A DNA stretch of 64,000 bases from Acidobacteriota bacterium (GTDB lineage Bacteria; Acidobacteriota; Terriglobia; Bryobacterales; Bryobacteraceae): contig QHXW01000152.1 in the NCBI GenBank assembly GCA_003223115.1, positions 1 through 64,000 of the forward strand, given 5' to 3'. Numbering within the stretch: position 1 is the first letter of the stretch; every line of letters starts with the position of its first letter. Below are positions 1 through 64,000 of this stretch, one piece after another. The notes below the pieces were generated by a model. It saw only the letters and a list, made by a program, of their open reading frames with translations. It did not search any database and was not told the DNA's origin. The position numbers and the translations under genes were made by a program.

Positions 1-1
1 G

Positions 2-538
2 AGCCTTCCCGGTCACATTTATTTCGTGATGCCGGGCCAAGTGGACGTACAGGTTCCCTGGGAATTCCAGGGTCTGGGCTCGGTTTCGATGAAAGTCAGC
101 GTAGGCGAAACCCAGAGCGCCGTCTACACTGTGCCACTGAACGATTACTCGCCCGCGACTTTTCTTATTTCGGACACGAAGGGCGGGGAGGTAATTGCCG
201 CTCTCGACCGGACAAATCGCATCGTCTCGAGCGCGAACCCGGCCCTGCGAGGGCAGGCGATTTCGCTCTACGTAAACGGCCTAGGCCCGGTAGATCACAC
301 TCCGGCCAGCGGCGATCCCACGCCACCGCCGCAGCCTTTCGTGCAAACGCGGCTTCGACCGAGAGTGACGGTAGACGGGGTGGACGCCCAGGTCACTTTC
401 AGCGGCCTGGCGCCGTACAATGTCGGGTTATATCAAATCAACATCGTGATACCTGCTCAGGCGACTGCCGGATTACGGCCAGTGGTAATCACTATCAATG
501 GTATAGATTCCCAATCCGTAAATTTACCGGTACAGTAA
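2..538 (+). CDS. C-terminal TIGR03437-type domain of a larger exported protein (5' truncated)
   Basis: The frame is open from base 2, so the gene begins outside the window and the internal ATG at 26 is probably not its start. What remains (about 178 residues) matches the Solibacter-type TIGR03437 domain: a PGQVDVQVPWE segment near the start, NPALRGQAISLYVNGLG in the middle, and a final GLAPYNVGLYQINIVIPAQ followed by a short beta strand and stop. In known proteins this domain sits at the C-terminus of long secreted or surface proteins; its function is not established. The subtilase gene follows after 22 bp on the same strand, so the two may be co-transcribed. Family confident; the full protein cannot be judged. 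Confidence 0.75.
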   Translation, partial: SLPGHIYFVMPGQVDVQVPWEFQGLGSVSMKVSVGETQSAVYTVPLNDYSPATFLISDTKGGEVIAALDRTNRIVSSANPALRGQAISLYVNGLGPVDHTPASGDPTPPPQPFVQTRLRPRVTVDGVDAQVTFSGLAPYNVGLYQINIVIPAQATAGLRPVVITINGIDSQSVNLPVQ

Positions 539-560
539 ACATTTAGGTAGCCTTATTCGC

Positions 561-3029
561 ATGAAGAAATCTGCTCTTCGTTATGTCGGGCTCCCCCTGC
601 TTACCTGCGCTCTAGGCATGGCCCGGACCATTCCGGACCGTTACATTGTGGAACTCGTGGCGGCGCCGGCTGCGGCTCGGGTTACGGCGCGCGGGAGACA
701 GGCGCAGCGGCTCGAGCTGGCCGGAAGGCGCTCGGAGGTACGCGCGGAGCAGTTGAGAACACGCGCGGCCATCGAACAGGAAGGCGGCGAGGTCCTGGCA
801 ACTTTGGACACCGTTGGCAATGCCATGATTGTGCGGATGCCGGCGCTCGAAGCCTCGAAACTCTTTGGTGTGCAGGGCGTGAGCCGCGTTCATCCTGAGA
901 GAGAATTCAAGCTGCTGCTGGACCGCGCCGTGGTGGTGCACAAAATCGTGGACGCGTGGAACGATATCGGCCTGGATCGGGCGGGACGGGGAATCAAGAT
1001 CGGCATGATCGATACGGGAATTGACATCACGCATCCGGCATTTCAGGATTCCTCGCTTCCCATTCCGACGGGATTTCCGAAGGTGGGCCAGGATACGGAC
1101 ACGGCTTACACCAACAACAAAGTGATTGTGGCGCGGAGCTATGTCAATCTTCTCTCCGGGTCCGACCCGGACAAATCCGCGAAGGACGACCAGGGACACG
1201 GCACTGCTACGGCGATGGCGGCAGCGGGCGTACAGAATTCAGGTCCGCTGGCCACCATTCGCGGCGTGGCGCCCAAGGCGTATCTGGGCAGCTATAAAGT
1301 TTTCGGGTCACCGGGCGTCAACGATACGGCCACGGAGGGCGCGATTCTCAAAGCCATCGACGACGCAGTGGCCGATGGTATGGACGTGATCAACATGAGC
1401 CTGGGCGATGCGCTGGCGGAGTCTCTGGCACAGGATTTTGAGGTACAGGCCCTGCAGAACGCCGCCGCGCTGGGCGTCATTGTGGTGGTATCGGCCGGGA
1501 ACACGGGACCGGACCTGCACACCATCGGGTCACCGGCCAGCGCGCCGGCGGCAATTACGGTGGGGGCGTCCTTTAACGACCGGGAATTCGGCGGATCAGT
1601 GAATGCGGACGGCAAGAGTTATTTTGCGATTCCGGGCTCATCGCAAGCACCCCCGCATCCCATCTCGGCTTCGCTCACAGACACCGCGGCTCTCGAGAGC
1701 GACGGGCTCGCCTGCTCCGCTTTCCCATCCGGCAGCCTGCAGGGAAAAATCGCCCTCATTCTGCGCGGCACATGCTTTTTCGTGGATAAGCTCAATAACG
1801 TTCAAGCGGCGGGCGCGGTGGCAGCGCTCATTTACACCGATGCCGCGAGGCCTGACCCGATCCCGATGGATGTCCAATCGGCCACGCTACCGGCGATTAT
1901 GGTGAGTTATCCGGATGGCGTGGATATCAAGCACCGCCTGGTGGCCAACGCGCAGATGAACACCACGCTCGACTTCACCATCGCGGCGCGGTCCGTCAGT
2001 TCCGACCGATTGGCGGATTTCACGGCCAAAGGGCCGAACGTAGGTGACTCCATCAAACCTGACCTGGTGGCTGTCGGAACCTATGTGTACACCGCGGCTC
2101 AGAAAACTAATTCCAAAGGCGATCTCTACAGGGCTGACGGGTATGCCGTGGTGGACGGAACCAGTTTCTCGTCGCCGATTGTTGCCGGAGCCGCGGCCTT
2201 GCTCAAGTCGGCGCGTCCGGGCCTCAAAGTGGCTGAGTACCGTTCGTTGATCATCAACTCGGCTAAATCCATTTCGTTGAAATCCGGTCTCGCAGCGCGT
2301 GTGCAGGAGGCGGGCGCAGGAAGCCTCAACATGCTTGCCGCGCTGCATGCCACGTCCGCCGAGGCGCCGACGTCGATTTCTTTCGGGATTGCGACGGCGG
2401 ACGTGCACGAGTCGAGCACCCTGACCATCACCAACGTAGGTTCGACAGCTGAGACTTTCACATTGTGGAGCACCACGCGAGGTGCGCCGCTGGGATTTGT
2501 AGCGCCGGACAGCCGCACGGCCGAGACGATCGAGATTTCCGGTAAGACTCCGGCGGTCACGTTGTCCACGAACCTCATCACTCTGAATCCCGGCGCCTCG
2601 ACCGGCGTAACCGTGGCTCTGACCGGATTCGGTTTGCCTCCGGGCTCCTACGACAGCTTCATCCACATTCTGGGCGCAAAGTCGGGTGTGGAGTCGCGCG
2701 TGCCGGTCTGGTATGGCGTGGCATCCGGTGTGCCGGCCAACATCACGATTCTAAACGTGAAGGACAAGCCCTCACCCGGCAGCCTCAATCCGGACGCGGC
2801 GTTCTTCCGCGTGACGGATGCGGGTGGTATTACAGTCCCTGACGCCAGCCCCAAAGCCACAGTGGTATCAGGCGGAGGCTCGGTGCACGACATTACCGTT
2901 ATGGACGGCACATTTCCTGGCGTGTTCGGGCTGAGTGTGACACTCGGCCGCACAGCCGGGTCGAATGTGTTTCGCATTCAGGCGGGGGATGTCACCAAAG
3001 AAGTGACGATCGTCAGCGTCAGCCAGTAG
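561..3029 (+). CDS. Exported subtilisin-like serine protease (S8) with PA domain
   Basis: An 822-residue extracytoplasmic protease. Residues 1-21 are a Sec-type signal (basic MKKS, then a hydrophobic stretch). About 25-115 resemble an I9-type propeptide. The S8 catalytic triad is visible as Asp151 (DTGID), His213 (GHGTA) and Ser525 (GTSFSSP), with the oxyanion Asn304 in SAGNTGP. A protease-associated insert lies at about 365-465 (GKIALILRGTCFF). The remaining 270 residues are beta-rich, with a TLTITNVG strand typical of Fn3-like or ASPM-type repeats. Start chosen at the ATG that gives the signal peptide; no strong ribosome binding site. The conserved residues suggest an active enzyme, probably processed after export. 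Confidence 0.9.
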   Translation: MKKSALRYVGLPLLTCALGMARTIPDRYIVELVAAPAAARVTARGRQAQRLELAGRRSEVRAEQLRTRAAIEQEGGEVLATLDTVGNAMIVRMPALEASKLFGVQGVSRVHPEREFKLLLDRAVVVHKIVDAWNDIGLDRAGRGIKIGMIDTGIDITHPAFQDSSLPIPTGFPKVGQDTDTAYTNNKVIVARSYVNLLSGSDPDKSAKDDQGHGTATAMAAAGVQNSGPLATIRGVAPKAYLGSYKVFGSPGVNDTATEGAILKAIDDAVADGMDVINMSLGDALAESLAQDFEVQALQNAAALGVIVVVSAGNTGPDLHTIGSPASAPAAITVGASFNDREFGGSVNADGKSYFAIPGSSQAPPHPISASLTDTAALESDGLACSAFPSGSLQGKIALILRGTCFFVDKLNNVQAAGAVAALIYTDAARPDPIPMDVQSATLPAIMVSYPDGVDIKHRLVANAQMNTTLDFTIAARSVSSDRLADFTAKGPNVGDSIKPDLVAVGTYVYTAAQKTNSKGDLYRADGYAVVDGTSFSSPIVAGAAALLKSARPGLKVAEYRSLIINSAKSISLKSGLAARVQEAGAGSLNMLAALHATSAEAPTSISFGIATADVHESSTLTITNVGSTAETFTLWSTTRGAPLGFVAPDSRTAETIEISGKTPAVTLSTNLITLNPGASTGVTVALTGFGLPPGSYDSFIHILGAKSGVESRVPVWYGVASGVPANITILNVKDKPSPGSLNPDAAFFRVTDAGGITVPDASPKATVVSGGGSVHDITVMDGTFPGVFGLSVTLGRTAGSNVFRIQAGDVTKEVTIVSVSQ

Positions 3030-3095
3030 AACCCCCGATTCGACACGGCTCCTGCTGAAATTGAGAGGATACCGCACTTCAGAAGCGCCCTGAAT

Positions 3096-3125
3096 CGGAC
3101 ACGCCACCACCCTACCGCCTATAAT
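3096..3125 (+). promoter_or_regulatory. Candidate sigma-70 promoter of greA
   Basis: A perfect -10 TATAAT at 3120-3125 and a 4/6 -35 CGGACA at 3096-3101, 18 bp apart, lie upstream of greA. A purine-rich AGGGAGGG follows at about 3134-3141, 14 bp before the ATG, which is a long spacing for a ribosome binding site. Confidence 0.5.
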
Positions 3126-3155
3126 GTCCAACTAGGGAGGGACTTTCCTTTCTGA

Positions 3156-3632
3156 ATGCAGGATTTCAAGAAGAAATTGCAGGATGAGATCGCCGCGCTC
3201 GAGTACGAGCTGCGTAATGAGCTTCCGAGGGAAATCCTGAAAGCGCGGGCGCACGGTGATCTGAGCGAGAATGCTGAATACCATGCAGCCAAAGAACGGC
3301 AGGGTTTCGTCAACGCGCGCTTGAACCAGTTAAAACACCGGCTGGCAGAAATGTCCATGGTGGATTTCTCCAAGATTCCGCATGGCCGCGTGGGGCTGGG
3401 CTCGCGCGTGGTGGTACTGGATGTGAAAAAGGACGAGCGGATTACATATAGTCTGGTGACGACCGAGGAGACCGACGCCTCAAAAGGTAAGATCTCGACC
3501 ACTTCACCCATCGGGCGGGGATTGCTGGGCAAGGAGGTAGGTGACATAGTAAAAGTACAGATTCCCGGAGGCTCACGGGAGTTTGAAGTACTAGAGTTCA
3601 AGACCATCCACGACATAACCGACGAGATATGA
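3156..3632 (+). CDS. greA: Transcription elongation factor GreA
   Basis: GreA inserts its coiled coil into the RNA polymerase secondary channel and stimulates cleavage of backtracked RNA. The 158-residue length is that of the family. The N-terminal coiled coil carries the acidic tip signature GDLSENAEYHAAKE (about residues 28-41), which coordinates the catalytic magnesium. The C-terminal FKBP-like domain contains SPIGRGLLGKEVGD. The last four bases overlap the ATG of the next gene (ATGA), so the lipid gene is probably translationally coupled. A good -10 TATAAT lies 30 bp upstream. Confidence 0.95.
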   Translation: MQDFKKKLQDEIAALEYELRNELPREILKARAHGDLSENAEYHAAKERQGFVNARLNQLKHRLAEMSMVDFSKIPHGRVGLGSRVVVLDVKKDERITYSLVTTEETDASKGKISTTSPIGRGLLGKEVGDIVKVQIPGGSREFEVLEFKTIHDITDEI

Positions 3633-4270
3633 CTGTCACGCGCCTGATCGGCAGGACCTCCGGCAAAATCATCAACCTGATTGTGGGCGCGCTCGCGCTG
3701 TCGCGCATCCATCCGAATGTCCTTACGTTTCTGGGTTTGGTCATCAATACCTGGGCGGCCTTTCTGTTCGCGGCGGGCCGGTTTCGGGCAGCAGGCCTGG
3801 TGGTGATTCTGGCAGGCGTATTCGACATGGTGGACGGCCGGGTGGCGCGCGAAACCAACCGGGTGACGCGTTTCGGCGGCTTCTTCGATTCGGTGATCGA
3901 CCGCTACTCAGATCTGGCGCTGTTCATGGGTCTGCTGGTTTACTACGCATCCATCAATCGCTTCTTCTATATCGTGCTCACCGCTATCGTCATGACCGGA
4001 TCGGTAATGGTGAGTTACACGCGCGCACGCGCCGAGTGCACGATCCCGAAGTGCAAGGTGGGGTTTCTCGAACGCCCGGAACGCGTGGTGCTGATCATCA
4101 TCGGTGCGCTGTTCGATCGCATGGCGCCGGTATTGTGGGTTATCGCGATGCTCTCGAATCTGACAGTGGTTCACCGCATGATCTACACCTGGCAGGAAGC
4201 CAAGCGCCTGGAAGAAGCGCAATTGCGGTCCGTGCCACAGACCGAACCCACGCGGGCGATGAAGGCCTGA
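3629..4270 (+). CDS. CDP-alcohol phosphatidyltransferase (PgsA-like membrane enzyme)
   Basis: This integral membrane enzyme of phospholipid synthesis transfers a phosphatidyl group from CDP-diacylglycerol to an alcohol. The family signature DGxxARx8GxxxDxxxD is present exactly: DGRVAR, then eight residues, then GGFFDSVID (about residues 70-92). Several hydrophobic helices flank it over 213 residues. The C-terminal 30 residues are polar. It overlaps greA by four bases. The alcohol acceptor (glycerol phosphate, inositol phosphate or another) cannot be read from the motif; pgsA-like is the default, and archaetidylinositol-phosphate-synthase-like annotations are also common in this family. Confidence 0.85.
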   Translation: MTVTRLIGRTSGKIINLIVGALALSRIHPNVLTFLGLVINTWAAFLFAAGRFRAAGLVVILAGVFDMVDGRVARETNRVTRFGGFFDSVIDRYSDLALFMGLLVYYASINRFFYIVLTAIVMTGSVMVSYTRARAECTIPKCKVGFLERPERVVLIIIGALFDRMAPVLWVIAMLSNLTVVHRMIYTWQEAKRLEEAQLRSVPQTEPTRAMKA

Positions 4271-4328
4271 CAAACGGGCCGGCTAATCACTCCGCAGGAA
4301 ACAAGAAAAAATCTGTGGCTGCGTGCAC

Positions 4329-4415
4329 GACAGGCGAAAACGCCTGTCCCACAAAGCAGAAGGAAGGTCTGCGACGGCGGTCCTACCGACAGGCAGGAAT
4401 GCAGCAGAAATGCCT
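4329..4415. repeat. Two palindromic elements in the 3' intergenic spacer
   Basis: A perfect 8-bp stem GACAGGCG/CGCCTGTC with an AAAA loop occupies 4329-4348 and is followed by CCCAC. A related but weaker stem, AGGCA/TGCCT, spans 4391-4415 and is followed by ATTCCAC. The shared pattern (hairpin, then a YCCAC tail) looks like two diverged copies of an interspersed palindromic element. They lie between the convergent phosphatidyltransferase and acpS genes and could also act as terminators, though no T-run follows. Confidence 0.5.
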
Positions 4416-4429
4416 ATTCCACAACAAAA

Positions 4430-4807
4430 CTAGTCTTCCAGAATCACCTGAGCCATGCCCAGTTGCGCGGTATGGGTGATGGAGAGCGAAATGAGCTTCA
4501 CGCCAAGCTGGCCAGCGATGCGGGCGGCTTCACCGTGGAGTTTGAGTGTCGGCCGGCCCGTGGGGAGATTCGCGACCTCGAAATCCTGCCAGCGGACGCC
4601 CCGCTTCCAGCCGGTGCCGATGGCCTTCATGCCTGCTTCCTTGGCGGCGAAGCGGCCCGCGTAACGCTCGAACCGGTTGGTTTTGCGCTCGACATAAGCG
4701 ATTTCGCCCGGCGTGTAGATGCGGTCGATGAAACGGCGCCCGTACCGGCCGATGGCTGCGCGGATGCGGTCCACTTCGGCAAGATCCACTCCCATACCGA
4801 CGATCAT
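4430..4807 (-). CDS. acpS: Holo-[acyl-carrier-protein] synthase AcpS
   Basis: AcpS transfers 4'-phosphopantetheine from CoA to apo-ACP and so activates fatty-acid synthesis. At 125 residues it has the usual AcpS length. The two signatures are present: [10 protein letters not shown] (about residues 6-15, with the magnesium-binding Asp) and [13 protein letters not shown] (about 52-64, with the Glu and Lys). The family C-terminal strand [14 protein letters not shown] is intact. The start codon overlaps the stop of nikR by four bases (ATGA), so a housekeeping lipid gene appears coupled to the nickel regulator. Confidence 0.95.
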
Positions 4808-5223
4808 TTCAGTTCTGCTCCGGAGGTGGTAATGGTCAGCCGGCCGTGCTTGACGCCCTTGGTGCTGATGAGCGCATCAGCGATTTTTTGTACGACCGCG
4901 GCCTTTCCGCGTACCACCAGCACTTCGAGGCAGTTATCGTGATCCAGATGTACGTGCAAGGTGGAGAGGATGGATTTGTGGAAGTCATGCTGGAGGTCCG
5001 TCAGTTTTTCACTCAGCATCCGGACGTGGTGGTTATACACCAGAGTCACGGTACCCACTACGCTCGCGTCCGGCGACTCCCAGGTCTTTTGCACCAGTTC
5101 ATCGCGGATGAGGTCGCGGAATGCTTCAGAACGGTTGGTGTACCCGCGCTTGCTGATCAAACGGTCAAATTTCTCCAATAGCTCAGAATCTATGGCTACG
5201 CCGATTCGGCTGAGGCCGCTCAT
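4804..5223 (-). CDS. nikR: Nickel-responsive transcriptional regulator NikR
   Basis: NikR is a ribbon-helix-helix repressor with a C-terminal ACT-like nickel-sensing domain. I start at the ATG at 5223 (139 residues), because residues 2-12 then form the DNA-contacting strand [11 protein letters not shown]; a longer frame to 5373 has no RHH-like sequence. The four square-planar nickel ligands of E. coli NikR (His76, His87, His89, Cys95) have exact counterparts here at His79, His90, His92 and Cys98 ([10 protein letters not shown]). The divergent neighbours encode an ECF metal transporter, and a palindrome lies between them. A nickel sensor is therefore well supported. Confidence 0.92.
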
Positions 5224-5301
5224 TCGTACAGAGATTATAGAAGACGGAGGAGCCCGAGTGTCAGGCGCCGGGCGGGAGGCAGAGGTGGCGGCATTCGGGC
5301 G

Positions 5302-5328
5302 GTGGCACGATTTTAACGATCGTGCTAC
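5302..5328. promoter_or_regulatory. Candidate NikR operator between nikR and nikMNQO
   Basis: A 10-bp inverted repeat (GTGGCACGAT at 5302-5311, ATCGTGCTAC at 5319-5328; 9 of 10 positions paired) with a 7-bp spacer. The outer half-sites, read as GTGGCA-N15-TGCTAC, have the size and spacing of known NikR operators (for example GTATGA-N16-TCATAC in E. coli). It lies directly upstream of the nikMN ribosome binding site (GGAG at 5332-5335), where a bound repressor would block expression. The sequence is observed; that NikR binds it is inference. Confidence 0.65.
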
Positions 5329-5345
5329 TTTGGAGATCAATTCTG

Positions 5346-6251
5346 ATGCACATCCCGGACGGATTCCTGTCAACGCCGGTTTGGGCCACGCTGGACCTGG
5401 CGGTGGTGCCCGCGGTGGGCTATTTCGCGCGGCGTGCGCAAGGCCTGGAACAATCCAAAGTGCCGCTATTGGGCGTCATGGGCGCCTTTGTGTTTGCCGC
5501 GCAGATGATCAACTTTCCGGTGGGCGTCGGGACCAGCGGGCATCTGATTGGAGCTGCGCTGCTGGCGTACACGCTGGGTCCGGCTGCCGCGAGTGTGGTG
5601 CTTACGGCGATCCTGGTAGTTCAGGCGCTGGTTTTTCAGGACGGGGGAACTCTGGCGCTGGGCGCCAACGTGCTGAACATGGCCGTGATCGGTTTGCTGG
5701 CGGGATACCTGCCCTACCAGATCTGGGGCGGCGGCCGCTGGCGCAGACCCGCGATTTTTCTGGGCGCCATGTTGTCCGTGATGGTCAGCGCGCTTCTGGC
5801 GCTGAGCGAATTGCTGGTTTCAGGAGTTGCTATGCCTGCCACGGCGCTGCGCGTTTCCATTGGCCTCTTCATGATTTACGGGTTGCTGGAAGGAGCGATT
5901 ACCGTAGCGGTGCTGGGAGCGCTCGAATCCATGAATGTGGGCTTTCTCAGGGTTCCGGAGGCGAGCGTTTCCCATCGGTTCAAGTGGGTGGGACTCGCGG
6001 CCATACTGCTAGCCACGTTCGGCGCGCTGATCGCATCGGCTTACCCGGACGGAATTCAGAGGCTCACTAGTGAGATAGGCATCGGATCGCACGGGCGGTT
6101 ACGCATCTCGACGCCGCTGGCAAATTATGAAGCCGCGTTTTTCCAATCCGGCTGGTTGCGTAAGGCTGCCGCGGGCGTTGCGGGCGTGGTGGTGATTTAC
6201 GGCGTCTGCGCGCTGGGTGGGCGCATCCTCGGCAGGCAAAGAGGCAAGTAG
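5346..6251 (+). CDS. nikMN: Nickel ECF transporter substrate-specific component, NikM-NikN fusion (CbiM-like)
   Basis: S-component of an energy-coupling-factor metal transporter. The protein must begin at the ATG at 5346, because the mature N-terminus MHIPDGFLS is the invariant metal-binding motif of CbiM/NikM (Met1 and His2 bind the ion). A GGAG lies 10 bp upstream. Hydrophobic helices fill residues 10-215. The C-terminal part (about 215-301) has a new transmembrane helix, then SAYPDGIQ, matching the PDGLE motif of NikN/CbiN, then a second helix, so M and N are fused. NikR upstream argues for nickel over cobalt. Confidence 0.9.
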
Positions 6252-6982
6252 TGCATCACGTCGTCCTCGATCGCTGGGGTTGCGGCTTGAGCCCCGTACA
6301 CCGCCGCGATCCCAGAGCAAAAATGCTGGCCGCGCTCATCTTTCTGGTGGCACTGGCGACTTCCCACCAGTCCTACCTGGCTGTGAGCGCTGTCTATTTC
6401 GCATTGCTGGTGACAGCTATTTTTGCGGCGGGACTCCCGCCGGCCGCGGTGTTGAGACGCGCCGCGCTGGTGCTTCCATTTTCGCTGGTATTCGCCGCCA
6501 TGAGCGTAGCATCCGGGGACACCACGCGCGCCATTTCACTCGTGGTGAAAAGTTACCTGTCGGCGTTAGTCGTATTAGTTCTGGTTTCAACCACGCCCTT
6601 GCCTCAACTACTAGGGGGCCTCGAGCGCACGGCCGTTCCGCGATTCCTTCTGTTGGTGGTGCAGTTTCTGTATCGCTATCTGTTCGTGATTTCGGAAGAA
6701 GCTCAGCACATGCGCGCGGCGGCGGCAGCGAAAGGCGGTTCCATGGGGCGGGTGATTTCCAGGCGTCGGCATTTCGGAGCGGCTGCCGGGGCGGTTGGTG
6801 TCCTGTTCGCGCGCTCCTACGCTCGAGCCGAGGCAATTCATCTGGCGATGCTGGCTCGTGGATTTGCGGGCCATTTTCGACCGCTCGCGAAAAGCTCGTT
6901 CCGAAAGCTGGACGCCGCGTTTCTGGCCGGCGCTGTAGCAGCCATTGTATTGCTGCGGGCAGCGATTGAGGCTTGGACCTGA
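6251..6982 (+). CDS. nikQ: ECF transporter transmembrane (T) component NikQ/CbiQ
   Basis: T-component that couples the ATPase to the substrate-binding subunit. It starts at GTG 6251, overlapping the last base of the nikMN stop codon. The N-terminus LSPVHRRDPRAKM fits the CbiQ family opening, followed by paired hydrophobic helices (about residues 25-75). The coupling-helix signatures are present as MRAAAAAKGG (about 155-164) and AEAIHLAMLARGF (about 194-206), equivalent to the family ARG motifs. The 3' end overlaps the nikO start by one base. No cobalamin biosynthesis genes are nearby, consistent with nickel uptake. Confidence 0.85.
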   Translation: MHHVVLDRWGCGLSPVHRRDPRAKMLAALIFLVALATSHQSYLAVSAVYFALLVTAIFAAGLPPAAVLRRAALVLPFSLVFAAMSVASGDTTRAISLVVKSYLSALVVLVLVSTTPLPQLLGGLERTAVPRFLLLVVQFLYRYLFVISEEAQHMRAAAAAKGGSMGRVISRRRHFGAAAGAVGVLFARSYARAEAIHLAMLARGFAGHFRPLAKSSFRKLDAAFLAGAVAAIVLLRAAIEAWT

Positions 6983-7704
6983 TGGACGCACTCATAGACG
7001 TCCGCAGTCTCTGTTTTCGATACGACGATGGGACCGTCGCGCTCGATGGTGTGGATTTCCAGCTCTATCCCGGCGAGACCGTGGCGATTTTCGGCGCAAA
7101 CGGATCGGGAAAGACGACGTTCGTGCTGCACCTGAACGGCCTGCTGATGGGCGGCGGCGCGATTACGATTTGCGGCAACGCTGTGAACAAGCAGAATCTC
7201 TCACGGGTGCGAGAAAAGGTAGGCGTGGTCTTTCAGGATTCTGAAATGCAGCTCTTTATGCCCACGGTGCTCGAAGACGTGGCGTTCGGGCCGCTCAATC
7301 TCGGACTCAGCCGTGAGGAAGCTTCAGAACGCGCGCTCGAAGCTCTGAAGCAGGTCGGCATGTCTGGTTGCGCCGCGAGAGCACCGTATCATCTCAGCGC
7401 CGGCGAAAAGAAACGGGTTGCGGTGGCCGGAATCCTGGCAATGCGCCCGGAGATCCTGGTGTTAGACGAGCCCACTACGTTCCTGGATCCTCCGGGGCAG
7501 CGATCGTTGATCGAACTGTTCGAATCGCTGCCGCAAGCCAAGATCCTGGTGACGCACGACGTGGAGTGCGCCCGCGCTTTGGCTCACAGGGCCGTGTTTT
7601 TCGAGAAGGGGCGCATCCGCGGCGAGGGCTCAGTCGAGGACATCGTTGCGCGTTTCAATTGGGATCGAACCGTGATCAGACGCCCGACGAGCAGCCGGCA
7701 CTAA
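6982..7704 (+). CDS. nikO: ECF transporter ATPase NikO/CbiO
   Basis: Nucleotide-binding subunit of the nickel transporter (240 residues). Walker A is GANGSGKTT (about residue 37), the Q-loop is VVFQDSEMQLF, the ABC signature is LSAGEKKRVAVAG (about 138-150), and Walker B is ILVLDEPTTFLDP (about 160-172) with the switch His in VTHD. I prefer ATG 6982, which overlaps the nikQ stop by one base; a TTG at 6973 would add three residues. Only one ATPase is present, so it presumably forms a homodimer. Last gene of the transporter operon. Confidence 0.9.
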   Translation: MDALIDVRSLCFRYDDGTVALDGVDFQLYPGETVAIFGANGSGKTTFVLHLNGLLMGGGAITICGNAVNKQNLSRVREKVGVVFQDSEMQLFMPTVLEDVAFGPLNLGLSREEASERALEALKQVGMSGCAARAPYHLSAGEKKRVAVAGILAMRPEILVLDEPTTFLDPPGQRSLIELFESLPQAKILVTHDVECARALAHRAVFFEKGRIRGEGSVEDIVARFNWDRTVIRRPTSSRH

Positions 7705-7724
7705 CCGTTCTTCAACCGAATCGG

Positions 7725-8006
7725 CTATCCGGCGGCCCTCGCGGCCTGAGCTTGTTTCTTGCGATGCTCGGCCCACCTCTTCCTTTGGGCCGCCGCGATA
7801 CGCCGGCGCGCTGACGCACTGAGCGTTCGTCTGCCTCTGGCTTCGCCCGAGGCTTTGGCAGCTGCGCCCGCACGCGTTCCGGAATTGCGTCCGCCCAGTT
7901 GTGAGCGGATCTCGCGAATCTTGTCTTCGATCTTCTGTTTTTCCAACTCGTAACCCACTAGCGCCATGGCTAATGTGGTTAGGTCAGATGATCTACCTCT
8001 CGGCAT
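7725..8006 (-). CDS. Small basic protein with coiled coil and C-terminal KRW motif, unknown function
   Basis: A 93-residue protein that I cannot assign. Start at ATG 8006, with AGGGAGAA about 5 bp upstream. Residues 10-38 predict a short coiled coil (ELEKQKIEDKIREIRSQL). A Gly/Ala/Arg linker follows, then a basic helix, LSASARRRIAAAQRKRWAEHRKK. Such a charged tail suggests nucleic-acid contact, but this is inference. The gene at 24464-24682 encodes a protein of the same build. It is convergent with nikO and divergent from dtd. Confidence 0.65.
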   Translation of the reverse strand: MPRGRSSDLTTLAMALVGYELEKQKIEDKIREIRSQLGGRNSGTRAGAAAKASGEARGRRTLSASARRRIAAAQRKRWAEHRKKQAQAARAAG

Positions 8007-8025
8007 GAGTTCTCCCTGGCACAAT

Positions 8026-8054
8026 ATATCATAAGTGTTACTAACATGTGTCAA
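8026..8054 (-). promoter_or_regulatory. Candidate promoter of the small KRW-motif gene
   Basis: On the minus strand a perfect -35 TTGACA (8054-8049) is followed after 17 bp by TGATAT (8031-8026), a weak -10; the shifted TATGAT is a better hexamer but only 15 bp away. It lies 20 bp upstream of the ATG at 8006. The same strand carries TTAGTAACACTTATGAT here, which recurs with one mismatch upstream of the LysR gene (45308-45292). Confidence 0.4.
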
Positions 8055-8073
8055 GATAAAAAGCTGACTTCCA

Positions 8074-8520
8074 ATGCGAATCATCATCCAGAGAGTAAAG
8101 CAAGCCCGAGTGGAGTCGGAAGGGCGAGTTACCGGCTCTATAGGTTCCGGGCTGGTTGTATTCTTGGGTATCGCTAAGACGGACATGCGTCAGGACGCTG
8201 ATTACCTGGTGGACAAGCTACTCGGACTGCGGATTTTCTCCGATGAAGCAGGAAAAATGAACCTGAGCATTACCGATGTAAACGGAAGCCTGCTGATTGT
8301 ATCCAACTTTACCTTATACGGAGATTGCCGGAAGGGCCGGAGACCGAGTTTCGACTTAGCCGCCGAGCCCGAGCAGGCAAACAACTTGTATCAGTACTTT
8401 GTCGAACGGTCGCGAATGGCTTCCACTCCCGTTGAAACCGGTATCTTTCGAGCCTCAATGAGCGTTTACCTTGTAAATGACGGCCCCGTAACCTTATCAT
8501 GTGATTCTGCTCAACGATGA
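8074..8520 (+). CDS. dtd: D-aminoacyl-tRNA deacylase (DTD)
   Basis: DTD hydrolyses D-amino acids, and glycine mischarged on tRNA-Ala, from tRNA and so protects translation. The 148 residues are the normal family length, and the protein opens with the canonical MRIIIQRVKQARV. The active-site motifs are SNFTLYGD (about residues 76-83, usually SQFTLYAD) and VNDGPVTL (about 134-141), the latter supplying the cross-subunit Gly-Pro. The stop codon overlaps the ATG of the following sugar kinase (ATGA), implying coupled translation of two genes with no obvious common pathway. No clear ribosome binding site precedes the start. Confidence 0.95.
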   Translation: MRIIIQRVKQARVESEGRVTGSIGSGLVVFLGIAKTDMRQDADYLVDKLLGLRIFSDEAGKMNLSITDVNGSLLIVSNFTLYGDCRKGRRPSFDLAAEPEQANNLYQYFVERSRMASTPVETGIFRASMSVYLVNDGPVTLSCDSAQR

Positions 8521-9536
8521 GTTCGATTATTGAAACCTACGGCTATGCCCGGGCCGGTTTTCTGGGCAACCCCAGCGATGGCTATTTCGGGAAAACGATT
8601 TCGTTTTCAATTCTGGATTTCCGCGCCCGGGTGCTACTCTATCCCAGCGCACGCCTGGAAATCAAGCCTTCCAAGGCCGACCTGCCGATATTCGAGAATC
8701 TCGAGGATCTGCACAGGACCACGCGCTGGCGAGGCTATTACGGAGGCATCCGCATCATTCAAGCCCTGTTGGTGCGGTTTATGGAATACTGCCGCGAGCA
8801 GGGAATCGCGCTCAACGACCGCAATTTCACCGTCGAATATGAGTCCAACATTCCCCAACGGCTCGGCCTCGGCGGCTCGAGCGCCATCATAACCGCTGCT
8901 CTGCGAGCTGCCTGCCAGTATTTTCAGGTCGAGATTCCGCTGCCCATACAGGCCAATCTCGCGCTTGAAACCGAGACCAGGGAACTCGGTGTGCCTGCAG
9001 GTTTGCAGGACCGCGTGATCCAGGCGTATGAGGGCCTGGTATACATGGATTTCTCCAAGCAGATCATGGAAAAGCAGGGCTGCGGTGGTTACGAGCGGAT
9101 GGATCCGGGCTTACTTCCAAACGTCTACATTGCGTATCGAACCAGCCTCAGTGAAGGCACCGAGGTGTTCCATAACAACGTTCGGGAGCGATGGAAAGCA
9201 AGGGACCCTGAGGTAATCCAAGCGATGAAGACTTGGGCCAGTTATGCCGAACAGGGTAAGCAAGCCTTGTTATCCCGTGATTATGAGACTTTGGATCGGC
9301 TGATTAATGCCAATTTCGATCTTCGCGCCAAGATTTACCGCTTGAGTCAAGGCAATCTGGAGATGATCCAGACCGCTCGGAGCCAGGGAGCAACCGCCAA
9401 ATTCGCCGGTTCTGGCGGCGCTATTGTCGGTACTTACAAGGACCAGGCTATGTTTCAATCACTCGAAGCCGAGATGCGAAAAATAGGTGTGGCCGCCTTC
9501 AAGCCGACGGTTACTCGACCGTCGGCAACTGTCTAA
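8517..9536 (+). CDS. GHMP-family sugar kinase (glucuronokinase-like)
   Basis: A 339-residue GHMP kinase. The phosphate-binding motif 2, PQRLGLGGSSAI (about residues 118-129), is intact, and the C-terminal motif 3 is AKFAGSGGAIVGTY (about 297-310). The N-terminus resembles motif 1 with AGFLGNPSDGYFGKTIS. Family knowledge places such proteins near plant-type glucuronokinases and D-glycero-manno-heptose kinases, so the substrate is probably a sugar or sugar acid, but residues alone do not decide it. The start overlaps the dtd stop. A perfect 9-bp inverted repeat (9503-9511/9518-9526) is embedded in the last codons. Confidence 0.85.
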   Translation: MSSIIETYGYARAGFLGNPSDGYFGKTISFSILDFRARVLLYPSARLEIKPSKADLPIFENLEDLHRTTRWRGYYGGIRIIQALLVRFMEYCREQGIALNDRNFTVEYESNIPQRLGLGGSSAIITAALRAACQYFQVEIPLPIQANLALETETRELGVPAGLQDRVIQAYEGLVYMDFSKQIMEKQGCGGYERMDPGLLPNVYIAYRTSLSEGTEVFHNNVRERWKARDPEVIQAMKTWASYAEQGKQALLSRDYETLDRLINANFDLRAKIYRLSQGNLEMIQTARSQGATAKFAGSGGAIVGTYKDQAMFQSLEAEMRKIGVAAFKPTVTRPSATV

Positions 9537-9616
9537 CCGCCTGTGTCGTCCTCAATGCCGTCCCGCGGCTTGCAGCCAGGAACACTATCCCTCGATCTAA
9601 GCATTTCGGCAACTTC

Positions 9617-10912
9617 TTAGGGCCGATTCAGATACTTCCTATACAGTTGTTTATGCTTGTTATCCAGCTCCAGCGACTTGCCTTTGATGAATACCTGTTT
9701 TACTTCGGTACGTGTTTCGAGCGGATCTCCGTCAGTAATCATTATGTCCGCCCACTTACCTTCTTCAATGGAGCCGAGCTTGTCGGCGACGCCCCAAATC
9801 TGGGCGGGGTTCAAGGTCACGGATTTCAAAGCGTCGGCGTACGGCAAACCGAATGCCACCGCCGCGGCGGCCTGATACGGCAGATTCCGTGAAGAAGAAG
9901 TATTGAAGCTGCCAAAGGCGATTTTCACGCCGGCTTTCACCAGTTCGGCAGGTTGTGTGAACAGCCGATCGTAAGGATCGTCCTCTTCCACCGGTAGCTC
10001 GAGCGTGGGACCCAGGATGACTGGAATGTTCTTGGCCTTGAGTTCATCTTTGACTTTCCAGGCCTCCTCGCCGTGGCCCAGGATCATGCGAACTTTCTCT
10101 TTATCCGCGAAGCGGATGGCTTCACGGATGAGCTTCTCGCGGGTCGCCTCAATCAGCAGGGGAACCTTGCCGTCCAGCACGGGGAGCATGGCTTCATATT
10201 TGAGGTCTTGGGCCAGACCCGGCTCTTTGGCTACTCTGGCTTTCTGGTAACGGCGGGCACTTTCGAAAAACTCTTCGAGTTCCCGGATGCGCTGCTCGTA
10301 ATTCTGCTTGGCCTCCGAATAGGGCGTCGCGTTCTGGCGGAAAAAGCGGAGGCGTGGACTTTCGACAATGGGAAAATTGAGCACCATAGAGGCATCCGGC
10401 TCGACTTCCATGTCTTCCCAGGTCCATCCGTCGAGGTGAATCAGTGCGCCTTGGCCGGCGAGCATGGCGCCCTGCGGCAAGGTCACCACGCTTGTAATCC
10501 CGTTGGCGCGGGTGACGGGGATGTGTTCGCTGGCGGGGTTAACGGCGATGATGGCGCGTAGCTCGGGATTCAGATTTCCAAGCTCACTGACGTCTGATGT
10601 CTCGCGCACAGCGCCGATCTCGCTCAAACCCATCTCGGTGGCCGAATCGATCATGCCGGGGTACACGTGCAGCCCCTTGAGTTCGATGATGCGCACACCT
10701 TTCGGGGCCGCCAAATGCGACCCGATGCCCGCGATCCTGCCGTTGCGAACCAGCACATCGGCATTCGGGATGTCGTCGCTCGAAACCGGATGAACGGTGG
10801 CGCCTCGCAACAGGAAGCTGTCGTCGCCGGCCCCCACCAGCGGGAGGGCACACATCAAGACGCACGCGATTTCAAGAAAGAAACGCGCGGGTATGGACCA
10901 CAGTCTCCTCAT
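9617..10912 (-). CDS. Exported amidohydrolase-like protein lacking the HxH metal motif (third gene of a tandem set)
   Basis: A 431-residue protein with a signal peptide (about residues 1-28) and the amidohydrolase fold. The N-terminal beta sandwich carries FLLRGATVHPVS and VLVRNGRIAGIG, and the C-terminal end carries the family NPAQIWGVADKLGSIEEGKWADI. Where active members have PGxxDxHxH, this protein has PGMIDSATEMG, so both metal-binding histidines of strand 1 are missing. A later GHGEEAW retains a histidine. It may be inactive or use another chemistry. The start overlaps the stop of the upstream paralogue (ATGA). Probably periplasmic. Confidence 0.8.
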   Translation of the reverse strand: MRRLWSIPARFFLEIACVLMCALPLVGAGDDSFLLRGATVHPVSSDDIPNADVLVRNGRIAGIGSHLAAPKGVRIIELKGLHVYPGMIDSATEMGLSEIGAVRETSDVSELGNLNPELRAIIAVNPASEHIPVTRANGITSVVTLPQGAMLAGQGALIHLDGWTWEDMEVEPDASMVLNFPIVESPRLRFFRQNATPYSEAKQNYEQRIRELEEFFESARRYQKARVAKEPGLAQDLKYEAMLPVLDGKVPLLIEATREKLIREAIRFADKEKVRMILGHGEEAWKVKDELKAKNIPVILGPTLELPVEEDDPYDRLFTQPAELVKAGVKIAFGSFNTSSSRNLPYQAAAAVAFGLPYADALKSVTLNPAQIWGVADKLGSIEEGKWADIMITDGDPLETRTEVKQVFIKGKSLELDNKHKQLYRKYLNRP

Positions 10913-12303
10913 TGCGGCCTCCGCTGGTCTTGTGGTTTTGAATCCTGCTCTTTATCTGGCCGCGGCTTCTTTTTCTGCTCCTGCGCTTCTTTTTCGAGCA
11001 ACTCTTTGCGGCGCGCTTCGCGGGCGGGCCGCTCTGCGATATCGCGATCGCGATCGAAATATACATCGCCATCAACCATGACCGTCAGCACTTTGGCGTA
11101 ATTCGAGAGCGGATGCTTGTCATAGATGGTCAGATCCGCATCTTTGCCCGGCTCGATGGAACCCACGCGCTTATCGATGGCCAATTGTCTCGCGGGATTG
11201 ATGGTCACTAGCGCCAGGGCTTCGGTCTCATCCAGGCCGCCATACTTCATGGCTTTGGCCGCTTCGGTGTTCAAATGACGATCGAGCTCGGCCGAGTCGG
11301 AGTTGAGTGAAACCAGCACTCCTTTGCGCACCATGATGGCGGCGTTGTAGGGGATGGCGTCGTAGGCTTCGACTTTGTACGCCCACCAGTCGCTGAAAGT
11401 GGAAGCGCCGGCACCGTGTTCGGCGATTTCCTTGGCTACCTTGTATCCTTCGAGCACGTGCTGCAGCGTACGGATCTTGAAGCCGAACTCGTCAGCTACG
11501 CGCAGCAGCATGAGGATCTCATCCTGGCGATAGCAATGCGCGTGCACGAAACGTTTTCCTTCCAGCACCTCAACCAGCGGTTCGAGTTTCAGATCGCGTG
11601 CCGGCGGCACGGCCCGTTCGCCGCGGGCCACTTTTTCGCGATATTCGCGCCAGGCTGCCTCGTAATTGCGCGCCTGGGTGAAAGCGTCCCGAATGACGTC
11701 CTCTACTCCCATGCGCGTGGCCGGATAGCGCAGGCTGGCGGTGTTGCCGAACGGATTCGGCCCACTGCCCTGGCGCTTGGGATTTTCGCCCAAAGCGAAC
11801 TTGATGCCCGGCATGGCGCCCTCGAAGATCATTTCTTTCGCGGATTTGCCCCAACGCATCTTCATCACGGTGCACTTGCCGCCTATGGCATTGGCGCTAC
11901 CGTGCAATACGTTGGCTGTCGTGACGCCCCCAGCCAGGGCGCGATAGATCTCGACATCCTCCGGGTTGATCACATCTTCAATGCCCACCATGGAAGAGAC
12001 CGATGTGCTGCCTTCGTTGATGCTCTCGGCGGCGATGTGCGAATGGCAATCGATGATTCCGGGAATCACGTAGTCGCCGGTCGCGTCGATCACCTTGGCG
12101 TCCGCGGGCGCCGTGATGTTTTCACCGACCTCGGCGATCTTGCCGTCACGCACCAGCACTGAGCCGTGGGTTATTGTTCCTTTAGTGACGGTGAGGACGG
12201 TCGCGTTGCGGATCAGAGTGGTGGAAGCCGCCCGGGCGGGAATCGGCCTCACGGCCAGCAGCGATCCCGCGGCAAGACACAAGATCATCCAGTGAAGTCT
12301 CAT
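10909..12303 (-). CDS. Exported amidohydrolase with intact metal site (second gene of a tandem set)
   Basis: A 464-residue exported metal-dependent hydrolase, imidazolonepropionase/dihydroorotase-like in fold. Signal peptide residues 1-25. The metal motif HSH is present as PGIIDCHSHI (His87 and His89), unlike in both flanking paralogues. Later conserved segments are HAHCYRQDEI and SLNSDSAELDRH, plausible ligand histidine and catalytic aspartate regions, followed by INPARQLAIDKRVGSIEPGKDADLTIYD. The C-terminal 30 residues form a highly charged Lys/Glu/Gln tail. Both ends overlap the neighbouring genes by four bases. This is likely the one catalytically competent member of the trio; substrate unknown. 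Confidence 0.85.
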   Translation of the reverse strand: MRLHWMILCLAAGSLLAVRPIPARAASTTLIRNATVLTVTKGTITHGSVLVRDGKIAEVGENITAPADAKVIDATGDYVIPGIIDCHSHIAAESINEGSTSVSSMVGIEDVINPEDVEIYRALAGGVTTANVLHGSANAIGGKCTVMKMRWGKSAKEMIFEGAMPGIKFALGENPKRQGSGPNPFGNTASLRYPATRMGVEDVIRDAFTQARNYEAAWREYREKVARGERAVPPARDLKLEPLVEVLEGKRFVHAHCYRQDEILMLLRVADEFGFKIRTLQHVLEGYKVAKEIAEHGAGASTFSDWWAYKVEAYDAIPYNAAIMVRKGVLVSLNSDSAELDRHLNTEAAKAMKYGGLDETEALALVTINPARQLAIDKRVGSIEPGKDADLTIYDKHPLSNYAKVLTVMVDGDVYFDRDRDIAERPAREARRKELLEKEAQEQKKKPRPDKEQDSKPQDQRRPQ

Positions 12304-13637
12304 TCTGTTTTCTCCGTTCCGGACCCGGCGGGTGGCTCTTCTGGGATGGGTTCGTACTTGGCTCCGTCCACAAAGATGTATTTCACTTTTGTATGTTCTT
12401 CGAAGATCGGGCCGTCGGTGACCACGAGGTTGGCGATTTTGCCTTTGTCGATGCTTCCCAGCCGGTCCGCGACATCGTAGATTTCGGCGGCCGAAAGCGT
12501 GAATGCCCGGATCGCCTCATCGGCCGGGAGACCGGCATCCAAAGCACGCTTGACCGCTTTGCGGATATCCTGGGGCCGGGTATTGTCTGAGTAAAACGCG
12601 AAATGGACGCCGCTCTTGGAGAGTGCTGCCGGCGTTTTCGGCGCATGCGCACGAAGTTCGAGCACGCGCAGAGTCTCTTTGTCGTCGGGATTGGCGTCCT
12701 GAGCGCGCTCGGGCCATTTGAGACTGACCAGAACAGGAATGTTGAATCGTTTGATCTGATCCACTGCCCGCCAGGCCTCATGGACGCCATAAAGCACCGC
12801 GGGATGTTTGAGTTCTTGCGCGAACCTCAGCATGCGGTCGATTTCGACCTCACGGGTTGCGGGCAGTAGCACGCGCGGCGATTCGAGCACGCCTTCAAGC
12901 GCCCGATCGTAGGCCGGGCGCCGGAGTCCGGCCGGGTTCTGGTACATATCTCTGGTGAGCCTGTAGTGATCGGCGTCGAGGTAGATCTGACGGATGTACG
13001 CAATGACACCCATCAGCGAGCCTGGGAAGCTGGTGAAGCGGCCGGTGGTCAACGACACGTACTCTCCCGCCGGCGAGACCACAACCATCTGGCCCGGGCG
13101 GTCGCCCGCGAGATCGATCACCGCACCCTGGCCGGCGAAGATGCCGTGCGTCGGAAAGGTCACCGCAGTGGTGAAGCCCGCGCTGCGCGCCGCTTCAATG
13201 CGTTTGTCGGAGAGGCTCAGCAGGTCGGCGGCACGGAGCCAACTGGTGTTGGAGGGGCGGTCTTCGGGACCCCGCGCGACTGCAGCGGGGGGTGACGCCG
13301 GCGTAGCGGGCGGGCCGGGTGCGGGCGGTGCGCCGCCCCGCCCCTGCGCCCCGGGTGTGGCGGGCGCGGCTTCAGGAATGCCCCAGGTGCTAAGCGCATC
13401 CGTCAAGCCTGGGTAAACGGTCAGCGCTTTGCCCTCGATGACCCACGCGCCGGCGGGCACGCTGAGGTTTTCGCCCACGGCTTCGATCAGGCCATCGCGC
13501 AGGATCACGGTGGAGTGCTCGAGAGTAGGCCCACTCACCCGAACAACGCGGGCATCCCGGATGGCAAAAGCCGAGGGACCCTCGCCCGGCAGTGTGGCGA
13601 GTGTAAGAAAACTGATGACAAGAATCCTGGCATTCAT
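12300..13637 (-). CDS. Exported amidohydrolase-like protein lacking the HxH metal motif (first gene of a tandem set)
   Basis: A 445-residue exported protein, first in the operon. Signal peptide about residues 1-24. The fold markers are FAIRDARVVRVSG, VILRDGLIEAVGENL and, near the end, AEIYDVADRLGSIDKGKIANLVVTDG. The metal position reads PGLTDALSTWG instead of DxHxH, so the strand-1 histidines are gone. A Pro/Ala/Gly-rich insert of about 35 residues follows (near 95-130). It resembles the third gene more than the second, so two degenerate paralogues flank one intact enzyme. Its ATG lies 35 bp from the divergent purM start, a very compact promoter region. Confidence 0.8.
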   Translation of the reverse strand: MNARILVISFLTLATLPGEGPSAFAIRDARVVRVSGPTLEHSTVILRDGLIEAVGENLSVPAGAWVIEGKALTVYPGLTDALSTWGIPEAAPATPGAQGRGGAPPAPGPPATPASPPAAVARGPEDRPSNTSWLRAADLLSLSDKRIEAARSAGFTTAVTFPTHGIFAGQGAVIDLAGDRPGQMVVVSPAGEYVSLTTGRFTSFPGSLMGVIAYIRQIYLDADHYRLTRDMYQNPAGLRRPAYDRALEGVLESPRVLLPATREVEIDRMLRFAQELKHPAVLYGVHEAWRAVDQIKRFNIPVLVSLKWPERAQDANPDDKETLRVLELRAHAPKTPAALSKSGVHFAFYSDNTRPQDIRKAVKRALDAGLPADEAIRAFTLSAAEIYDVADRLGSIDKGKIANLVVTDGPIFEEHTKVKYIFVDGAKYEPIPEEPPAGSGTEKTE

Positions 13638-13672
13638 CGGCGACTCGTTATACTGGTACTTTCCAAAAACAA

Positions 13673-14716
13673 ATGGTTACAGGCAACCGAATTCGCTACC
13701 GCGACGCGGGCGTCAACATCGACGAAGCGGAGCGTGCGGTCGGCGCCATCAAGAAGATGGCCCAGCGCACGTTCAGCAGCAACGTACTGACACAGATCGG
13801 CACTTTCGGCGCTTGTTATGCTCTCGCTGGGTGGAAAAAGCCGGTGCTCGTCAGCTCGGTCGATGGTGTGGGCACCAAACTCAAGATTGCTTTCCTGACC
13901 GGACGCCATGACACAATCGGTCAGGATCTGGTCAATCATTGCGTCAACGACATCGCCGTTCAAGGCGCCACACCCCTGTTCTTCCTGGACTACTTCGCGG
14001 TCGCCAAACTCGACGCCGAAGTGGCCGCAAGCGTCGTATCAGGTATCGCGCGAGGCTGCCGTGAAAACGGCTGCTCTCTGATCGGGGGCGAGACCGCGGA
14101 GATGCCGGGCCTTTATGCCCCGGGCGAATACGACCTGGCAGGAACCATCGTGGGCGCCGCCGAGAGGAGTGATCTTATCACGGGGAGGAAGATCCGCGCG
14201 GGAGATGCCTTGCTGGCGCTGCCTTCGACGGGACTGCACACCAACGGCTATTCACTGGCCCGCAAGCTGCTGTTCGAGGTGGCCGGTTATCAACCCAATA
14301 CCTGGCGGCACGAGCTGGGGACAACGATTGCTGAGGAGCTCCTGAAAGTGCACCGCAGCTATTTGAAACCGATCCGAGCGCTGGCCGGCTCCGGACTGCT
14401 CAAAGGCGCGGCTCACATTACCGGTGGAGGCATTACCGACAACGCTCCCCGCATGCTTCCGCCGGCTCTGGGGGTCTCAATCGATGTTTCCGCCTGGCCT
14501 GTTCCGCCAATTTTCGAGCTGCTGCGCAAGATCGGCAACATGCCGGAGGACGATTGGCGGCGGACGCTAAATCTGGGCATTGGGATGATCCTGGTGGTGG
14601 CCGAAAAGGATGAAATGCGGGCCGAGCGAGTGCTTAAGAAAATGGGCGAGATCAGCTATCGGATCGGACGCGTAATCCGTTCCAAACGCGGCGGACCGCG
14701 CCTTGAATATCGATGA
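13673..14716 (+). CDS. purM: Phosphoribosylformylglycinamidine cyclo-ligase (AIR synthetase)
   Basis: PurM closes the imidazole ring in purine synthesis (FGAM + ATP to AIR). The 347-residue protein shows the family signatures: YRDAGVNID near residue 9, VSSVDGVGTKLKIAF (about 60-74), NDIAVQGATPLFFLDY (about 91-106), GCSLIGGETAEMPGLY (about 133-148) and HITGGGITDNAPR (about 249-261). All are intact. The last four bases overlap purN, so these two steps are coupled although they are not adjacent in the pathway. The upstream spacer shared with the divergent amidohydrolase operon is only 35 bp. Confidence 0.95.
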   Translation: MVTGNRIRYRDAGVNIDEAERAVGAIKKMAQRTFSSNVLTQIGTFGACYALAGWKKPVLVSSVDGVGTKLKIAFLTGRHDTIGQDLVNHCVNDIAVQGATPLFFLDYFAVAKLDAEVAASVVSGIARGCRENGCSLIGGETAEMPGLYAPGEYDLAGTIVGAAERSDLITGRKIRAGDALLALPSTGLHTNGYSLARKLLFEVAGYQPNTWRHELGTTIAEELLKVHRSYLKPIRALAGSGLLKGAAHITGGGITDNAPRMLPPALGVSIDVSAWPVPPIFELLRKIGNMPEDDWRRTLNLGIGMILVVAEKDEMRAERVLKKMGEISYRIGRVIRSKRGGPRLEYR

Positions 14717-15324
14717 AGCGGCTTGGCATTCTGCTTTCCGGACGGGGATCGAACTTTGAAGCCATCGCCGATCAAGTGGCCTCCGGAAGCCTCAAAGCCG
14801 CCATTGCCGTGGTCATCAGCAACCGGTCGGAAGCGCGCGGCCTGGCCGTGGCCCGCGAGCGCGGCTTGAAGGCGGTCTCGATTCCCTCAAAGGGACTGGA
14901 TCGAGAGGTTTACGACCGGTTGGTTATCGAGGAACTGAATCGCAGCGCTGTCGACCTCGTCTGTCTCGCAGGTTTCATGCGTCTGCTGAGCGCTTCATTC
15001 GTGCGCGCCTTCCCACAGAGGGTGCTGAATATTCACCCTTCCCTTTTACCGGCATTTCCAGGGCTCGATGCCCAGAAACAGGCGCTCGAACACGGCGTCA
15101 AGATCACAGGATGCACGGTGCACTTTGTAGATGAGTATCTGGATGCCGGCCCGATTATCCTGCAGGCCGCGGTACCGTTGAAAGACGGCGACACGGTGGA
15201 GTCGCTTTCAGCCCGCATTCTCCAGGAAGAACACCGAATTTACAGCGAGGCCATACGGATGGTGTTAAGTGACTCGTTCCGCATTGAGGGCAGACGAGTT
15301 ATGGTCGAACCTCAGCATCGCTAG
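14713..15324 (+). CDS. purN: Phosphoribosylglycinamide formyltransferase (GAR transformylase)
   Basis: PurN formylates GAR using 10-formyltetrahydrofolate. The 203 residues carry LLSGRGSNFEAI at the N-terminus (phosphate binding), the core VCLAGFMRLLS and the catalytic segment NIHPSLLPAFPGLDAQKQALE (Asn, His) followed by GCTVHFVDEYLDAGPIILQ with the catalytic Asp. The length is normal. It overlaps purM by four bases. Downstream there is no obvious terminator, only a short CTAGC repeat, then a decayed gene. Confidence 0.95.
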   Translation: MKRLGILLSGRGSNFEAIADQVASGSLKAAIAVVISNRSEARGLAVARERGLKAVSIPSKGLDREVYDRLVIEELNRSAVDLVCLAGFMRLLSASFVRAFPQRVLNIHPSLLPAFPGLDAQKQALEHGVKITGCTVHFVDEYLDAGPIILQAAVPLKDGDTVESLSARILQEEHRIYSEAIRMVLSDSFRIEGRRVMVEPQHR

Positions 15325-15440
15325 CTGCTAGCGCTCCACTGCTTCGTCCTCAAAATGCCGATATTCCGGGTGGCTCAGTTGTTCGGGCAGAGGCTTAAGC
15401 CACTTTATCCAAGTTATTTTTTTCTTGAGGATGGACGCGG

Positions 15441-16573
15441 TTGATCTCGATCAAAAAATACTTGACTGCCGGGCGCGATGCGGACGTGCTAATGGAAGTG
15501 CTCCGTGTACTGCTCCGTGGCTTGAAAGCTCAATCGATGATCGGGTATCAGCGGGATTACAGCAAATTACAGACCGAAATCGACGGGTTAGAGAAGAGGG
15601 TCGAGCATCTTTCGGCGAGCGAGATCCTGGTCTCCGCGGGCGCCATGGCAAAGGCCATCGAGGAGTACAGCGAACGAACATCACGGCACATCAGCGCGCT
15701 CACCCACGAGTTGCAAAGGATGCTCACTAATGATGACCACTGCAACAGTGGCCACTCTTTCTTTGGGAAGCGACCGGCACTCGCAGCGCGCACGAAATCG
15801 AGCAGCAAATCGCGAGTGCCGCCGTGATCGAGTACGTTCGGGTGATCAGATCGAAGCTCACTGATTGTCTGGAGAGCTTGCGCATCGAGAGCCTGGAATA
15901 GAACGAGCAGATGACTCAAAAAGTGACTGATTTGAGCCAGGAGTTACGCAAACTCCGGAGCGCCGACGATCATACGACACCACCGGCAGAGCCACTACCA
16001 CCCAACGACTCGGTGAGTATCGCCGATCGCGAGTAGGCGGAGCGCGCGCTGGCGGAGGCCATGGAGAGTGGGAACGAGTGGTTTGCAATCATCTTCTCGA
16101 TCGATCGCGTAAAGCTGATCAATGCTCGATTCGGCTATGCGACCGGCGATAAAGTGCTGCTGCTTGTGCGGAATCACTTGAAGCAATCTCTGTCCGCCGT
16201 GGTGCGCATCGGCAACCGTTCGGTGTTGTTGCCCATTAGTGCGACTTCCATCGTCTTTCCGGTGGCGAAAATGCATTCTCACCCTGAATGCATCCGCAGG
16301 ATCGACGAGTTCATCTCCGGTCCATCATGCGGGTAACGGTTCGGGTATCGCGTCACACATCTTCGCTCCCGGAGCAGCGAACCGTATTGTCGCCAACTCG
16401 ACCCGGCGCGATTTTGCTCACAATTTGAGTAAAAACTGGCGCTCGACATGCTCCGATATTCGCGGAGGTCGAAATGGCTCAAAACCAAAAATGCGCGCAT
16501 CCGAGTCGGTGTCCTGCCGCGGGCGATAGCAAATATTGCAGCCCTACTGCGAAGCTGCAAGAACTTTGACTGA
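15441..16573 (+). pseudogene. Decayed diguanylate-cyclase-like gene (GGDEF relic)
   Basis: The first 98 codons (15441 to about 15735) read well as the N-terminus of an acidobacterial regulator (YLTAGRDADVLMEVLRVLL, then a coiled coil). The frame then shifts at least twice near 15735 and 15790. A TAG interrupts at 15899-15901 and a second TAG at 16033-16035. The continuing frame resembles the front half of a GGDEF domain (FAIIFSIDRVKLINARFGYATGDKVLLL, about 16084-16168), but no GG(D/E)EF loop survives. The last recognisable stretch is VLPRAIANIAALLRS near 16510-16555. Family assignment is by resemblance only; the loss of function is clear. Confidence 0.65.
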
Positions 16574-16656
16574 ACTTTCCTGTAATTGCGGCCATGCTGC
16601 CTGCGAGTTGTCGGAGGTGCACGAAGAGCCGGCAGCAGACTGAAACCGTACCCAGC

Positions 16657-16869
16657 CTAGCCCGTCACTTCGAGCCGTACCCATCCCGCGAGCGTGGCGG
16701 GCTGGTTGTTCAGGAAAACAATTTTTCTGGTCTTGGGGAACGGAAGTCCTGAGCTCAGAGCGTTTGTGTATAACGAAAGATTTTTCAGAATCTGGCGATA
16801 CTCCTGGTTTTGCGTGTCGAGCCAAGCGGATTTGCCCAGCAGCCCGCCGCCCCAGCCAATGGGGAGCAG
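16657..16869 (-). pseudogene. csm5: Stranded C-terminal 70 codons of csm5
   Basis: Directly after the TGA that ends csm5 (16872-16870) the same frame stays open for 70 more codons to a TAG at 16659-16657. It reads LLPIGWGGGLLGKSAWLD, then a helical stretch, then FLNNQPATLAGWVRLEVTG. The Gly-rich GWGGG-LLGKS segment is the C-terminal RAMP motif expected in Csm5. A single base change in the TGA would restore a protein of 383 residues, the usual Csm5 length. Whether this is a real mutation, a sequencing error or read-through cannot be told here. Confidence 0.75.
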
Positions 16870-17808
16870 TCAAGCGCTACTCTCACGGGCTTCCGCCAGC
16901 CGGGCTTCCAAGTCTTCCAGATTTTTCGTGAACAGTTCGAGCCCGGTATGTGCAGCGTAGCGCTTATGGAGAGACAAAACCTCGGCTGCATGCTGATTAG
17001 CCGATTCAAACATCTGCGCCTGGCTCAAGGGTTCACGCCATCCTAGCGCACGGCGGATTTCCTGCTGATCCAAATCATTCTTGGCTTCCCAGTGCCCTTC
17101 AAAGGTACTGCCGGGCGCAGCCATCTCGGCGAACCATGGTGTGCTTTCCTCGGGCCGACGTCCCTCTGCCGCGCCGCGCGGGCTCTGCTTCCAACCCAGG
17201 GTATACTGATCGTTGCCGCGCCGGACAAGAGTGGAAACCCGCAGCAGATATATTTTGAATCGAGAATGATCGACAGGCTGTGAATCGGCTACGGCGAAGC
17301 GCCGGGTACGGCTCGAACCTGCTGCGCCCAACAGATGGTCCTCCGCGCTTTCTCCCGGTCTACGCGATGGGCGCTCGCTCTGAGACCTCATCGCCAGATC
17401 GCGAAGGGTCGCATCTTTGAGACGGGCGAACAGCAGGCCGGTACGCAATGCGCCTTTGACTGCGGATCCCGGCAGATAAGGCCCCGAGACGCCTGAGGCG
17501 AACGTGGGGATGTTCAGGCTCTCGCCAGCGGCACGGTTCCAAAAGCCCGAATAAGCGGCGTTCTCGAACGGGATCCGCCGGCCGGCAAAATTCTGCGCGA
17601 AGCCTCCCCACGAAGCGAAATCGAGTTTCGTGGATTTCTTCAATTGACTCAGGTAGCTGTCGAGGCGCGGACCCTTCGAGAGAAGCCGGAAGATGCGCGT
17701 CTGGTCGAGAACGTTGACCTGATCCTTCCAAACCATGTAATCGATGGCTGAAAGACTGCGCCCGTCGCCAACCAGCACGGGGGTCAAGCAAGTAACGCGA
17801 TACTTCAT
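16870..17808 (-). CDS. csm5: Type III-A CRISPR RAMP protein Csm5, truncated by in-frame TGA
   Basis: Csm5 (Cas7 family) caps the crRNA 3' end of the Csm effector and helps recruit maturation nucleases. The 312-residue product starts with an RRM-like strand, MKYRVTCLTPVLVGDG, and contains the characteristic YLPGSAVKGALRTGLL (about residues 111-126), the Csm5 counterpart of the Csm3 PGSSLRGKLR loop. The usual C-terminal Gly-rich motif is missing because of the TGA at 16872-16870 and is found in the same frame beyond it. The ATG overlaps the csm4 stop by four bases. The truncated protein may still fold but lacks a conserved part. Confidence 0.85.
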   Translation of the reverse strand: MKYRVTCLTPVLVGDGRSLSAIDYMVWKDQVNVLDQTRIFRLLSKGPRLDSYLSQLKKSTKLDFASWGGFAQNFAGRRIPFENAAYSGFWNRAAGESLNIPTFASGVSGPYLPGSAVKGALRTGLLFARLKDATLRDLAMRSQSERPSRRPGESAEDHLLGAAGSSRTRRFAVADSQPVDHSRFKIYLLRVSTLVRRGNDQYTLGWKQSPRGAAEGRRPEESTPWFAEMAAPGSTFEGHWEAKNDLDQQEIRRALGWREPLSQAQMFESANQHAAEVLSLHKRYAAHTGLELFTKNLEDLEARLAEARESSA

Positions 17809-18893
17809 GCGACCGCCTGCCAGGGGATGGGAATAGCGAGCGCGAAGCCTGAGCGATAGACCGGATGCGGAAAGCCGTCGGGAGCCACGTCGGTAGCTGC
17901 GCCGCGTACTCCATCGCCGGCCAGCAGTACCGAACCCTCCGCGATCATGTTGACGGTTTTCTTCAGGTCGCCTGAGCGAGCCATGCTTTCAATACGCCCG
18001 CAGCGCGCCACCACGCAGTAGTTGCCGCGTTTCCAATCGACTGCATCATTTTCCCCGGGTGTGAACAGAGACAACAGCCAAAATGCCGAGGGCGACGGCG
18101 CGACGGCGGGAGACAGCTCAACTGGACCCCCTTGCTCCAGTTGCTGGTCAGGTTCCGCGGGGGGCGCGGGGCGCGAGGAGGCTTCGGGCAGAATCATCTC
18201 GGGCAGCAAGCCCTCGATAAATTCCGGTGTTTCTGACCGTCCCCAGCCCAGAGATCGTTCGCCGCCCAGCCCGGAATCCGCAAGCAGTCTCAACGCAGCG
18301 CGCACGCGCTCGTCCCAACGCTCCTTTTCCTTCTGGCCGGCAAATGCCACGACCGCCCACAGGCCAGCACCGGGGTGGAACTCGATGCAGGCCGTTGCGT
18401 GAGGCTCGACGCCCGCTCCCAAGCGGTCCACCGCGGCGCCGGCACGACTGCTGCTTCGAAAGGGACCCGGCCTGCCCGCCGGAACCAGACACTGGCTAGG
18501 TCCATCGATGGCCCAACCTTCTTCATCGAGAAGCTGCCCGCTGAATAGCCGTCCAACCAGGCCAAGCGGGATAAAGCGCGCATTTTTCCAGCGCACCTTC
18601 GTGGATGCGGGCGGAGGCCACACGCTGCGCGGCGGAATCACGAAGCCGATCTCATTTTGAAAAGGAAACAGCGAACTGAACCGCACGGCCGGTCCTTCGG
18701 GATTTCGGGCGGTCGCCGAAAGCCAGTCTTCCAGAAATCCAAGTATCGACATGGCGCCGGTAATGGCCGAATAGAGAGAGTCGCTGTGGTAGACCGAATC
18801 CACATCATGGCGCTCACCCGAATCCGGGCCAATGCGCCACGGGCCGGTCGGCCGGAGCTTGACTACCAGTCCAGGCTCGGGAGCTCGAGTCAT
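17805..18893 (-). CDS. csm4: Type III-A CRISPR RAMP protein Csm4
   Basis: Csm4 (Cas5 group) binds the crRNA 5' tag and contacts Cas10. I start at ATG 18893 (363 residues), which overlaps the csm3 stop as ATGA; the longer open frame to 19010 lies inside csm3. The family motif HSDSLYSAI lies at about residues 36-44, and the Gly-rich loop GLGGERSLGWGR at about 208-219. The C-terminal RAMP domain is preceded by a Pro/Glu-rich linker (about 230-270). Both neighbours overlap by four bases, so the module is translated as a unit. Confidence 0.9.
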   Translation of the reverse strand: MTRAPEPGLVVKLRPTGPWRIGPDSGERHDVDSVYHSDSLYSAITGAMSILGFLEDWLSATARNPEGPAVRFSSLFPFQNEIGFVIPPRSVWPPPASTKVRWKNARFIPLGLVGRLFSGQLLDEEGWAIDGPSQCLVPAGRPGPFRSSSRAGAAVDRLGAGVEPHATACIEFHPGAGLWAVVAFAGQKEKERWDERVRAALRLLADSGLGGERSLGWGRSETPEFIEGLLPEMILPEASSRPAPPAEPDQQLEQGGPVELSPAVAPSPSAFWLLSLFTPGENDAVDWKRGNYCVVARCGRIESMARSGDLKKTVNMIAEGSVLLAGDGVRGAATDVAPDGFPHPVYRSGFALAIPIPWQAVA

Positions 18894-19723
18894 TCCTTGA
18901 TGAAGGACGGACCGGTTTCGCCGAGACGTTTCTGGAGCGCGGTCGTATCTGCGCCGGCAATCAGCTCTTTGGGCGCAGCGCCGGCCGCGTAGTACTCGCG
19001 ATTGCGCCAAGTCAGCTTCAGATTACTGAACCGCACGCGGCCGCTGCCGCGCGAACCGCCGCCACCAAGGGCGTCATCCTCGAGCAGGCGCAACGCCTGA
19101 ACCAGATGTCCCACAAGCGCGCCGTCTTCATCGCACAGAATATCGAGAATGAAGCGCACCCGAAATCGTGCGCCCGCGGGCACGCGCTCGAGAGTTCGCG
19201 GATTTGCTTGCGAAGTGATTCGATCGATCGAATTTTCGCTTTTGACTTCCGTCAGCTCATCGTCCATGTTGTCGCGCATCTGCGGCGTAATACTTTCGGG
19301 ATCGAGCGGCGCGTCGTAAACCGCCAAACGTGCGGGCGTGGCGTTATGGCTTTCAAGCGGCTCACCCACCACGCGATCCATACGACCCGGATTGCGGCCG
19401 AAAAGCAGGCAGATCTCATCGTCCGGCCGGTCGCTTTGGTGAATTCGCACCTCCTGGCCCTTGCGGCGGGAAAGAAAGATCAGCTCGGAGGGTACCGCCA
19501 GGCCCAAGAATCCCTCGAGAAGCGCGCGAAGTTTTCCGCGCAGCGAGCTTCCCGGGATGTACGGCTGTCCGAACGCGTCTTTTACAACGGGATTATCGGA
19601 TCCGCCGATTTCGAGCGAACCCTTGCCCGCGCCGATGTGCAGGCCGGTCTCGCAATGCAAATCACCTTCCAGGATCAACTTCCCGATGAGTTTCAATTCT
19701 GTCTGCGTGCTGTGAGCGCTCAT
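18890..19723 (-). CDS. csm3: Type III-A CRISPR backbone ribonuclease Csm3 (Cas7)
   Basis: Csm3 forms the Csm filament along the crRNA and cuts target RNA every six nucleotides. The 277-residue protein aligns closely in motif order with Streptococcus thermophilus Csm3: ETGLHIGAG, then SDNPVVKD, then PYIPGSSLRGKLRALLEG, then VKSENSIDRITSQANPRTLERV, then GGGGSRGSGRV. The Asp43 in SDNPVVKD corresponds to the catalytic Asp33 of that enzyme, so target cleavage should be possible. An extra 25-30 residues at the C-terminus follow the core. This gene is the clearest evidence for subtype III-A. Confidence 0.94.
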   Translation of the reverse strand: MSAHSTQTELKLIGKLILEGDLHCETGLHIGAGKGSLEIGGSDNPVVKDAFGQPYIPGSSLRGKLRALLEGFLGLAVPSELIFLSRRKGQEVRIHQSDRPDDEICLLFGRNPGRMDRVVGEPLESHNATPARLAVYDAPLDPESITPQMRDNMDDELTEVKSENSIDRITSQANPRTLERVPAGARFRVRFILDILCDEDGALVGHLVQALRLLEDDALGGGGSRGSGRVRFSNLKLTWRNREYYAAGAAPKELIAGADTTALQKRLGETGPSFIKE

Positions 19724-19779
19724 GATTTGTTCGCGGTGGGACAGGCGTTGGAACCCGGCCGGATTAAAATATCTCGCTC

Positions 19780-20256
19780 CTATTCGTTATAGGCGATGAT
19801 CGCCTCAAAAAGATCTTTAAACCGTTCATAGCCCCGGCTGTCGTTCTTGCGTGTTACCTGCAACAGCAGACGCTCCATCTGGTCCAAGCTGCGCAGCGAG
19901 TGACGCGCGATGGTATATGCCAGGCGGGCGCGTAACATCACGAATTCATGCTGGCGCTCATTTTCAGGCGCCCGGTAGGCACGGCGCACGGCATTGTAGA
20001 GCCGGCGTAACTGGCTCTTGGTGGCCGAATCCATATCTCGCATGCGGCTGACAATGCCGTGGGCCTGGTTATCGAGATATAGGCTATCGCCGATCAACTT
20101 GTCGATGTCGATCTCGGGCGGACCTTCGGGGCGTGGGCGCCGGTCATCACCACGGTCTCCGCGCCGACCCTCGTCTCGCGGCCTACCCTCTTCTCTCGGC
20201 CGGCCTTCGCGTGGAGGCCTCGACTCGCGACATCTGGTTTCCTGCTCTTGTGGCAT
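19780..20256 (-). CDS. csm2: Type III-A CRISPR small subunit Csm2 with charged N-terminal tail
   Basis: Csm2 (Cas11) lines the inner side of the Csm filament and contacts the target RNA. The C-terminal 110 residues match the family: SQLRRLYNAVRRAYR, LRARLAYTIARHS and a terminal YERFKDLFEAIIAY. Residues 1-47 are unusual: an Arg/Glu/Asp/Pro-rich stretch with near-repeats of GRPREE, probably disordered. Typical Csm2 proteins are shorter and lack such a tail. It starts 6 bp after the cas10 stop and is followed by a 56-bp gap to csm3, the only real gap in the module. Confidence 0.88.
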   Translation of the reverse strand: MPQEQETRCRESRPPREGRPREEGRPRDEGRRGDRGDDRRPRPEGPPEIDIDKLIGDSLYLDNQAHGIVSRMRDMDSATKSQLRRLYNAVRRAYRAPENERQHEFVMLRARLAYTIARHSLRSLDQMERLLLQVTRKNDSRGYERFKDLFEAIIAYNE

Positions 20257-20262
20257 TCTGTG

Positions 20263-21756
20263 TTAAACCTCAGTGGCCAGCCTGGCCCATTCCAGCGCGA
20301 CCAAACCAGCCGGCCTCAACTTGGGTTGCGTCGCACCTGGTTTCACCGCCGCGGGTGCGGTCTTCCTTCCCATGATTTCACTCACCAGATGAGACCGCAG
20401 CTTCTGGAACTCCCGTTCCTTCGATCCGCCGAGCGCGCGTTGAAACTTGCGCTGAAATCGCCCCAAGCGGTTCACGGCTGCGTCGGGTTCCGAAGCTCCA
20501 GTGGACATCATCTCTCTTTGGTAAATGCCGCGCAGTTGGCCGATAAAGTGGCGTGAGGACCGGAACTCCTCGAGCATCTGCACAATGGTGTCCTTGATCT
20601 CGGCGGCATCACTCAGGCGTTTCCATTCCAGAATGCGGCCCAGCAAGAAGATGCAATCCTTGTCGGCGGATTTCGCCAGTTCGAGATGCCGGCCGGCTTC
20701 GAGGTACACCGGCCCCAGCTGCGCCTCCGGCTCCGGGGCCAGGGCCAGCGCCATCGAGATCGTCTTGGCTTCGGCGCCCGGAAAATCCTTCAAATTCTCT
20801 TCGGTGAAGCGATGGAAGAGCCGCTGGATTTCGCGGGCGAGCAGAATCAACGCATCCCAGGAGCCATACACGGCAAAATCATCGCCGCCAGAATAAAGTA
20901 TGGTCACCTTCCGCCAGAACTCCGGCATGGAGCACAAGACCTCGAGCTCGCCGGCAAAAAATTGTTTGTAAAGCACCGAGACCTGAACGTGTTCCTCAAT
21001 AGTTTGCACCCGGCGCAAACGAATGGCGAAGTGATCCACATCACCACGCAACACACCCCAGCAGGGTTTGCCCTGCGCCCGGTGCGCCAGAGTCTCGAGC
21101 CCTGCCGGAGATGATCCATCGTCACTCGGAGCGGCGTGGCGCGCCAGCGTAATGGCGTCCAATGAAAGGTTCGAAGAAACCGACCAGCTGTGCTTTCCCG
21201 AGCCCGGCTTCACCAATGCGGGTTCGGCCGGCGACCACCCGATTAAGGAGGCCTCGCGAACCTCCAGACCGAGCGCAGTGGCGAAGTAATAGTCAGCCGC
21301 CGTTTGCTGATCTCTTACGGAAGGATTGAACGGCTCGAAGGCTCGTGGCCCGGCTCCCTCGAGCGGCGTGTTGCGCTTGCGCTGCAGATCTTCGGTCAGC
21401 CGTTTACGCACTACGCTCCAGTCTCCGAGGTTTTCGGTGATGCCCCAGAGCAGCTTCAAATGGCCGTCGCTCAGTTCGCGCATCTGGCGTGCGGCGGCAA
21501 TCAGGAACTCCTCCGCGGCTGCTCGCGAGGCGCCCGGCAAAACCAGCAGGAACTGTCCGCCGCCACTCGAGCCCAACAGGATCTTTGCGAGCCCCAACTC
21601 AGCCAGCAGGACGCGTGGGAGCACTTCGGAGATGAGCGTCAGCCATTGCGATCGCCCGGCAAACAAATCCTCAGCGGCCGGTCCGGTTGTCCCGTGAGAC
21701 ACCAGGAACGGTTCGACACCCAGGATTTTGCCCTGCAGAAGGATCTGTTCGGACAT
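20263..21756 (-). CDS. cas10: Compact HD-less Cas10 (Csm1) of a type III-A CRISPR system
   Basis: Cas10 makes cyclic oligoadenylates when the complex binds target RNA, and in most type III-A systems also cuts ssDNA with an HD domain. This 497-residue protein starts directly with Palm1 (GSSGGGQFLLVLP, about residues 62-74). There is no N-terminal HD domain and no CxxC zinc ribbon. Palm2 is intact, with RGDVDHF (Asp239, Asp241) and YSGGDDFAVYGSWD (GGDD 290-293). The C-terminal helical domain is present. A TGA lies in frame three codons before the ATG, so there is no hidden upstream extension. Signalling by cyclic oligoadenylate is plausible; ssDNase activity is not. Confidence 0.92.
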   Translation of the reverse strand: MSEQILLQGKILGVEPFLVSHGTTGPAAEDLFAGRSQWLTLISEVLPRVLLAELGLAKILLGSSGGGQFLLVLPGASRAAAEEFLIAAARQMRELSDGHLKLLWGITENLGDWSVVRKRLTEDLQRKRNTPLEGAGPRAFEPFNPSVRDQQTAADYYFATALGLEVREASLIGWSPAEPALVKPGSGKHSWSVSSNLSLDAITLARHAAPSDDGSSPAGLETLAHRAQGKPCWGVLRGDVDHFAIRLRRVQTIEEHVQVSVLYKQFFAGELEVLCSMPEFWRKVTILYSGGDDFAVYGSWDALILLAREIQRLFHRFTEENLKDFPGAEAKTISMALALAPEPEAQLGPVYLEAGRHLELAKSADKDCIFLLGRILEWKRLSDAAEIKDTIVQMLEEFRSSRHFIGQLRGIYQREMMSTGASEPDAAVNRLGRFQRKFQRALGGSKEREFQKLRSHLVSEIMGRKTAPAAVKPGATQPKLRPAGLVALEWARLATEV

Positions 21757-21936
21757 TTGCGTTCAGGAACCCAGTGGAAATGGCCTAGTCTACCACAGGT
21801 GATTGCGGGGCTTTCAGCCACTCATGATCCGCGACGACCGCGATCGGGCCACGGCTGTTTATTGGCCCGATCAGCCGGACGACAGATCGTCGCATCCCAA
21901 ATCACGACGGTCGGCTCTCCGGCATAGAATGGCTCC

Positions 21937-22473
21937 ATGCCTGGCTCATCACTTCGCCTGTTGTTGTCTGCGCAACAGATCCAAGAGCGCGTTCAGAAAA
22001 TGGGAGAGCAAATCGATGCCGACTATCCCGACGGAACGCTGCACCTGGTCTGCATCCTCAAAGGAGGCTGCTTTTTTCTCGCCGACCTGGCGCGGGCCAT
22101 CCGCCGGGACGTGCTGATCGACTTCATCGGTATTTCCAGTTACGGCAAAGGAAAGATCACTTCCGGGGCAGTCAAGCTCACCAAGGATCTGGACAGTACC
22201 GTGGATGGCGCCGATATCCTGCTGGTCGAGGACATCGTGGACAGCGGCGTTACGCTGAACTATCTGGTGAATGTTCTTCAACAGCGCAAGCCCCGGTCCG
22301 TGCGTATTGCGGCTCTGCTCGACAAACCCGACCGCCGTGTCCGGGCGGTCAAAGCGGCTTACATCGGTTTCGAGATTCCGGACGAGTTCGTGGTGGGATA
22401 TGGACTGGATTTTGGCGAAAGATACCGGAATCTGAAAGATATCTGCGTGCTGGAGGAGGGCCACGCGGCCTGA
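21937..22473 (+). CDS. hpt: Hypoxanthine phosphoribosyltransferase
   Basis: Purine salvage enzyme converting hypoxanthine or guanine plus PRPP to IMP or GMP. The 178 residues contain the PRPP-binding loop VEDIVDSGVTL (about residues 106-116), the flexible loop region SSYGKGKITSG and the base-binding DEFVVGYGLDFGERYRNL near the C-terminus. All are intact. It is divergent from the cas10 operon, with a 180-bp spacer that must hold both promoters. Downstream, tatA has its own promoter. Confidence 0.94.
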   Translation: MPGSSLRLLLSAQQIQERVQKMGEQIDADYPDGTLHLVCILKGGCFFLADLARAIRRDVLIDFIGISSYGKGKITSGAVKLTKDLDSTVDGADILLVEDIVDSGVTLNYLVNVLQQRKPRSVRIAALLDKPDRRVRAVKAAYIGFEIPDEFVVGYGLDFGERYRNLKDICVLEEGHAA

Positions 22474-22507
22474 TCAGGAGCCCACCAGCGCCGTCTGAAA
22501 CCGCGGG

Positions 22508-22535
22508 TTGACCGCCATGGAGCCGGTGTTATCAT
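22508..22535 (+). promoter_or_regulatory. Candidate sigma-70 promoter of the tat operon
   Basis: TTGACC (22508-22513), a 16-bp spacer, then TATCAT (22530-22535), 45 bp before the tatA start. A strong ribosome binding site, GGAGGA, lies at 22565-22570, nine bases from the ATG. Confidence 0.5.
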
Positions 22536-22579
22536 CTAAGTGAGATCGAGACGGTTTCCAGGTTGGAGGATTTTGCAAA

Positions 22580-23077
22580 ATGGGTCCCCTAGGTTGGCAG
22601 GAAATGGTCGTCATCTTTCTCCTGGCGCTTATCCTTTTCGGACCGAAGAAACTTCCGGAACTGGGCAAGAATCTGGCGAAAGGGCTGGCCGAATTCCGCC
22701 GCGCTTCAAACGAATTGAAAGCCACGTTTGATCGCGAGATGAAAAGCCTGGAGCGGGAACACGAATCGTTGAAGCAAGCCACCAGCAGTTACACCAACGA
22801 AACATACAATTACGATTATTCTTCATACGACTCCGGCTCTTACGGGTACGGGTCGCACGATTCCACCGCGAACAATGCAGTAACCACCGCAAGCGCATCC
22901 GCACTTCAGGGCGCTGAATCAACGCCGGCGGCATTACCGGAAGGCACCGTGGCAAACGGGAGTCTTCCTGGGGCCGCAGCCGAAAATTCCATTCCAGCAC
23001 CGGTTGAACCGAAAGCTGCTGAAACACATCCTGAGCTGAATGGAACATCGACTGAGCATCAAATATTGAAGAGCTAA
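22580..23077 (+). CDS. tatA: Sec-independent translocase subunit TatA/TatB
   Basis: Single-span subunit of the twin-arginine translocase. Residues 1-22 form the membrane helix (WQEMVVIFLLALILFGP), followed by the hinge and the amphipathic helix KKLPELGKNLAKGLAEFRRASNELK, the TatA/TatB hallmark. The phenotype of the hinge (FGPKKLPELGK) fits both TatA and TatB; with only one copy here it may serve as a bifunctional TatA. The C-terminal 95 residues are low in complexity, first Tyr/Ser-rich (about 70-93), then Ala/Pro/Glu-rich. It is followed after one base by tatC. Confidence 0.88.
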   Translation: MGPLGWQEMVVIFLLALILFGPKKLPELGKNLAKGLAEFRRASNELKATFDREMKSLEREHESLKQATSSYTNETYNYDYSSYDSGSYGYGSHDSTANNAVTTASASALQGAESTPAALPEGTVANGSLPGAAAENSIPAPVEPKAAETHPELNGTSTEHQILKS

Positions 23078-23078
23078 A

Positions 23079-24314
23079 ATGGCTTCACCTGAAGATCCCA
23101 AAGGAGCTCGGGCTCCCGGTGGAGCGGATGTGTCTGCGCCTGAAGAGGCGAATCCGGAACACCGGCCCGGCGAAACGCAGCAGGAAACGCGCGTCAGTTA
23201 TAACCCTGTGACCGACGCGTCGCACGCCTACGACGGACCATACACGTACGGGGAGACCAGCTCGTCTGTCGAGACTCCTCCGGCGCCCACCACAACAGGG
23301 CAGCCAACGGAATCCGCCTCGACGGCGGTGACCACGCCTGGGGCCGCGACCGGAGGCGGCCGGGGAGGTTCTCCACCGCCTCCACCCTCGGGCGGAGATG
23401 GCGGAGACGGCGGTGACGACGAAGAGGGGATGCTCCGCATGTCTTTCCTGGAGCATTTGGAGGAACTGCGCAAGCGCATTCTGATGGCCCTGGCGGGCGT
23501 GGGCGTGGCGTTCGCCGTCAGCCTGACGTTCAGCGACAAGGTGTGGGCCATTGTCGCCGCTCCAGCCGTGGATGCGCTGCGGCAATTGGGCTACAAAGGG
23601 CCAAATGGCGGCCCTCCCGGCCTGACGCAGATTACCCCGATGGAAGTGTTCAACGTGGTTTGGGTGAAACTGCCCATACTGTCGGCGATATTCCTGTCCT
23701 CGCCCTGGATTCTCTACCAGGTCTGGGCATTTATCGCGCCGGGACTTTACAAACTCGAGCGCAAGTGGGCGGCGCCATTTGTAATCGGCTCAGCCGGCCT
23801 GTTCATCATCGGTGGACTCTTCGGCTATTTTGTCGCCTTCCGGTTCGGCTTGACGTTCTTACTGGGCCTGGGACGCGCCAATTACATCACACCGATGGTT
23901 TCGGTGACCGAGTATTTCGACTTGTTTGTCAACGTGATGCTGGGCATCGGCCTCATCTTCGAACTGCCGGTTCTCATCTTTTTCCTGACGTTGTTACATG
24001 TCGTCAGCCCGCGATTTCTGATCGGTCACAGCCGATACGCCATTCTGGGCATCGTGATCCTGGCGGCGGTGGTGACACCCACGCCGGACGTGTTCAACCT
24101 CATGCTGTTCGCCGTGCCTATGTGCGGGCTGTTCTATCTGGGCATCTTCGGCAGCTACTTACTTCAGTTACATCGCGAGAACCGGCGGTTCCCGTGGAGA
24201 AAAATATTGCCCTGGAGCGCGGCCATCCTGCTGTTGATTGCCGCCACGCTCTATATCGCGATCACGAGGTTTGGATATCATCTGGCGCCGCACGTGCCTT
24301 TTCTGACTCGTTAG
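23079..24314 (+). CDS. tatC: Sec-independent translocase TatC with long disordered N-terminal extension
   Basis: TatC is the membrane receptor for twin-arginine signal peptides. The canonical protein begins at Met121 with MSFLEHLEELRKRIL, followed by six membrane helices and PWILYQVWAFIAPGLY; VVTPTPDVFNL marks the periplasmic end. Ahead of it lie 120 residues rich in Pro, Gly, Thr, Glu and Asp (PPPPPSGGDGGDGGDDEEG near 99-117). The ATG at 23079 directly follows the tatA stop. Internal Met118 or Met121 could start a normal-length protein, so the extension needs proof, although the frame is open throughout. Confidence 0.9.
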   Translation: MASPEDPKGARAPGGADVSAPEEANPEHRPGETQQETRVSYNPVTDASHAYDGPYTYGETSSSVETPPAPTTTGQPTESASTAVTTPGAATGGGRGGSPPPPPSGGDGGDGGDDEEGMLRMSFLEHLEELRKRILMALAGVGVAFAVSLTFSDKVWAIVAAPAVDALRQLGYKGPNGGPPGLTQITPMEVFNVVWVKLPILSAIFLSSPWILYQVWAFIAPGLYKLERKWAAPFVIGSAGLFIIGGLFGYFVAFRFGLTFLLGLGRANYITPMVSVTEYFDLFVNVMLGIGLIFELPVLIFFLTLLHVVSPRFLIGHSRYAILGIVILAAVVTPTPDVFNLMLFAVPMCGLFYLGIFGSYLLQLHRENRRFPWRKILPWSAAILLLIAATLYIAITRFGYHLAPHVPFLTR

Positions 24315-24463
24315 CAGACCAATTGACGGAGGCCGGCCGGAATTGTGTGGTGCTGAAGCCCCCGTGCAACTCGATTTTTCAGGCACGATTCGGCTGGAAT
24401 CGAGACATGGATGTTGTAACATCGGGCCATGTCCATTCCGCGTTCTACCAGCGCAGGGGCACA

Positions 24464-24682
24464 GTGAATATCAATCGGGTGATTCGCGACCTCTACGAGG
24501 AGAAGACGCGGCTGGATCATGTGATCGCCTCTCTTGAGGAGGTGCAGCGGATCGCTGTCGCCAAGCAAGACCAGACTCCGCGGAAGAAACGCGGTAGAAA
24601 GTCAATGGATGGTCAGGCGCGGCAGGAGGTATCCGAGCGCATGAAGAAATATTGGGCTGCGCGGCGCGCCGGGCGTGCCTGA
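24464..24682 (+). CDS. Small basic protein with coiled coil and C-terminal KYW motif, unknown function
   Basis: A protein of about 72 residues. I prefer the GTG at 24464, with AGGGG five bases upstream; an ATG at 24407 would add 19 unconvincing residues. Residues 5-30 form a coiled coil (LYEEKTRLDHVIASLEEVQR), then a basic linker PRKKRGRK, then a helix ending in ERMKKYWAARRAGRA. This order matches the protein encoded at 7725-8006. Nucleic-acid binding is a guess from the charge. It follows tatC after 150 bp and is convergent with the ABC permease gene. Confidence 0.6.
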   Translation: MNINRVIRDLYEEKTRLDHVIASLEEVQRIAVAKQDQTPRKKRGRKSMDGQARQEVSERMKKYWAARRAGRA

Positions 24683-24711
24683 GAACTGAAGTCCAATTTC
24701 CAGTCCTACCC

Positions 24712-26325
24712 TCATTCGGTGGCCACAGGACCTTCACCGCGCGAAAGCTCCATTAGGATTTTCTCGCGTCGCCGGGTGGCGGCTCTGACCGCGGACTCCA
24801 TGGCGATCCAGTAGAACACCGCGCCCAGCACCGCCGCGAAGGTCAGGATCAGATAAAAAATCACGTTGCTGTTAAACACATAGCGAGCCCAGAAGGCCAG
24901 AAAAACCGGCAGCAGCGCCAAGGGATAAAAAACGAAGATGAGGGCCTGCAGACGGCTTGCCGCGCCGCCCTGCGACACGCGCTCCGGATTCATGGCCCGC
25001 GGAAAATGCACTGAGCTGAGATTGCCGATGCCGAGAAGGTACGAACCCACGATGGCCGTCACCGCGAAGGCTTCCACAATTTTCGCCGGCGCGATCGCGA
25101 TATGTACCACGAGGCAGGCGGCAGTCACGGCAAGCATTTCGAAAAGAATGAAAAACGTGGCGGCCAGATTTTTTGCGGCGAGCGATTTTCCGACCGAAAC
25201 CGGCATCGAGAAATATACCTGGGCCGAGGCGCGGTCGAACCCAAAGGCGTTGAGGTAAGAAACTTGGCCAAGTAGCGTCAGTGCGTAGACGCTGACCACA
25301 GTCAGAAAATTATCGGCCAGCACGGAGCTGCCCCGGCCCATCACGATCGGCAACCAGACCACCAGTCCGAACGAGAAACCCATGATGAACACCAGCCGAA
25401 AACGGGGAGTCCGGCTGAGCGAGCGCAGTTCCTTCTCCACCATGACCGCGACCGGGTCCGGCAGAAATATTGATGGGATGCGATACATTGCATCCATCCA
25501 CCACCGGCCGCGCCCGTTAGCTCCGGCGCGTGCACTGGCCGCGGCTTGTGCATCGTGACGCAAGCTACGCTCAAATTGCCAGCGGCCGAAGACCCAGGCG
25601 GCAGCAGTCCAGCAGCAAAGCGCCCCCGCGGGCGCAACCACGCTTACACCCAGCACGAGTTCCGACACAGCGCCCCAGGGCCAGAGTGCGGCAGGCGATT
25701 CGGCAAATCTCCGCCACCAGGGTCCAATGGGCGCTCTTGAGACCAACAAGAGTTGCGGAACGGCGGCGCCAGTAGCCAGCGCGAGCATCAGGATTTCCCG
25801 CAAGCAGCGGTGGGTCAGCATGCGTTCCAACAAGCTCCGTAAACCCGCCGACAGAAGCAGATTGAAAAGGACGAACACGAAATACGGCGCAGCCAGACGC
25901 GGCGTGGCGCGAAAACCGCCATAGAGTGGATTGCGGAACAGCCCGACGAGGCTCCCCGCCAGAATCAGAAGCATCTCGGCACAGGTCGTGATGCGCAGCA
26001 GGATCTCGATGAAGAAAAGGCTACGGTGTGGAACGGGATAAGCCAGCAACTTCTTCAAATCGAGTGAAGCGCCAAAGCTGGCCGAAACGATCGGCGCGAA
26101 CTGCCAATAAAGAAATACGAAAAACAAACCGGCGGGGAGCCCGCGACGCAGTGCCTCACTGGTGTTGACCGAAGACGCGAATTCTTCTGCCATGAGCGCC
26201 AGAAACGTCCAGAAGCCATACCAGACGGCCGCGGTGATCAAGGAAAAGATAGCCCCGCGCCGCCTGGAATCCAGACGAAAGCTGCGCATGCTGAGCCATT
26301 GCGCGCGGAGAATGGCTTCTATCAT
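24712..26325 (-). CDS. ABC transporter permease (ABC-2 type), polytopic membrane protein
   Basis: A 537-residue membrane protein with about ten to twelve hydrophobic segments in two blocks, separated by a polar loop (about residues 265-310). It starts at ATG 26325, 31 bp after the stop of the ATPase gene, so the two form an export system. No sequence motif names the substrate. Its build resembles the permease partners of YbhF/CcmA-like ATPases in Acidobacteria and Planctomycetes. A hydrophobic tail is followed by a short charged C-terminus. Confidence 0.75.
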   Translation of the reverse strand: MIEAILRAQWLSMRSFRLDSRRRGAIFSLITAAVWYGFWTFLALMAEEFASSVNTSEALRRGLPAGLFFVFLYWQFAPIVSASFGASLDLKKLLAYPVPHRSLFFIEILLRITTCAEMLLILAGSLVGLFRNPLYGGFRATPRLAAPYFVFVLFNLLLSAGLRSLLERMLTHRCLREILMLALATGAAVPQLLLVSRAPIGPWWRRFAESPAALWPWGAVSELVLGVSVVAPAGALCCWTAAAWVFGRWQFERSLRHDAQAAASARAGANGRGRWWMDAMYRIPSIFLPDPVAVMVEKELRSLSRTPRFRLVFIMGFSFGLVVWLPIVMGRGSSVLADNFLTVVSVYALTLLGQVSYLNAFGFDRASAQVYFSMPVSVGKSLAAKNLAATFFILFEMLAVTAACLVVHIAIAPAKIVEAFAVTAIVGSYLLGIGNLSSVHFPRAMNPERVSQGGAASRLQALIFVFYPLALLPVFLAFWARYVFNSNVIFYLILTFAAVLGAVFYWIAMESAVRAATRRREKILMELSRGEGPVATE

Positions 26326-26356
26326 TGCACGCGGTTCCGCACATCCGGCTGCCACT

Positions 26357-27112
26357 TCACAGCCAGTCCAGCCTTTCAAAGGCTCCCTCGGCGCCCACCA
26401 CACGCACGAACACGTCCTCGAGCGTTTCCGACCCGGAACGGAGATCCTGCATGGCGCCTTCGCGTACGAGCTTCCCCTCGTGAATGATGGCCACGCGGTC
26501 GCAAAGCCTTTCCACGACTTCCAGCACGTGCGATGTCAGAAAGATGGTTGCGCCGTGCCGCACCTGGTCGATCAGAATGTCCTTCATGAGCCGGGCCCCC
26601 ACGGCATCCACACCTTCAAACGGCTCATCCATGAGAAACAGCTCCGGACGATGAATGAGTGAAGCCGCCATGGCGACGCGCTTACGCATGCCTTTCGAGT
26701 ACTCGGCGATCAGCTTGCGTGGCTCGTGCAGCTCAAATAGTTCGAGAAGTTCGCCAGCGCGCGCCTTCGCCACAATGCGCGTGAGACCGTACATCCGGCC
26801 CACGAACTCCAAGAATTCCGCCCCTGTTAATCGATCGAAAAGCAGCGACTCGTCGGGCACCAGTCCGATGCGCTTCTTGATTTCCAGTTCCTCATCCGGC
26901 ATGCGGAGACCGAGCAACTCGATCTCGCCGGACGACGGTGGAATGAGCCCTGTGAGCATGCGAATGGTAGTGGACTTCCCCGCCCCGTTGGGACCAAGAA
27001 ACCCGAAAAAACAGCCGTGCGGAACAGTAAGTGTCAGACCGTCAACTGCTGCTTTGGTTCCGTAGACCTTGCGCAGGTTGCGGACGCTGATGGCCGGCGC
27101 GGATTCGTTCAT
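26357..27112 (-). CDS. ABC transporter ATP-binding protein (CcmA family)
   Basis: A 251-residue ATPase that pairs with the permease just downstream. Walker A is GPNGAGKST (about residue 40), the Q-loop region is VPDESLLFDRLTGAEFLEF, the signature is YSKGMRKRVAMAASL (about 139-153), and Walker B is ELFLMDEPFEGVD with the switch His in LTSHVLEVVE. I start at ATG 27112, where the ABC fold begins (SVRNLRKVYGTKAAVDG); the longer open frame adds 42 unrelated residues. Confidence 0.88.
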   Translation of the reverse strand: MNESAPAISVRNLRKVYGTKAAVDGLTLTVPHGCFFGFLGPNGAGKSTTIRMLTGLIPPSSGEIELLGLRMPDEELEIKKRIGLVPDESLLFDRLTGAEFLEFVGRMYGLTRIVAKARAGELLELFELHEPRKLIAEYSKGMRKRVAMAASLIHRPELFLMDEPFEGVDAVGARLMKDILIDQVRHGATIFLTSHVLEVVERLCDRVAIIHEGKLVREGAMQDLRSGSETLEDVFVRVVGAEGAFERLDWL

Positions 27113-27224
27113 GAAAATCTCATGGTAGGACAGGCGACGTTGCGTGTCCATTTTTCCCTGCAGAACTAATTGCCGGCAAGCCCGAATAAGTAGCGCAGCG
27201 CGGGCAAGTGTTAGTCTTAGCAAC

Positions 27225-28376
27225 ATGCGCTTTGCCATCCTGCTGGTTTCGCTGTCGCTTGCATTCGCTCAAAAGAATGAACCACAAAAGACAACTTTCG
27301 AAGGCGAGCCAGCGTTGGTGCTGTCGAACGGAGCACTGGAGTTGACGGTATTGCCTAAGGGCAGTACGTTCGCGCGCTTGATCATGACGAATGACGCGGA
27401 AAAAATGAGCCCTCTGTGGGACCCCATTCGCATGGCGCGTGAGGCCGGCGAGAAGGACATCTTTCAATCATCACTCGGCCATTTCGTCTGCGTGGACGGT
27501 TTCGGCTCCGTGTCATCCGAGGAAGAAGCCGCAGGCTTGCCTGGGCACGGAGAGGCACACGAGCGGCCATTTGAAATGAAGTTCTACGGAAAAGAAGGCC
27601 GCACTACGACTCTGACACTCGCCACCAAACTGCCTCTGACCGGGGAGATGTTTGCGCGCACCGTGCGCATGGTGGACGGTGAAAATGTCATCTACGTCCA
27701 AAGTGAGCTCGAGAGCTTGCTGGCTTTCGATCGCCCGGCGTTCTGGGCCGAGCATGCAACCATCGGGTCACCGTTTCTCGAGCCTGGCGTGACCGTCGTC
27801 GACATGTCGGCGCACCGCGCCAAGACGCGGCCGTACCAGGCTGAAAAAGGCGGGCTGCCCCACAGACTACCCTCGGATAAGGAATTCACCTGGCCCGAAG
27901 CGCCGGGACTACGTGTGCGCAAGATCGATCTGCGAGCTGCGCCGGCCGACCCCAATTCCGGAGACCACACGACTTGCCTGATGGATTCGGCGCGCACCCT
28001 GGTGTTCGTCACGGCGCTCCACCCTGAAAAACATCTGCTGCTCGGCTATCTGTTCAAGCCGCAGGAATTTCCATGGACCCAAAACTGGGAATATTATCCA
28101 TTGAATAAGAAGCTCGCCCGCGGCCTCGAGTTCTCCACTCAACCATTCGATGTGCCGCGGCGCGAAGTGGTGCAGTTGAACTCTATGTTCGGAACGCCGG
28201 TGTTTCGATGGCTGCCGGCCCGCACAAAAATCGAATCGCGATTCCTGATGTTCTGGACGCGTACGCCCGAAGGCATGCGCAAAATTGACGATGTGCGGCT
28301 TCAGAACGGAAAAATTACCATTGAAGACCACAGGGCGCGCAAGCAGGTGACGCTGGACGCATCATTGCCTATTTAG
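27225..28376 (+). CDS. Exported protein with aldose-epimerase-like (galactose mutarotase) fold
   Basis: A 383-residue exported protein. Residues 1-15 form a short signal peptide (MRFAILLVSLSLAFA). The sequence VLSNGALELTVLPKGSTFARLI, followed by SPLWDP and a long run of beta strands, resembles proteins with the galactose mutarotase-like super-beta-sandwich. His, Asp and Glu residues are abundant (GHGEAHERPFEMKFYG), but I cannot point to the classical catalytic pair with certainty. It is divergent from the ABC ATPase with a 112-bp spacer. Function unknown; probably carbohydrate-related. Confidence 0.6.
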   Translation: MRFAILLVSLSLAFAQKNEPQKTTFEGEPALVLSNGALELTVLPKGSTFARLIMTNDAEKMSPLWDPIRMAREAGEKDIFQSSLGHFVCVDGFGSVSSEEEAAGLPGHGEAHERPFEMKFYGKEGRTTTLTLATKLPLTGEMFARTVRMVDGENVIYVQSELESLLAFDRPAFWAEHATIGSPFLEPGVTVVDMSAHRAKTRPYQAEKGGLPHRLPSDKEFTWPEAPGLRVRKIDLRAAPADPNSGDHTTCLMDSARTLVFVTALHPEKHLLLGYLFKPQEFPWTQNWEYYPLNKKLARGLEFSTQPFDVPRREVVQLNSMFGTPVFRWLPARTKIESRFLMFWTRTPEGMRKIDDVRLQNGKITIEDHRARKQVTLDASLPI

Positions 28377-28559
28377 GCGTAGATCACACCCCGCATTGAC
28401 AGGCAAAGACTGCGCGCGGCACACGTCCCTGGCCGGTGGCGCAGACTTGCTCTGCCTCTCCATCCCGCTCGCCTGTGGCCTCGCGTTGGTATATACTCCT
28501 GAACTCTATGAAACAATCCTCGTACTCTGCCTCTTCGCCGCGGCTCTTTGCGCCGCGTC

Positions 28560-28726
28560 GAATACGGAAGCGTTACGCATCACTCGAACATGGATGTGTA
28601 CGACCACGCAGTGAAGCGCGATTTGATGGAACCGCTGCGGTGATTGCGTCCGTGGTGTATGGCGCCGCGAACCGGGCGGAGATGCTGCCGCGCAAAGCGC
28701 TGCCGCCGCCGCTGAAAAAGAGATAG
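28560..28726 (+). pseudogene. Relic of the C-terminus of an M28 peptidase gene
   Basis: The stretch reads EYGSVTHHSNMDVYDHAVKRDLM in one frame, then shifts by one base at about 28642 and continues AAVIASVVYGAANRAEMLPRKALPPPLKKR to a TAG at 28724-28726. It matches, position for position, the end of the intact M28 peptidase at 42460-44127 (THHSNMDVYDHL, then MASIVYDTATRLEMLPRKELPKP). Everything upstream of this tail is gone. The 180 bp between 28377 and 28559 hold nothing I recognise. Confidence 0.8.
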
Positions 28727-28727
28727 A

Positions 28728-29849
28728 TTACGGAACTTCGCAAACGTAAACTTGTGTGTGACCCGTGCGGTCACTGGCGAAGGCCACGCGCTTTTCATCA
28801 GGAGAAAACGATGGGTGCGGGTGCGTCCACTGCGGACCATAGACCGAGTCCGTGGGCATTTCCATCCAGCTCAGCGCTCGATCGCGGCTCGCGCCGGCAG
28901 CGGCGGCCATGAACTCTTCGGCTAGCGCATAGCGTGACATGCGCCACTGGGTACCCTGGCTGCTCGCCTCAGAAAGACAAAGTAGGCGCCGGGCTCCAGT
29001 TTTGACCTCGATCAAATGCAAGCCTACGTCAGGATCATTCGTGTCGCACAACACGTGGGTACCGGCGCGGGTCGGAGTGATGTGCCAGGCATTGAATTCG
29101 GTGATGGTGCGAATCTCGCGAGTGGTCCAATCCATGCTGCACAGCGCTCGCGGCCACACAGTGAACACCAGGTTTCCCGTGCGTCCGAGAAAAGTTTCGT
29201 GCACCACGAACTCGTCGTTGCCATGCTCGTATAAGCACTCGAGGCCCGTACCGTCACGCCGGACACGGTGGATGCGCGGCGCAGGGTCGCCCGAAAATTC
29301 GATCCATTCCGGCTCGAGCGGATGAAATTGCGGGTGGATCACGGTTCGCGGAAACGGGATCACTTTCCAGCCGGAGCCATCCGTTCGGCCCGCGACCAAC
29401 CCATGCTGGGAGCTCTGTTTGATCGCGGCAGTCATCCATTCACCTGAACCGCCGAGTGAACACTCGCCCAGTTGCGCCCCGGCAAACTCAATGATCGACC
29501 GCTCCTCTAAAGTTTCGCGCCGGATTTCCCAGATACTTCCGCCGCGCACAAAGAAAACGTGCCGGCCATCCGGGTGTATCGCGGGTGAGAACGGGTGTAT
29601 GGCCGGGCCTTCGGTCAATTGCCGGATTTGGCCGTGGGGATATGTCGCGATCTCGAATAACTGCGCCGAGCCGGTGCGATAAGAAATAAAAATCAGAGTC
29701 TCACCGTCCGGAGTGAAGGAGCTCTGCAAAAAGTAGGTCGGGTGATTGATGGATGCGTGGGAGGTCAACTGGTGAATTGTGGCGCGGGTCGCACGATCCC
29801 GGTACGTCGAATGTTCCGGCTGGTAACACGTGCCTTTGCCGGACATCAT
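28728..29849 (-). CDS. Oligogalacturonate-lyase-like beta-propeller protein
   Basis: A 373-residue protein without a signal peptide. It shows repeated propeller strands of the TolB/WD40-like type (FTPDGETLIFISYRTG near residue 45, AIHPDGRHVFFVRGG near 90, FSPDEKRVAFASDRTG near 350). The N-terminal order (RATRATIHQLTS, then NHPTYFLQSSFTPDG) resembles the oligogalacturonate lyase family PL22, and VVHETFLGRTGNLVFTVW could hold the family histidine. Pectin-fragment degradation is thus possible but not shown. Its start overlaps the stop of the methyltransferase gene by four bases. Confidence 0.6.
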   Translation of the reverse strand: MMSGKGTCYQPEHSTYRDRATRATIHQLTSHASINHPTYFLQSSFTPDGETLIFISYRTGSAQLFEIATYPHGQIRQLTEGPAIHPFSPAIHPDGRHVFFVRGGSIWEIRRETLEERSIIEFAGAQLGECSLGGSGEWMTAAIKQSSQHGLVAGRTDGSGWKVIPFPRTVIHPQFHPLEPEWIEFSGDPAPRIHRVRRDGTGLECLYEHGNDEFVVHETFLGRTGNLVFTVWPRALCSMDWTTREIRTITEFNAWHITPTRAGTHVLCDTNDPDVGLHLIEVKTGARRLLCLSEASSQGTQWRMSRYALAEEFMAAAAGASRDRALSWMEMPTDSVYGPQWTHPHPSFSPDEKRVAFASDRTGHTQVYVCEVP

Positions 29850-30520
29850 TGCTTCGAAGCCTTCCGAAAAATGAGGATGTGCTGGCGCGGAAGCGTTTCG
29901 AGATCTTTATCCAGGCGGAAACCTTCCGGCTCAACTTCGGCCCGCACTTCGGTGATGCTCATCTTGTGCTCGGGCCGGATCGGAATATCGGGATCCTCTT
30001 TCCGGTATTCGAGCAACACCAGGCGGCCGTCGGGTTTCAGCGATTCGCGAATTTTTCGCAGCATCTTTTCGGGTTCGGAAAACTCGTGATACACATCCAC
30101 CAGCAGCACCACGTCCATCTGAGCGACAGGCAGCTTCGGATCATCCTCTACGCCGAGCACGGGTTCGACGTTGGTGAAATGCCGGTCTGCCATATTTTTC
30201 CTCAGCGCCTCGAGCATTTGACGCTGAATGTCATTCGCGAAGACTTTTCCTGAAGCGCCCACCCGCCCGGCGATCCTCCAGGTGAAATATCCGACTCCGG
30301 CGCCGATATCCGCCACGGCACTCCCTGCCGCGATCCCGATCGCATCAAGCGCCGCATCGGGCGCTTCCTCCGATTCACGTTCGGGCCGCACCAGCCAATC
30401 CGCGCCACTGGCACCCATGACCGACGCGATGCGCCGCCCAGTGACGGGGTGGACCTGTTCGGCGCAGAGTAGCGACAAGAAACAGAAGAGCAGGCCAAGA
30501 AGGCGCAACATTCTTCTCAT
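29846..30520 (-). CDS. Exported class I SAM-dependent methyltransferase
   Basis: A 224-residue protein. Residues 1-20 form a hydrophobic signal or anchor (MRRMLRLLGLLFCFLSLLCA); start chosen at ATG 30520 to include it. The Rossmann core shows motif I as ADIGAGVGYFTWRIA (about residues 69-83), then VFANDIQ with the acidic residue of motif II, then MDVVLLVDVYHEF. Such exported methyltransferases with a signal peptide recur in Solibacter-like genomes; their substrate is unknown, and how SAM would reach them outside the cytoplasm is unclear. Translationally coupled to the lyase-like gene. Confidence 0.75.
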   Translation of the reverse strand: MRRMLRLLGLLFCFLSLLCAEQVHPVTGRRIASVMGASGADWLVRPERESEEAPDAALDAIGIAAGSAVADIGAGVGYFTWRIAGRVGASGKVFANDIQRQMLEALRKNMADRHFTNVEPVLGVEDDPKLPVAQMDVVLLVDVYHEFSEPEKMLRKIRESLKPDGRLVLLEYRKEDPDIPIRPEHKMSITEVRAEVEPEGFRLDKDLETLPRQHILIFRKASKQ

Positions 30521-30599
30521 AGTGACACAGGCACAACGGCGCTGCGGTTCAGGAAATGCTTTGTGACCGGGCAGCCAGTCGTTTACCATTGGAACAGGA

Positions 30600-31592
30600 A
30601 TGCGCTTTACCGAATCCGTTCTGGCTTACCGCCGCTCTCGAATTCTGGTTGTCTCAGCGGCGATGATAGCTGCCATCGCGATCCTCGATTGGAAACTCGC
30701 GAAGGACATGTCGTTCGGCTTTCTCTATTTTTTCCCTATCTTTCTCGCGGCAAGCTGCCTGAGGCAATGGCAAATCGCGGTTGTGGCCGCGGTTTGTGCG
30801 ATTCTCCGCGAAGTAGTCGGACCCTTTGATCTGCGCTATCTGCCCTCGCGCCTGTTCCTGGCTTGGGGTTCTTTCACCGCCGCGGGATGGCTGGTGCGCG
30901 GTGTGCTGGCAAACTGGCAGAAGGTTCGAGAACAACTCTTCGAGATTCAGACGCGAGACCGGCTGCTGCGAGATTCCGAGGAACAGCTCCGTGTGCTGAT
31001 CGAGACCAGCTCAGCGGCGATTCTGACATTGAATAAGAATGGCATTGTCATTCAGGCGAATGAAGCTGCGGGCCGCATGTTGGGGCTGGATGAGAGTGCC
31101 CTTGTTGGTCAGAATATCGGCGCATACCTACCGGCGTTAGCCCGGGTGCCATCTGATCAAAGCGCCCCAGTATTTCGTACCACCATGGAGTGCGAAGGCA
31201 GTAGAGTGAATGGTGAAAAGTTTACCGCGAATGTGTGTTTCTCGACGTATAACTTTGCGGACGAATCGCGGTTAACAGCGGTGATTGCCGAAACCGAGCC
31301 GGCCGTTAACGAGATGCCCGCGTCCCCCGCGGAAAGCTCTGTACCGTTAACTAACCTGGAGCAGATGGTGTTGCGGGGTATTTTCGAAGGAAACAGCAAC
31401 AAGGAGATCGCCGCCAAACTGGACACCTCGGAAAGCGCCGTCAAGAGCACTATCCAGCGGCTGTTCACCAAACTCGGGGCGCGCACCCGCAGCCAGCTCG
31501 TGCGAATTGCTATCGAGCGGCTGGGCAATGAGTTGCAGGCGGTGCCGGGGTCCAAAGCGGCGGCGGCAGATCAAAAGATACTCTCGAAGTAA
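30600..31592 (+). CDS. Membrane-bound PAS-LuxR transcriptional regulator
   Basis: A 330-residue regulator. Residues 17-100 contain three to four membrane spans (AAMIAAIAIL, FLYFFPIFLAA, AVVAAVCAIL). A linker helix leads to a PAS domain (about 120-190; LIETSSAAILTLNKNGIVIQANEAAGRMLG). The C-terminus (about 250-310) is a LuxR-type helix-turn-helix: VLRGIFEGNSNKEIAAKLDTSESAVKSTIQRLFTKL. It thus binds DNA while anchored in the membrane and has no histidine kinase or receiver domain. AGGA lies immediately before the ATG. It is divergent from the methyltransferase gene. Confidence 0.85.
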   Translation: MRFTESVLAYRRSRILVVSAAMIAAIAILDWKLAKDMSFGFLYFFPIFLAASCLRQWQIAVVAAVCAILREVVGPFDLRYLPSRLFLAWGSFTAAGWLVRGVLANWQKVREQLFEIQTRDRLLRDSEEQLRVLIETSSAAILTLNKNGIVIQANEAAGRMLGLDESALVGQNIGAYLPALARVPSDQSAPVFRTTMECEGSRVNGEKFTANVCFSTYNFADESRLTAVIAETEPAVNEMPASPAESSVPLTNLEQMVLRGIFEGNSNKEIAAKLDTSESAVKSTIQRLFTKLGARTRSQLVRIAIERLGNELQAVPGSKAAAADQKILSK

Positions 31593-31962
31593 CAGCAGCA
31601 TCCAAAGATGCCTTGCGCAATCCGACGTTCCGAGCGAAATTGGTTCCATCAGCATTGGTTCTGCTCCTTAAGTTCAAGGGCCGCTGAGAAAGCGGCCCTA
31701 AAAACCCTCCCGAAAAAGCAAAAAAGGTGCCCGTTGGTGTGGCGGGGCCTGTCCGCACGCCACAGAGTACTCCCCTCTTGGCTGCGGCTCACCAGCAGGC
31801 CAGCTATGCCGTTAGAATGGAGGTCCGTGTTCGGGATCCCATGGGCATCCGGTATGACTCGAGTAGGGCAGGGCGCCAGGCCCGTTCTCGGTTGTGACAC
31901 GAAGCGGAACCCTTGGTGGGACGGGCTCAAACGGACCACGGGCTAAAGGAGATCGAAAACCG
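31593..31962. other. 370-bp spacer upstream of the polysaccharide exporter genes
   Basis: No gene is evident. It holds the hairpin at 31678-31698, an A-rich tract near 31725 and a GC-rich leader ending in AAAGGAGAT (31946-31954), the ribosome binding site of the following permease. I searched the leader for known riboswitch cores and recognised none. Confidence 0.5.
31678..31698. terminator. Perfect 8-bp hairpin after the PAS-LuxR gene
   Basis: GGGCCGCT (31678-31685), loop GAGAA, AGCGGCCC (31691-31698). It lies 86 bp after the regulator stop. The plus strand downstream is TAAAAACCC, not a T-run, so it is not a textbook intrinsic terminator; read in the other direction it is also without a T-run. 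It may still end transcription or be an RNA structure. Confidence 0.4.
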
Positions 31963-32775
31963 ATGACACCGGCCCGAAGCACTACCGCTCTAGAAGGCCG
32001 GCCATCCCGCGGATGGCAGGGTGATTACCTTTTCCTTCTACGCCACCTGATCCAGAAGGATTTTAAGATTCGGTACCGGAACATGTCGCTCGGCGTCTTT
32101 TGGTGTCTATTGAACCCGCTGGTGATGATGGGGGCATTGACGTTCGTATTCACCAAGATTTTTCCCGACAACACAACGCCCGGGTTTCCGGTTTTCGTGC
32201 TCTGCGGTCTGGTTCCGTTCAACTTCTTTACACTGGCATGGGCTACGGGAACCAGTTCGCTGACCGAAAACACATCGATCATCAAGCGCGTGCCGGTTCC
32301 GCGTGAGATGATTCCCATCGCCGCAGTGCTCGGAAATTGTCTTCACCTGTTAATCCAGATCACACTGCTGCTGGTTTTGGTGCTGGCCTTTGGGAACCCG
32401 GTGAATCGCCATTGGGTCTGGCTGCCTATGGTGTGGGGTCTGGAAATTATCTTCGTCTGTGGTCTGGCCTTGATTTTCTCCGCGATCAACATTTTTGTGC
32501 GCGACGTCCGGTACCTCGTTGAATCCTGCAACACGCTGCTGTTCTGGGTTGTGCCGATCTTCTATTCGTTCAGCATCATCCCGCAACAATATCGCGAGAT
32601 CTATCAATTCAATCCTGTTTCAGCACTGGTGCTGGCGCTGCGCAATATCCTTTTGGATGCGGTTGCACCTCCAACGTCGCTGCTGATGAAACTGTCGGCC
32701 AGCTCATTGATCGTCCTGGCGCTTGGATTCTTGGTGTTTGGGAAGCTCAAGCGGAAGTTTTACGATTACTTGTAG
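31963..32775 (+). CDS. Polysaccharide ABC exporter permease (Wzm/TagG type)
   Basis: A 270-residue ABC-2 permease. After a polar N-terminus, [24 protein letters not shown] (about residues 30-53) is the typical amphipathic entrance of Wzm-like permeases. Five to six membrane helices follow. It ends in [10 protein letters not shown], as such proteins commonly do. Start at ATG 31963 because GGAG precedes it and the open frame upstream is not protein-like. The partner ATPase begins two bases after the stop. It probably exports an undecaprenyl-linked glycan such as O-antigen, consistent with the sugar genes that follow. Confidence 0.88.
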
Positions 32776-32777
32776 CC

Positions 32778-33527
32778 ATGGTTGTGGTCGAGTTTGACGC
32801 GGTCTCGAAAAGCTATTCGCATAACGTTGGGGGCAAGCTGCTTCGCGGCCATCTCCAAGAACATTTGCGCGGGATGAAGAGGGAAAAGTTTTGGGCGTTG
32901 AAAGAAGTTTCATTTCGCCTGCAGCAAGGCGAGACCATGGCCGTGGTGGGCCGTAATGGAGCGGGTAAGAGTACTCTATTAGGACTGGTAGCCGGGCTCT
33001 CAGAACCATCCCAAGGTCTTGTAACAGTGAATGGCCGGGTGGCAGCCCTGCTCGAATTGGGCTCGGGTTTCCATCCGGATCTGACGGGCGCTGAGAACCT
33101 GCGCCTAAATGCGGCGTTATTGGGCCTGAGCGGAAGGCGCACTAGTGAGCTGTACGAACAGATTGTCGACTTTTCGGGAATCAGAGATTTCATCGACGAA
33201 GCGCTGCGTACTTACTCGTCCGGCATGATCATGCGGCTAGGTTTTTCCGTGGCAGTTCACGTCGATCCCGATATTCTGATCGTCGACGAAGTTCTGGCGG
33301 TGGGTGATAAGGATTTTCAGGCCAAGTGCTTTGACAAGATTTCAGAATTCAAGCGCTCGGGCAGGACGCTTTTGTTTGTGTCGCATGCCGCGAGCCTGGT
33401 AGAACGGCTGTGCGATCGCGCTATCTGGCTGGACCGTGGTGAGGTCATCATGAACGGTCAGGCGCGGGAGGTGGTGGCCGCCTACACGGGTCAGGTAGCG
33501 GCATCTGCCTCGCCGCCGAAGATTTGA
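32778..33527 (+). CDS. Polysaccharide ABC exporter ATPase (Wzt/TagH type)
   Basis: A 249-residue ATPase. The N-terminus SYSHNVGGKLLRGHLQEHLRG is the insertion that distinguishes Wzt/TagH/RfbE ATPases. Walker A is GRNGAGKST, then the Q-loop and ELGSGFHPDLTGAENL, the signature is YSSGMIMRLGFSVAVH, and Walker B is ILIVDEVLAVGD, all typical of this subfamily. The protein stops soon after the ATPase domain, so it lacks the C-terminal carbohydrate-binding domain found in O9a-type Wzt. Export is then probably not gated by a chain-terminal modification. Confidence 0.9.
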   Translation: MVVVEFDAVSKSYSHNVGGKLLRGHLQEHLRGMKREKFWALKEVSFRLQQGETMAVVGRNGAGKSTLLGLVAGLSEPSQGLVTVNGRVAALLELGSGFHPDLTGAENLRLNAALLGLSGRRTSELYEQIVDFSGIRDFIDEALRTYSSGMIMRLGFSVAVHVDPDILIVDEVLAVGDKDFQAKCFDKISEFKRSGRTLLFVSHAASLVERLCDRAIWLDRGEVIMNGQAREVVAAYTGQVAASASPPKI

Positions 33528-33536
33528 AAACGCCGG

Positions 33537-35627
33537 TCAGTTTCCGCCACGCGCGGAGATGCCACAATCCGGCGAAGTTTCGCGAAGCTCGCAATCGGCC
33601 AAGCCCCAGTTCTCACCGTTGAAAATCATGGGACGGTTGAGGCGCCGCATCTGGGCCGCCCACGCCGCTACCTCGGCGTAATCAATGAAGGGCAGTCCCT
33701 TGGCTGCCAAACGGGCGAAAAGCTGCGCCTGTCCATCCGGCGTCCACCCGGAACCGGTCTGGTGTTCTATGTGATAAATGCGCATTGGGTCAGGCAGGAT
33801 TTCCTCGCGGAAGCCAGCGTGATGGGCGGTATAGCACAGGACGGAATCCAGATTCATTGAGAACAAATCGAATTCAGGATAACCACGCAAATCAAACCAG
33901 TGTTCGCGCGCCATTAGCGTGAAATCGCCGCAACCGTTGGTATGCAGGTAGACAGGTGTGGAATGATTTGTCTGTTGCAACTCGACAGATTCGTCCAGAG
34001 GCTCTGAGTTGGTCTTCAACAGTCGACGTGCCTGATCATAGACGTAATCTGCGGTGGTCTCAGATTTGGACCAGCCGCACCAGAACACGCGGAAATTCAA
34101 AACTCGCGGATCCCGGAGCGCCGGTAGATCGCCACCCTCGAGCGTGAGACGGAACACCTGCGTTTTGCCAGGCACTATCGATAGTGGAATCTCTAAAAGT
34201 TCGAGGCCCTTGACCAAAGCGCGCGCCACCGTGCGTCCGTCGTCGGCTCGCACGAGCAGCTCGAAGGGCTGATCCCTCACTCCCGGACCTGGTTCCACCG
34301 CCAGGACAAGGGTCTTGGGGTGCAAGTGTTTGGGACAGCGAACGATCAGTTGGGCTTCCTTGCTGACCCAACGAAACGTTTCCCTGAGACGATGCTCCAG
34401 AGGGTACCACTGGGCGCCGGGCCGAATGCCCGAGCCGTGCTCGAAAATATCGCCTTTCCCGACCTTAACCGGCAATTTTCGCGATCGCATATAGCATCGG
34501 GCAGCCGCCAACACCGCGCGCAAGACGCCGCCGGCTTCACTGTAGAAGCCGTAGGCTTTCACCAGCTTCAGAGCGAACGATCGAGCGGCTTTGTAGACGC
34601 TAAATGTCGGAGCGCTGGCTTCCACATGGTACGCCCCATCGGGAGTGGGCTCAGATGCGGTGCTCCACCCGCACCGGAAAACGCGGAAGTTCATGATGCG
34701 CGGATCCTGACGCGCCGGAAGGCCGCCGCCGATAACGCGAAAGCTAAAACGGCGCACTGCTTGTCCGTCGGAAGGGAGGCGCAGTGTGATCCTCGCAGGA
34801 CCCGCAATGCTCGTGTGAGCCTGTAGGTGTTGGTCCTCGTCCAAAATCTGCAAATCAAATATCTGGCTGCCGACGCCGGGGCCCGGCTCGATTTCGAAAT
34901 ACAGGGAAGGAGGCGGGCTAAACGGAATTCTTACAAGAACTTCAGCGATATTCTCGACCCAGCGAAACACTTCCTGCTCCGAATGATGTTCCACGGCATA
35001 CCAGCCCCGGCCGAAACTGATGCCTGAATCGGGTGGAGCGATATCGTGCGTTTCGAGAGCACGCAGGCCATTCGCTGTAAGTCTGTGGGTCCCCTCGCGC
35101 GCATTGATTCGAATCAAATGGGAGCGGCAGTAGGCCAATTGCTCTTCCACTAAATCATCGGCAGGCACATCGCGCATGACGTCAAAGCGGTCAATCCGAT
35201 ACATTCGGCCCGGATGCAGATGTCCCTCGGCAAAATACTGAACCAGCTCGTCAGAGAACAATATGTCGACGTTCGTGGCCAGGACGAACTTGCCTCGCGC
35301 GCGCCGGATGCCCACGTTTTTGGCGATCATTTGATAGAGCGGCAGAACGCTGGCGTACCGGTATCCCTGATGGATTTCTGGCGGCACTTGGATGAAGCGC
35401 ACAGAACAGGACGCTGGATCGGCTGGACAACGCAGAACCTCCGTCAGAGACGGACGATCTCCCGGCGGGTTCCATTCGACAATAATCAGCTCAGAGGAAA
35501 GCCCGTGCTTCTTGCATTGGGCGAGCCAGCCATTCAGAAAAGCCTGCATCCGGCCAAGCTGGTTTCCCCCGTGATCATCATTTCTAGCAGCGACTACAAG
35601 AGATAAGTAGCGTGTCGATTCAGTCAT
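33537..35627 (-). CDS. Glycosyltransferase-like protein interrupted by two tandem beta modules
   Basis: A 696-residue protein. Residues 1-185 look like the first half of a GT-A transferase (LSLVVAARNDDHGGNQLGRM, then ATNVDILFSDE with a DxD-like position). Residues 565-660 look like its second half (GDFTLMAREHWFDLRGYPEFDLFSMNLDSVLCY, then RIYHIEH). Between them lie two copies of a module of about 120 residues (about 201-322 and 400-520). Both show W-Y-x-x-E-H, FRWV, IEPGPGV or VEPGPGV, LPAxxDPRxxNFRVFxCGWS. The start is ATG 35627, four bases after the methyltransferase stop. It likely builds the exported glycan; the modules may bind sugar. Confidence 0.72.
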   Translation of the reverse strand: MTESTRYLSLVVAARNDDHGGNQLGRMQAFLNGWLAQCKKHGLSSELIIVEWNPPGDRPSLTEVLRCPADPASCSVRFIQVPPEIHQGYRYASVLPLYQMIAKNVGIRRARGKFVLATNVDILFSDELVQYFAEGHLHPGRMYRIDRFDVMRDVPADDLVEEQLAYCRSHLIRINAREGTHRLTANGLRALETHDIAPPDSGISFGRGWYAVEHHSEQEVFRWVENIAEVLVRIPFSPPPSLYFEIEPGPGVGSQIFDLQILDEDQHLQAHTSIAGPARITLRLPSDGQAVRRFSFRVIGGGLPARQDPRIMNFRVFRCGWSTASEPTPDGAYHVEASAPTFSVYKAARSFALKLVKAYGFYSEAGGVLRAVLAAARCYMRSRKLPVKVGKGDIFEHGSGIRPGAQWYPLEHRLRETFRWVSKEAQLIVRCPKHLHPKTLVLAVEPGPGVRDQPFELLVRADDGRTVARALVKGLELLEIPLSIVPGKTQVFRLTLEGGDLPALRDPRVLNFRVFWCGWSKSETTADYVYDQARRLLKTNSEPLDESVELQQTNHSTPVYLHTNGCGDFTLMAREHWFDLRGYPEFDLFSMNLDSVLCYTAHHAGFREEILPDPMRIYHIEHQTGSGWTPDGQAQLFARLAAKGLPFIDYAEVAAWAAQMRRLNRPMIFNGENWGLADCELRETSPDCGISARGGN

Positions 35628-35631
35628 CGTC

Positions 35632-36483
35632 TCAGCGAGGTTCGGCCGTGAGGCAAAGATGCCACCCGAAACGGTGTTCGAGCGCTCGAAAGACGCGGCG
35701 CGGCAGCCAGCGAAAGTACCAGACCTGAGTATAGCGGTATTGCACGTAATCCTTGATTTGATAAGAAAAAATGTGATCCACGCGAACATCATTGACACGC
35801 CATCCGTGGTCTTCAAGCAGGCGCCGGCCTTCGGACCGCGTGTAGCTGTAGGTCACAGGACAACCAGTCTGCGCCTCGGAATAATCGGCGATGAGTTTTT
35901 TGAGTTTCCAGAGCTGCCCTTTGCCATAGGCCAGCAGGATCCACAAAACTTTCCAGGACCGGCGGTGATACACCATGATTTTCACGGTGCTTCCCGATTT
36001 CACAAATGTGCCCAGCTCATCGAAAACGCGGCCGGGATTGGGTGTGTGGTGGATGACGCCGAATGAGTAGATGAGATCATAGGGTTCGACGGAGATGAAG
36101 GAGCTCAACTGCTCGGCGTTGGCCCTTACAAAACGAATGCGGTCTTGAAGTCCGAACACGTCCGCCCGCTGGCGGGCGATTTCGAGCGATTTGTCTGAAA
36201 GGTCAACAGCGGTAACGGTTGCGCCATTTCGCGCGAAATTGATGGTATCGGTCCCGATCCCGCAACCGATTTCCAAGACTTTCTTGCCGCGCCAGCGTTC
36301 GAATTCCGCGAAAGCCGGAATGTGTGGCTCAACGAAGTACTTCCGCCATTCGACTTCGTTAAAATATTCCGCGGTGCCGATGGGCTTGGTCGAATGACGG
36401 ATGTTGCACGGACGAGCATTCCAGTAGGTCTGGACAGCTTCGAGGGGAACGTTGTGGAACTCGTGCGCTTGTTCAACAGCCAC
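35632..36483 (-). CDS. Class I SAM-dependent methyltransferase in the polysaccharide region
   Basis: A 283-residue cytoplasmic methyltransferase. Motif I is VLEIGCGIGTDTINFARNGATVTAVDLS (about residues 69-96) with the ribose-binding Asp, and the post-I segment is YDLIYSFGVIHHTPNPGRV, a common signature of the UbiE-like/Methyltransf_11 group. The N-terminus YWNARPCNIRHSTKPIGTAEYF resembles methyltransferases encoded among glycan genes. The C-terminal third is basic and aromatic. It sits in a minus-strand group with the modular glycosyltransferase, so a sugar or lipid-linked glycan is the likely substrate. Confidence 0.82.
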   Translation of the reverse strand: MAVEQAHEFHNVPLEAVQTYWNARPCNIRHSTKPIGTAEYFNEVEWRKYFVEPHIPAFAEFERWRGKKVLEIGCGIGTDTINFARNGATVTAVDLSDKSLEIARQRADVFGLQDRIRFVRANAEQLSSFISVEPYDLIYSFGVIHHTPNPGRVFDELGTFVKSGSTVKIMVYHRRSWKVLWILLAYGKGQLWKLKKLIADYSEAQTGCPVTYSYTRSEGRRLLEDHGWRVNDVRVDHIFSYQIKDYVQYRYTQVWYFRWLPRRVFRALEHRFGWHLCLTAEPR

Positions 36484-36522
36484 TGTGGTCTGACCCTCGT
36501 CGCAATCCTGATAGCCGGCCAG

Positions 36523-37593
36523 TCACGTTGCGACAATACCCGCCTCGGCAGGAGCAGCAATCATGTTGCCGGAAAACTCGCCTGCTTTGGCGGCAATTGG
36601 CCGGCCAGTCTCGGAAGCAAATGAATAGATATCGTAGCCGAGTTTACGGAAAAGATCCAGGAGTTGGGTGGAAGAGCTACCCGTGTTCTGCAATGCCGTT
36701 TCCGAAGCTTCGAACAGAACAACGGGGCGCAAGTTGCGCAGGAGTTTGAAGGCACCTGATATCAACCGAGTTTCCGCACCCTCGATATCCACCTTAATCA
36801 GATCCAGCCGGTTTAACCGTTCTTCCGAGAATAAATCGTCCAGCCTCCGCATGGAAACTGTCTCTTTGCGTAGAGACTGAATAGCACAACTAAAGCTTCC
36901 CAGCGTGTTTTGACCGGCATGCTCGTCTTCTGCAACGGCTAACTCAGTCTCGCCATTGACATCTGCCAGCGCGACCCGAAGGGGCCGCACGTTGGATATC
37001 TTGTTCAATGAAAGGTTCTGCTGGAGCCGCATGAATTCCCGCTCACTCGGCTCGAACGCCCAGACTTGGCCGGATGGCCCCACTAAACGCGACGCAAGCA
37101 ATGTATACAGCCCGTCGTTCGCGCCTGCGTCTACGAACACCATTCCGGGTTTCAAGGAGCAATTGACGAAAGCTGTCTCATTGGGCTCGTAACAACCGGC
37201 GATGAACAGTTGCTTGGACAGATCGTTGCCCAGCCAAAGTTTCAGTTCGAGGCCATGATGCCACTTCATAGGGATGGACGCTTCCGATTTGTGATCGCGG
37301 AAATAGGACCAAATCAGCCGGCGGATTTGAAATGCAATATCAGGGTTGTCCCATTCGATGTCAAAGAGCCACCCGGGATAGGTCGTGAGCGGCCGGGCGA
37401 ACGTTATATCTTTGGCGGCTTGGAGGAGAATGTTTTCCGTCGGATGCCAGATGGAAACATCTTCGCACTGCGCTTCAGGTTCGAGAACCGGCTTGCCTGA
37501 TGATGCGCTATCGCTGTTACCGGCGGTCGAATGCGTTGTGCGTGCGGATAGATCCGCAGCCTGGGGAAGCACGTTACCTGGCATCTTCGTCAT
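36523..37593 (-). CDS. FkbM-family methyltransferase
   Basis: A 356-residue protein with a FkbM domain at about residues 145-310: FVDAGANDGLYTLLASRLVG (motif I), VWAFEPSEREFMRLQQNL, then LIKVDIEGAETRLISGA and PVVLFEAS. FkbM enzymes methylate hydroxyl groups, often on sugars or polyketides. The N-terminal 140 residues have no recognised domain and include LELKLWLGNDLSKQLFIAGCYEPNE, usual for this family. It is first in the minus-strand group with the methyltransferase and the glycosyltransferase, separated from the next gene by 39 bp. Confidence 0.85.
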   Translation of the reverse strand: MTKMPGNVLPQAADLSARTTHSTAGNSDSASSGKPVLEPEAQCEDVSIWHPTENILLQAAKDITFARPLTTYPGWLFDIEWDNPDIAFQIRRLIWSYFRDHKSEASIPMKWHHGLELKLWLGNDLSKQLFIAGCYEPNETAFVNCSLKPGMVFVDAGANDGLYTLLASRLVGPSGQVWAFEPSEREFMRLQQNLSLNKISNVRPLRVALADVNGETELAVAEDEHAGQNTLGSFSCAIQSLRKETVSMRRLDDLFSEERLNRLDLIKVDIEGAETRLISGAFKLLRNLRPVVLFEASETALQNTGSSSTQLLDLFRKLGYDIYSFASETGRPIAAKAGEFSGNMIAAPAEAGIVAT

Positions 37594-37702
37594 AGTCTAA
37601 TCGAATACACGCGAGTGGTCTCAGTTACAGCTATCCTGCGCGGTATACGTCAGCGGCTCCTGATGGAGTTGGCGCTGAACAACCATACTATAATCTCATC
37701 TT

Positions 37703-38476
37703 GTGGGTGCCACGTATGGCACTGAAGTGATAGGCTGCTTACGAGGCCGCCTCGCTATCTGCGAAACTCCCGTTCCTAATTTCTTTGAGGTATCGATCCT
37801 TGGAACCCTGCCGGAGGGCGGCGGAGTCGAGACATTTGACACGCCGGCGGCTCTCGAAATCAACCGGGCAAGAATGTCTCATCTCAAGTCCCTCAGGCTT
37901 CCATTAGAAAACAAGTTCGTTCTAGATGTCGGCTGCGTCGTGGGACACCTGGCGCAATTCTTTGACGACCGCAACTGTCGTGTGGTTTGCGTGGACGGGA
38001 GGCCGGAGAACGTGCGCGCGCTCGCTTCTCGTTATCCCGAAGCTTGAAGCCCATGTAGCGAACGTTGAATCTGAGCTTTCCTGGTTCGGACAGTACGATA
38101 TCGTTTTCAGCTACGGATTTCTATCATCTCGAGAACCCGATTGCGGGCCTCAGGAATATGGGAGCGGCCTGTGAAGAGCTGCTGCTAGAAACTATCGTTT
38201 GTGATCATGAGCTGCCACTCGTCCATTTTGGACGATGAGACAAAGACATTCAGCCAGGGACATTCAGCCAGGCGCTCGGTGGAGTCGGATCCCGCCCGTC
38301 ACCAAGTTTTGTGGTGATGGCGCTGGATCGTTTGGGACTACGTTTTATCTATGCGCCTCGCATTCCGCCAGCATACCTGGACTTCCGGTTTGAATGGCAG
38401 AATGCACTGGACTGGCGTCGTGACGGCCACTCGATTCGTTGCGTGTTGGTCGCTTCACGCAACACTGGCGAATGAC
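37703..38476 (+). pseudogene. Frameshifted SAM-dependent methyltransferase gene
   Basis: The first frame (37703-38047, GTG start) gives NKFVLDVGCVVGHLAQFFDDRNCRVVCVDG, a SAM-binding motif I and II, then ends at a TGA. The next frame continues EAHVANVESELSWFGQYDIVFSYGF. A third gives YHLENPIAGLRNMGAACEELLLLE, and a fourth PSFVVMALDRLGLRFIYAPRIPP and a final CVLVASRNTGE before TGA. At least three frameshifts are thus needed. A perfect 14-bp tandem duplication at 38245-38272 breaks the frame in the last third. Confidence 0.8.
38245..38272. repeat. Perfect 14-bp tandem duplication in a dead methyltransferase gene
   Basis: GACATTCAGCCAGG occurs twice in a row (38245-38258 and 38259-38272). A 14-bp insertion is not a multiple of three and so contributes to the loss of the frame. 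Confidence 0.95.
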
Positions 38477-38562
38477 AACCTCGTCTTACTTAATAGCTGA
38501 AGTGGGTCCGCTTTCCGGGGGGCATAGCCCGGGGCATGCATAGGCGTTAAAATAAGAATTGC

Positions 38563-38608
38563 AATAATTACGGGGCTTCTGATAATAATTACGGGGCTTC
38601 TGATAATA
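38563..38608. repeat. Perfect 21-bp tandem duplication between two dead genes
   Basis: A 21-bp unit beginning AATAATTACGGGG and ending CTTCTGAT is present twice (38563-38583, 38584-38604), followed by four bases of a third copy. It lies in the spacer between the dead methyltransferase and the truncated GT2 relic. It is too short to be a CRISPR array and has no spacer. Confidence 0.95.
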
Positions 38609-38887
38609 TCATTTCATGCAGAGAAGCTCAGGCAGCCGTTCCGGAGCGTACTGCCCATCACCATGCACGAGAGCCACGGCATCAAACTGTTCACGAATGA
38701 CGTAGTGGAATTTTTTGGTTGCCGCCATATCCCTTGCCCGCTCAAAGGTCTGATCGCGTGACGAGTCGTCAATGATCAGTATCTCTGTCTCGTGCTTGCT
38801 AATGCCGTAAAATGCCGTAGGGATTCTTTGGATCACGTCCCGAATCGTTCGCTCGGCGTTATAGGCCACAATGAAGCTAAAACGCGT
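38609..38887 (-). pseudogene. Relic of a GT2 (dolichol-phosphate-mannose-synthase-like) glycosyltransferase
   Basis: The minus-strand frame gives FSFIVAYNAERTIRDVIQRIP, then EILIIDDSSRDQTFERARDMA, and ends AIREQFDAVALVHGDGQYAPERLPELL-like sequence, the start of a GT2 fold with its nucleotide-binding Asp pair. Between ATKKFHYV and IREQFD about 25 residues of the family are missing without loss of frame. The protein stops after 160 residues, where about 250 or more would be expected. The upstream 70 codons of the open frame are unrelated. It is a truncated, internally deleted gene. Confidence 0.7.
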
Positions 38888-39386
38888 TTTCGACTGATCC
38901 GCGCCAGGTCCCGGCAACGGTCTCAAAGCGTAAGGTGATCGCTGGAGGTGGGATCGAATCGGCTTCCCGCCGGCTGTGCATGACACTGCAATCTCGGATA
39001 CTGTTATCGTTGATTTCGACCCATCAGGTATGGGTAGGTTAGTTAAGACAATGCCTCCATTTGTGTGCCGAGCACATTGTGCTGCGGAGTTGTACAATCC
39101 CGCCGTCGCAATAAGGACCGATCTCGCCGCGCACAGTGAACCGCTACCGTCTCGATGGGCACTTCTGAGCGTGTTATCCGACTTGCCGGTACACGCCCAT
39201 TCGATTCGGAGTTGCTTTTGAGCACGGGTTACGCAACTCCGCTCCCCATCGAACCGGGCGCGGCTTCAGCCCATGCTTGCTCGGAAGATCCAATGGAACT
39301 TGCGCGTCGAGCCTGTACCCGAACCGAGCGATCAGATCACCAGCCTGCGAAGTAAACTCGAAAGAATTTGCCTAATCGAACGATTC
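38888..39386. other. 500-bp stretch without a recognisable gene
   Basis: Between the GT2 relic and the epimerase gene I find only short open frames without family resemblance or ribosome binding sites. The neighbourhood of dead genes suggests that it is degraded coding DNA, but I could not identify the source. Confidence 0.4.
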
Positions 39387-40397
39387 TCACCATCTTCGCG
39401 CTGCCAATTCCGGCCGCCGCTCCTCTGCCATCCGCTCCCGCACCTGCTCCTCGATCCACCCATACGTTCGCGCCAAGCCCTCTTCGAGCGAGACCGCTGG
39501 CTCCCATTTCAACACGCTCCGCAAAAGCGTGTTATCGGAATTCCGGCCGCGCACGCCCATTGGCCCGGGCACATGTTTCTTCGAGATTTGCACGCCCGCA
39601 ACCGCCGCCACCATGTCCGCCAACTGGTTGATGGTCACCATGCGGTCTTGGCCCAGGTTGAGTGGCTGGCGAAAATCCGACCGCATCAGCAGGTCAATCC
39701 CTTTCACGCAGTCGTCGATATAACAGAACGACCGGGTCTGCTCGCCATCACCCCAAATCTCGATTTCCGCATTTCCGGTCAGCTTCGCAATCGCCACTTT
39801 GCGGCACATGGCGGCTGGAGCCTTCTCGCGCCCGCCATCCCAGGTGCCTAGAGGCCCGAAAATATTGTGGAAACGCACCACTCGCGTCTCGATGCCGTAA
39901 TCCTCGCGATAATGCGCGCACAATCGCTCGGTCACCAGCTTTTCCCAGCCGTAAGCATCCTGGGGCTGAGCCGGATATGCGTCTTCCTCTTTGAGCGGAA
40001 CTACGTTGGCTTCGGCTTGTTTGTACTCCGGATAAACGCACGCTGATGAGGTGTAGAGATACCTGCGCACGCCATTGATCCGGGCGGCTTCGAGTGTGTG
40101 GAGATTGATCAGCGAATTGTTATAGAGAATCTGCGCGTGATGGTTCGAAATGAAACCCATGCCGCCCATATCGGCGGCCAGCGCAAAAACCTCGTCGATG
40201 CCGCGCGTGGCCTGCAGGCAACTGTCCCAGCGCCTTAGGTCGAGCAACTCAAATTCGTCTGCGCTCGATGGACAGTACTCCGGGGGCTTCAGGTCAACGC
40301 CGCGCACCCGGTATCCCTGCCGCTTAAAGTGCGCCATCAGGTGATGACCAATGAATCCCCCCGCCCCGGTGACCAGAACTCTTGTGGTGTTCGACAT
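39387..40397 (-). CDS. NAD-dependent nucleotide-sugar epimerase, GDP-mannose 3,5-epimerase-like
   Basis: A 336-residue short-chain dehydrogenase. The NAD motif is VTGAGGFIGHHL (about residues 8-19), and the catalytic region is SSACVYPEY followed by YGWEKL (Tyr-x-x-x-Lys). The segment LAADMGGMGFISNHHAQILYNN is characteristic of GDP-mannose 3,5-epimerases. Start at ATG 40397, where the Rossmann fold begins, five bases after the dehydrogenase stop. With the adjacent nucleotide-sugar dehydrogenase it may supply precursors for the exported glycan. Substrate identity is inferred from family resemblance. Confidence 0.82.
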   Translation of the reverse strand: MSNTTRVLVTGAGGFIGHHLMAHFKRQGYRVRGVDLKPPEYCPSSADEFELLDLRRWDSCLQATRGIDEVFALAADMGGMGFISNHHAQILYNNSLINLHTLEAARINGVRRYLYTSSACVYPEYKQAEANVVPLKEEDAYPAQPQDAYGWEKLVTERLCAHYREDYGIETRVVRFHNIFGPLGTWDGGREKAPAAMCRKVAIAKLTGNAEIEIWGDGEQTRSFCYIDDCVKGIDLLMRSDFRQPLNLGQDRMVTINQLADMVAAVAGVQISKKHVPGPMGVRGRNSDNTLLRSVLKWEPAVSLEEGLARTYGWIEEQVRERMAEERRPELAARRW

Positions 40398-40402
40398 GCG
40401 CC

Positions 40403-41794
40403 TTAATGTCCGCGCGTCTCGGCCTGACACTGGTCTTCTTCGTCGCGAACCATCTGGCCAACGGTAAGGCCCGCGCGTTCCGGACCCTTCCCCAGCGTTA
40501 GGTAGTCCGCGACCGCCTGGAATTGCGCTTGCGGCAGAATGCGCCAGCAATCGATCACAGTCTTCGGCCGGCCGTTGATCGAATGCAGGGCCTTCGGCGA
40601 AAGATTCCGGAACTCGCTCCAAGCGGTGGTAATGGCCAGGACGTCGGCTCGACTCGCGCACTGCTCAAGCGACCCTGCAAAAGTGACTCTGCCCACCAAG
40701 ACGGCGCGCGCCTTCTCCATGGCCGCCGGATCGTACACCACGATCTCCACTCCCCGCGCCAGGAGTTCCCGCGCAACCAGCAATCCTTGAGATTCCTCAA
40801 TCACGTCGGTATCTGGCTTATAAGAAAGGCCTGCAATACCGGCGATTCCATTCTCCGGCAGCCGTCCTGCGATAGCATCAGCCAACCGAGGCGCCTGCTG
40901 GCGGTTCAGCGCGTCCGTCGCTTCGGCCAAAACCGCACAAACTCCGTGCCGACGAGCCAGCGCTGAGAACGCGATGTTGTCGCGTGGAAAGCACGGACCG
41001 CCATAGCCCAAAGCGCCTTTTAGATATTTGCCGCCAATGCGGCTGTCGGCGCCTAAGGCTCGGGTCACGGCCTCGACGTCCGCTCCAGGCAGTTTTTCGC
41101 AGACCTGGGCCAGCATATTTGCGTACGAAATTTTTGTGGTGACGAAGGTATTGACCGACAGCTTGGTCAGTTCGGCATTCACAAAGTTCATGCGCGCAAT
41201 CGTGGGACGGCTCTCACACAAGCTGTAATAGAGGTTCACCAGGATGTCGCCGCTCCTCCGGTCAAATTCGCCGATCAGCACCAGATCCGGGTGCAGCATG
41301 TCGTGGATGACGCTGCCCAACGCAATGAATTCGGGGTTATAGCAGAGCCCGAAATCCACGCCGCACTGCTTTCCCGAGACAGATTCGAGCACAGGCAGCA
41401 ACTCGCCACCCGTAGTGCATGGCATTACGGTGCTCGATAAGACCACCAGGTGGTAACTCTTCTTGCGGCGTAAAGCCCGGCCGATAAATTCGGACGCCGG
41501 CAGCACGTGACGCAAAGAGAAAGTCCCATCAGGCTCCGAGGGCGTCGGAACGATAATGAACGTCACGTCGCTCGCGGCGACAGCCTGTTCGCAATCGAGT
41601 GTGGCCGAAAGACGCGGGCGGTTCTTCCGGACCAGGTCCTCGAGGCCCGGCTCGCTTACCGGCGCCTTCCCTTGATTGATCGCGCTCACAAAGGCAGGGC
41701 TCACATCCACGCCAATCACATTGTGTCCCTTTTCCGCCATGACAGCGGCCATGGGCGCACCCAGCTTTCCCAATCCAATGATGGACAGTTTCAT
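40403..41794 (-). CDS. Nucleotide-sugar dehydrogenase (UDP-glucose/UDP-ManNAc 6-dehydrogenase family)
   Basis: A 463-residue NAD-dependent oxidase of a sugar 6-hydroxyl to a carboxylate. It opens with IIGLGKLGAPMAAVMAEKGHNVIGVDV (NAD binding). The catalytic segment is GGKYLKGALGYGGPCFPRDN, with the active-site Cys at about residue 275. The C-terminal domain holds GLSYKPDTDVIEESQG. Conserved motifs are complete. It forms an operon with the epimerase downstream. UDP-glucuronate or ManNAcA production is possible; the motifs do not separate these subfamilies reliably. Confidence 0.87.
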   Translation of the reverse strand: MKLSIIGLGKLGAPMAAVMAEKGHNVIGVDVSPAFVSAINQGKAPVSEPGLEDLVRKNRPRLSATLDCEQAVAASDVTFIIVPTPSEPDGTFSLRHVLPASEFIGRALRRKKSYHLVVLSSTVMPCTTGGELLPVLESVSGKQCGVDFGLCYNPEFIALGSVIHDMLHPDLVLIGEFDRRSGDILVNLYYSLCESRPTIARMNFVNAELTKLSVNTFVTTKISYANMLAQVCEKLPGADVEAVTRALGADSRIGGKYLKGALGYGGPCFPRDNIAFSALARRHGVCAVLAEATDALNRQQAPRLADAIAGRLPENGIAGIAGLSYKPDTDVIEESQGLLVARELLARGVEIVVYDPAAMEKARAVLVGRVTFAGSLEQCASRADVLAITTAWSEFRNLSPKALHSINGRPKTVIDCWRILPQAQFQAVADYLTLGKGPERAGLTVGQMVRDEEDQCQAETRGH

Positions 41795-41798
41795 CGAC

Positions 41799-42050
41799 TC
41801 ACCCCTTGCGCGCTATCGGCATTCGTCAGCCCGTACCAAATGCGCGAGACGTTACCTTCAAACCCGAAGCCGCCTGCTCGCGTCTGAATTCAACGCTCCA
41901 GAACCTTCGCACAACACCGCGAACGACGTCGCCGTGATATACCATGAGCCAGAATCTCGTCTTCGAACTCACACCGCTCGACATGTTTGAGTACTTCATC
42001 CAGGATCTCATAGGGCAGCGGCGGGTCGACCACCAACTCCCCAGCAATGC
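41799..42050 (-). pseudogene. Relic of the NAD+ synthetase (NadE) C-terminus
   Basis: Two overlapping minus-strand frames give pieces in NadE order: LPYEILDEVLKHVERCEFEDEILAHG in one, then DVVRGVVRRFWSVEFRREQAASGLKVTSRAFGTG in the other, then a TGA (41828-41826) and RMPIARKG before a second TGA. NAD synthetases end in a similar NEYKRRQ-PGLKV-RAFG-RRxPIA pattern. It directly precedes the dehydrogenase gene on the same strand. The call rests on the last 30 residues and is moderately sure; the decay is clear. Confidence 0.55.
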
Positions 42051-42420
42051 GGTGTCGTATGGCGCACTGTGGGGAGGAAGCCGTTGGTCATCAAGAGATC
42101 GCGCGGGAATAGCCCATCAGCGCCAGCTCCGCGTGATGGCTAAACGCGCCCCACGGCTTTGGGCGTCCTTCGCCGCTTCGATGATCACAGAAGAATTTCC
42201 ATCCAGATCACCGGCCGCCGGATTGATCTGTAAGAGGGCAACTTGCAAAACGTAGTCCGGTTACAGACGTTCTATGGGAAGACTTAAGGAGCATTTTACC
42301 CGCTTTCTGGGACCCCATCAACTTAAACAACGCGAAAACAACGCGAATCACGGTAAATTTCGTGGGAAATATCGTCAAGCGACGTCCGCCGGCCACAACA
42401 ATTTCAAGATTCCAGCGCTG
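42051..42420. other. 370-bp spacer without a recognisable gene
   Basis: This lies between the NadE relic and the M28 peptidase promoter. Short frames are present on both strands but none resembles a family. It may hold more of the decayed NadE gene, which I could not read. Confidence 0.35.
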
Positions 42421-42449
42421 TTGAAGCGGCAGTCGCGCGCGTGTTATCT
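42421..42449 (+). promoter_or_regulatory. Candidate promoter of the M28 peptidase, nearly leaderless
   Basis: TTGAAG (42421-42426), 17-bp spacer, TTATCT (42444-42449). The ATG at 42460 would lie only a few bases after the predicted transcription start, and no Shine-Dalgarno sequence precedes it. Confidence 0.35.
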
Positions 42450-42459
42450 TGCCACCACT

Positions 42460-44127
42460 ATGCGACTACTTATTTGCGGGATTTTTCTTGCATTCGGCCT
42501 CAGTGGCGAGGAGAACGTCGATCTTTTCGTGGTGAACCGCATCAAACATGAAGCTTTCGAGAATTCAAAAGTCATCGATAATGCTTTTTATCTCACCGAT
42601 GTTTACGGCCCGCGCTTAACCGGCTCCCCCGGTCTCCAAGCCGCTGGTGAGTGGGCCCTCAAGCAGCTTGGCCAATGGGGCCTGGCTGATGCGAAGCTCG
42701 AAAAATGGGGGCCGTTCGGGCGGAGCTGGTATTGCGTGCGTTTCAGCGCGCACATGAAGGAACCGCAGTACTCGCCCCTGATTGGATTCGCGCGGCCGTG
42801 GTCGCCCGGCACCAATGGTCCTCTATCCGGCGAACCGGTCCTGGCGCCGATCCGGACGGAAGCCGATATGGAAAAGTACAAGGGAAAGCTGAAAGGCAAA
42901 ATCGTGCTGCTCGAGGAGCCGCGACCCTCCGAGCCCGTCACCACGGTGCTCATGCGCCGCCTGTCTGATGTCGAGCTCGCGGCCGAGGCTTTGGCGCCGG
43001 ATCCCTCCCCGTCGTCGCCCTTCGCTTCACCGATTCCGCGGCGTGCTACGCAGGGCCCGGCTCCCTATCCGGGCTATATTCCCGGCAAGCCGTTTGACCG
43101 CGAGAAGGCACAGCATTGGCGTAATCGAGTGAACAAATTCTTGCGCGATGAAGGCGCATTGCTCACCCTGATTCCCGGGTATGGCACAGACGGCGGCACG
43201 ATATTCGCGACCGCGGCCGGTTCACGCGAATTGAAGGATGAAGTGCCGCCGCCTTCGGTCGCCCTGACACGTGAGCACTACGACCGCATCGGGCGCTTGC
43301 TGGAAAAGAAAACTCCCGTCACGCTCGAGTTCGATATCGACAACCGCATGGGCGATGTAGCCAAGGATTCGTTCAATGTCACGGCCGACATTCCGGGGGC
43401 CGGCAAAAAAGATGAGTTGGTGATGTTGGGAGGGCACCTGGATTCTTGGACCGGTGGCACTGGCGCCACGGACAACGCGGCAGGCTGCGCCGTCGCCCTG
43501 GAAGTTGTGCGCATCATCAAAACGCTGAAACTCGAGATGCCCCGCACCGTGCGTCTGGCCCTTTGGACCGGCGAAGAGCAGGGCCTGCTCGGCTCAAAGG
43601 CTTATGTCAAGGAACATTTCGCGGATCGCGAGACCATGACCTTGAAACCCGAACACCGCAAGCTCTCCGGCTATTTCAATCTGGATAACGGCACCGGCAA
43701 GATTCGTGGCGTTTACTTGCAAGGCAACGACATGATGCGGCCCATTTTTGAAAGCTGGCTCGCGCCTTTCAAGGATCTGGGCGCGTCGACAATCACCATC
43801 CGGAATACCAGCGGCACCGACCATCTATCATTCGACGCCGTTGGACTTCCCGGATTCCAGTTCATCCAGGACCCAGCCGAGTACTCGACACGCACGCATC
43901 ATTCCAACATGGATGTGTACGATCACCTGCTCGCGTCAGACCTGATGCAGGCCTCGGCAGTCATGGCTTCGATCGTTTACGATACAGCCACGAGGCTCGA
44001 GATGTTGCCGCGCAAGGAACTACCGAAACCGGAACCGAAGAAAAAGCCGGTCGAAAGCGGGAAAGAGAGCGAGAGCGGCCCCCAGCTCATAAGCGAGGCC
44101 GGGGGCTCCCGTAGTGCACAACGCTAG
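42460..44127 (+). CDS. Exported M28-family zinc aminopeptidase with PA-like insert
   Basis: A 555-residue exported peptidase. Start at ATG 42460, which gives a signal peptide (RLLICGIFLAFGLSG); the open frame upstream is not protein-like. The M28 zinc site is complete: GGHLDSW (His, Asp), GATDNAAG (bridging Asp), TGEEQGLLGS (catalytic Glu and zinc Glu), FNLDNG (Asp) and THHSNMD (His). A protease-associated-type region with GKIVLLEEP lies near residues 145-155. The C-terminal 35 residues are charged and low in complexity. A relic of a paralogue lies at 28560-28726. Confidence 0.9.
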   Translation: MRLLICGIFLAFGLSGEENVDLFVVNRIKHEAFENSKVIDNAFYLTDVYGPRLTGSPGLQAAGEWALKQLGQWGLADAKLEKWGPFGRSWYCVRFSAHMKEPQYSPLIGFARPWSPGTNGPLSGEPVLAPIRTEADMEKYKGKLKGKIVLLEEPRPSEPVTTVLMRRLSDVELAAEALAPDPSPSSPFASPIPRRATQGPAPYPGYIPGKPFDREKAQHWRNRVNKFLRDEGALLTLIPGYGTDGGTIFATAAGSRELKDEVPPPSVALTREHYDRIGRLLEKKTPVTLEFDIDNRMGDVAKDSFNVTADIPGAGKKDELVMLGGHLDSWTGGTGATDNAAGCAVALEVVRIIKTLKLEMPRTVRLALWTGEEQGLLGSKAYVKEHFADRETMTLKPEHRKLSGYFNLDNGTGKIRGVYLQGNDMMRPIFESWLAPFKDLGASTITIRNTSGTDHLSFDAVGLPGFQFIQDPAEYSTRTHHSNMDVYDHLLASDLMQASAVMASIVYDTATRLEMLPRKELPKPEPKKKPVESGKESESGPQLISEAGGSRSAQR

Positions 44128-44240
44128 TGCGGGCTCGGCGAGAGCGTGGCCTTCGCATCGCGCGTTTTCGGCAGCTCATTTATAATTTACGGTCAAAGTG
44201 GTACTCCGCGCAATGTCGGTATAGCCGTTTTCGTAGCGAG

Positions 44241-44279
44241 TTAACCAATTAACCAATCGTAATAGCCTTTAATAGCCTT
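44241..44279. repeat. Two adjacent perfect tandem duplications (8 bp and 10 bp)
   Basis: TTAACCAA occurs twice (44241-44248, 44249-44256). Four bases later, TAATAGCCTT occurs twice (44260-44269, 44270-44279). They lie in the spacer between the M28 peptidase and the LysR gene. Confidence 0.95.
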
Positions 44280-44383
44280 AGAGGGTTCGCCGGAGGTTAT
44301 GAGTTACAAGGTAGGTGATGAACCTGTAGCAGTGGACATTGGAGCGGCCTGACGAAGCCGTAGCTCACGAGCGCGTCGAATGC

Positions 44384-45280
44384 TTAACCTGCTACCGGCA
44401 CCGGTTGCTCCAGTAACAATTCGAGAAATGCCTGCGTCGCACGATTGAAGCGTTTGCGTTTGCGGTGCACAATCCCGATGGGACGCACCAGTTCCGGGGC
44501 ATGCAGTGAAATCGAAACCAACCGGCCCTGTGCAATCTCAGCCTGCATGGTCCGCGCCGGCAGAATGCTGATGCCTGAACCGAGCGCTACCGCCTCTTTG
44601 ATCATTTGAATATTGTCGAACTGCATGGCGAGGTGAATCTCGATTCCCTGTTCGCGAAAAAATCTGTCCAGCTCGCGGCGGATCATCAGGTCCTCGTCGA
44701 ACCCCACGTAATCCTGGCCGTTGAGGTCCGCCGGCAGCAGCACAGGTTTTCGCGCCAGAGGATGCCAGGGCGGAGAAGCCACCGTCATCTCCTCTTCACG
44801 CCAGGGAATTACAGCCAGGTCCTTCGATCCCGACGGATAGCTGACCAGACCAAGATCCGCCTGATCCGCGAGCACCGCTTCGTAAACTTTGTCCGGCCGC
44901 AAATAGTCGACGTGGAGCTGTGCGTTTGGAAAACGCGCGGTAAATTCCTCTTGCACACGCGACATCTCAGAAAGTCCGATGGAATAGATCGATGCCACGC
45001 GCAGGGCGCCTTCCACCAGGCCCTTCAAGTTCTCGAGCTGCACCTGAAATTGTTCTTCACGCCGCAGCACGTCCCGGCAAAAATCAAAAAGCAGCTTGCC
45101 GGCTTGTGTCGGCGCGAGCGGGCGCGTCGAGCGGTCGAATAATGTGAGACCCAACTGGCGCTCCAGTTCTTGAATTTGTTGACTTGCCGCTGACTGGCTG
45201 ATGCCATTCAGGCTAGCTCCCCGGCTGATGCTCTTCAATTGCGCTATGTCTTTGAAAAGTTTAGTGTTCTCGAACGTCAC
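44384..45280 (-). CDS. LysR-family transcriptional regulator
   Basis: A 298-residue LysR regulator. The N-terminal winged helix-turn-helix is at about residues 5-65 (GISQSAASQQIQELERQLGLTLFDRSTRPLAPTQAG), and the effector-binding domain follows from about 90. The closest textbook analogue by motif would be CysB/CysL-like regulators. It starts at GTG 45280. It is divergent from gltBD, the arrangement of GltC with gltAB in Bacillus, so it may control glutamate synthase. This role is inferred from position alone. A TTGACA on the minus strand (45314-45309) is a likely -35. Confidence 0.88.
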   Translation of the reverse strand: MTFENTKLFKDIAQLKSISRGASLNGISQSAASQQIQELERQLGLTLFDRSTRPLAPTQAGKLLFDFCRDVLRREEQFQVQLENLKGLVEGALRVASIYSIGLSEMSRVQEEFTARFPNAQLHVDYLRPDKVYEAVLADQADLGLVSYPSGSKDLAVIPWREEEMTVASPPWHPLARKPVLLPADLNGQDYVGFDEDLMIRRELDRFFREQGIEIHLAMQFDNIQMIKEAVALGSGISILPARTMQAEIAQGRLVSISLHAPELVRPIGIVHRKRKRFNRATQAFLELLLEQPVPVAG

Positions 45281-45338
45281 ATGTTTAGATTATCATAAGT
45301 GTTTCTAATGTCAACTTCGGGATAAGTTTCTATTGCCT

Positions 45339-45344
45339 TATAAT
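45339..45344 (+). promoter_or_regulatory. Candidate -10 element of gltBD
   Basis: A perfect TATAAT, 46 bp before the gltB ATG. The -35 region at the expected distance (TTCGGG) is poor, consistent with a promoter that needs an activator such as the divergent LysR protein. Confidence 0.4.
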
Positions 45345-45389
45345 TCATCTGTTGGTATATTTATTCAAACTCCCAGTGGAGCTGACCCC

Positions 45390-48300
45390 ATGATTGACCC
45401 CACACCGCGTAGCGGTCTACCTGCACCTCAAGGGCTTTACGACCCCGCGAATGAGCGCGATTCCTGCGGCATCGGTTTCGTAGCCAACATCAAAGGCCAG
45501 AAATCGCACGAGATCATTCTCAAAGGCATACAAGTTCTCATCAACCTGACGCACCGCGGCGCATGCGGCTGCGATCCGGAAACCGGAGACGGCGCAGGCG
45601 TGCTCATCCAAATTCCGCACAAGTTTTTTGCGCGTGAATGCGCCAAAATCGGTTTCACAATTCCGGAACCGGGAGAATACGGCGTGGGCATGGTCTTCCT
45701 GCCGGTGGAGAAGCACCTGCGGCTGCAATGCGAAGTCATTCTCGAGCGCATCGCCCGGGAAGAGGGTTTGACGGTTCTGGGTTGGCGCGATACGCCGATC
45801 GATGGTTCCGCTATCGGCCGCGTGGCACGCAACTCGCAGCCTTACATCGAGCAGATCTTCATCCGCCGCGCGGCGCAGATGAGCGAGGACGCGCTCGAGC
45901 GCAAGCTGTACGTGATCCGCAAGCGGGCCGAAATCGAAATTTCGAACTCCGATATTCCCGACAAAGATTTCTTCTACGTGCCGTCGCTGTCGTGCCGCAC
46001 CATCGTGTACAAGGGCCTGTTGCTGGCGCCGCAGATTCCCAAGTTCTACGAGGAGCTTTCTGATCCCGATGTGATGAGCGCGCTCTGCCTGGTGCACCAG
46101 CGCTTTTCCACTAATACGTTTCCGAGTTGGCCGCTGGCGCATCCGTACCGCTACATTGCGCACAACGGCGAGATCAACACGCTCAAGGGCAACGTGAACT
46201 GGATGTACGCGCGCCAGTCGATCCTGTCCTCACCGCTGTTCGGCGAAGACATCAAGAAGCTGTTTCCCATTGTGACGCCGGGCGGCAGTGACTCGGCCAC
46301 TTTCGACAACGTCCTCGAGCTGCTCTACCTCGCCGGCCGTGAAATTCCGCATGCCATGGCCATACTGATCCCAGAAGCCTGGGCTTCGAACGAGCACATG
46401 AACCCAGAAAAGAAGGCGTTCTACGAATATCACGCCTCTCTCATGGAACCGTGGGACGGGCCCGCGGCCATTGCCTTTACCGACGGCCTTGTGATCGGCG
46501 CAACGCTCGACCGTAATGGTCTGCGTCCCGCCCGCTATCTGGTGACGCATGACGACCTGGTGGTCATGGCGTCTGAAACCGGCGTGCTGCCCATCAAGCC
46601 GGAGGACGTTCGCATGAAAGGCCGGTTGCAGCCGGGAAAGATGTTCCTGGTGGACACGGTGGCGGGCGAAATTGTCCCGGACAAAGAACTCAAGCGGCGC
46701 CTCTACACCCGCCGCCCCTACACGCAGTGGCTCAAGGAAAATCAGATCCATTTGAAAGACTTGCCCGAGCCGCCGCGCGTCTATGGCTACGATCCCGAAA
46801 GCATCCTGATGCGGCAGCGGGCTTTCGGATATACCGATGAAGACCTGCGCATCCTGATGGCTCCCATGGCGGCCAAGGGCGAAGAGCCGGTAGGTTCAAT
46901 GGGGATCGACACGCCGCTGGCCTGTCTATCTGATAAGCCGCAGCCGCTGTTCAATTACTTCAAGCAGCTTTTCGCTCAGGTCACTAACCCGCCCATCGAT
47001 CCCATTCGCGAAGAGATGGTGATGTCACTCATCAGCTACATCGGCACGGAGCGCAACATCCTCGACGAAACCCCCGAGCACTGCCACACTTTGCGCTTGC
47101 CGGATCCCATCCTGACCAATCGTGATCTCGAGCGGTTGCGCCGCGTCTCGCAGGGAGATCTGCTCTGCACCACTCTGCCCGCGCTATTTCGCGCCGAAGG
47201 CGGAGAGAAAGAACTCGAGCGTTCGCTCGACGGTCTCTGCCGGCGTGCATCGCTGGCCATCAAGAATGGCTACAGCATGATCATCCTGTCGGACCGGGGC
47301 ATCGATGATCAGTACGCGCCCATTCCGAGTTTGCTGGCTCTCACGGCGGTGCACAACCACTTGATCCGTGAAAAGACGCGGACGCAGGTAGCGCTGATGA
47401 TCGAGTCCGGCGAGCCCCGCGAAGTGATGCATTTCTGCCTGCTCATCGGCTACGGCGCTAGCGCCGTGAATCCCTACCTGGCGATTGAAACGCTCGAAGA
47501 CATGGCCAACAAAGGTTTACTGCCGGAAGGCGTGACCTTCGAAAAAGCGCTCAAGAATTACACCAAGTCCATCAATAAAGGGCTGCTCAAGGTTGCCTCC
47601 AAGATGGGCATCTCGACGCTTCAGAGTTACCGCGGCGCCCAAGTGTTTGAAGCCATTGGATTGAACAAGGCGCTGGTCGACAAATATTTCACCGGCACGG
47701 CTTCCCGTATAGAAGGCGTCGGCCTGGATGTGCTGGCGGAAGAGGCGCGGCGGAAACACGAACACGCTGTCCGGCCGGTGACGGAATTCGAACCTGAGCT
47801 GGCGGTCGGAGGAAATTACCAGTACCGCGTGCGAGGCGAATACCACCTGTTCAATCCGCTCACGGTTGCCAAGCTGCAGCATGCCGTACAGCAGTCCAGT
47901 TTCCAGACGTTCCAGGAATACGCCGAGCTGATTGATAAACAAAACAAGCAGCTCTGCACGCTTCGCGGGTTGATGGAGTTCAAGAAAGGGACTCCGGTGC
48001 CGCTCGATGAAGTCGAGTCCCCCAAAGATATTGTCAAACGTTTCGCCACCGGCGCCATGTCGTTCGGCTCCATCAGCAAAGAGACTCACGAAACGCTAGC
48101 TATAGCCATGAACCGTATTGGCGGCAAATCGAATACCGGCGAAGGCGGTGAAGACGAAGCGCGCTTTCAACGAGACCCGAACGGCGACTCGCGGCGCAGC
48201 GCGATCAAGCAGGTGGCCTCCGCGCGCTTTGGCGTGACGACGAACTACCTGGTCAACGCCGATGAGTTGCAGATCAAGATGGCGCAGGGAGCCAAGCCCG

Positions 48301-49985
48301 GTGAAGGCGGCCAGCTTCCCGGCCACAAAGTGGACGAAGTGATCGCGCGCGTGCGCCACTCCATTCCCGGCGTAGGTCTGATTTCACCGCCGCCGCATCA
48401 TGACATCTATTCAATCGAAGACCTGGCGCAGTTGATTTACGACTTGAAGAACGCCAGCCCGAAAGCGCGTATCGCAGTGAAGCTCGTGGCCGAGGTCGGC
48501 GTGGGCACGGTCGCGGCAGGCGTAGCCAAAGCGCATGCCGATGTGGTGCTCATCAGCGGACATGACGGCGGCACGGGCGCGTCTCCGCTGACATCCTTAC
48601 AACACTCCGGTATTCCCTGGGAACTGGGCCTGGCCGAAACGCAGCAGGTGTTGGTGCTTAACGATTTGCGCAGCCGCATTACCGTTCAGACTGACGGCAA
48701 GCTACAGACCGGCCGCGACGTGGCCATCGCCGCACTGCTTGGCGCCGAGGAATTCGGCTTCTCGACCGCACCTCTGGTGGCGCTGGGTTGCATCATGATG
48801 CGCAAGTGTCATCTGAATACCTGCCCCGTCGGCATCGCCACCCAGGATCCTGAGCTCCGGAAAAAATTTCAGGGCCAGCCCGAGCACGCCATCAATTTCT
48901 TCTTCTTCATCGCGGAACAATTGCGCCAAGTCATGGCCCAGTTGGGCTTTCGCTGTATGAGCGAAATGATTGGTCGCGTGGACATGCTGGACATGCGAGC
49001 GGCTCTCGACCACTGGAAGGCCAGAGGTCTGGATTACTCTTCAATTCTCTATAACCCGCCTGTGCCGGAACGCATTGGGCGGCGCTGCACCGTGCCGCAG
49101 GACCATGGTCTGCAGAATGCTCTCGACCACACGTTGATTGATCTGGCGCGCGAGGCGCTCGACAACCAGACGCCGGTCGAAATCAAGCTGCCTATCCACA
49201 ACGTACACCGCACGGTGGGTACAATGCTCTCGGGCGAAGTGGCACGTCGCTATGGCTCCGGGGGACTGCCGGAAGACACGATCCGCTGTGCATTCACCGG
49301 CTCCGCCGGTCAGAGCTTCGGGGCTTTTCTGGCAAAAGGCGTCACGCTGGTGCTCGAAGGCGACGCCAACGATTACACCGGCAAGGGACTTTCGGGCGGC
49401 AAGTTAGTCGTATTCCCGCCGCACACTTCGACATTTCTGCCGGAGCAGAATATTCTGATCGGCAACGTGGTTTTGTACGGTGCTACCAGCGGCGAAGCTT
49501 ATTTCAACGGCGTCGCCGGCGAGCGCTTCGCGGTGCGCAATTCAGGCGCGACGGCGGTAGTCGAAGGCGTGGGCGATCATGGCTGCGAGTACATGACCAG
49601 GGGTCTTGTGGTGGTGCTGGGCAAGACCGGGCGCAACTTTGCCGCGGGCATGAGCGGCGGCATTGCCTACGTGCTCGACGATAAAGGCGATTTCTGGGAG
49701 AAGCGGGTGAATCCCGCGGGCGTCGACCTCGAACCGGTGATCGACACCGCAGACATCGAACTGCTGCGGAACCTGATCGCAAAGCATTTCGAATACACCG
49801 GCAGCCCGCGAGCGGAATGGACCCTTGAGAACTGGAGCCAGATGCTGCCTAGGTTCTTGAAAATTTTCCCGCACGAATTCAAGCGCGTGCTGGGGATCAA
49901 ACGAGAAGTGAAAAGTCAGGAGTCAGACTTCAAGGCCGTACCTCTAACGCAAACCACCGCCCCAGGGGTTCTTCGTCATGGGTAA
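45390..49985 (+). CDS. gltB: Glutamate synthase (NADPH) large subunit
   Basis: GltB releases ammonia from glutamine and uses it to make glutamate from 2-oxoglutarate. I start at ATG 45390 (1531 residues), with GGAG 10 bp upstream; an upstream TTG at 45333 overlaps the -10 box. The glutaminase nucleophile is Cys26 in ERDSCGIGF, after a 25-residue propeptide to be removed. The 2-oxoglutarate/FMN domain is seen with [10 protein letters not shown] and [14 protein letters not shown], and the 3Fe-4S cysteines in [19 protein letters not shown]. The C-terminal GXGXG-type beta helix holds [12 protein letters not shown]. It overlaps gltD by eight bases. Confidence 0.96.
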
Positions 49986-51393
49986 AGACACCGGTTTCAT
50001 GGAATACACGCGGGAAATGCCGCAGCGGCGTCCCGTCACCGAGCGGATCAACGACTGGTTCGAGATCTATCTTGATTTCGCCGAGGACAAGATCCGCACC
50101 CAGGGTGCGCGCTGCATGGATTGCGGTGTACCGTTCTGCCACACCGGCTGTCCAGTCAGCAATATCATCCCAGACTGGAACGACCTGATCTACCGCAATC
50201 GCTGGCGCGAAGCCATCCGCGTGCTGCACTCGACCAACAACTTTCCCGAATTTACCGGGCGCATCTGCCCCGCCCCGTGCGAAGCTTCCTGCGTATTGGG
50301 CATCAACGAGCCGCCCGTGACGATCAAGCAGATTGAAAAAACAATCGTCGAACGGGCATTTCAAGAGGGCTGGATCCGGCCAGAACCGCCGCAGTTGCGC
50401 ACCGGAAAGCGCGTGGCCGTCATCGGTTCAGGACCAGCGGGGTTGGCCGCGGGCCAGCAGCTCTGCCGCGCCGGCCATTGGGTCACCGTCTTCGAGAAAA
50501 GCGATCGCATCGGCGGCCTGCTACGCTACGGAATTCCCAACTTCAAAATGGAGAAGCACCTCGTCGATCGGCGTCTCGAACAGATGATGGCCGAAGGTGT
50601 GGAGTTCCGGCCCAATTCGCATGTGGGACATAACGTGCCCACCGAAGATCTGCGCAAAGATTTCGACGCAATCCTGCTTGCGGGCGGCGCCGAGCAGCCA
50701 CGCGATTTAGGTGTTCCCGGCCGCGAACTCAAGGGCATCCATTACGCCATGGAGTTCCTGCCGCAACAGAACAAAGTCTGCGAGGGCGACACCGTCCCGA
50801 ACCAGATCCTGGCCAACGGTAAACGCGTGGTCATTATCGGCGGCGGCGACACGGGCGCGGACTGCCTGGGAACCGTTCATCGCCAAAAACCGATTTCCGT
50901 GCATCAGTTCGAGCTTTTACCCATGCCGCCGAAGGAACGCTCGCAGTCGACGCCGTGGCCGCTTTGGCCCATGCAGTTGCGCATCGAGGGTGCGCACGAA
51001 GAGGGCGGCGTACGGGAGTGGAGTGTCGCGACCGCAGGATTCACCGGCGATGAAAACAGTAATGTGAAACAGCTTCACGGCCTGAGCGTGGGCCCGCCCT
51101 CGAAATTCGAACCAATTCCAGGTACCGAATTCGCCATGGATGTGGATCTGGTTCTTCTTGCGATGGGCTTTCTCGGCCCGGTTCGAGGCGGCATGATTGA
51201 GCAGTTGGGTGTGACGCTTGACCCGCGCGGCAACGTCGCAACCAATCAGGACTACATGTCAAGCGTGCCTGGGGTGTTTGTTGCCGGCGACATGCGCCGC
51301 GGACAATCACTGGTGGTATGGGCGATCAGCGAAGGCCGCAAAGCTGCTCGCGGCGTGGATCAATACCTGATGGGCGAAACCAAGTTGCCCTAG
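49978..51393 (+). CDS. gltD: Glutamate synthase (NADPH) small subunit
   Basis: GltD passes electrons from NADPH through FAD and 4Fe-4S clusters to GltB. The 471-residue protein carries the two N-terminal cysteine clusters ([17 protein letters not shown] and [14 protein letters not shown]), the FAD motif [17 protein letters not shown] (about residues 146-162) and the NADPH motif [16 protein letters not shown] (about 283-298). The C-terminal FAD signature is [18 protein letters not shown]. The start lies inside gltB, in another frame, with an eight-base overlap. It is convergent with the amine oxidase gene, with a 36-bp spacer. Confidence 0.96.
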
Positions 51394-51429
51394 ACTAGGG
51401 CTCCAGCCCATATCGTTCAATATCCAGGC

Positions 51430-52869
51430 TTAAGCTTTGTCGATTTCGTCCGCCGCGCGGTTTGCGGATTCTAGCGCCGCTTCCTGACCCCATGTCATGT
51501 GGGCTGCATAAGCGCCGGCAAAATGAACCCGGCCGGTCGGTACCTGCACTTCGGGCCAAAACTTCGTGAGCTGTCCGGGCACATAGGTTGTCCGCTCGCA
51601 TGCCGATGCCCATGGATCATTGGCCCAACTGTGCACCAGGGCGTGCTCGATGTCGGCCGATTTCCCGGGATATAGCTTGTGAAATGCCCCGAGCGCCGCT
51701 TCGGCGGACGTTCCGGGCTCAGCCCCGCCCACGAGAATGCCGCGCGGTGTGGTCACTTCTTCGGCCATGCTCCATAATTCCATCAATCTCGGATTCGGCG
51801 GCTCCCAGTTGGGACTCACGCCATCCGTCTTCCAGAAACGCGTGCGAGACTGGAAGACCACGCGCGTCCGGGTGTAGTACGGCATCTCCCGGATCACGAA
51901 CTGCTTCGCCTCAGACCACGAAGGAGTCACCGGCATCTGGCGCAGCATTACCAGTGAGATGCAGCTCACCAGATGGTCGGCATCCATCTTCTTGTCCTCA
52001 CCAAACTCACGGTACCGCACTCTCACGCCGCTCGCGCCGTGCTCGATACCAGTTACCGGGCAGCCCAGCTGCACGCGCTGGCCCAGACGCGAAGCGAATG
52101 CATCGGTCATGCGCTGGTTGCCGCCCTGAATACGAAACAGTTTTTTGCTGACCAGATCCGTGCCGCGCAATTTCTTGATGGCCGCACTCCACACTGTCTG
52201 AAGCGCAGAACCGGTGCCTCCGAAGAAACCCAGCGCAGCGGCAGAAGCTCCGTCTCTTTTGAGCAGGTCGCTCACCGACATCTGGTCCAGATCTTTCAGT
52301 CCCGGCTGGAACGGCTCATACTCGTTCTCAATTTTGTCCACGTAGCGCTGCATGTAGAGCAACGACAGTTCCCACCACGGACGTTCGGCCAGAAAATCGA
52401 TCTCGCGCTGGTTGAACGCCAACTGGGCGAGTACGATCCGGCTGTGGAGGTCGTCCTCGGTGTACAGCTTTCCGCCGATGAAGCGCACCAGATGGTCGCG
52501 GCGCGGATAGGCGACTGCGGTGAGTTCGAACTCATGCAGATAGCGCCAGTAGGTGTTGTAACCCGGATAGTAAAAGTGCTCGGCGCCGACGTCGGCATAG
52601 AGGCCGTCGGCCAGGGGATCGTGGATGGTGCGCACGTGCCCGCCCGCTCTACCGCCGGCCTCGAGCACAACCACATCGTGGCCGCGCTTCGTCAGCTCGT
52701 AAGCGCACGAGAGGCCCGCGATGCCGGCGCCTGCCACAATCACCATCTTTTTCGCACCTGCCGCCTGAGCAGGCGCAAGGACCTGGGATTGGAGCGCTCG
52801 GCCGGCGGTCAACGCAGCCGCGCCCAGCTTCAACATGTCACGACGATTCACAGAAGTCACGATCCACAT
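51430..52869 (-). CDS. Flavin-containing amine oxidase with twin-arginine-like signal
   Basis: A 479-residue FAD-dependent amine oxidase. The N-terminus NRRDMLKLGAAALTAG matches a twin-arginine signal (RR followed by a hydrophobic stretch and AQAAGA), so it is probably exported folded through Tat. The FAD-binding motif is VIVAGAGIAGLSCAYELTKRGHDVVVLEAGGRAGGHV (about residues 43-79). The C-terminal GRVHFAGAYAAHMTWGQEAALESA is the family second FAD motif. It resembles monoamine oxidase/L-amino-acid oxidase; the substrate is unknown. Confidence 0.85.
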   Translation of the reverse strand: MWIVTSVNRRDMLKLGAAALTAGRALQSQVLAPAQAAGAKKMVIVAGAGIAGLSCAYELTKRGHDVVVLEAGGRAGGHVRTIHDPLADGLYADVGAEHFYYPGYNTYWRYLHEFELTAVAYPRRDHLVRFIGGKLYTEDDLHSRIVLAQLAFNQREIDFLAERPWWELSLLYMQRYVDKIENEYEPFQPGLKDLDQMSVSDLLKRDGASAAALGFFGGTGSALQTVWSAAIKKLRGTDLVSKKLFRIQGGNQRMTDAFASRLGQRVQLGCPVTGIEHGASGVRVRYREFGEDKKMDADHLVSCISLVMLRQMPVTPSWSEAKQFVIREMPYYTRTRVVFQSRTRFWKTDGVSPNWEPPNPRLMELWSMAEEVTTPRGILVGGAEPGTSAEAALGAFHKLYPGKSADIEHALVHSWANDPWASACERTTYVPGQLTKFWPEVQVPTGRVHFAGAYAAHMTWGQEAALESANRAADEIDKA

Positions 52870-53021
52870 AGCATACGCCCTTCTGACCTGATGCCGCTGT
52901 CTTCAGTGGTTTCAGCATCCGGTTCTTAGCGTGTCATGTCTGGGGACCCCTTTCAAAGTGCGGAATAACCTGCTGGTGCGAATCGATTGCTAACTAATGG
53001 GACTACTTGTTCCGCGCCTGA

Positions 53022-54827
53022 ATGCTTCACAATACGGGCATGGCCTCTCAGGGGGGGCGAAGCTTTGTCTACATCACCGCTGGGCTTGTGGTTGGCGGAC
53101 TGCTGACCAGCGCCGCGCTATTCCGTATGCGGAAGCCGCGGTCACCCTATCGACAGATCACCGTCGACGCCGGGTCGAGCCTGTCACCCGCGGTTTCGCC
53201 GGATGGTGCTCTCATCGCCTACTCTTCTGATCGAGCCGAGCCGGGGAACTTCGACATCTGGGTGCAACCGCTCGATGCCGAAGGCTTGCCGCTCCGTCTG
53301 ACCGAAACTCCCCGCAGGGATTATGACCCAGTATTTTCTGGTGACGGCAAGTTCCTCTTTTTCGAATCCGAGCGCCAGCCGGCGGGCATTTACAAAGCTC
53401 CGGTTACCGGGGGACCGGCCGAACTTGTCGTCGAAGATGGAGTCACGCCCAAAGTTTCCCCCGATGGCCGCATGCTGGCCTTCGGACTCTCCGGCGCAGT
53501 TCGAGTAGGACCCCTCGACGGCGGACCCGCGCGCACCATCGCTCCCGCACTTCAAAACAGTTTTGCGCCGGTGTGGTCTCCGGACGGAGGGGAGATCCTC
53601 TTCGCCGGGAAGACTGACTCAGCATCCGAGCAGGACTGGTGGATTGCTTCGGGCTCTTCCGACCAGCCGCGCAAGACGGGACTTCTCCCGTTGCTCAAGA
53701 AACACGGCTTCAATTACGCCGTCGCCGAGGCTTGGCTACCCGGTGATGAAATCGTGTTCAACGGCATGGTGTCCGATCGAATGACGCTGTGGCGTTTGGG
53801 GCTGGCTCCGGATCATCAGCAGCTCACGCATATACCCGTGCAGGCCACCGATGCCGCCGAGGGTGATGCCCACGCGTCGTTCTCAGCAGGACGGCTGACC
53901 TTTGAGCGGACTCGGGTGTTTCTCATTTTCTGGAGCCTGCCGGTTACCCATGGACGCGTCACCGGAGAGCTGGAGCGCATGACATCCACGCAAAATCAGA
54001 AGGGCTCTGCTTCGTTTTCGCGTGACGGCAAGAAGCTGCTCTATAGCGCCGAAGACGCCAACGTGTCCGCGCTGGTTATGCGAGATATGGACAGCGGTCA
54101 GGAAAAACGCGTCCGGCCGGACACGTTATTTTCCATCCTCAGGCCCGACAGCCTCGAATACGTTTACGCGCAAGGCACTAAACCTAATCTGAAGCTTTAT
54201 ACCAGCTCGTTATGGGGATGGTTTTCGCACCAGATCTGCGAAGCGTGCGCCATGCCTCGAGCCTTCTCACCAGACGCACGGTCGATTCTGCTTTGGGCCG
54301 ATGCGGATTCGAACGATCACGTGGATGTCATGGATCTTGAAACCAAGAAGGTCCGCACTGTGCTTGCGCTTCCCGCCGCTCTCAAAACCAGCGGCCATTT
54401 GTATGCGCCGGAATTCGCACCGGACGGCGCCTGGATCAGCTTCGTGTTGAAATCGCGGGAGAACGCTTTTCGAACCTGGATCGCCCCACTTCACGGCAAT
54501 CGGCCAACGGAACAGCAGGAATGGACCGCCGTTAACGCCGAATCGGATTCGTTCCAGATTCCCTTCTGGGCGCCGGACGGTAACCTGATTTACATCCTCA
54601 CGGCGCATAGTGGCGGGAATTTGAATTGGCTGGAGGCGCAACGGCTGGACTCCCGCACCAAACGGCCTCAGGGACAGCGATTCCCGGTGTACGAGTTCCA
54701 TGAGCCCAGAGTGCCCATGATGGACCCCACCTGGAACCGCGTCACGGCGTTGAAGGACCGGATTGTCCTTGAACTCGGCGACATCAGCACCAACGTTTGG
54801 GTGAACCGAAATCCAGAGGCGCAATAA
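53022..54827 (+). CDS. Membrane-anchored TolB-like beta-propeller protein
   Basis: A 601-residue protein. A single membrane helix lies at about residues 15-35 (FVYITAGLVVGGLLTSAALF), followed by a large domain of repeated strands: SPAVSPDGALIAYSSDR, YDPVFSGDGKFLFFES, TPKVSPDGRMLAFGL, APVWSPDGGEILFAG and SASFSRDGKKLLYSA. These PD40/WD40-like blades form the TolB-type propeller. Similar domains in Acidobacteria follow a kinase or winged-helix domain; here neither is present. An ATG at 53040 is an alternative start. Function not determinable. Confidence 0.75.
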   Translation: MLHNTGMASQGGRSFVYITAGLVVGGLLTSAALFRMRKPRSPYRQITVDAGSSLSPAVSPDGALIAYSSDRAEPGNFDIWVQPLDAEGLPLRLTETPRRDYDPVFSGDGKFLFFESERQPAGIYKAPVTGGPAELVVEDGVTPKVSPDGRMLAFGLSGAVRVGPLDGGPARTIAPALQNSFAPVWSPDGGEILFAGKTDSASEQDWWIASGSSDQPRKTGLLPLLKKHGFNYAVAEAWLPGDEIVFNGMVSDRMTLWRLGLAPDHQQLTHIPVQATDAAEGDAHASFSAGRLTFERTRVFLIFWSLPVTHGRVTGELERMTSTQNQKGSASFSRDGKKLLYSAEDANVSALVMRDMDSGQEKRVRPDTLFSILRPDSLEYVYAQGTKPNLKLYTSSLWGWFSHQICEACAMPRAFSPDARSILLWADADSNDHVDVMDLETKKVRTVLALPAALKTSGHLYAPEFAPDGAWISFVLKSRENAFRTWIAPLHGNRPTEQQEWTAVNAESDSFQIPFWAPDGNLIYILTAHSGGNLNWLEAQRLDSRTKRPQGQRFPVYEFHEPRVPMMDPTWNRVTALKDRIVLELGDISTNVWVNRNPEAQ

Positions 54828-54855
54828 ACCGGCTCGGGAACCTTCGCCTTGCCCG

Positions 54856-55728
54856 CTACTGCTTCGTATCCAGCGGGTGCTTCGATTTCTCGTAAAACTC
54901 GTTCTGCAGGCGCAGGCTCACCTGGTCGCTTTTCACCGCGCGGATCACGCCGGCAATTCCCTCCGCCCAGGCTTTCATATCGAACTCGCCCAGCATCGTA
55001 TTCGCCTCAGCGGCATCGCCCGCATAATGCTCGGGAAATTTGGCGTACCACCAGATTCCGGTATACACGCCCGCGGGCAAATCCTGGCGCTTCTGGTCCG
55101 CGCCCGACTCGCTCGCGACGCGGTCCATGTGGACCAGGTCCGGCCGTGAAACCATAACATGCGACGTTTCGGCTTCCCCGGCGTGTGAGTCAAAAGACGA
55201 TTTCATCGGCGGCCGGCCAGGAGGGCTACCCGCCGGCTGATAAATGTAGATCACGTAATCGTGCGGAGCGGCCATCTGCTCTTGAGAGAAAAACGGCAAC
55301 AGATGATTGTTGCCGCCGTGACCGTTGGCGATGATGATCTTCTTACATCCGTTCCGCGCCATTTCGGCAGTGGTTTCCCGCAGGAGCTGTTGCTGAAGCT
55401 GCGCGCTGTAAGCCATTGTGCCCGGCTCATGTTTCGCCTCGAAAATCTGGCCGAAGTAATATTCGGGAAAAACGATCGCATACTCCAGCTCCGCGCCATG
55501 CACTGACGCATAACGGACGTTAATGAGATCGGTTCCCAAAGGCAGATGCGGCCCGTGCTTCTCTAGAATTCCAAAAGGCAGCACGCAGGTGCCTTGCGAT
55601 TTTTCAAGGGCCTTGACGAAATCTCCAGCGGTGAGCTCTTCCCACTTGACCGGCAGTGATTGTGCACAGGCCTGCGCGGCGGAAACCAGCCCGAAAACGG
55701 CTACGCGCGAAATCAACAAATTGAGCAT
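54856..55728 (-). CDS. Exported creatininase-family hydrolase
   Basis: A 290-residue protein of the creatininase (creatinine amidohydrolase) family. Signal peptide about residues 1-22. The metal-binding motifs are complete: LEKHGPHLPLGTD (Glu, His, Asp), NGHGGN (His) and SHAGEAETS (Glu). Family members include creatininase, mycofactocin MftE-like peptidases and 3-dehydro-scyllo-inosose hydrolase, so the substrate cannot be named. The signal peptide is unusual for the family. It is convergent with the TolB-like gene. Confidence 0.82.
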   Translation of the reverse strand: MLNLLISRVAVFGLVSAAQACAQSLPVKWEELTAGDFVKALEKSQGTCVLPFGILEKHGPHLPLGTDLINVRYASVHGAELEYAIVFPEYYFGQIFEAKHEPGTMAYSAQLQQQLLRETTAEMARNGCKKIIIANGHGGNNHLLPFFSQEQMAAPHDYVIYIYQPAGSPPGRPPMKSSFDSHAGEAETSHVMVSRPDLVHMDRVASESGADQKRQDLPAGVYTGIWWYAKFPEHYAGDAAEANTMLGEFDMKAWAEGIAGVIRAVKSDQVSLRLQNEFYEKSKHPLDTKQ

Positions 55729-55853
55729 ACGTCACTGGTATCGAATCCGCACGGAACAAGTCAAGAAGCCTCGGCGTTAAATACCGAATTCAGATTCCGT
55801 GCGTCACGTTGAAACCACGCCGCGCTACAATCGTCTAATCCGGGAGGATTCAT

Positions 55854-56380
55854 ATGACCGCTCCGTCTATTGCACTGGCATTCCGAGGTTTCGAGGTGCT
55901 TGAACGAACCCCGAGCCTTCTGCGCGGCATTCTAAAAGGTGTCAGCAAGGACGATCTCGATTGGCAACCGTCGCCGGAGCGGTGGTCCATCAGCATGGTG
56001 CTGGCGCACTTGGCAGATGTCGAAGTGAGGGGGTTCGTCAGCCGATTCTGCGCCATCGCGGACCAGGAGAATCCGTTTCTCCCATCCTACGACCAGCTCG
56101 AGTTGTTCAAATCCGGCAAAAAATTTGACGGCTTGGCGGAACTGGACAAGTTCGAGAATCTCCGTCGCGATACCTTGGCCATTTTGAGATCGCTGCCGCC
56201 AGAAGTTGGAAAGCGGGCGGGTAAACACGAGAAGCTGGGCGTCCTCACCTTTGAACAGTTGCTGAACGAATTTGCTTTTCACGACCTCGGTCACACCCGG
56301 CAGATCTTGAGCTCCATCGCTCGCGTGCCTTCTATCCGAACATGGGAGTTTTTCAGAGCTACTACAAGATCAACCCCTGA
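55854..56380 (+). pseudogene. DinB-like gene with a 3' frameshift
   Basis: The first 150 residues form a DinB/YfiT-like four-helix bundle: WSISMVLAHLADVE with the first metal His, and FAFHDLGHTRQIL with the last two. The expected C-terminus is found in another frame as ELHRSRAFYPNMGVFQSYYKINP, ending with TGA at 56378-56380. One missing base near 56306-56309 explains the change. Without it the frame runs on for 160 residues into the next gene. GGGAGGA provides a ribosome binding site. The damage is at the very end, so a partly functional protein or a sequencing error is possible. Confidence 0.75.
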
Positions 56381-56466
56381 TGTGCCGCCGGAGCCATTGA
56401 TGCCCGGCCCTGGTTGTCGTATGATGCCCGCTGGCGGCTGTTGTCAGATCTTCAGGAGTGACTCAT

Positions 56467-57198
56467 ATGAAACTCTTATCGGCAGTGATGCTGACGGGCT
56501 CGGTTCTGAGCATCAGCGCGTTAGCCCAAGTTCCAGGAGCTCCATCGGCGGATCAGATCGTGACCCACTACATCGAAGCCATCGGCGGCAAATCCGCCAT
56601 CGAAAAAGTGACCAGCCGGGTGATGAAGGGGACCCTCGACAACTCCGACGACGGCTCAACGTCACCAGCCGAAATCTACGCCAAGGCCCCGAACAAGTAC
56701 CTGGTGGTCATCGAAGTGCCCAATGCCGGCGCATCTCTCTCCGGCTGGAATGGCGAGATGGGGTGGAGCAAAGACCCGGACTCGGGTGTTCACGAAATGG
56801 GCAAGCCGGATCTGGCCGCAGCCAGACGGGATTACGAATTCTATCGAGAGCTTAAGCTTCGAGAAATCTTTCCCAAGATGACGGTGAGCGGCAAGACCCG
56901 GGTCGATGAACGTGATGCCTATGTCGTAGAGGCTGCCGCCACGGATGGATCCATCGAAAAACTCTACTTCGATGCGCAGTCGGGGCTGCTAGTGCGGCGC
57001 GATTTTGAGCGCGTCAATATTGACGATGGCATCATACTGTACGAAGTGGATTACGACGATTACAAGGACGTCGAAGGCATCAGGACACCGTTTACCATCA
57101 CTCGCAAGACACCCGACTACAGCCTCACGTATCGTTTCAAAGAAGTGAAATACAACGTCCCCATCGACGACGTGAAGTTCAACAAACCTGCAAAGTAA
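56467..57198 (+). CDS. Exported LolA/outer-membrane-lipoprotein-sorting-like protein
   Basis: A 243-residue secreted protein with a signal peptide, about residues 1-20 (MKLLSAVMLTGSVLSISALA). Start at ATG 56467, eight bases after AGGAG. Strands such as SRVMKGTLDNS, KYLVVIEVPN and YDDYKDVEGIRTPFTITRK resemble the LolA/LppX-like half-barrel seen in many acidobacterial proteins (DIVTHYIEAIGGKSAIEKVTS at the N-terminus is typical). Function unknown; carrying a hydrophobic ligand is an inference from the fold. Confidence 0.65.
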   Translation: MKLLSAVMLTGSVLSISALAQVPGAPSADQIVTHYIEAIGGKSAIEKVTSRVMKGTLDNSDDGSTSPAEIYAKAPNKYLVVIEVPNAGASLSGWNGEMGWSKDPDSGVHEMGKPDLAAARRDYEFYRELKLREIFPKMTVSGKTRVDERDAYVVEAAATDGSIEKLYFDAQSGLLVRRDFERVNIDDGIILYEVDYDDYKDVEGIRTPFTITRKTPDYSLTYRFKEVKYNVPIDDVKFNKPAK

Positions 57199-57219
57199 CA
57201 GACCGAAGTTCCGTGGCTC

Positions 57220-58602
57220 TCACGCGGTCTGAGATTCTCCCGGTGAAAATCTGGTCCAGATCCCGTACGCGATCACTCCGGCCACTAGCGTCAGAAGCCC
57301 GAACCCCACAAATTTCCAGCCCGATGTCGCGAAAATGCATGCCCAGCCGACGAACGCGATGATGCTGGGAAGCGGGTAGAGCCACATGCGAAACGGCAGG
57401 ATGATTTCGGACCGGTGCTTTCGAAGATATTGCAGCGCGAAAACCTGAGTGAGGAATTGAATCAAAATCCGCGAAGTCAGCAACGCCGAAATTACCTCAT
57501 CCAGGCTCCACAGACTCCCGATGATGGACAGGATTCCCATTACCAGCAGGGACACATGCGGGAATTTCCCGCTCGGATGCAGGCGCGCGAACGGCTTGAA
57601 AAAATGGCCCTCGAGAGCGGCCGCGTACGGAATACGGCTGTAGCCCAGCAGAAGGGCGAATACCGAAGCAAACGCGGTCCACAGGACCACCAGTGTGACC
57701 ACGACAGCGGCGCGCGTGTCATACAGTTTTTCCATGAACTGTGATGCGATAAAGTTCGAGTGCATGGCCTCGCGCCATGGCACCACCGCGATCATACTGA
57801 GATTGGTCAGCGAATAAATAGCGCCGACGGCGATGACCGAATAAATAATGGCGCGCGGAATCACACGTTCCGGGTTTCGCACCTCGCCGCCGACGTAGCA
57901 GATGTCGTAGTAACCCAGAAAATCATACATCGCGATCCCCATGGCGTGGCCCAGCCCCATCACGAAGCCCAGAGAAAACTTGAAGGCGTTGGGTGGAAAA
58001 TCGAAAACCACTCGCGGATTGAAATGGGACAGGCCGCTCGAGATCACCCAAAGAACTGTGATCAGCATCCCGACCCAAAGCACCACCGTCAAGCGCCCGA
58101 CAGCGTTGATGCGCCGGTATAATAGCAAGATAACCAGCGTGCCTAGGGCCAGGCTGACGAGCCGTGTGCCCGTGGGGCCCATGCCACGCCAGAAATAACC
58201 GACGTATTGCGCGAAACCGATGTAGCCCGACGCAATTTCGAGCGGACCGCTGAAAATGAATTGCCAGATGAACAAGAACGGGAGAATTCCGCCGAGCTGC
58301 GTCTTGCGGAACGCTTCCCGCAGATATAAATACGTGCCGCCAGTCCCCGGCATTGCTGCTGCGAGTTCGCTCCACACCAAGCCGTCACACAGCGCGAGCA
58401 CGCCGCCGACCAGCCATCCCAGCATGCATTGCGGGCCGCCCATGGAAGCAATGATCAGCGGGATGGTGATGAATGGCCCGACCCCAACCATGTTGCTCAT
58501 GTTGAGAGCAGTCGCTTGAAGCAGCCCGAAACCACGGACTAAGCCATATTTTTCCTTGATGTTCTCGTGATTGTTTCCCAAGATTCCAGCCAGTGTACTC
58601 AA
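57220..58602 (-). CDS. APC-superfamily amino acid permease
   Basis: A 460-residue, twelve-helix transporter. Helix 1 has the unwound segment NMSNMVGVGPFITIP (about residues 34-48), and the region ELAAAMPGTGGTYLYLREAF (about 77-96) is the APC signature. It starts at TTG; the first ATG would be inside helix 1. No substrate-specific motif is recognised. It lies convergent with the LolA-like gene, 21 bp apart. Confidence 0.85.
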   Translation of the reverse strand: MSTLAGILGNNHENIKEKYGLVRGFGLLQATALNMSNMVGVGPFITIPLIIASMGGPQCMLGWLVGGVLALCDGLVWSELAAAMPGTGGTYLYLREAFRKTQLGGILPFLFIWQFIFSGPLEIASGYIGFAQYVGYFWRGMGPTGTRLVSLALGTLVILLLYRRINAVGRLTVVLWVGMLITVLWVISSGLSHFNPRVVFDFPPNAFKFSLGFVMGLGHAMGIAMYDFLGYYDICYVGGEVRNPERVIPRAIIYSVIAVGAIYSLTNLSMIAVVPWREAMHSNFIASQFMEKLYDTRAAVVVTLVVLWTAFASVFALLLGYSRIPYAAALEGHFFKPFARLHPSGKFPHVSLLVMGILSIIGSLWSLDEVISALLTSRILIQFLTQVFALQYLRKHRSEIILPFRMWLYPLPSIIAFVGWACIFATSGWKFVGFGLLTLVAGVIAYGIWTRFSPGESQTA

Positions 58603-58646
58603 ATCGGCGCGGGGCCGCTTGGAAATGAGAGCGCGGGAACTATTGT

Positions 58647-59819
58647 TCAGTAGATGATGGTGAAGCCGCCGTCCGGGCGCGCGAACGCGGCCACCAAGCT
58701 CCAGACGGGCACACCAGGGCTCTGGCCGCGCTTCGGCTCAGGTTTGCCGCTCTCATCATAAACCTGCCAGGCGAGAGTGCCGCCTTTCTTCCAGCCCATC
58801 CCCTCGGTCCAAGCCAGAAGCAACTCACCGCGATTATTGCCCGTGACCACTGGATGTTTCCGGTTGTCAGTTGAGCTCGGCGCCGCAGCCGGCGGCGAAG
58901 CTTTACCGGTGCGAGGATCAACTTTGCTGAAGTACACCTGTTTTTCCGTTTCCCAGGCAGCCAGAACACCGGCGCGGCTTTGCGCGAAGGATTCGCTACT
59001 CATCACGCAGTAACCCACATTCCAACGCGAAATATCGGAACCTTCGAAAGTTTGGCCGCGGTCGCGGGATGTCAGCAGGTACATGTCGCGATTCACCACC
59101 TCGGTGGCCGAGCGGTAAAGCACGTAAAGCGTTCCACGATCATCCGTGAAAGCGTTCAGACCGCAGCAGCTGCAGGCCCCCGTGGCACGTTCCCAAACCG
59201 GCCGCTCGCGTTCGAAGGTCTTGCCGTCATCGTTCGAGCGTGCGATCCACACTTTACGGTTCGCTTCGCCCTCGGTACCCGGCGCTGGAGCGTGCCATAC
59301 AACGTAGACATTGCCTGCAGCGTCCGCCGCGACAGCGCCGCCGCCGTCGAGGCCGCGTGCGACTTGGATCAAATTCCGCTCGGGCTCGAACGCAGTTCGA
59401 GCGTCATTGAGCCGCGTATAAAGCATGGGTTCCCGCCCGGGAGGGCCGACGGGACCTGATGCGTGCGATCCGTTCCAGGCCACATGTACGCGGCCATTTC
59501 GACCCAAAGCGATGTGCGCGCCGCGAATGTTACCTGCCGCGACGGCGCTCCCAGGCTTCGAGTTCACGCGCACTGCCCGTGAAAATGTGGAACCCCCGTC
59601 TTGGGAGAGCACGTAGTAAAGGTCGCCTTTCCCCGGATCGCCGACGTAATAAACCATGTGGACCACGCCCTTCGAGTCCAGGGCCACTTGGGGCTGTATG
59701 CCTCCATTGGGTACACGCGTCAGAATTACCTTGGACGCCTTGCCGATTTCGCCTGCATCACAGCAGGCAACGGCCAACAGAACAATGAGCCAACTGCTCC
59801 GGTTGAACAAAGAAGCCAT
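58647..59819 (-). CDS. Exported sialidase-fold (Asp-box) beta-propeller protein
   Basis: A 390-residue protein with a signal peptide, about residues 1-22 (SSWLIVLLAVACCDAG). Three Asp-box sequences are visible: SQDGGSTF, SNDDGKTF and SRDRGQTF, spaced about 90-100 residues apart as in sialidases and BNR-repeat proteins. A motif GACSCCGLNAF follows the second. The catalytic Arg triad, Tyr and Asp of true sialidases cannot be assigned, so an enzyme role is unsure. Start at ATG 59819, which gives the signal. Confidence 0.7.
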   Translation of the reverse strand: MASLFNRSSWLIVLLAVACCDAGEIGKASKVILTRVPNGGIQPQVALDSKGVVHMVYYVGDPGKGDLYYVLSQDGGSTFSRAVRVNSKPGSAVAAGNIRGAHIALGRNGRVHVAWNGSHASGPVGPPGREPMLYTRLNDARTAFEPERNLIQVARGLDGGGAVAADAAGNVYVVWHAPAPGTEGEANRKVWIARSNDDGKTFERERPVWERATGACSCCGLNAFTDDRGTLYVLYRSATEVVNRDMYLLTSRDRGQTFEGSDISRWNVGYCVMSSESFAQSRAGVLAAWETEKQVYFSKVDPRTGKASPPAAAPSSTDNRKHPVVTGNNRGELLLAWTEGMGWKKGGTLAWQVYDESGKPEPKRGQSPGVPVWSLVAAFARPDGGFTIIY

Positions 59820-59966
59820 ATCGCTATGGTAATCGCAGAGACCTCTCGTTCGCCTGCCCGCCGCCTGGCGTCTCAATTTGCCGTGCGCGTGCAGACGATT
59901 ACGGACGATTACGGGTGGAGCGCGCTAACTTTCGCAGCCTCTGTTACAATCGCCGTAAAGGTCACC

Positions 59967-61466
59967 ATGACCCCAACTCGGGAACTTCCCAAAACTTTAC
60001 ATTCCTTACGTAGCAGTCAATTTTCGGAACAGCGGATTGCCAAACGAACCGTGAAAGACGAGTTGCGGAGCAATCTGATCTGCAAACTCCAGCGCGGTGA
60101 AACGCTGTTCCCCGGCATTGTCGGTTACGACGATAGTGTTGTGCCCCAAATTGTGAACGCCATTCTTTCGCGGCATAATTTCATTCTGCTGGGCCTGCGC
60201 GGGCAAGCCAAGACGCGCTTGATCCGTTTGCTGACCACGCTGCTCGACCCGATGATGCCGTACGTTGCGGGTTGCGAAATCCACGACAGCCCGTACGCGC
60301 CCATTTGCCGCCGATGCCAGAATCTCATCGCGGAACAGGGTGATGAAACTCCTATTGCCTGGCTCGCACAGGACCATCGTTACGTGGAAAAGCTGGCCAC
60401 GCCCGACGTAACCATCGCGGACATGATTGGCGATATCGATCCCATCAAAGCGGCGCGCCGCGGCCAGGACATCTCCGATGAGCTGACAGTTCATTACGGG
60501 CTTGTTCCGCGCGCCAACCGCGGCATTTTCGCCATCAATGAGCTTCCTGATCTGGCCGGCAAAATCCAGGTGGGGTTGTTCAACATCATGCAGGAAGGCG
60601 ACGTGCAGATCAAAGGGTACCCGGTGCGATTGCCGCTCGACCTGCTGCTGGTGTTTACGGCCAACCCGGAAGATTACACCGCGCGCGGCAAAATCATCAC
60701 GCCGCTCAAAGACCGCATCGGTAGCGAGATCCGGACGCACTACCCGCAGGTCCTCGCGCAAGGTCTCGAGATCACGGAACAGGAAGCCTGGCTCGAGCGT
60801 CCTTCACCGGTGCGCACTCATGTGCCCACCTACATTCGCGAGATCATCGAGCAACTGGCTTTCGTGGCGCGTGAAGACAAGAAAGTCGACAAGCGATCGG
60901 GAGTTTCTCAGCGCCTTCCCATCTCCGTCCTGGAAAACGTCGTTTCGAACGCCGAACGCCGCGCGTTGCGTGCCAAGGAACCGGTGGCGGTGCCTCGCGT
61001 GCTCGACATTTATGCCGCTCTGCCCTCGATCACTGGCAAGCTGGAACTCGAATATGAGGGTGAGCTCAAGGGCGGTGATGCCGTGGCGCGTGAGTTGATC
61101 CGTACGGCCGTCGGCAAGACCTACGACAAGTATTTCGAAGGCGCCAACGTTTCCCAGATTGTGCAATGGTTCGATCTGGGTGGCTCCCTTAAGCTCGACG
61201 AGAACGTGGATTCGGCCACCATGGCCCGCCAGTTGGCCTCTATTCAGGGATTGATGGAAAAAATTCGGACCCTGGATGTAGGGCCGGACGAACCGGACGC
61301 CGTGGGTGCGGCAGCAGCGGAATTCGTTCTCGAGGGTCTGTATGCGCACCGGCGGATCAGCCGGTCGGAAGAACGAGGCTTCGCCGCCGAAGAGAAGAAA
61401 CGCGAGCCTGCCGCCGGCCGCGAAGAGGGTGGTCCTCCCCGCGGATACCGCCGCCAGTACAATTAG
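59967..61466 (+). CDS. MoxR/Mg-chelatase-like AAA ATPase
   Basis: A 499-residue AAA+ ATPase. The P-loop is variant, LGLRGQAKTRLIR (about residues 75-87). Walker B reads GIFAINELPDL, with Asn in place of the usual Asp before Glu. Both forms occur in the magnesium-chelatase ChlI-like group found outside photosynthetic bacteria. An ICRRCQ segment near 112 may bind zinc. Start at ATG 59967, with AAAGG before it. The neighbouring vWA protein is encoded 52 bp further on; such pairs remodel or insert metals into other proteins. The client is unknown. Confidence 0.85.
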   Translation: MTPTRELPKTLHSLRSSQFSEQRIAKRTVKDELRSNLICKLQRGETLFPGIVGYDDSVVPQIVNAILSRHNFILLGLRGQAKTRLIRLLTTLLDPMMPYVAGCEIHDSPYAPICRRCQNLIAEQGDETPIAWLAQDHRYVEKLATPDVTIADMIGDIDPIKAARRGQDISDELTVHYGLVPRANRGIFAINELPDLAGKIQVGLFNIMQEGDVQIKGYPVRLPLDLLLVFTANPEDYTARGKIITPLKDRIGSEIRTHYPQVLAQGLEITEQEAWLERPSPVRTHVPTYIREIIEQLAFVAREDKKVDKRSGVSQRLPISVLENVVSNAERRALRAKEPVAVPRVLDIYAALPSITGKLELEYEGELKGGDAVARELIRTAVGKTYDKYFEGANVSQIVQWFDLGGSLKLDENVDSATMARQLASIQGLMEKIRTLDVGPDEPDAVGAAAAEFVLEGLYAHRRISRSEERGFAAEEKKREPAAGREEGGPPRGYRRQYN

Positions 61467-61518
61467 AGAGAGGCGGGACAAACAGGTTTCGCCTGTCAGC
61501 GTGTTTCAAGGCCGCTCT

Positions 61519-62760
61519 ATGAAGTGGATCAAATATTCCCGGTATACCGGCGATGATTTCGGCATTGATGCTGAAGATCTACTCCAGGCGCTTTCGGACT
61601 TTCTTCTCGAGAGCGGATTCAACACACAATACGCTCCCTTCGGCGAGTGGAACTCGCATTCACTTGAAGACCTGAAGCGCGCCATCCAGCAGGCCTTGGA
61701 AGAAGGCAAGTTATTCCCGGACGACCGGCTGCAGCAGATGATGGAAAAGTTGCAGGCGCTCAGCGAGGAACAGCTTCAACAGTTGCTCGACCGGCTGATG
61801 CAGAAATTAGTCGATGAGGGTCACATTACCGTCAACGAGGAAGGCCAGCAGCCTCAGGCTCCCAAGAGCGGCCAAGGCAGCGGCCCCGAGACCAAAGTCA
61901 AATTTGAAGTCACTGACAAGTCGCTCGATTTTCTGGGATTCAAGACTTTGAAAGACCTGCTCGGTTCCCTGGGTAAGTCCAGCTTCGGCCGGCATGACAC
62001 GCGCGATCTGGCCACCGGGATTGAAGCCTCCGGCGCTTCGAAACAGTACGAATTCGGCGACACGTTGAATCTCGATATCAGCGAAACGCTGTTCTCGGCT
62101 ATCCGACGCGAAGGAGCCAAGGTCCCCCTGGACATGGATTACTCCGACCTTCACGTGCACCAGTGCGAGTACCAGAGTTCCTGCGCAACCGTGTTAATGC
62201 TAGATTGCAGCCACAGCATGATTTTGTACGGGGAAGACCGCTTCACGCCGGCCAAGAAAGTGGCTCTGGCGCTAGCTCATCTAATCCGAACCCAGTATCC
62301 GGGTGACAGCTTGCGTTGCGTCCTGTTTCACGATTCGGCGGAGGAACTGGCTATTAGCCAGCTCGCCCGCGTGCAAGTAGGTCCCTACTACACCAACACA
62401 CGCGACGGCCTGATTCTGGCTCAGCGGCTGCTCGCTCAGGAAAAGAAAGACATGCGCCAGATCGTGATGATTACGGACGGAAAGCCGTCTGCTCTGACGC
62501 TCGAGGATGGGCGCATGTACCGCAACGCCTTCGGCCTCGACCCTCTGGTGATCAGCCGCACGCTCGAAGAAGTGAATCGCTGCAAAAAGCAGGGCATCCT
62601 GATCAACACCTTCATGCTGGCGAGCGATTACGGCCTGGTGAATTTCGTGCAGAAGGTGACCGAGATCTGCCGCGGTAAAGCCTATTTCACCACACCCTAC
62701 ACTCTGGGACAGTATCTTTTGATGGACTACATGAACCGCAAAACGCGGACCATTCACTGA
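61519..62760 (+). CDS. vWA-domain protein, partner of the MoxR-like ATPase
   Basis: A 413-residue protein. The C-terminal half is a von Willebrand factor A domain with the MIDAS motif DxSxS (Asp229, Ser231, Ser233 in LDCSHSM) and the conserved MITDGKPSA later. The N-terminal half is helical and Gln/Leu-rich ([23 protein letters not shown], about 78-100). By analogy with ChlD/CoxE it binds the AAA ring and presents the substrate. Start at ATG 61519; the longer open frame upstream overlaps the ATPase gene and is not protein-like. Confidence 0.85.
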
Positions 62761-62795
62761 TTCGAGCTCACCGGCCTGCTGCGATCAGCCTTCGG

Positions 62796-63065
62796 CTAAG
62801 CTTCACACAACGCGGCAACCAGAGTTCCCTTTGCAGTGGAATGCAACGGATCGCTGGCCATGCAGACTTCAGAAAGTTCAATCGGAAAGTCGGTTGCGCG
62901 CAGGGCTTTTTCGAATCGATCCTTGAAGCCGGCCGGCATCGCGGTGCCGCCGCTGAGCACCAGCGGGACCGGTTGCTTGAGCTTCGGCAAGTGCTTGGCG
63001 CTCGAGAACGTATCGCGCATACTGGTGACCAGCGATTGAATCAGGTCGTCATAGTAGATGCTTAG
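62796..63065 (-). pseudogene. C-terminal fragment of an actin/Hsp70-fold ATPase gene
   Basis: The frame runs IYYDDLIQSLVTSMRDTFSSAKHL, then PVPLVLSGGTAMPAGF, then ASDPLHSTAKGTLVAALCEA and a stop. The SGGTAMPAG segment is the second phosphate/adenosine loop of the actin/MreB/Hsp70 fold, and the ending fits the end of such a protein. The N-terminal two-thirds are missing; the frame breaks at about 63065, where a bactofilin relic on the other strand begins. ATG 63020 could start a short frame but not a functional ATPase. Confidence 0.65.
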
Positions 63066-63360
63066 TACGCATCACCGGCGACATTGAATGTGGCGAACAC
63101 CTCTACGTGAACGGAGAAGTGGAAGGGTACATTCACATGCCCGGTTGCCGGCTCACCGTCGGGCCCGAAGCCGGAGTGCACGCTAACGTAATTGCAGCGA
63201 CGTGGTAATTGAAGGCAAGCTCGAAGGCGACCTGGAAGTGGCGGACAAGCTGGAAATCCGCAGCGCCGCGACCCCTTTTGGGCGACTTGAAAACAGCTCG
63301 CATCAGAATCGACGACGGCGGCTGCTTTAAAGGGAACATCGATATCCTCAGTCCTGAGAC
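63063..63360 (+). pseudogene. Frameshifted bactofilin relic
   Basis: Three consecutive frames together give a bactofilin beta-helix: RITGDIECGEHLYVNGEVEG, then CRLTVGPEAGVHANVIA, then after one missing base DVVIEGKLEGDLEVADKLEIRSAA, and after another change LGDLKTARIRIDDGGCFKGNIDI. The periodic G-x-(I/V)-x pattern is typical. The 5' end is missing; it begins at the junction with the actin-like relic. Bactofilins form cytoskeletal polymers; this copy is dead. Confidence 0.72.
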
Positions 63361-63585
63361 AGAGGGCGCGACGATGGTAGCGGGACAGGCGCCGGCCCTC
63401 CGACAGAAACTGGTGAAATTCCGCTCGTCGATCCCAGCTCTCAGGTAGACGCTCCGTTCGCAGCAAGCGTCTAAGCCCGTTAACAGGAGTCTCTGCGCAA
63501 GCCGCTGCTCGCGGGATGCTAGAGTAGCTTCCATGCGAGTTGCTCTGGCCAATCTGAATCGGGCACGGGCCGGCTGCGCTAGCCA
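63361..63585. other. 225-bp spacer, no gene recognised
   Basis: Between the bactofilin relic and the kinase gene. A short frame, ATG 63534 to TGA 63588-63590 (18 codons), overlaps the kinase start as GTGA, but I see no evidence that it is a gene. Confidence 0.3.
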
Positions 63586-64000
63586 GTGAATTCCTTGTTT
63601 CTCGGCATCGACGGTGGACAGTCTTCCACCACCACCCTCGTCGGAGATGAAACCGGCCGTGTGCTTGGCGCCGGCCAGGCGGGCCCGTGCAATCACGTGG
63701 GCGCGGGTGAGGGCGGGGACAAGCTGCGGTGTGCAGTCGTCGACAGCGTTGCTCATGCATGCCGGGCGGCGAATATTGATCCGGAACACCTGCAATTCGA
63801 GGCTGCATGTGTGGGTATGAGCGGTGGACCCGCCGATAAGCAGGCTATCCTCTCGGAAATTCTGCGAGCGCGAAAACTCGTCGTCACTCACGATGCTTTG
63901 ATTGCATTGTCGGGCGCCACGGGTGGTGAACCCGGAATTGCGACTATCGCAGGCACCGGGTCCATTGCATTTGGACGAAACGCCGCCGGTAAGACGGCTC
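63586..64000 (+). CDS. BadF/BadG/BcrA/BcrD-type ATPase, N-acetylglucosamine-kinase-like (3' truncated by window end)
   Basis: An open frame of 138 codons to the end of the window, from GTG 63586; a TTG at 63595 is an alternative start. FLGIDGGQSSTTTLVGDETG is the phosphate-1 motif of the ASKHA sugar kinases, CVGMSGGPADKQ is a connecting segment, and VVTHDALIALSGATGGEPGIATIAGTGSIAFG holds the adenosine/phosphate-2 motif with GTGS. This order is typical of eukaryotic-type N-acetylglucosamine kinase and the BadF ATPases. The rest lies outside the window. Confidence 0.82.
   Translation, partial: MNSLFLGIDGGQSSTTTLVGDETGRVLGAGQAGPCNHVGAGEGGDKLRCAVVDSVAHACRAANIDPEHLQFEAACVGMSGGPADKQAILSEILRARKLVVTHDALIALSGATGGEPGIATIAGTGSIAFGRNAAGKTA

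Follow-up and report, generated by a model that had tools for sequence, protein, structure and literature searches.

A predicted GT-A glycosyltransferase with two CBM-like modules inserted in its catalytic domain, from a putative polysaccharide locus of a Bryobacteraceae bacterium

Described systems and the locus in the window

TarS of Staphylococcus aureus, a polymer-modifying GT-A enzyme of the GT2 family, resembles the protein analyzed here in carrying two tandem, sequence-unique modules with the fold of carbohydrate-binding modules (CBMs). A role in binding the glycopolymer has been proposed for this CBM pair, whose truncation makes the enzyme less processive (PMC5156392). The same paper places them at the C-terminus and describes them as similar to CBM48 and CBM68, whereas the modules described below lie between the halves of a GT-A domain and appear more like other beta-sandwich CBMs. 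Wzt_C (PF14524) is a domain of polysaccharide loci with ABC exporters that reads the glycan and its cap (PMC9445017). It is located on the exporter ATPase, whereas no row of our 11-row and 47-row module sets matched PF14524, and a Pfam scan of the Wzt-like ATPase of the window did not detect it. Klebsiella pneumoniae O7 ORF6, an O-polysaccharide enzyme, has an unexplained CBM-like domain beside methyltransferase and glycosyltransferase (GT) modules, but this domain is described as immunoglobulin-like and follows a methyltransferase-kinase part instead of lying within a GT-A fold; K. pneumoniae systems occur with and without a transporter CBM (PMC11231755).

The predicted jelly-roll fold of our module is shared with CBM22, CBM6, CBM35 and CBM36 in Foldseek and VIA-align searches, but their identity to it is 5-14% and no sequence-family match was obtained. 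These families have been described mainly in degradative enzymes. BcsB has a beta-sandwich near the module fold and works beside cellulose synthase; unlike the modules inserted in the transferase, it is a separate subunit on the periplasmic side. We found no CBM inserted within a bacterial GT-A domain in the titles and abstract openings of the open-licence PMC papers listed in our searches, which is weak evidence of absence.

The window is a stretch of 64,000 nucleotides (contig QHXW01000152.1, assembly GCA_003223115.1) from a soil bacterium of the family Bryobacteraceae, phylum Acidobacteriota. An ORF on its minus strand at 33537-35627, with the start ATG at 35627 and the stop at 33537-33539, encodes a 696-residue protein that its translation and AlphaFold model suggest to be a GT-A glycosyltransferase interrupted by two modules. 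Its start codon is 4 bases past the stop of the gene directly upstream, a SAM methyltransferase identified with Pfam (35632-36483, minus strand), and an FkbM-type methyltransferase follows on the same strand (36523-37593; PF05050, E 8.1e-21). Convergent to the transferase are the genes of a Wzm-like ABC-2 exporter permease (31894-32775, plus strand; PF01061, E 8.8e-16; NF050109, E 8.2e-18, under its cut-off) and a Wzt-like ABC exporter ATPase of 249 residues (32778-33527, plus strand; PF00005; NF050108, E 3.5e-55, under its cut-off). The locus probably makes an ABC-exported, perhaps methylated surface polysaccharide, and the transferase is probably cytoplasmic. Between the FkbM and epimerase genes, at 37600-39387, are an ORF resembling the start of a GT2 enzyme (38609-39097, minus strand) and methyltransferase pieces (37703-38174, plus strand). 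Judged by eye, these short ORFs are apparently gene remnants.

The GT-A halves and the inserted modules

The first GT-A half (residues 1-189; 35061-35627, minus strand, as for all parts of the protein), delimited by alignment with uninterrupted homologues and by fold search, contains the motif TNVD at residues 118-121. Module 1 (residues 195-323; 34659-35045), a predicted CBM-like beta-sandwich, was defined by self-alignment, a model of the module and fold searches, and module 2 (residues 393-521; 34065-34451) by self-alignment and the full-length model. The linker between them (residues 324-392; 34452-34658) was taken from the AlphaFold model, where helices are predicted at 344-365 and 368-384 with low to middling confidence. 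The second GT-A half (residues 556-690; 33558-33962) holds the motifs HTNGCGDFTL, MNLDS and YHIEH, with residues invariant in 60 aligned rows. A preliminary description of this DNA had placed the modules at 201-322 and 400-520 and the halves at 1-185 and 565-660, which is correct within about 30 residues.

Alignment of residues 195-334 with 393-531 (BLOSUM62) gave a score of 240, against a mean of 29.6 and a maximum of 53 for 1000 shuffles of the second region. The motifs first noted as shared were each found in both copies, starting in modules 1 and 2 at 221 and 418 (FRWV), 247 and 445 (EPGPGV), 308 and 506 (DPR), 313 and 511 (NFRVF), and 319 and 517 (CGWS). Both module regions are beta-rich in the full-length AlphaFold model, which used 60 aligned sequences (mean pLDDT 86.1, pTM 0.72) and is weak at residues 522-552 (pLDDT below 50) and in most of the inter-module linker (about 57-70). 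The split transferase with two homologous, beta-rich modules is thus real and beyond chance.

With VIA-align, both halves together matched SpsA (1h7l) with Z 16.6 and rmsd 3.6, 226 residues being aligned to a chain of 239 over the model range 6-664. Further matches of the model were the chondroitin polymerase K4CP (2z86_B; Z 20.0, rmsd 3.4, 243 aligned), AvpGT (9jma_A; Z 16.8, rmsd 3.8, 235 aligned), TarS (5tz8_A; Z 15.2 over 212 residues) and GalNAc-T2. According to the model, the window protein is one GT-A fold of Rossmann-like type. Across 60 aligned homologues, 34 columns were invariant, including N119, D121, G567, D568, F569, D594, H619, H622, W674 and G675 (60 of 60 rows); from the invariant N119 and D121, TNVD is the likely equivalent of the DxD motif. 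No named Pfam glycosyltransferase family reached its cut-off for the window protein (best PF13896, E 0.25, with 11.1 bits where 27 are required), and one of the 60 homologues matched Pfam at E 0.01 (PF13896, E 0.0027). The possibility that two unrelated enzymes had been fused or split, raised in the preliminary description, was ruled out because uninterrupted relatives exist and the halves align together to single GT-A domains. The halves therefore belong to a single enzyme.

The preliminary description recognized no named domain for the duplicated insert. At the level of sequence families this holds: searches with the whole protein and with module alignments against Pfam, NCBIfam and PDB sequences gave no convincing family. 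The best Pfam match of the modules was PF24107 (DUF7382), found in 2 of 47 modules at E 0.0034. No Pfam CBM family appeared among the 11 and 47 module rows scanned, and the PDB profile search with the module returned no natural CBM, its weak matches (E 0.49 or worse) being designed repeat proteins and a hypothetical protein. By fold, in contrast, the module resembles a known domain type. Modeled alone with 47 aligned copies, module 1 gave a confident prediction of ten strands (mean pLDDT 93.9, pTM 0.87), and Foldseek matched it to CBM6, 4, 16, 36, 61 and 35 at E 1.6e-4 to 8.1e-4. Among the 50 Foldseek matches listed (E 1.5e-4 to 1.9e-3), 21 were titled carbohydrate-binding module or domain and 5 were BcsB; others were glycoside hydrolases, lectin-like proteins and insecticidal Cry proteins. 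TM-scores were 0.35-0.54 over the listed matches and 0.36-0.54 to the CBMs, at the 5-14% identity given above. The matches to Cry proteins and binary-toxin parts are taken as a common jelly-roll fold with no functional kinship.

VIA-align gave module 1 its best scores with xylanase Xyn10B, an enzyme that has a CBM22 (2w5f_A; Z 8.8, 113 aligned, rmsd 3.2), and with BcsB (5eiy_B; Z 8.8, 116 aligned, rmsd 4.2). Titled CBM22, CBM6 and CBM35 domains scored Z 7.7-8.3 (CBM22, 8.3). Best Z values of 7-8 are common in models without a clear match and 8.8 is little higher; it is the agreement among the matches that carries the fold assignment. The full-length fold search also ranked tandem CBM22 (4xup) and tandem CBM51 (2ygl) high, with low TM-scores. 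The module is moreover part of a carbohydrate-active enzyme, being inserted in a GT-A transferase, with another copy on a GT2. Altogether, there is moderate support from models for a CBM-type beta-sandwich or jelly-roll fold.

Relatives of the transferase and carriers of the module

With the protein as query, 8 of 61 genomes, among them that of the window, had a match at E 1e-5, and one relative (G022) is an open frame of 393 residues with the two halves and no inserts. Scanning named genomes yielded 77 loci from the best 80 of 114 candidates. Within the resulting 74 complete ORFs (partial ORFs such as L061 and L075 and the multi-transferase ORFs L084, L098 and L106 being set aside), 17 had two modules, 17 had one and 40 had none by profile, and the distance between the halves ranged from 11 to 475 residues. 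Uninterrupted relatives among the loci L049-L125 are labelled Cyanobacteriota, Chlamydiota, Planctomycetota, Verrucomicrobiota, Pseudomonadota and others. Judged from these sequences, the transferase family is unnamed, widespread in many bacterial phyla and almost without Pfam coverage. Some record labels look doubtful, such as 'Acidimicrobiia' for L053, and among L102 and L116 the Klebsiella pneumoniae and Akkermansia labels are those of metagenome bins. In 14 examples, module-free relatives carry inserts of 70-188 residues in the same loop; these were rejected as modules, as by eye they are helical and often basic. L075, labelled Planctomycetota, holds a module in a broken frame and was left out of the trees.

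A tree of 79 rows built from the catalytic halves requires two changes for the presence or absence of modules and eight for their copy number (0, 1 or 2). A 75-row tree, built without the long branches L104, L116, L118 and L125 and also without L030, L036 and L048, separated the 39 module-bearing rows, together with L074, which has no modules, from all others by a branch supported at 98/99. This branch was recovered in 96% of 200 bootstrap trees, a bootstrap that had yet to settle fully. We therefore read the trees as suggesting one gain of modules, one apparent loss (L074) and subsequent copy-number changes. Most of the clade belongs to Bryobacterales; members with other labels are L053 and L111 (Acidobacteria gp6), the placement of the latter being unsure because of its long branch. 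The module tree is short of columns and leaves many forks open. In it, two changes account for the second-position copies, and 16 of the 18 form a group with support 83. This grouping makes the duplication seem old rather than recent in the window gene. By eye, a third, degenerate copy precedes the second half in L053, L057, L058, L060, L062, L063, L064 and L070. In L058, a protein of 1051 residues (11316-14468) starts like a transferase, scoring 50 bits with the profile of the first half, and by eye ends in three divergent module-like repeats; Pfam gave nothing above noise for this protein.

The module is also found outside this transferase. A profile of 11 modules matched 81 of 237 Bryobacteraceae/Bryobacterales genomes at E 1e-5, many of them weakly, and 23 of a sample of 396 Acidobacteriota genomes at E 1e-8, including the window's own, mostly with low scores. 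Close copies occur at the C-terminus of a sulfotransferase (PF00685, L035; L133 is similar by eye), an Asp/Asn hydroxylase (PF05118, L029/L141), a TylF-type methyltransferase (PF05711, L141), a GT2 (PF00535, L145), and large proteins without a Pfam family that, by eye, look membrane-bound (L032/L138, L134, L135, L139). In addition to these copies on other enzymes, free-standing copies do exist: a two-module protein with a lipoprotein-like signal by eye (L033/L140) and further two-module proteins in L132 (cut by the contig end) and as the second ORFs of L134 and L135. The free-standing gene of L134 adjoins an ORF that combines GT9 and pyruvyl-transferase domains. In L140, the lipoprotein-like gene is flanked by one ORF resembling an aminotransferase and another resembling DNA polymerase III. 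Several genomes (L126-L130, L144; Pfam for L126 only) share a SAM methyltransferase of some 475 residues whose middle is cysteine-rich and which ends in a divergent module. Over 40 first-position, 15 second-position and 17 other-context copies, chosen by profile score, the signature residues W209, E213, F221-R222-W223, E247, D308, R310 and R315 are each the commonest, in 72-100% of copies.

We also compared the modules with the occurrence of Wzt_C. For the window and the 12 module-bearing loci with a Wzt at E 1e-20, 12 of 13 Wzt have no C-terminal extension, the exception being L111, with Wzt_C together with the module. At loci with module-free transferases, 3 of 9 Wzt have the extension; these nine include L092 (C-half only, its gene apparently split between contigs) and leave out L090 (frame cut). 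Pfam scans of eight Wzt proteins found Wzt_C in L079, L089, L111 and L119 and none in L050, L052, L060 and L064. Wzt_C occurs somewhere in 223 of the 237 genomes of the family, three times in the window's genome. The neighbors of the module-free L074 were not decisive: in 40 kb of its contig we found only a Wzm-like piece of 59 residues, a homologue of UDP-glucose dehydrogenase and weak matches to ABC ATPases. That carbohydrate binding has shifted from Wzt to the transferase is suggestive only, the counts being small and the loci related.

Possible roles of the modules

We consider it moderately probable that the inserted CBM-like modules serve to hold a growing or modified glycan in place for the GT-A domain of this ABC-exporter-type polysaccharide locus. 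A CBM-like module would have entered the loop between the donor and acceptor halves once, in an ancestor of the mostly Bryobacterales clade, and then been duplicated. The modules would most likely keep a lipid-linked or partly modified glycan close to the catalytic site and thereby increase affinity, processivity or specificity for the correct acceptor. Other enzymes, including several glycan-building or decorating kinds, and secreted-looking proteins of the same bacterial family may have recruited the module in turn. Function by analogy with the described systems is likely. Set beside the features computed directly (one GT-A fold, two homologous modules, a single clade, other contexts and the locus), the location, CBM function, ligand and mechanism are what we infer. 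Of the two roles suggested in the preliminary description, binding of the growing glycan would be consistent with the predicted CBM-like fold, and control of its length is more speculative.

Several observations count against glycan holding. L074, an open frame of 393 residues nested in the module clade, does without modules. Faster module evolution in some gene pairs also speaks against it: second modules had a dN/dS above that of the first catalytic half in both pairs available (0.21 vs 0.06 and 0.27 vs 0.07), and the first module did so in one of three pairs (0.48 vs 0.06), with about equal values in the other two. In favor of the reading, dN/dS was below 1 in all five module comparisons (0.07-0.48); it was 0.06-0.23 for the first catalytic half, from three gene pairs of which two share the same two genomes. 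Finally, again on the opposing side, removal of the TarS domain is reported to have had only a minimal effect on binding kinetics (PMC5156392).

The TarS result leads to a possible, if unlikely, alternative, that the modules are oligomerisation domains, CBM-fold sandwiches through which the enzyme forms multimers, with no sugar binding of their own. In TarS, the tandem CBMs make up the trimerisation domain, and truncation of the N1 domain of a pullulanase likewise affected binding kinetics minimally (PMC5156392). A module number of 0 to 2 by profile within one clade would also suit this explanation. However, the same signature recurs on unrelated enzymes and lipoprotein-like proteins, for which an enzyme-specific oligomer would have no need.

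A docking role, in which the modules would recruit the transferase to the ABC exporter or to partner enzymes, appears improbable. In its favor, 13 of 27 module-bearing loci have a SAM methyltransferase homologue (E 1e-8), directly upstream on the same strand in 11 of the 13, and Wzt, Wzm and FkbM homologues accompany 13, 11 and 6 of the 27, respectively. FkbM, a separate gene in the window, is fused to a module-bearing transferase in L065 (8776-11640) by Pfam. By eye, an FkbM methyltransferase-like region is fused to a module-bearing transferase in L136 (2171-4843) as well. The module-free loci have the same neighbors near the transferase (the SAM methyltransferase homologue in 15 of 50, Wzt in 14 of 50), and the neighborhood is therefore typical of the transferase and not of the modules. 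Docking is further opposed by the copies on other enzymes and by the lipoprotein-like gene of L140, given its neighbors. That the modules are tolerated passengers of little function is very improbable, since at least one module is kept in 39 of the 40 rows of the clade, their dN/dS is 0.07-0.48 and the signature is conserved, notwithstanding the loop of family-wide variable length and the one nested row that lacks them.

In the window protein, a CBM-like module that has no name is repeated within the catalytic domain of a GT-A enzyme, whereas the CBMs of biosynthetic transferases are appended in the examples compared. As natural relatives with 0, 1 and 2 copies exist, a glycan-holding role in processivity or chain length is directly testable. 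The transferase family and the module are two unnamed families, and both are annotation gaps, because the family spans bacterial phyla yet hardly matches any Pfam model. The occurrence of the module on several glycan enzymes and on secreted-looking proteins suggests recognition of some feature that their glycans share. It is rather unlikely, in our view, that this lineage has in the module a portable reader dedicated to one glycan feature, which in the window locus replaces Wzt-domain checking inside the transferase. If this were true, its carriers in Bryobacterales, which are polymerising, sulfating, methylating and hydroxylating enzymes and lipoprotein-like proteins, would mean that a single coat polymer is recognised both by the proteins that make it in the cytoplasm and by those that handle it outside.
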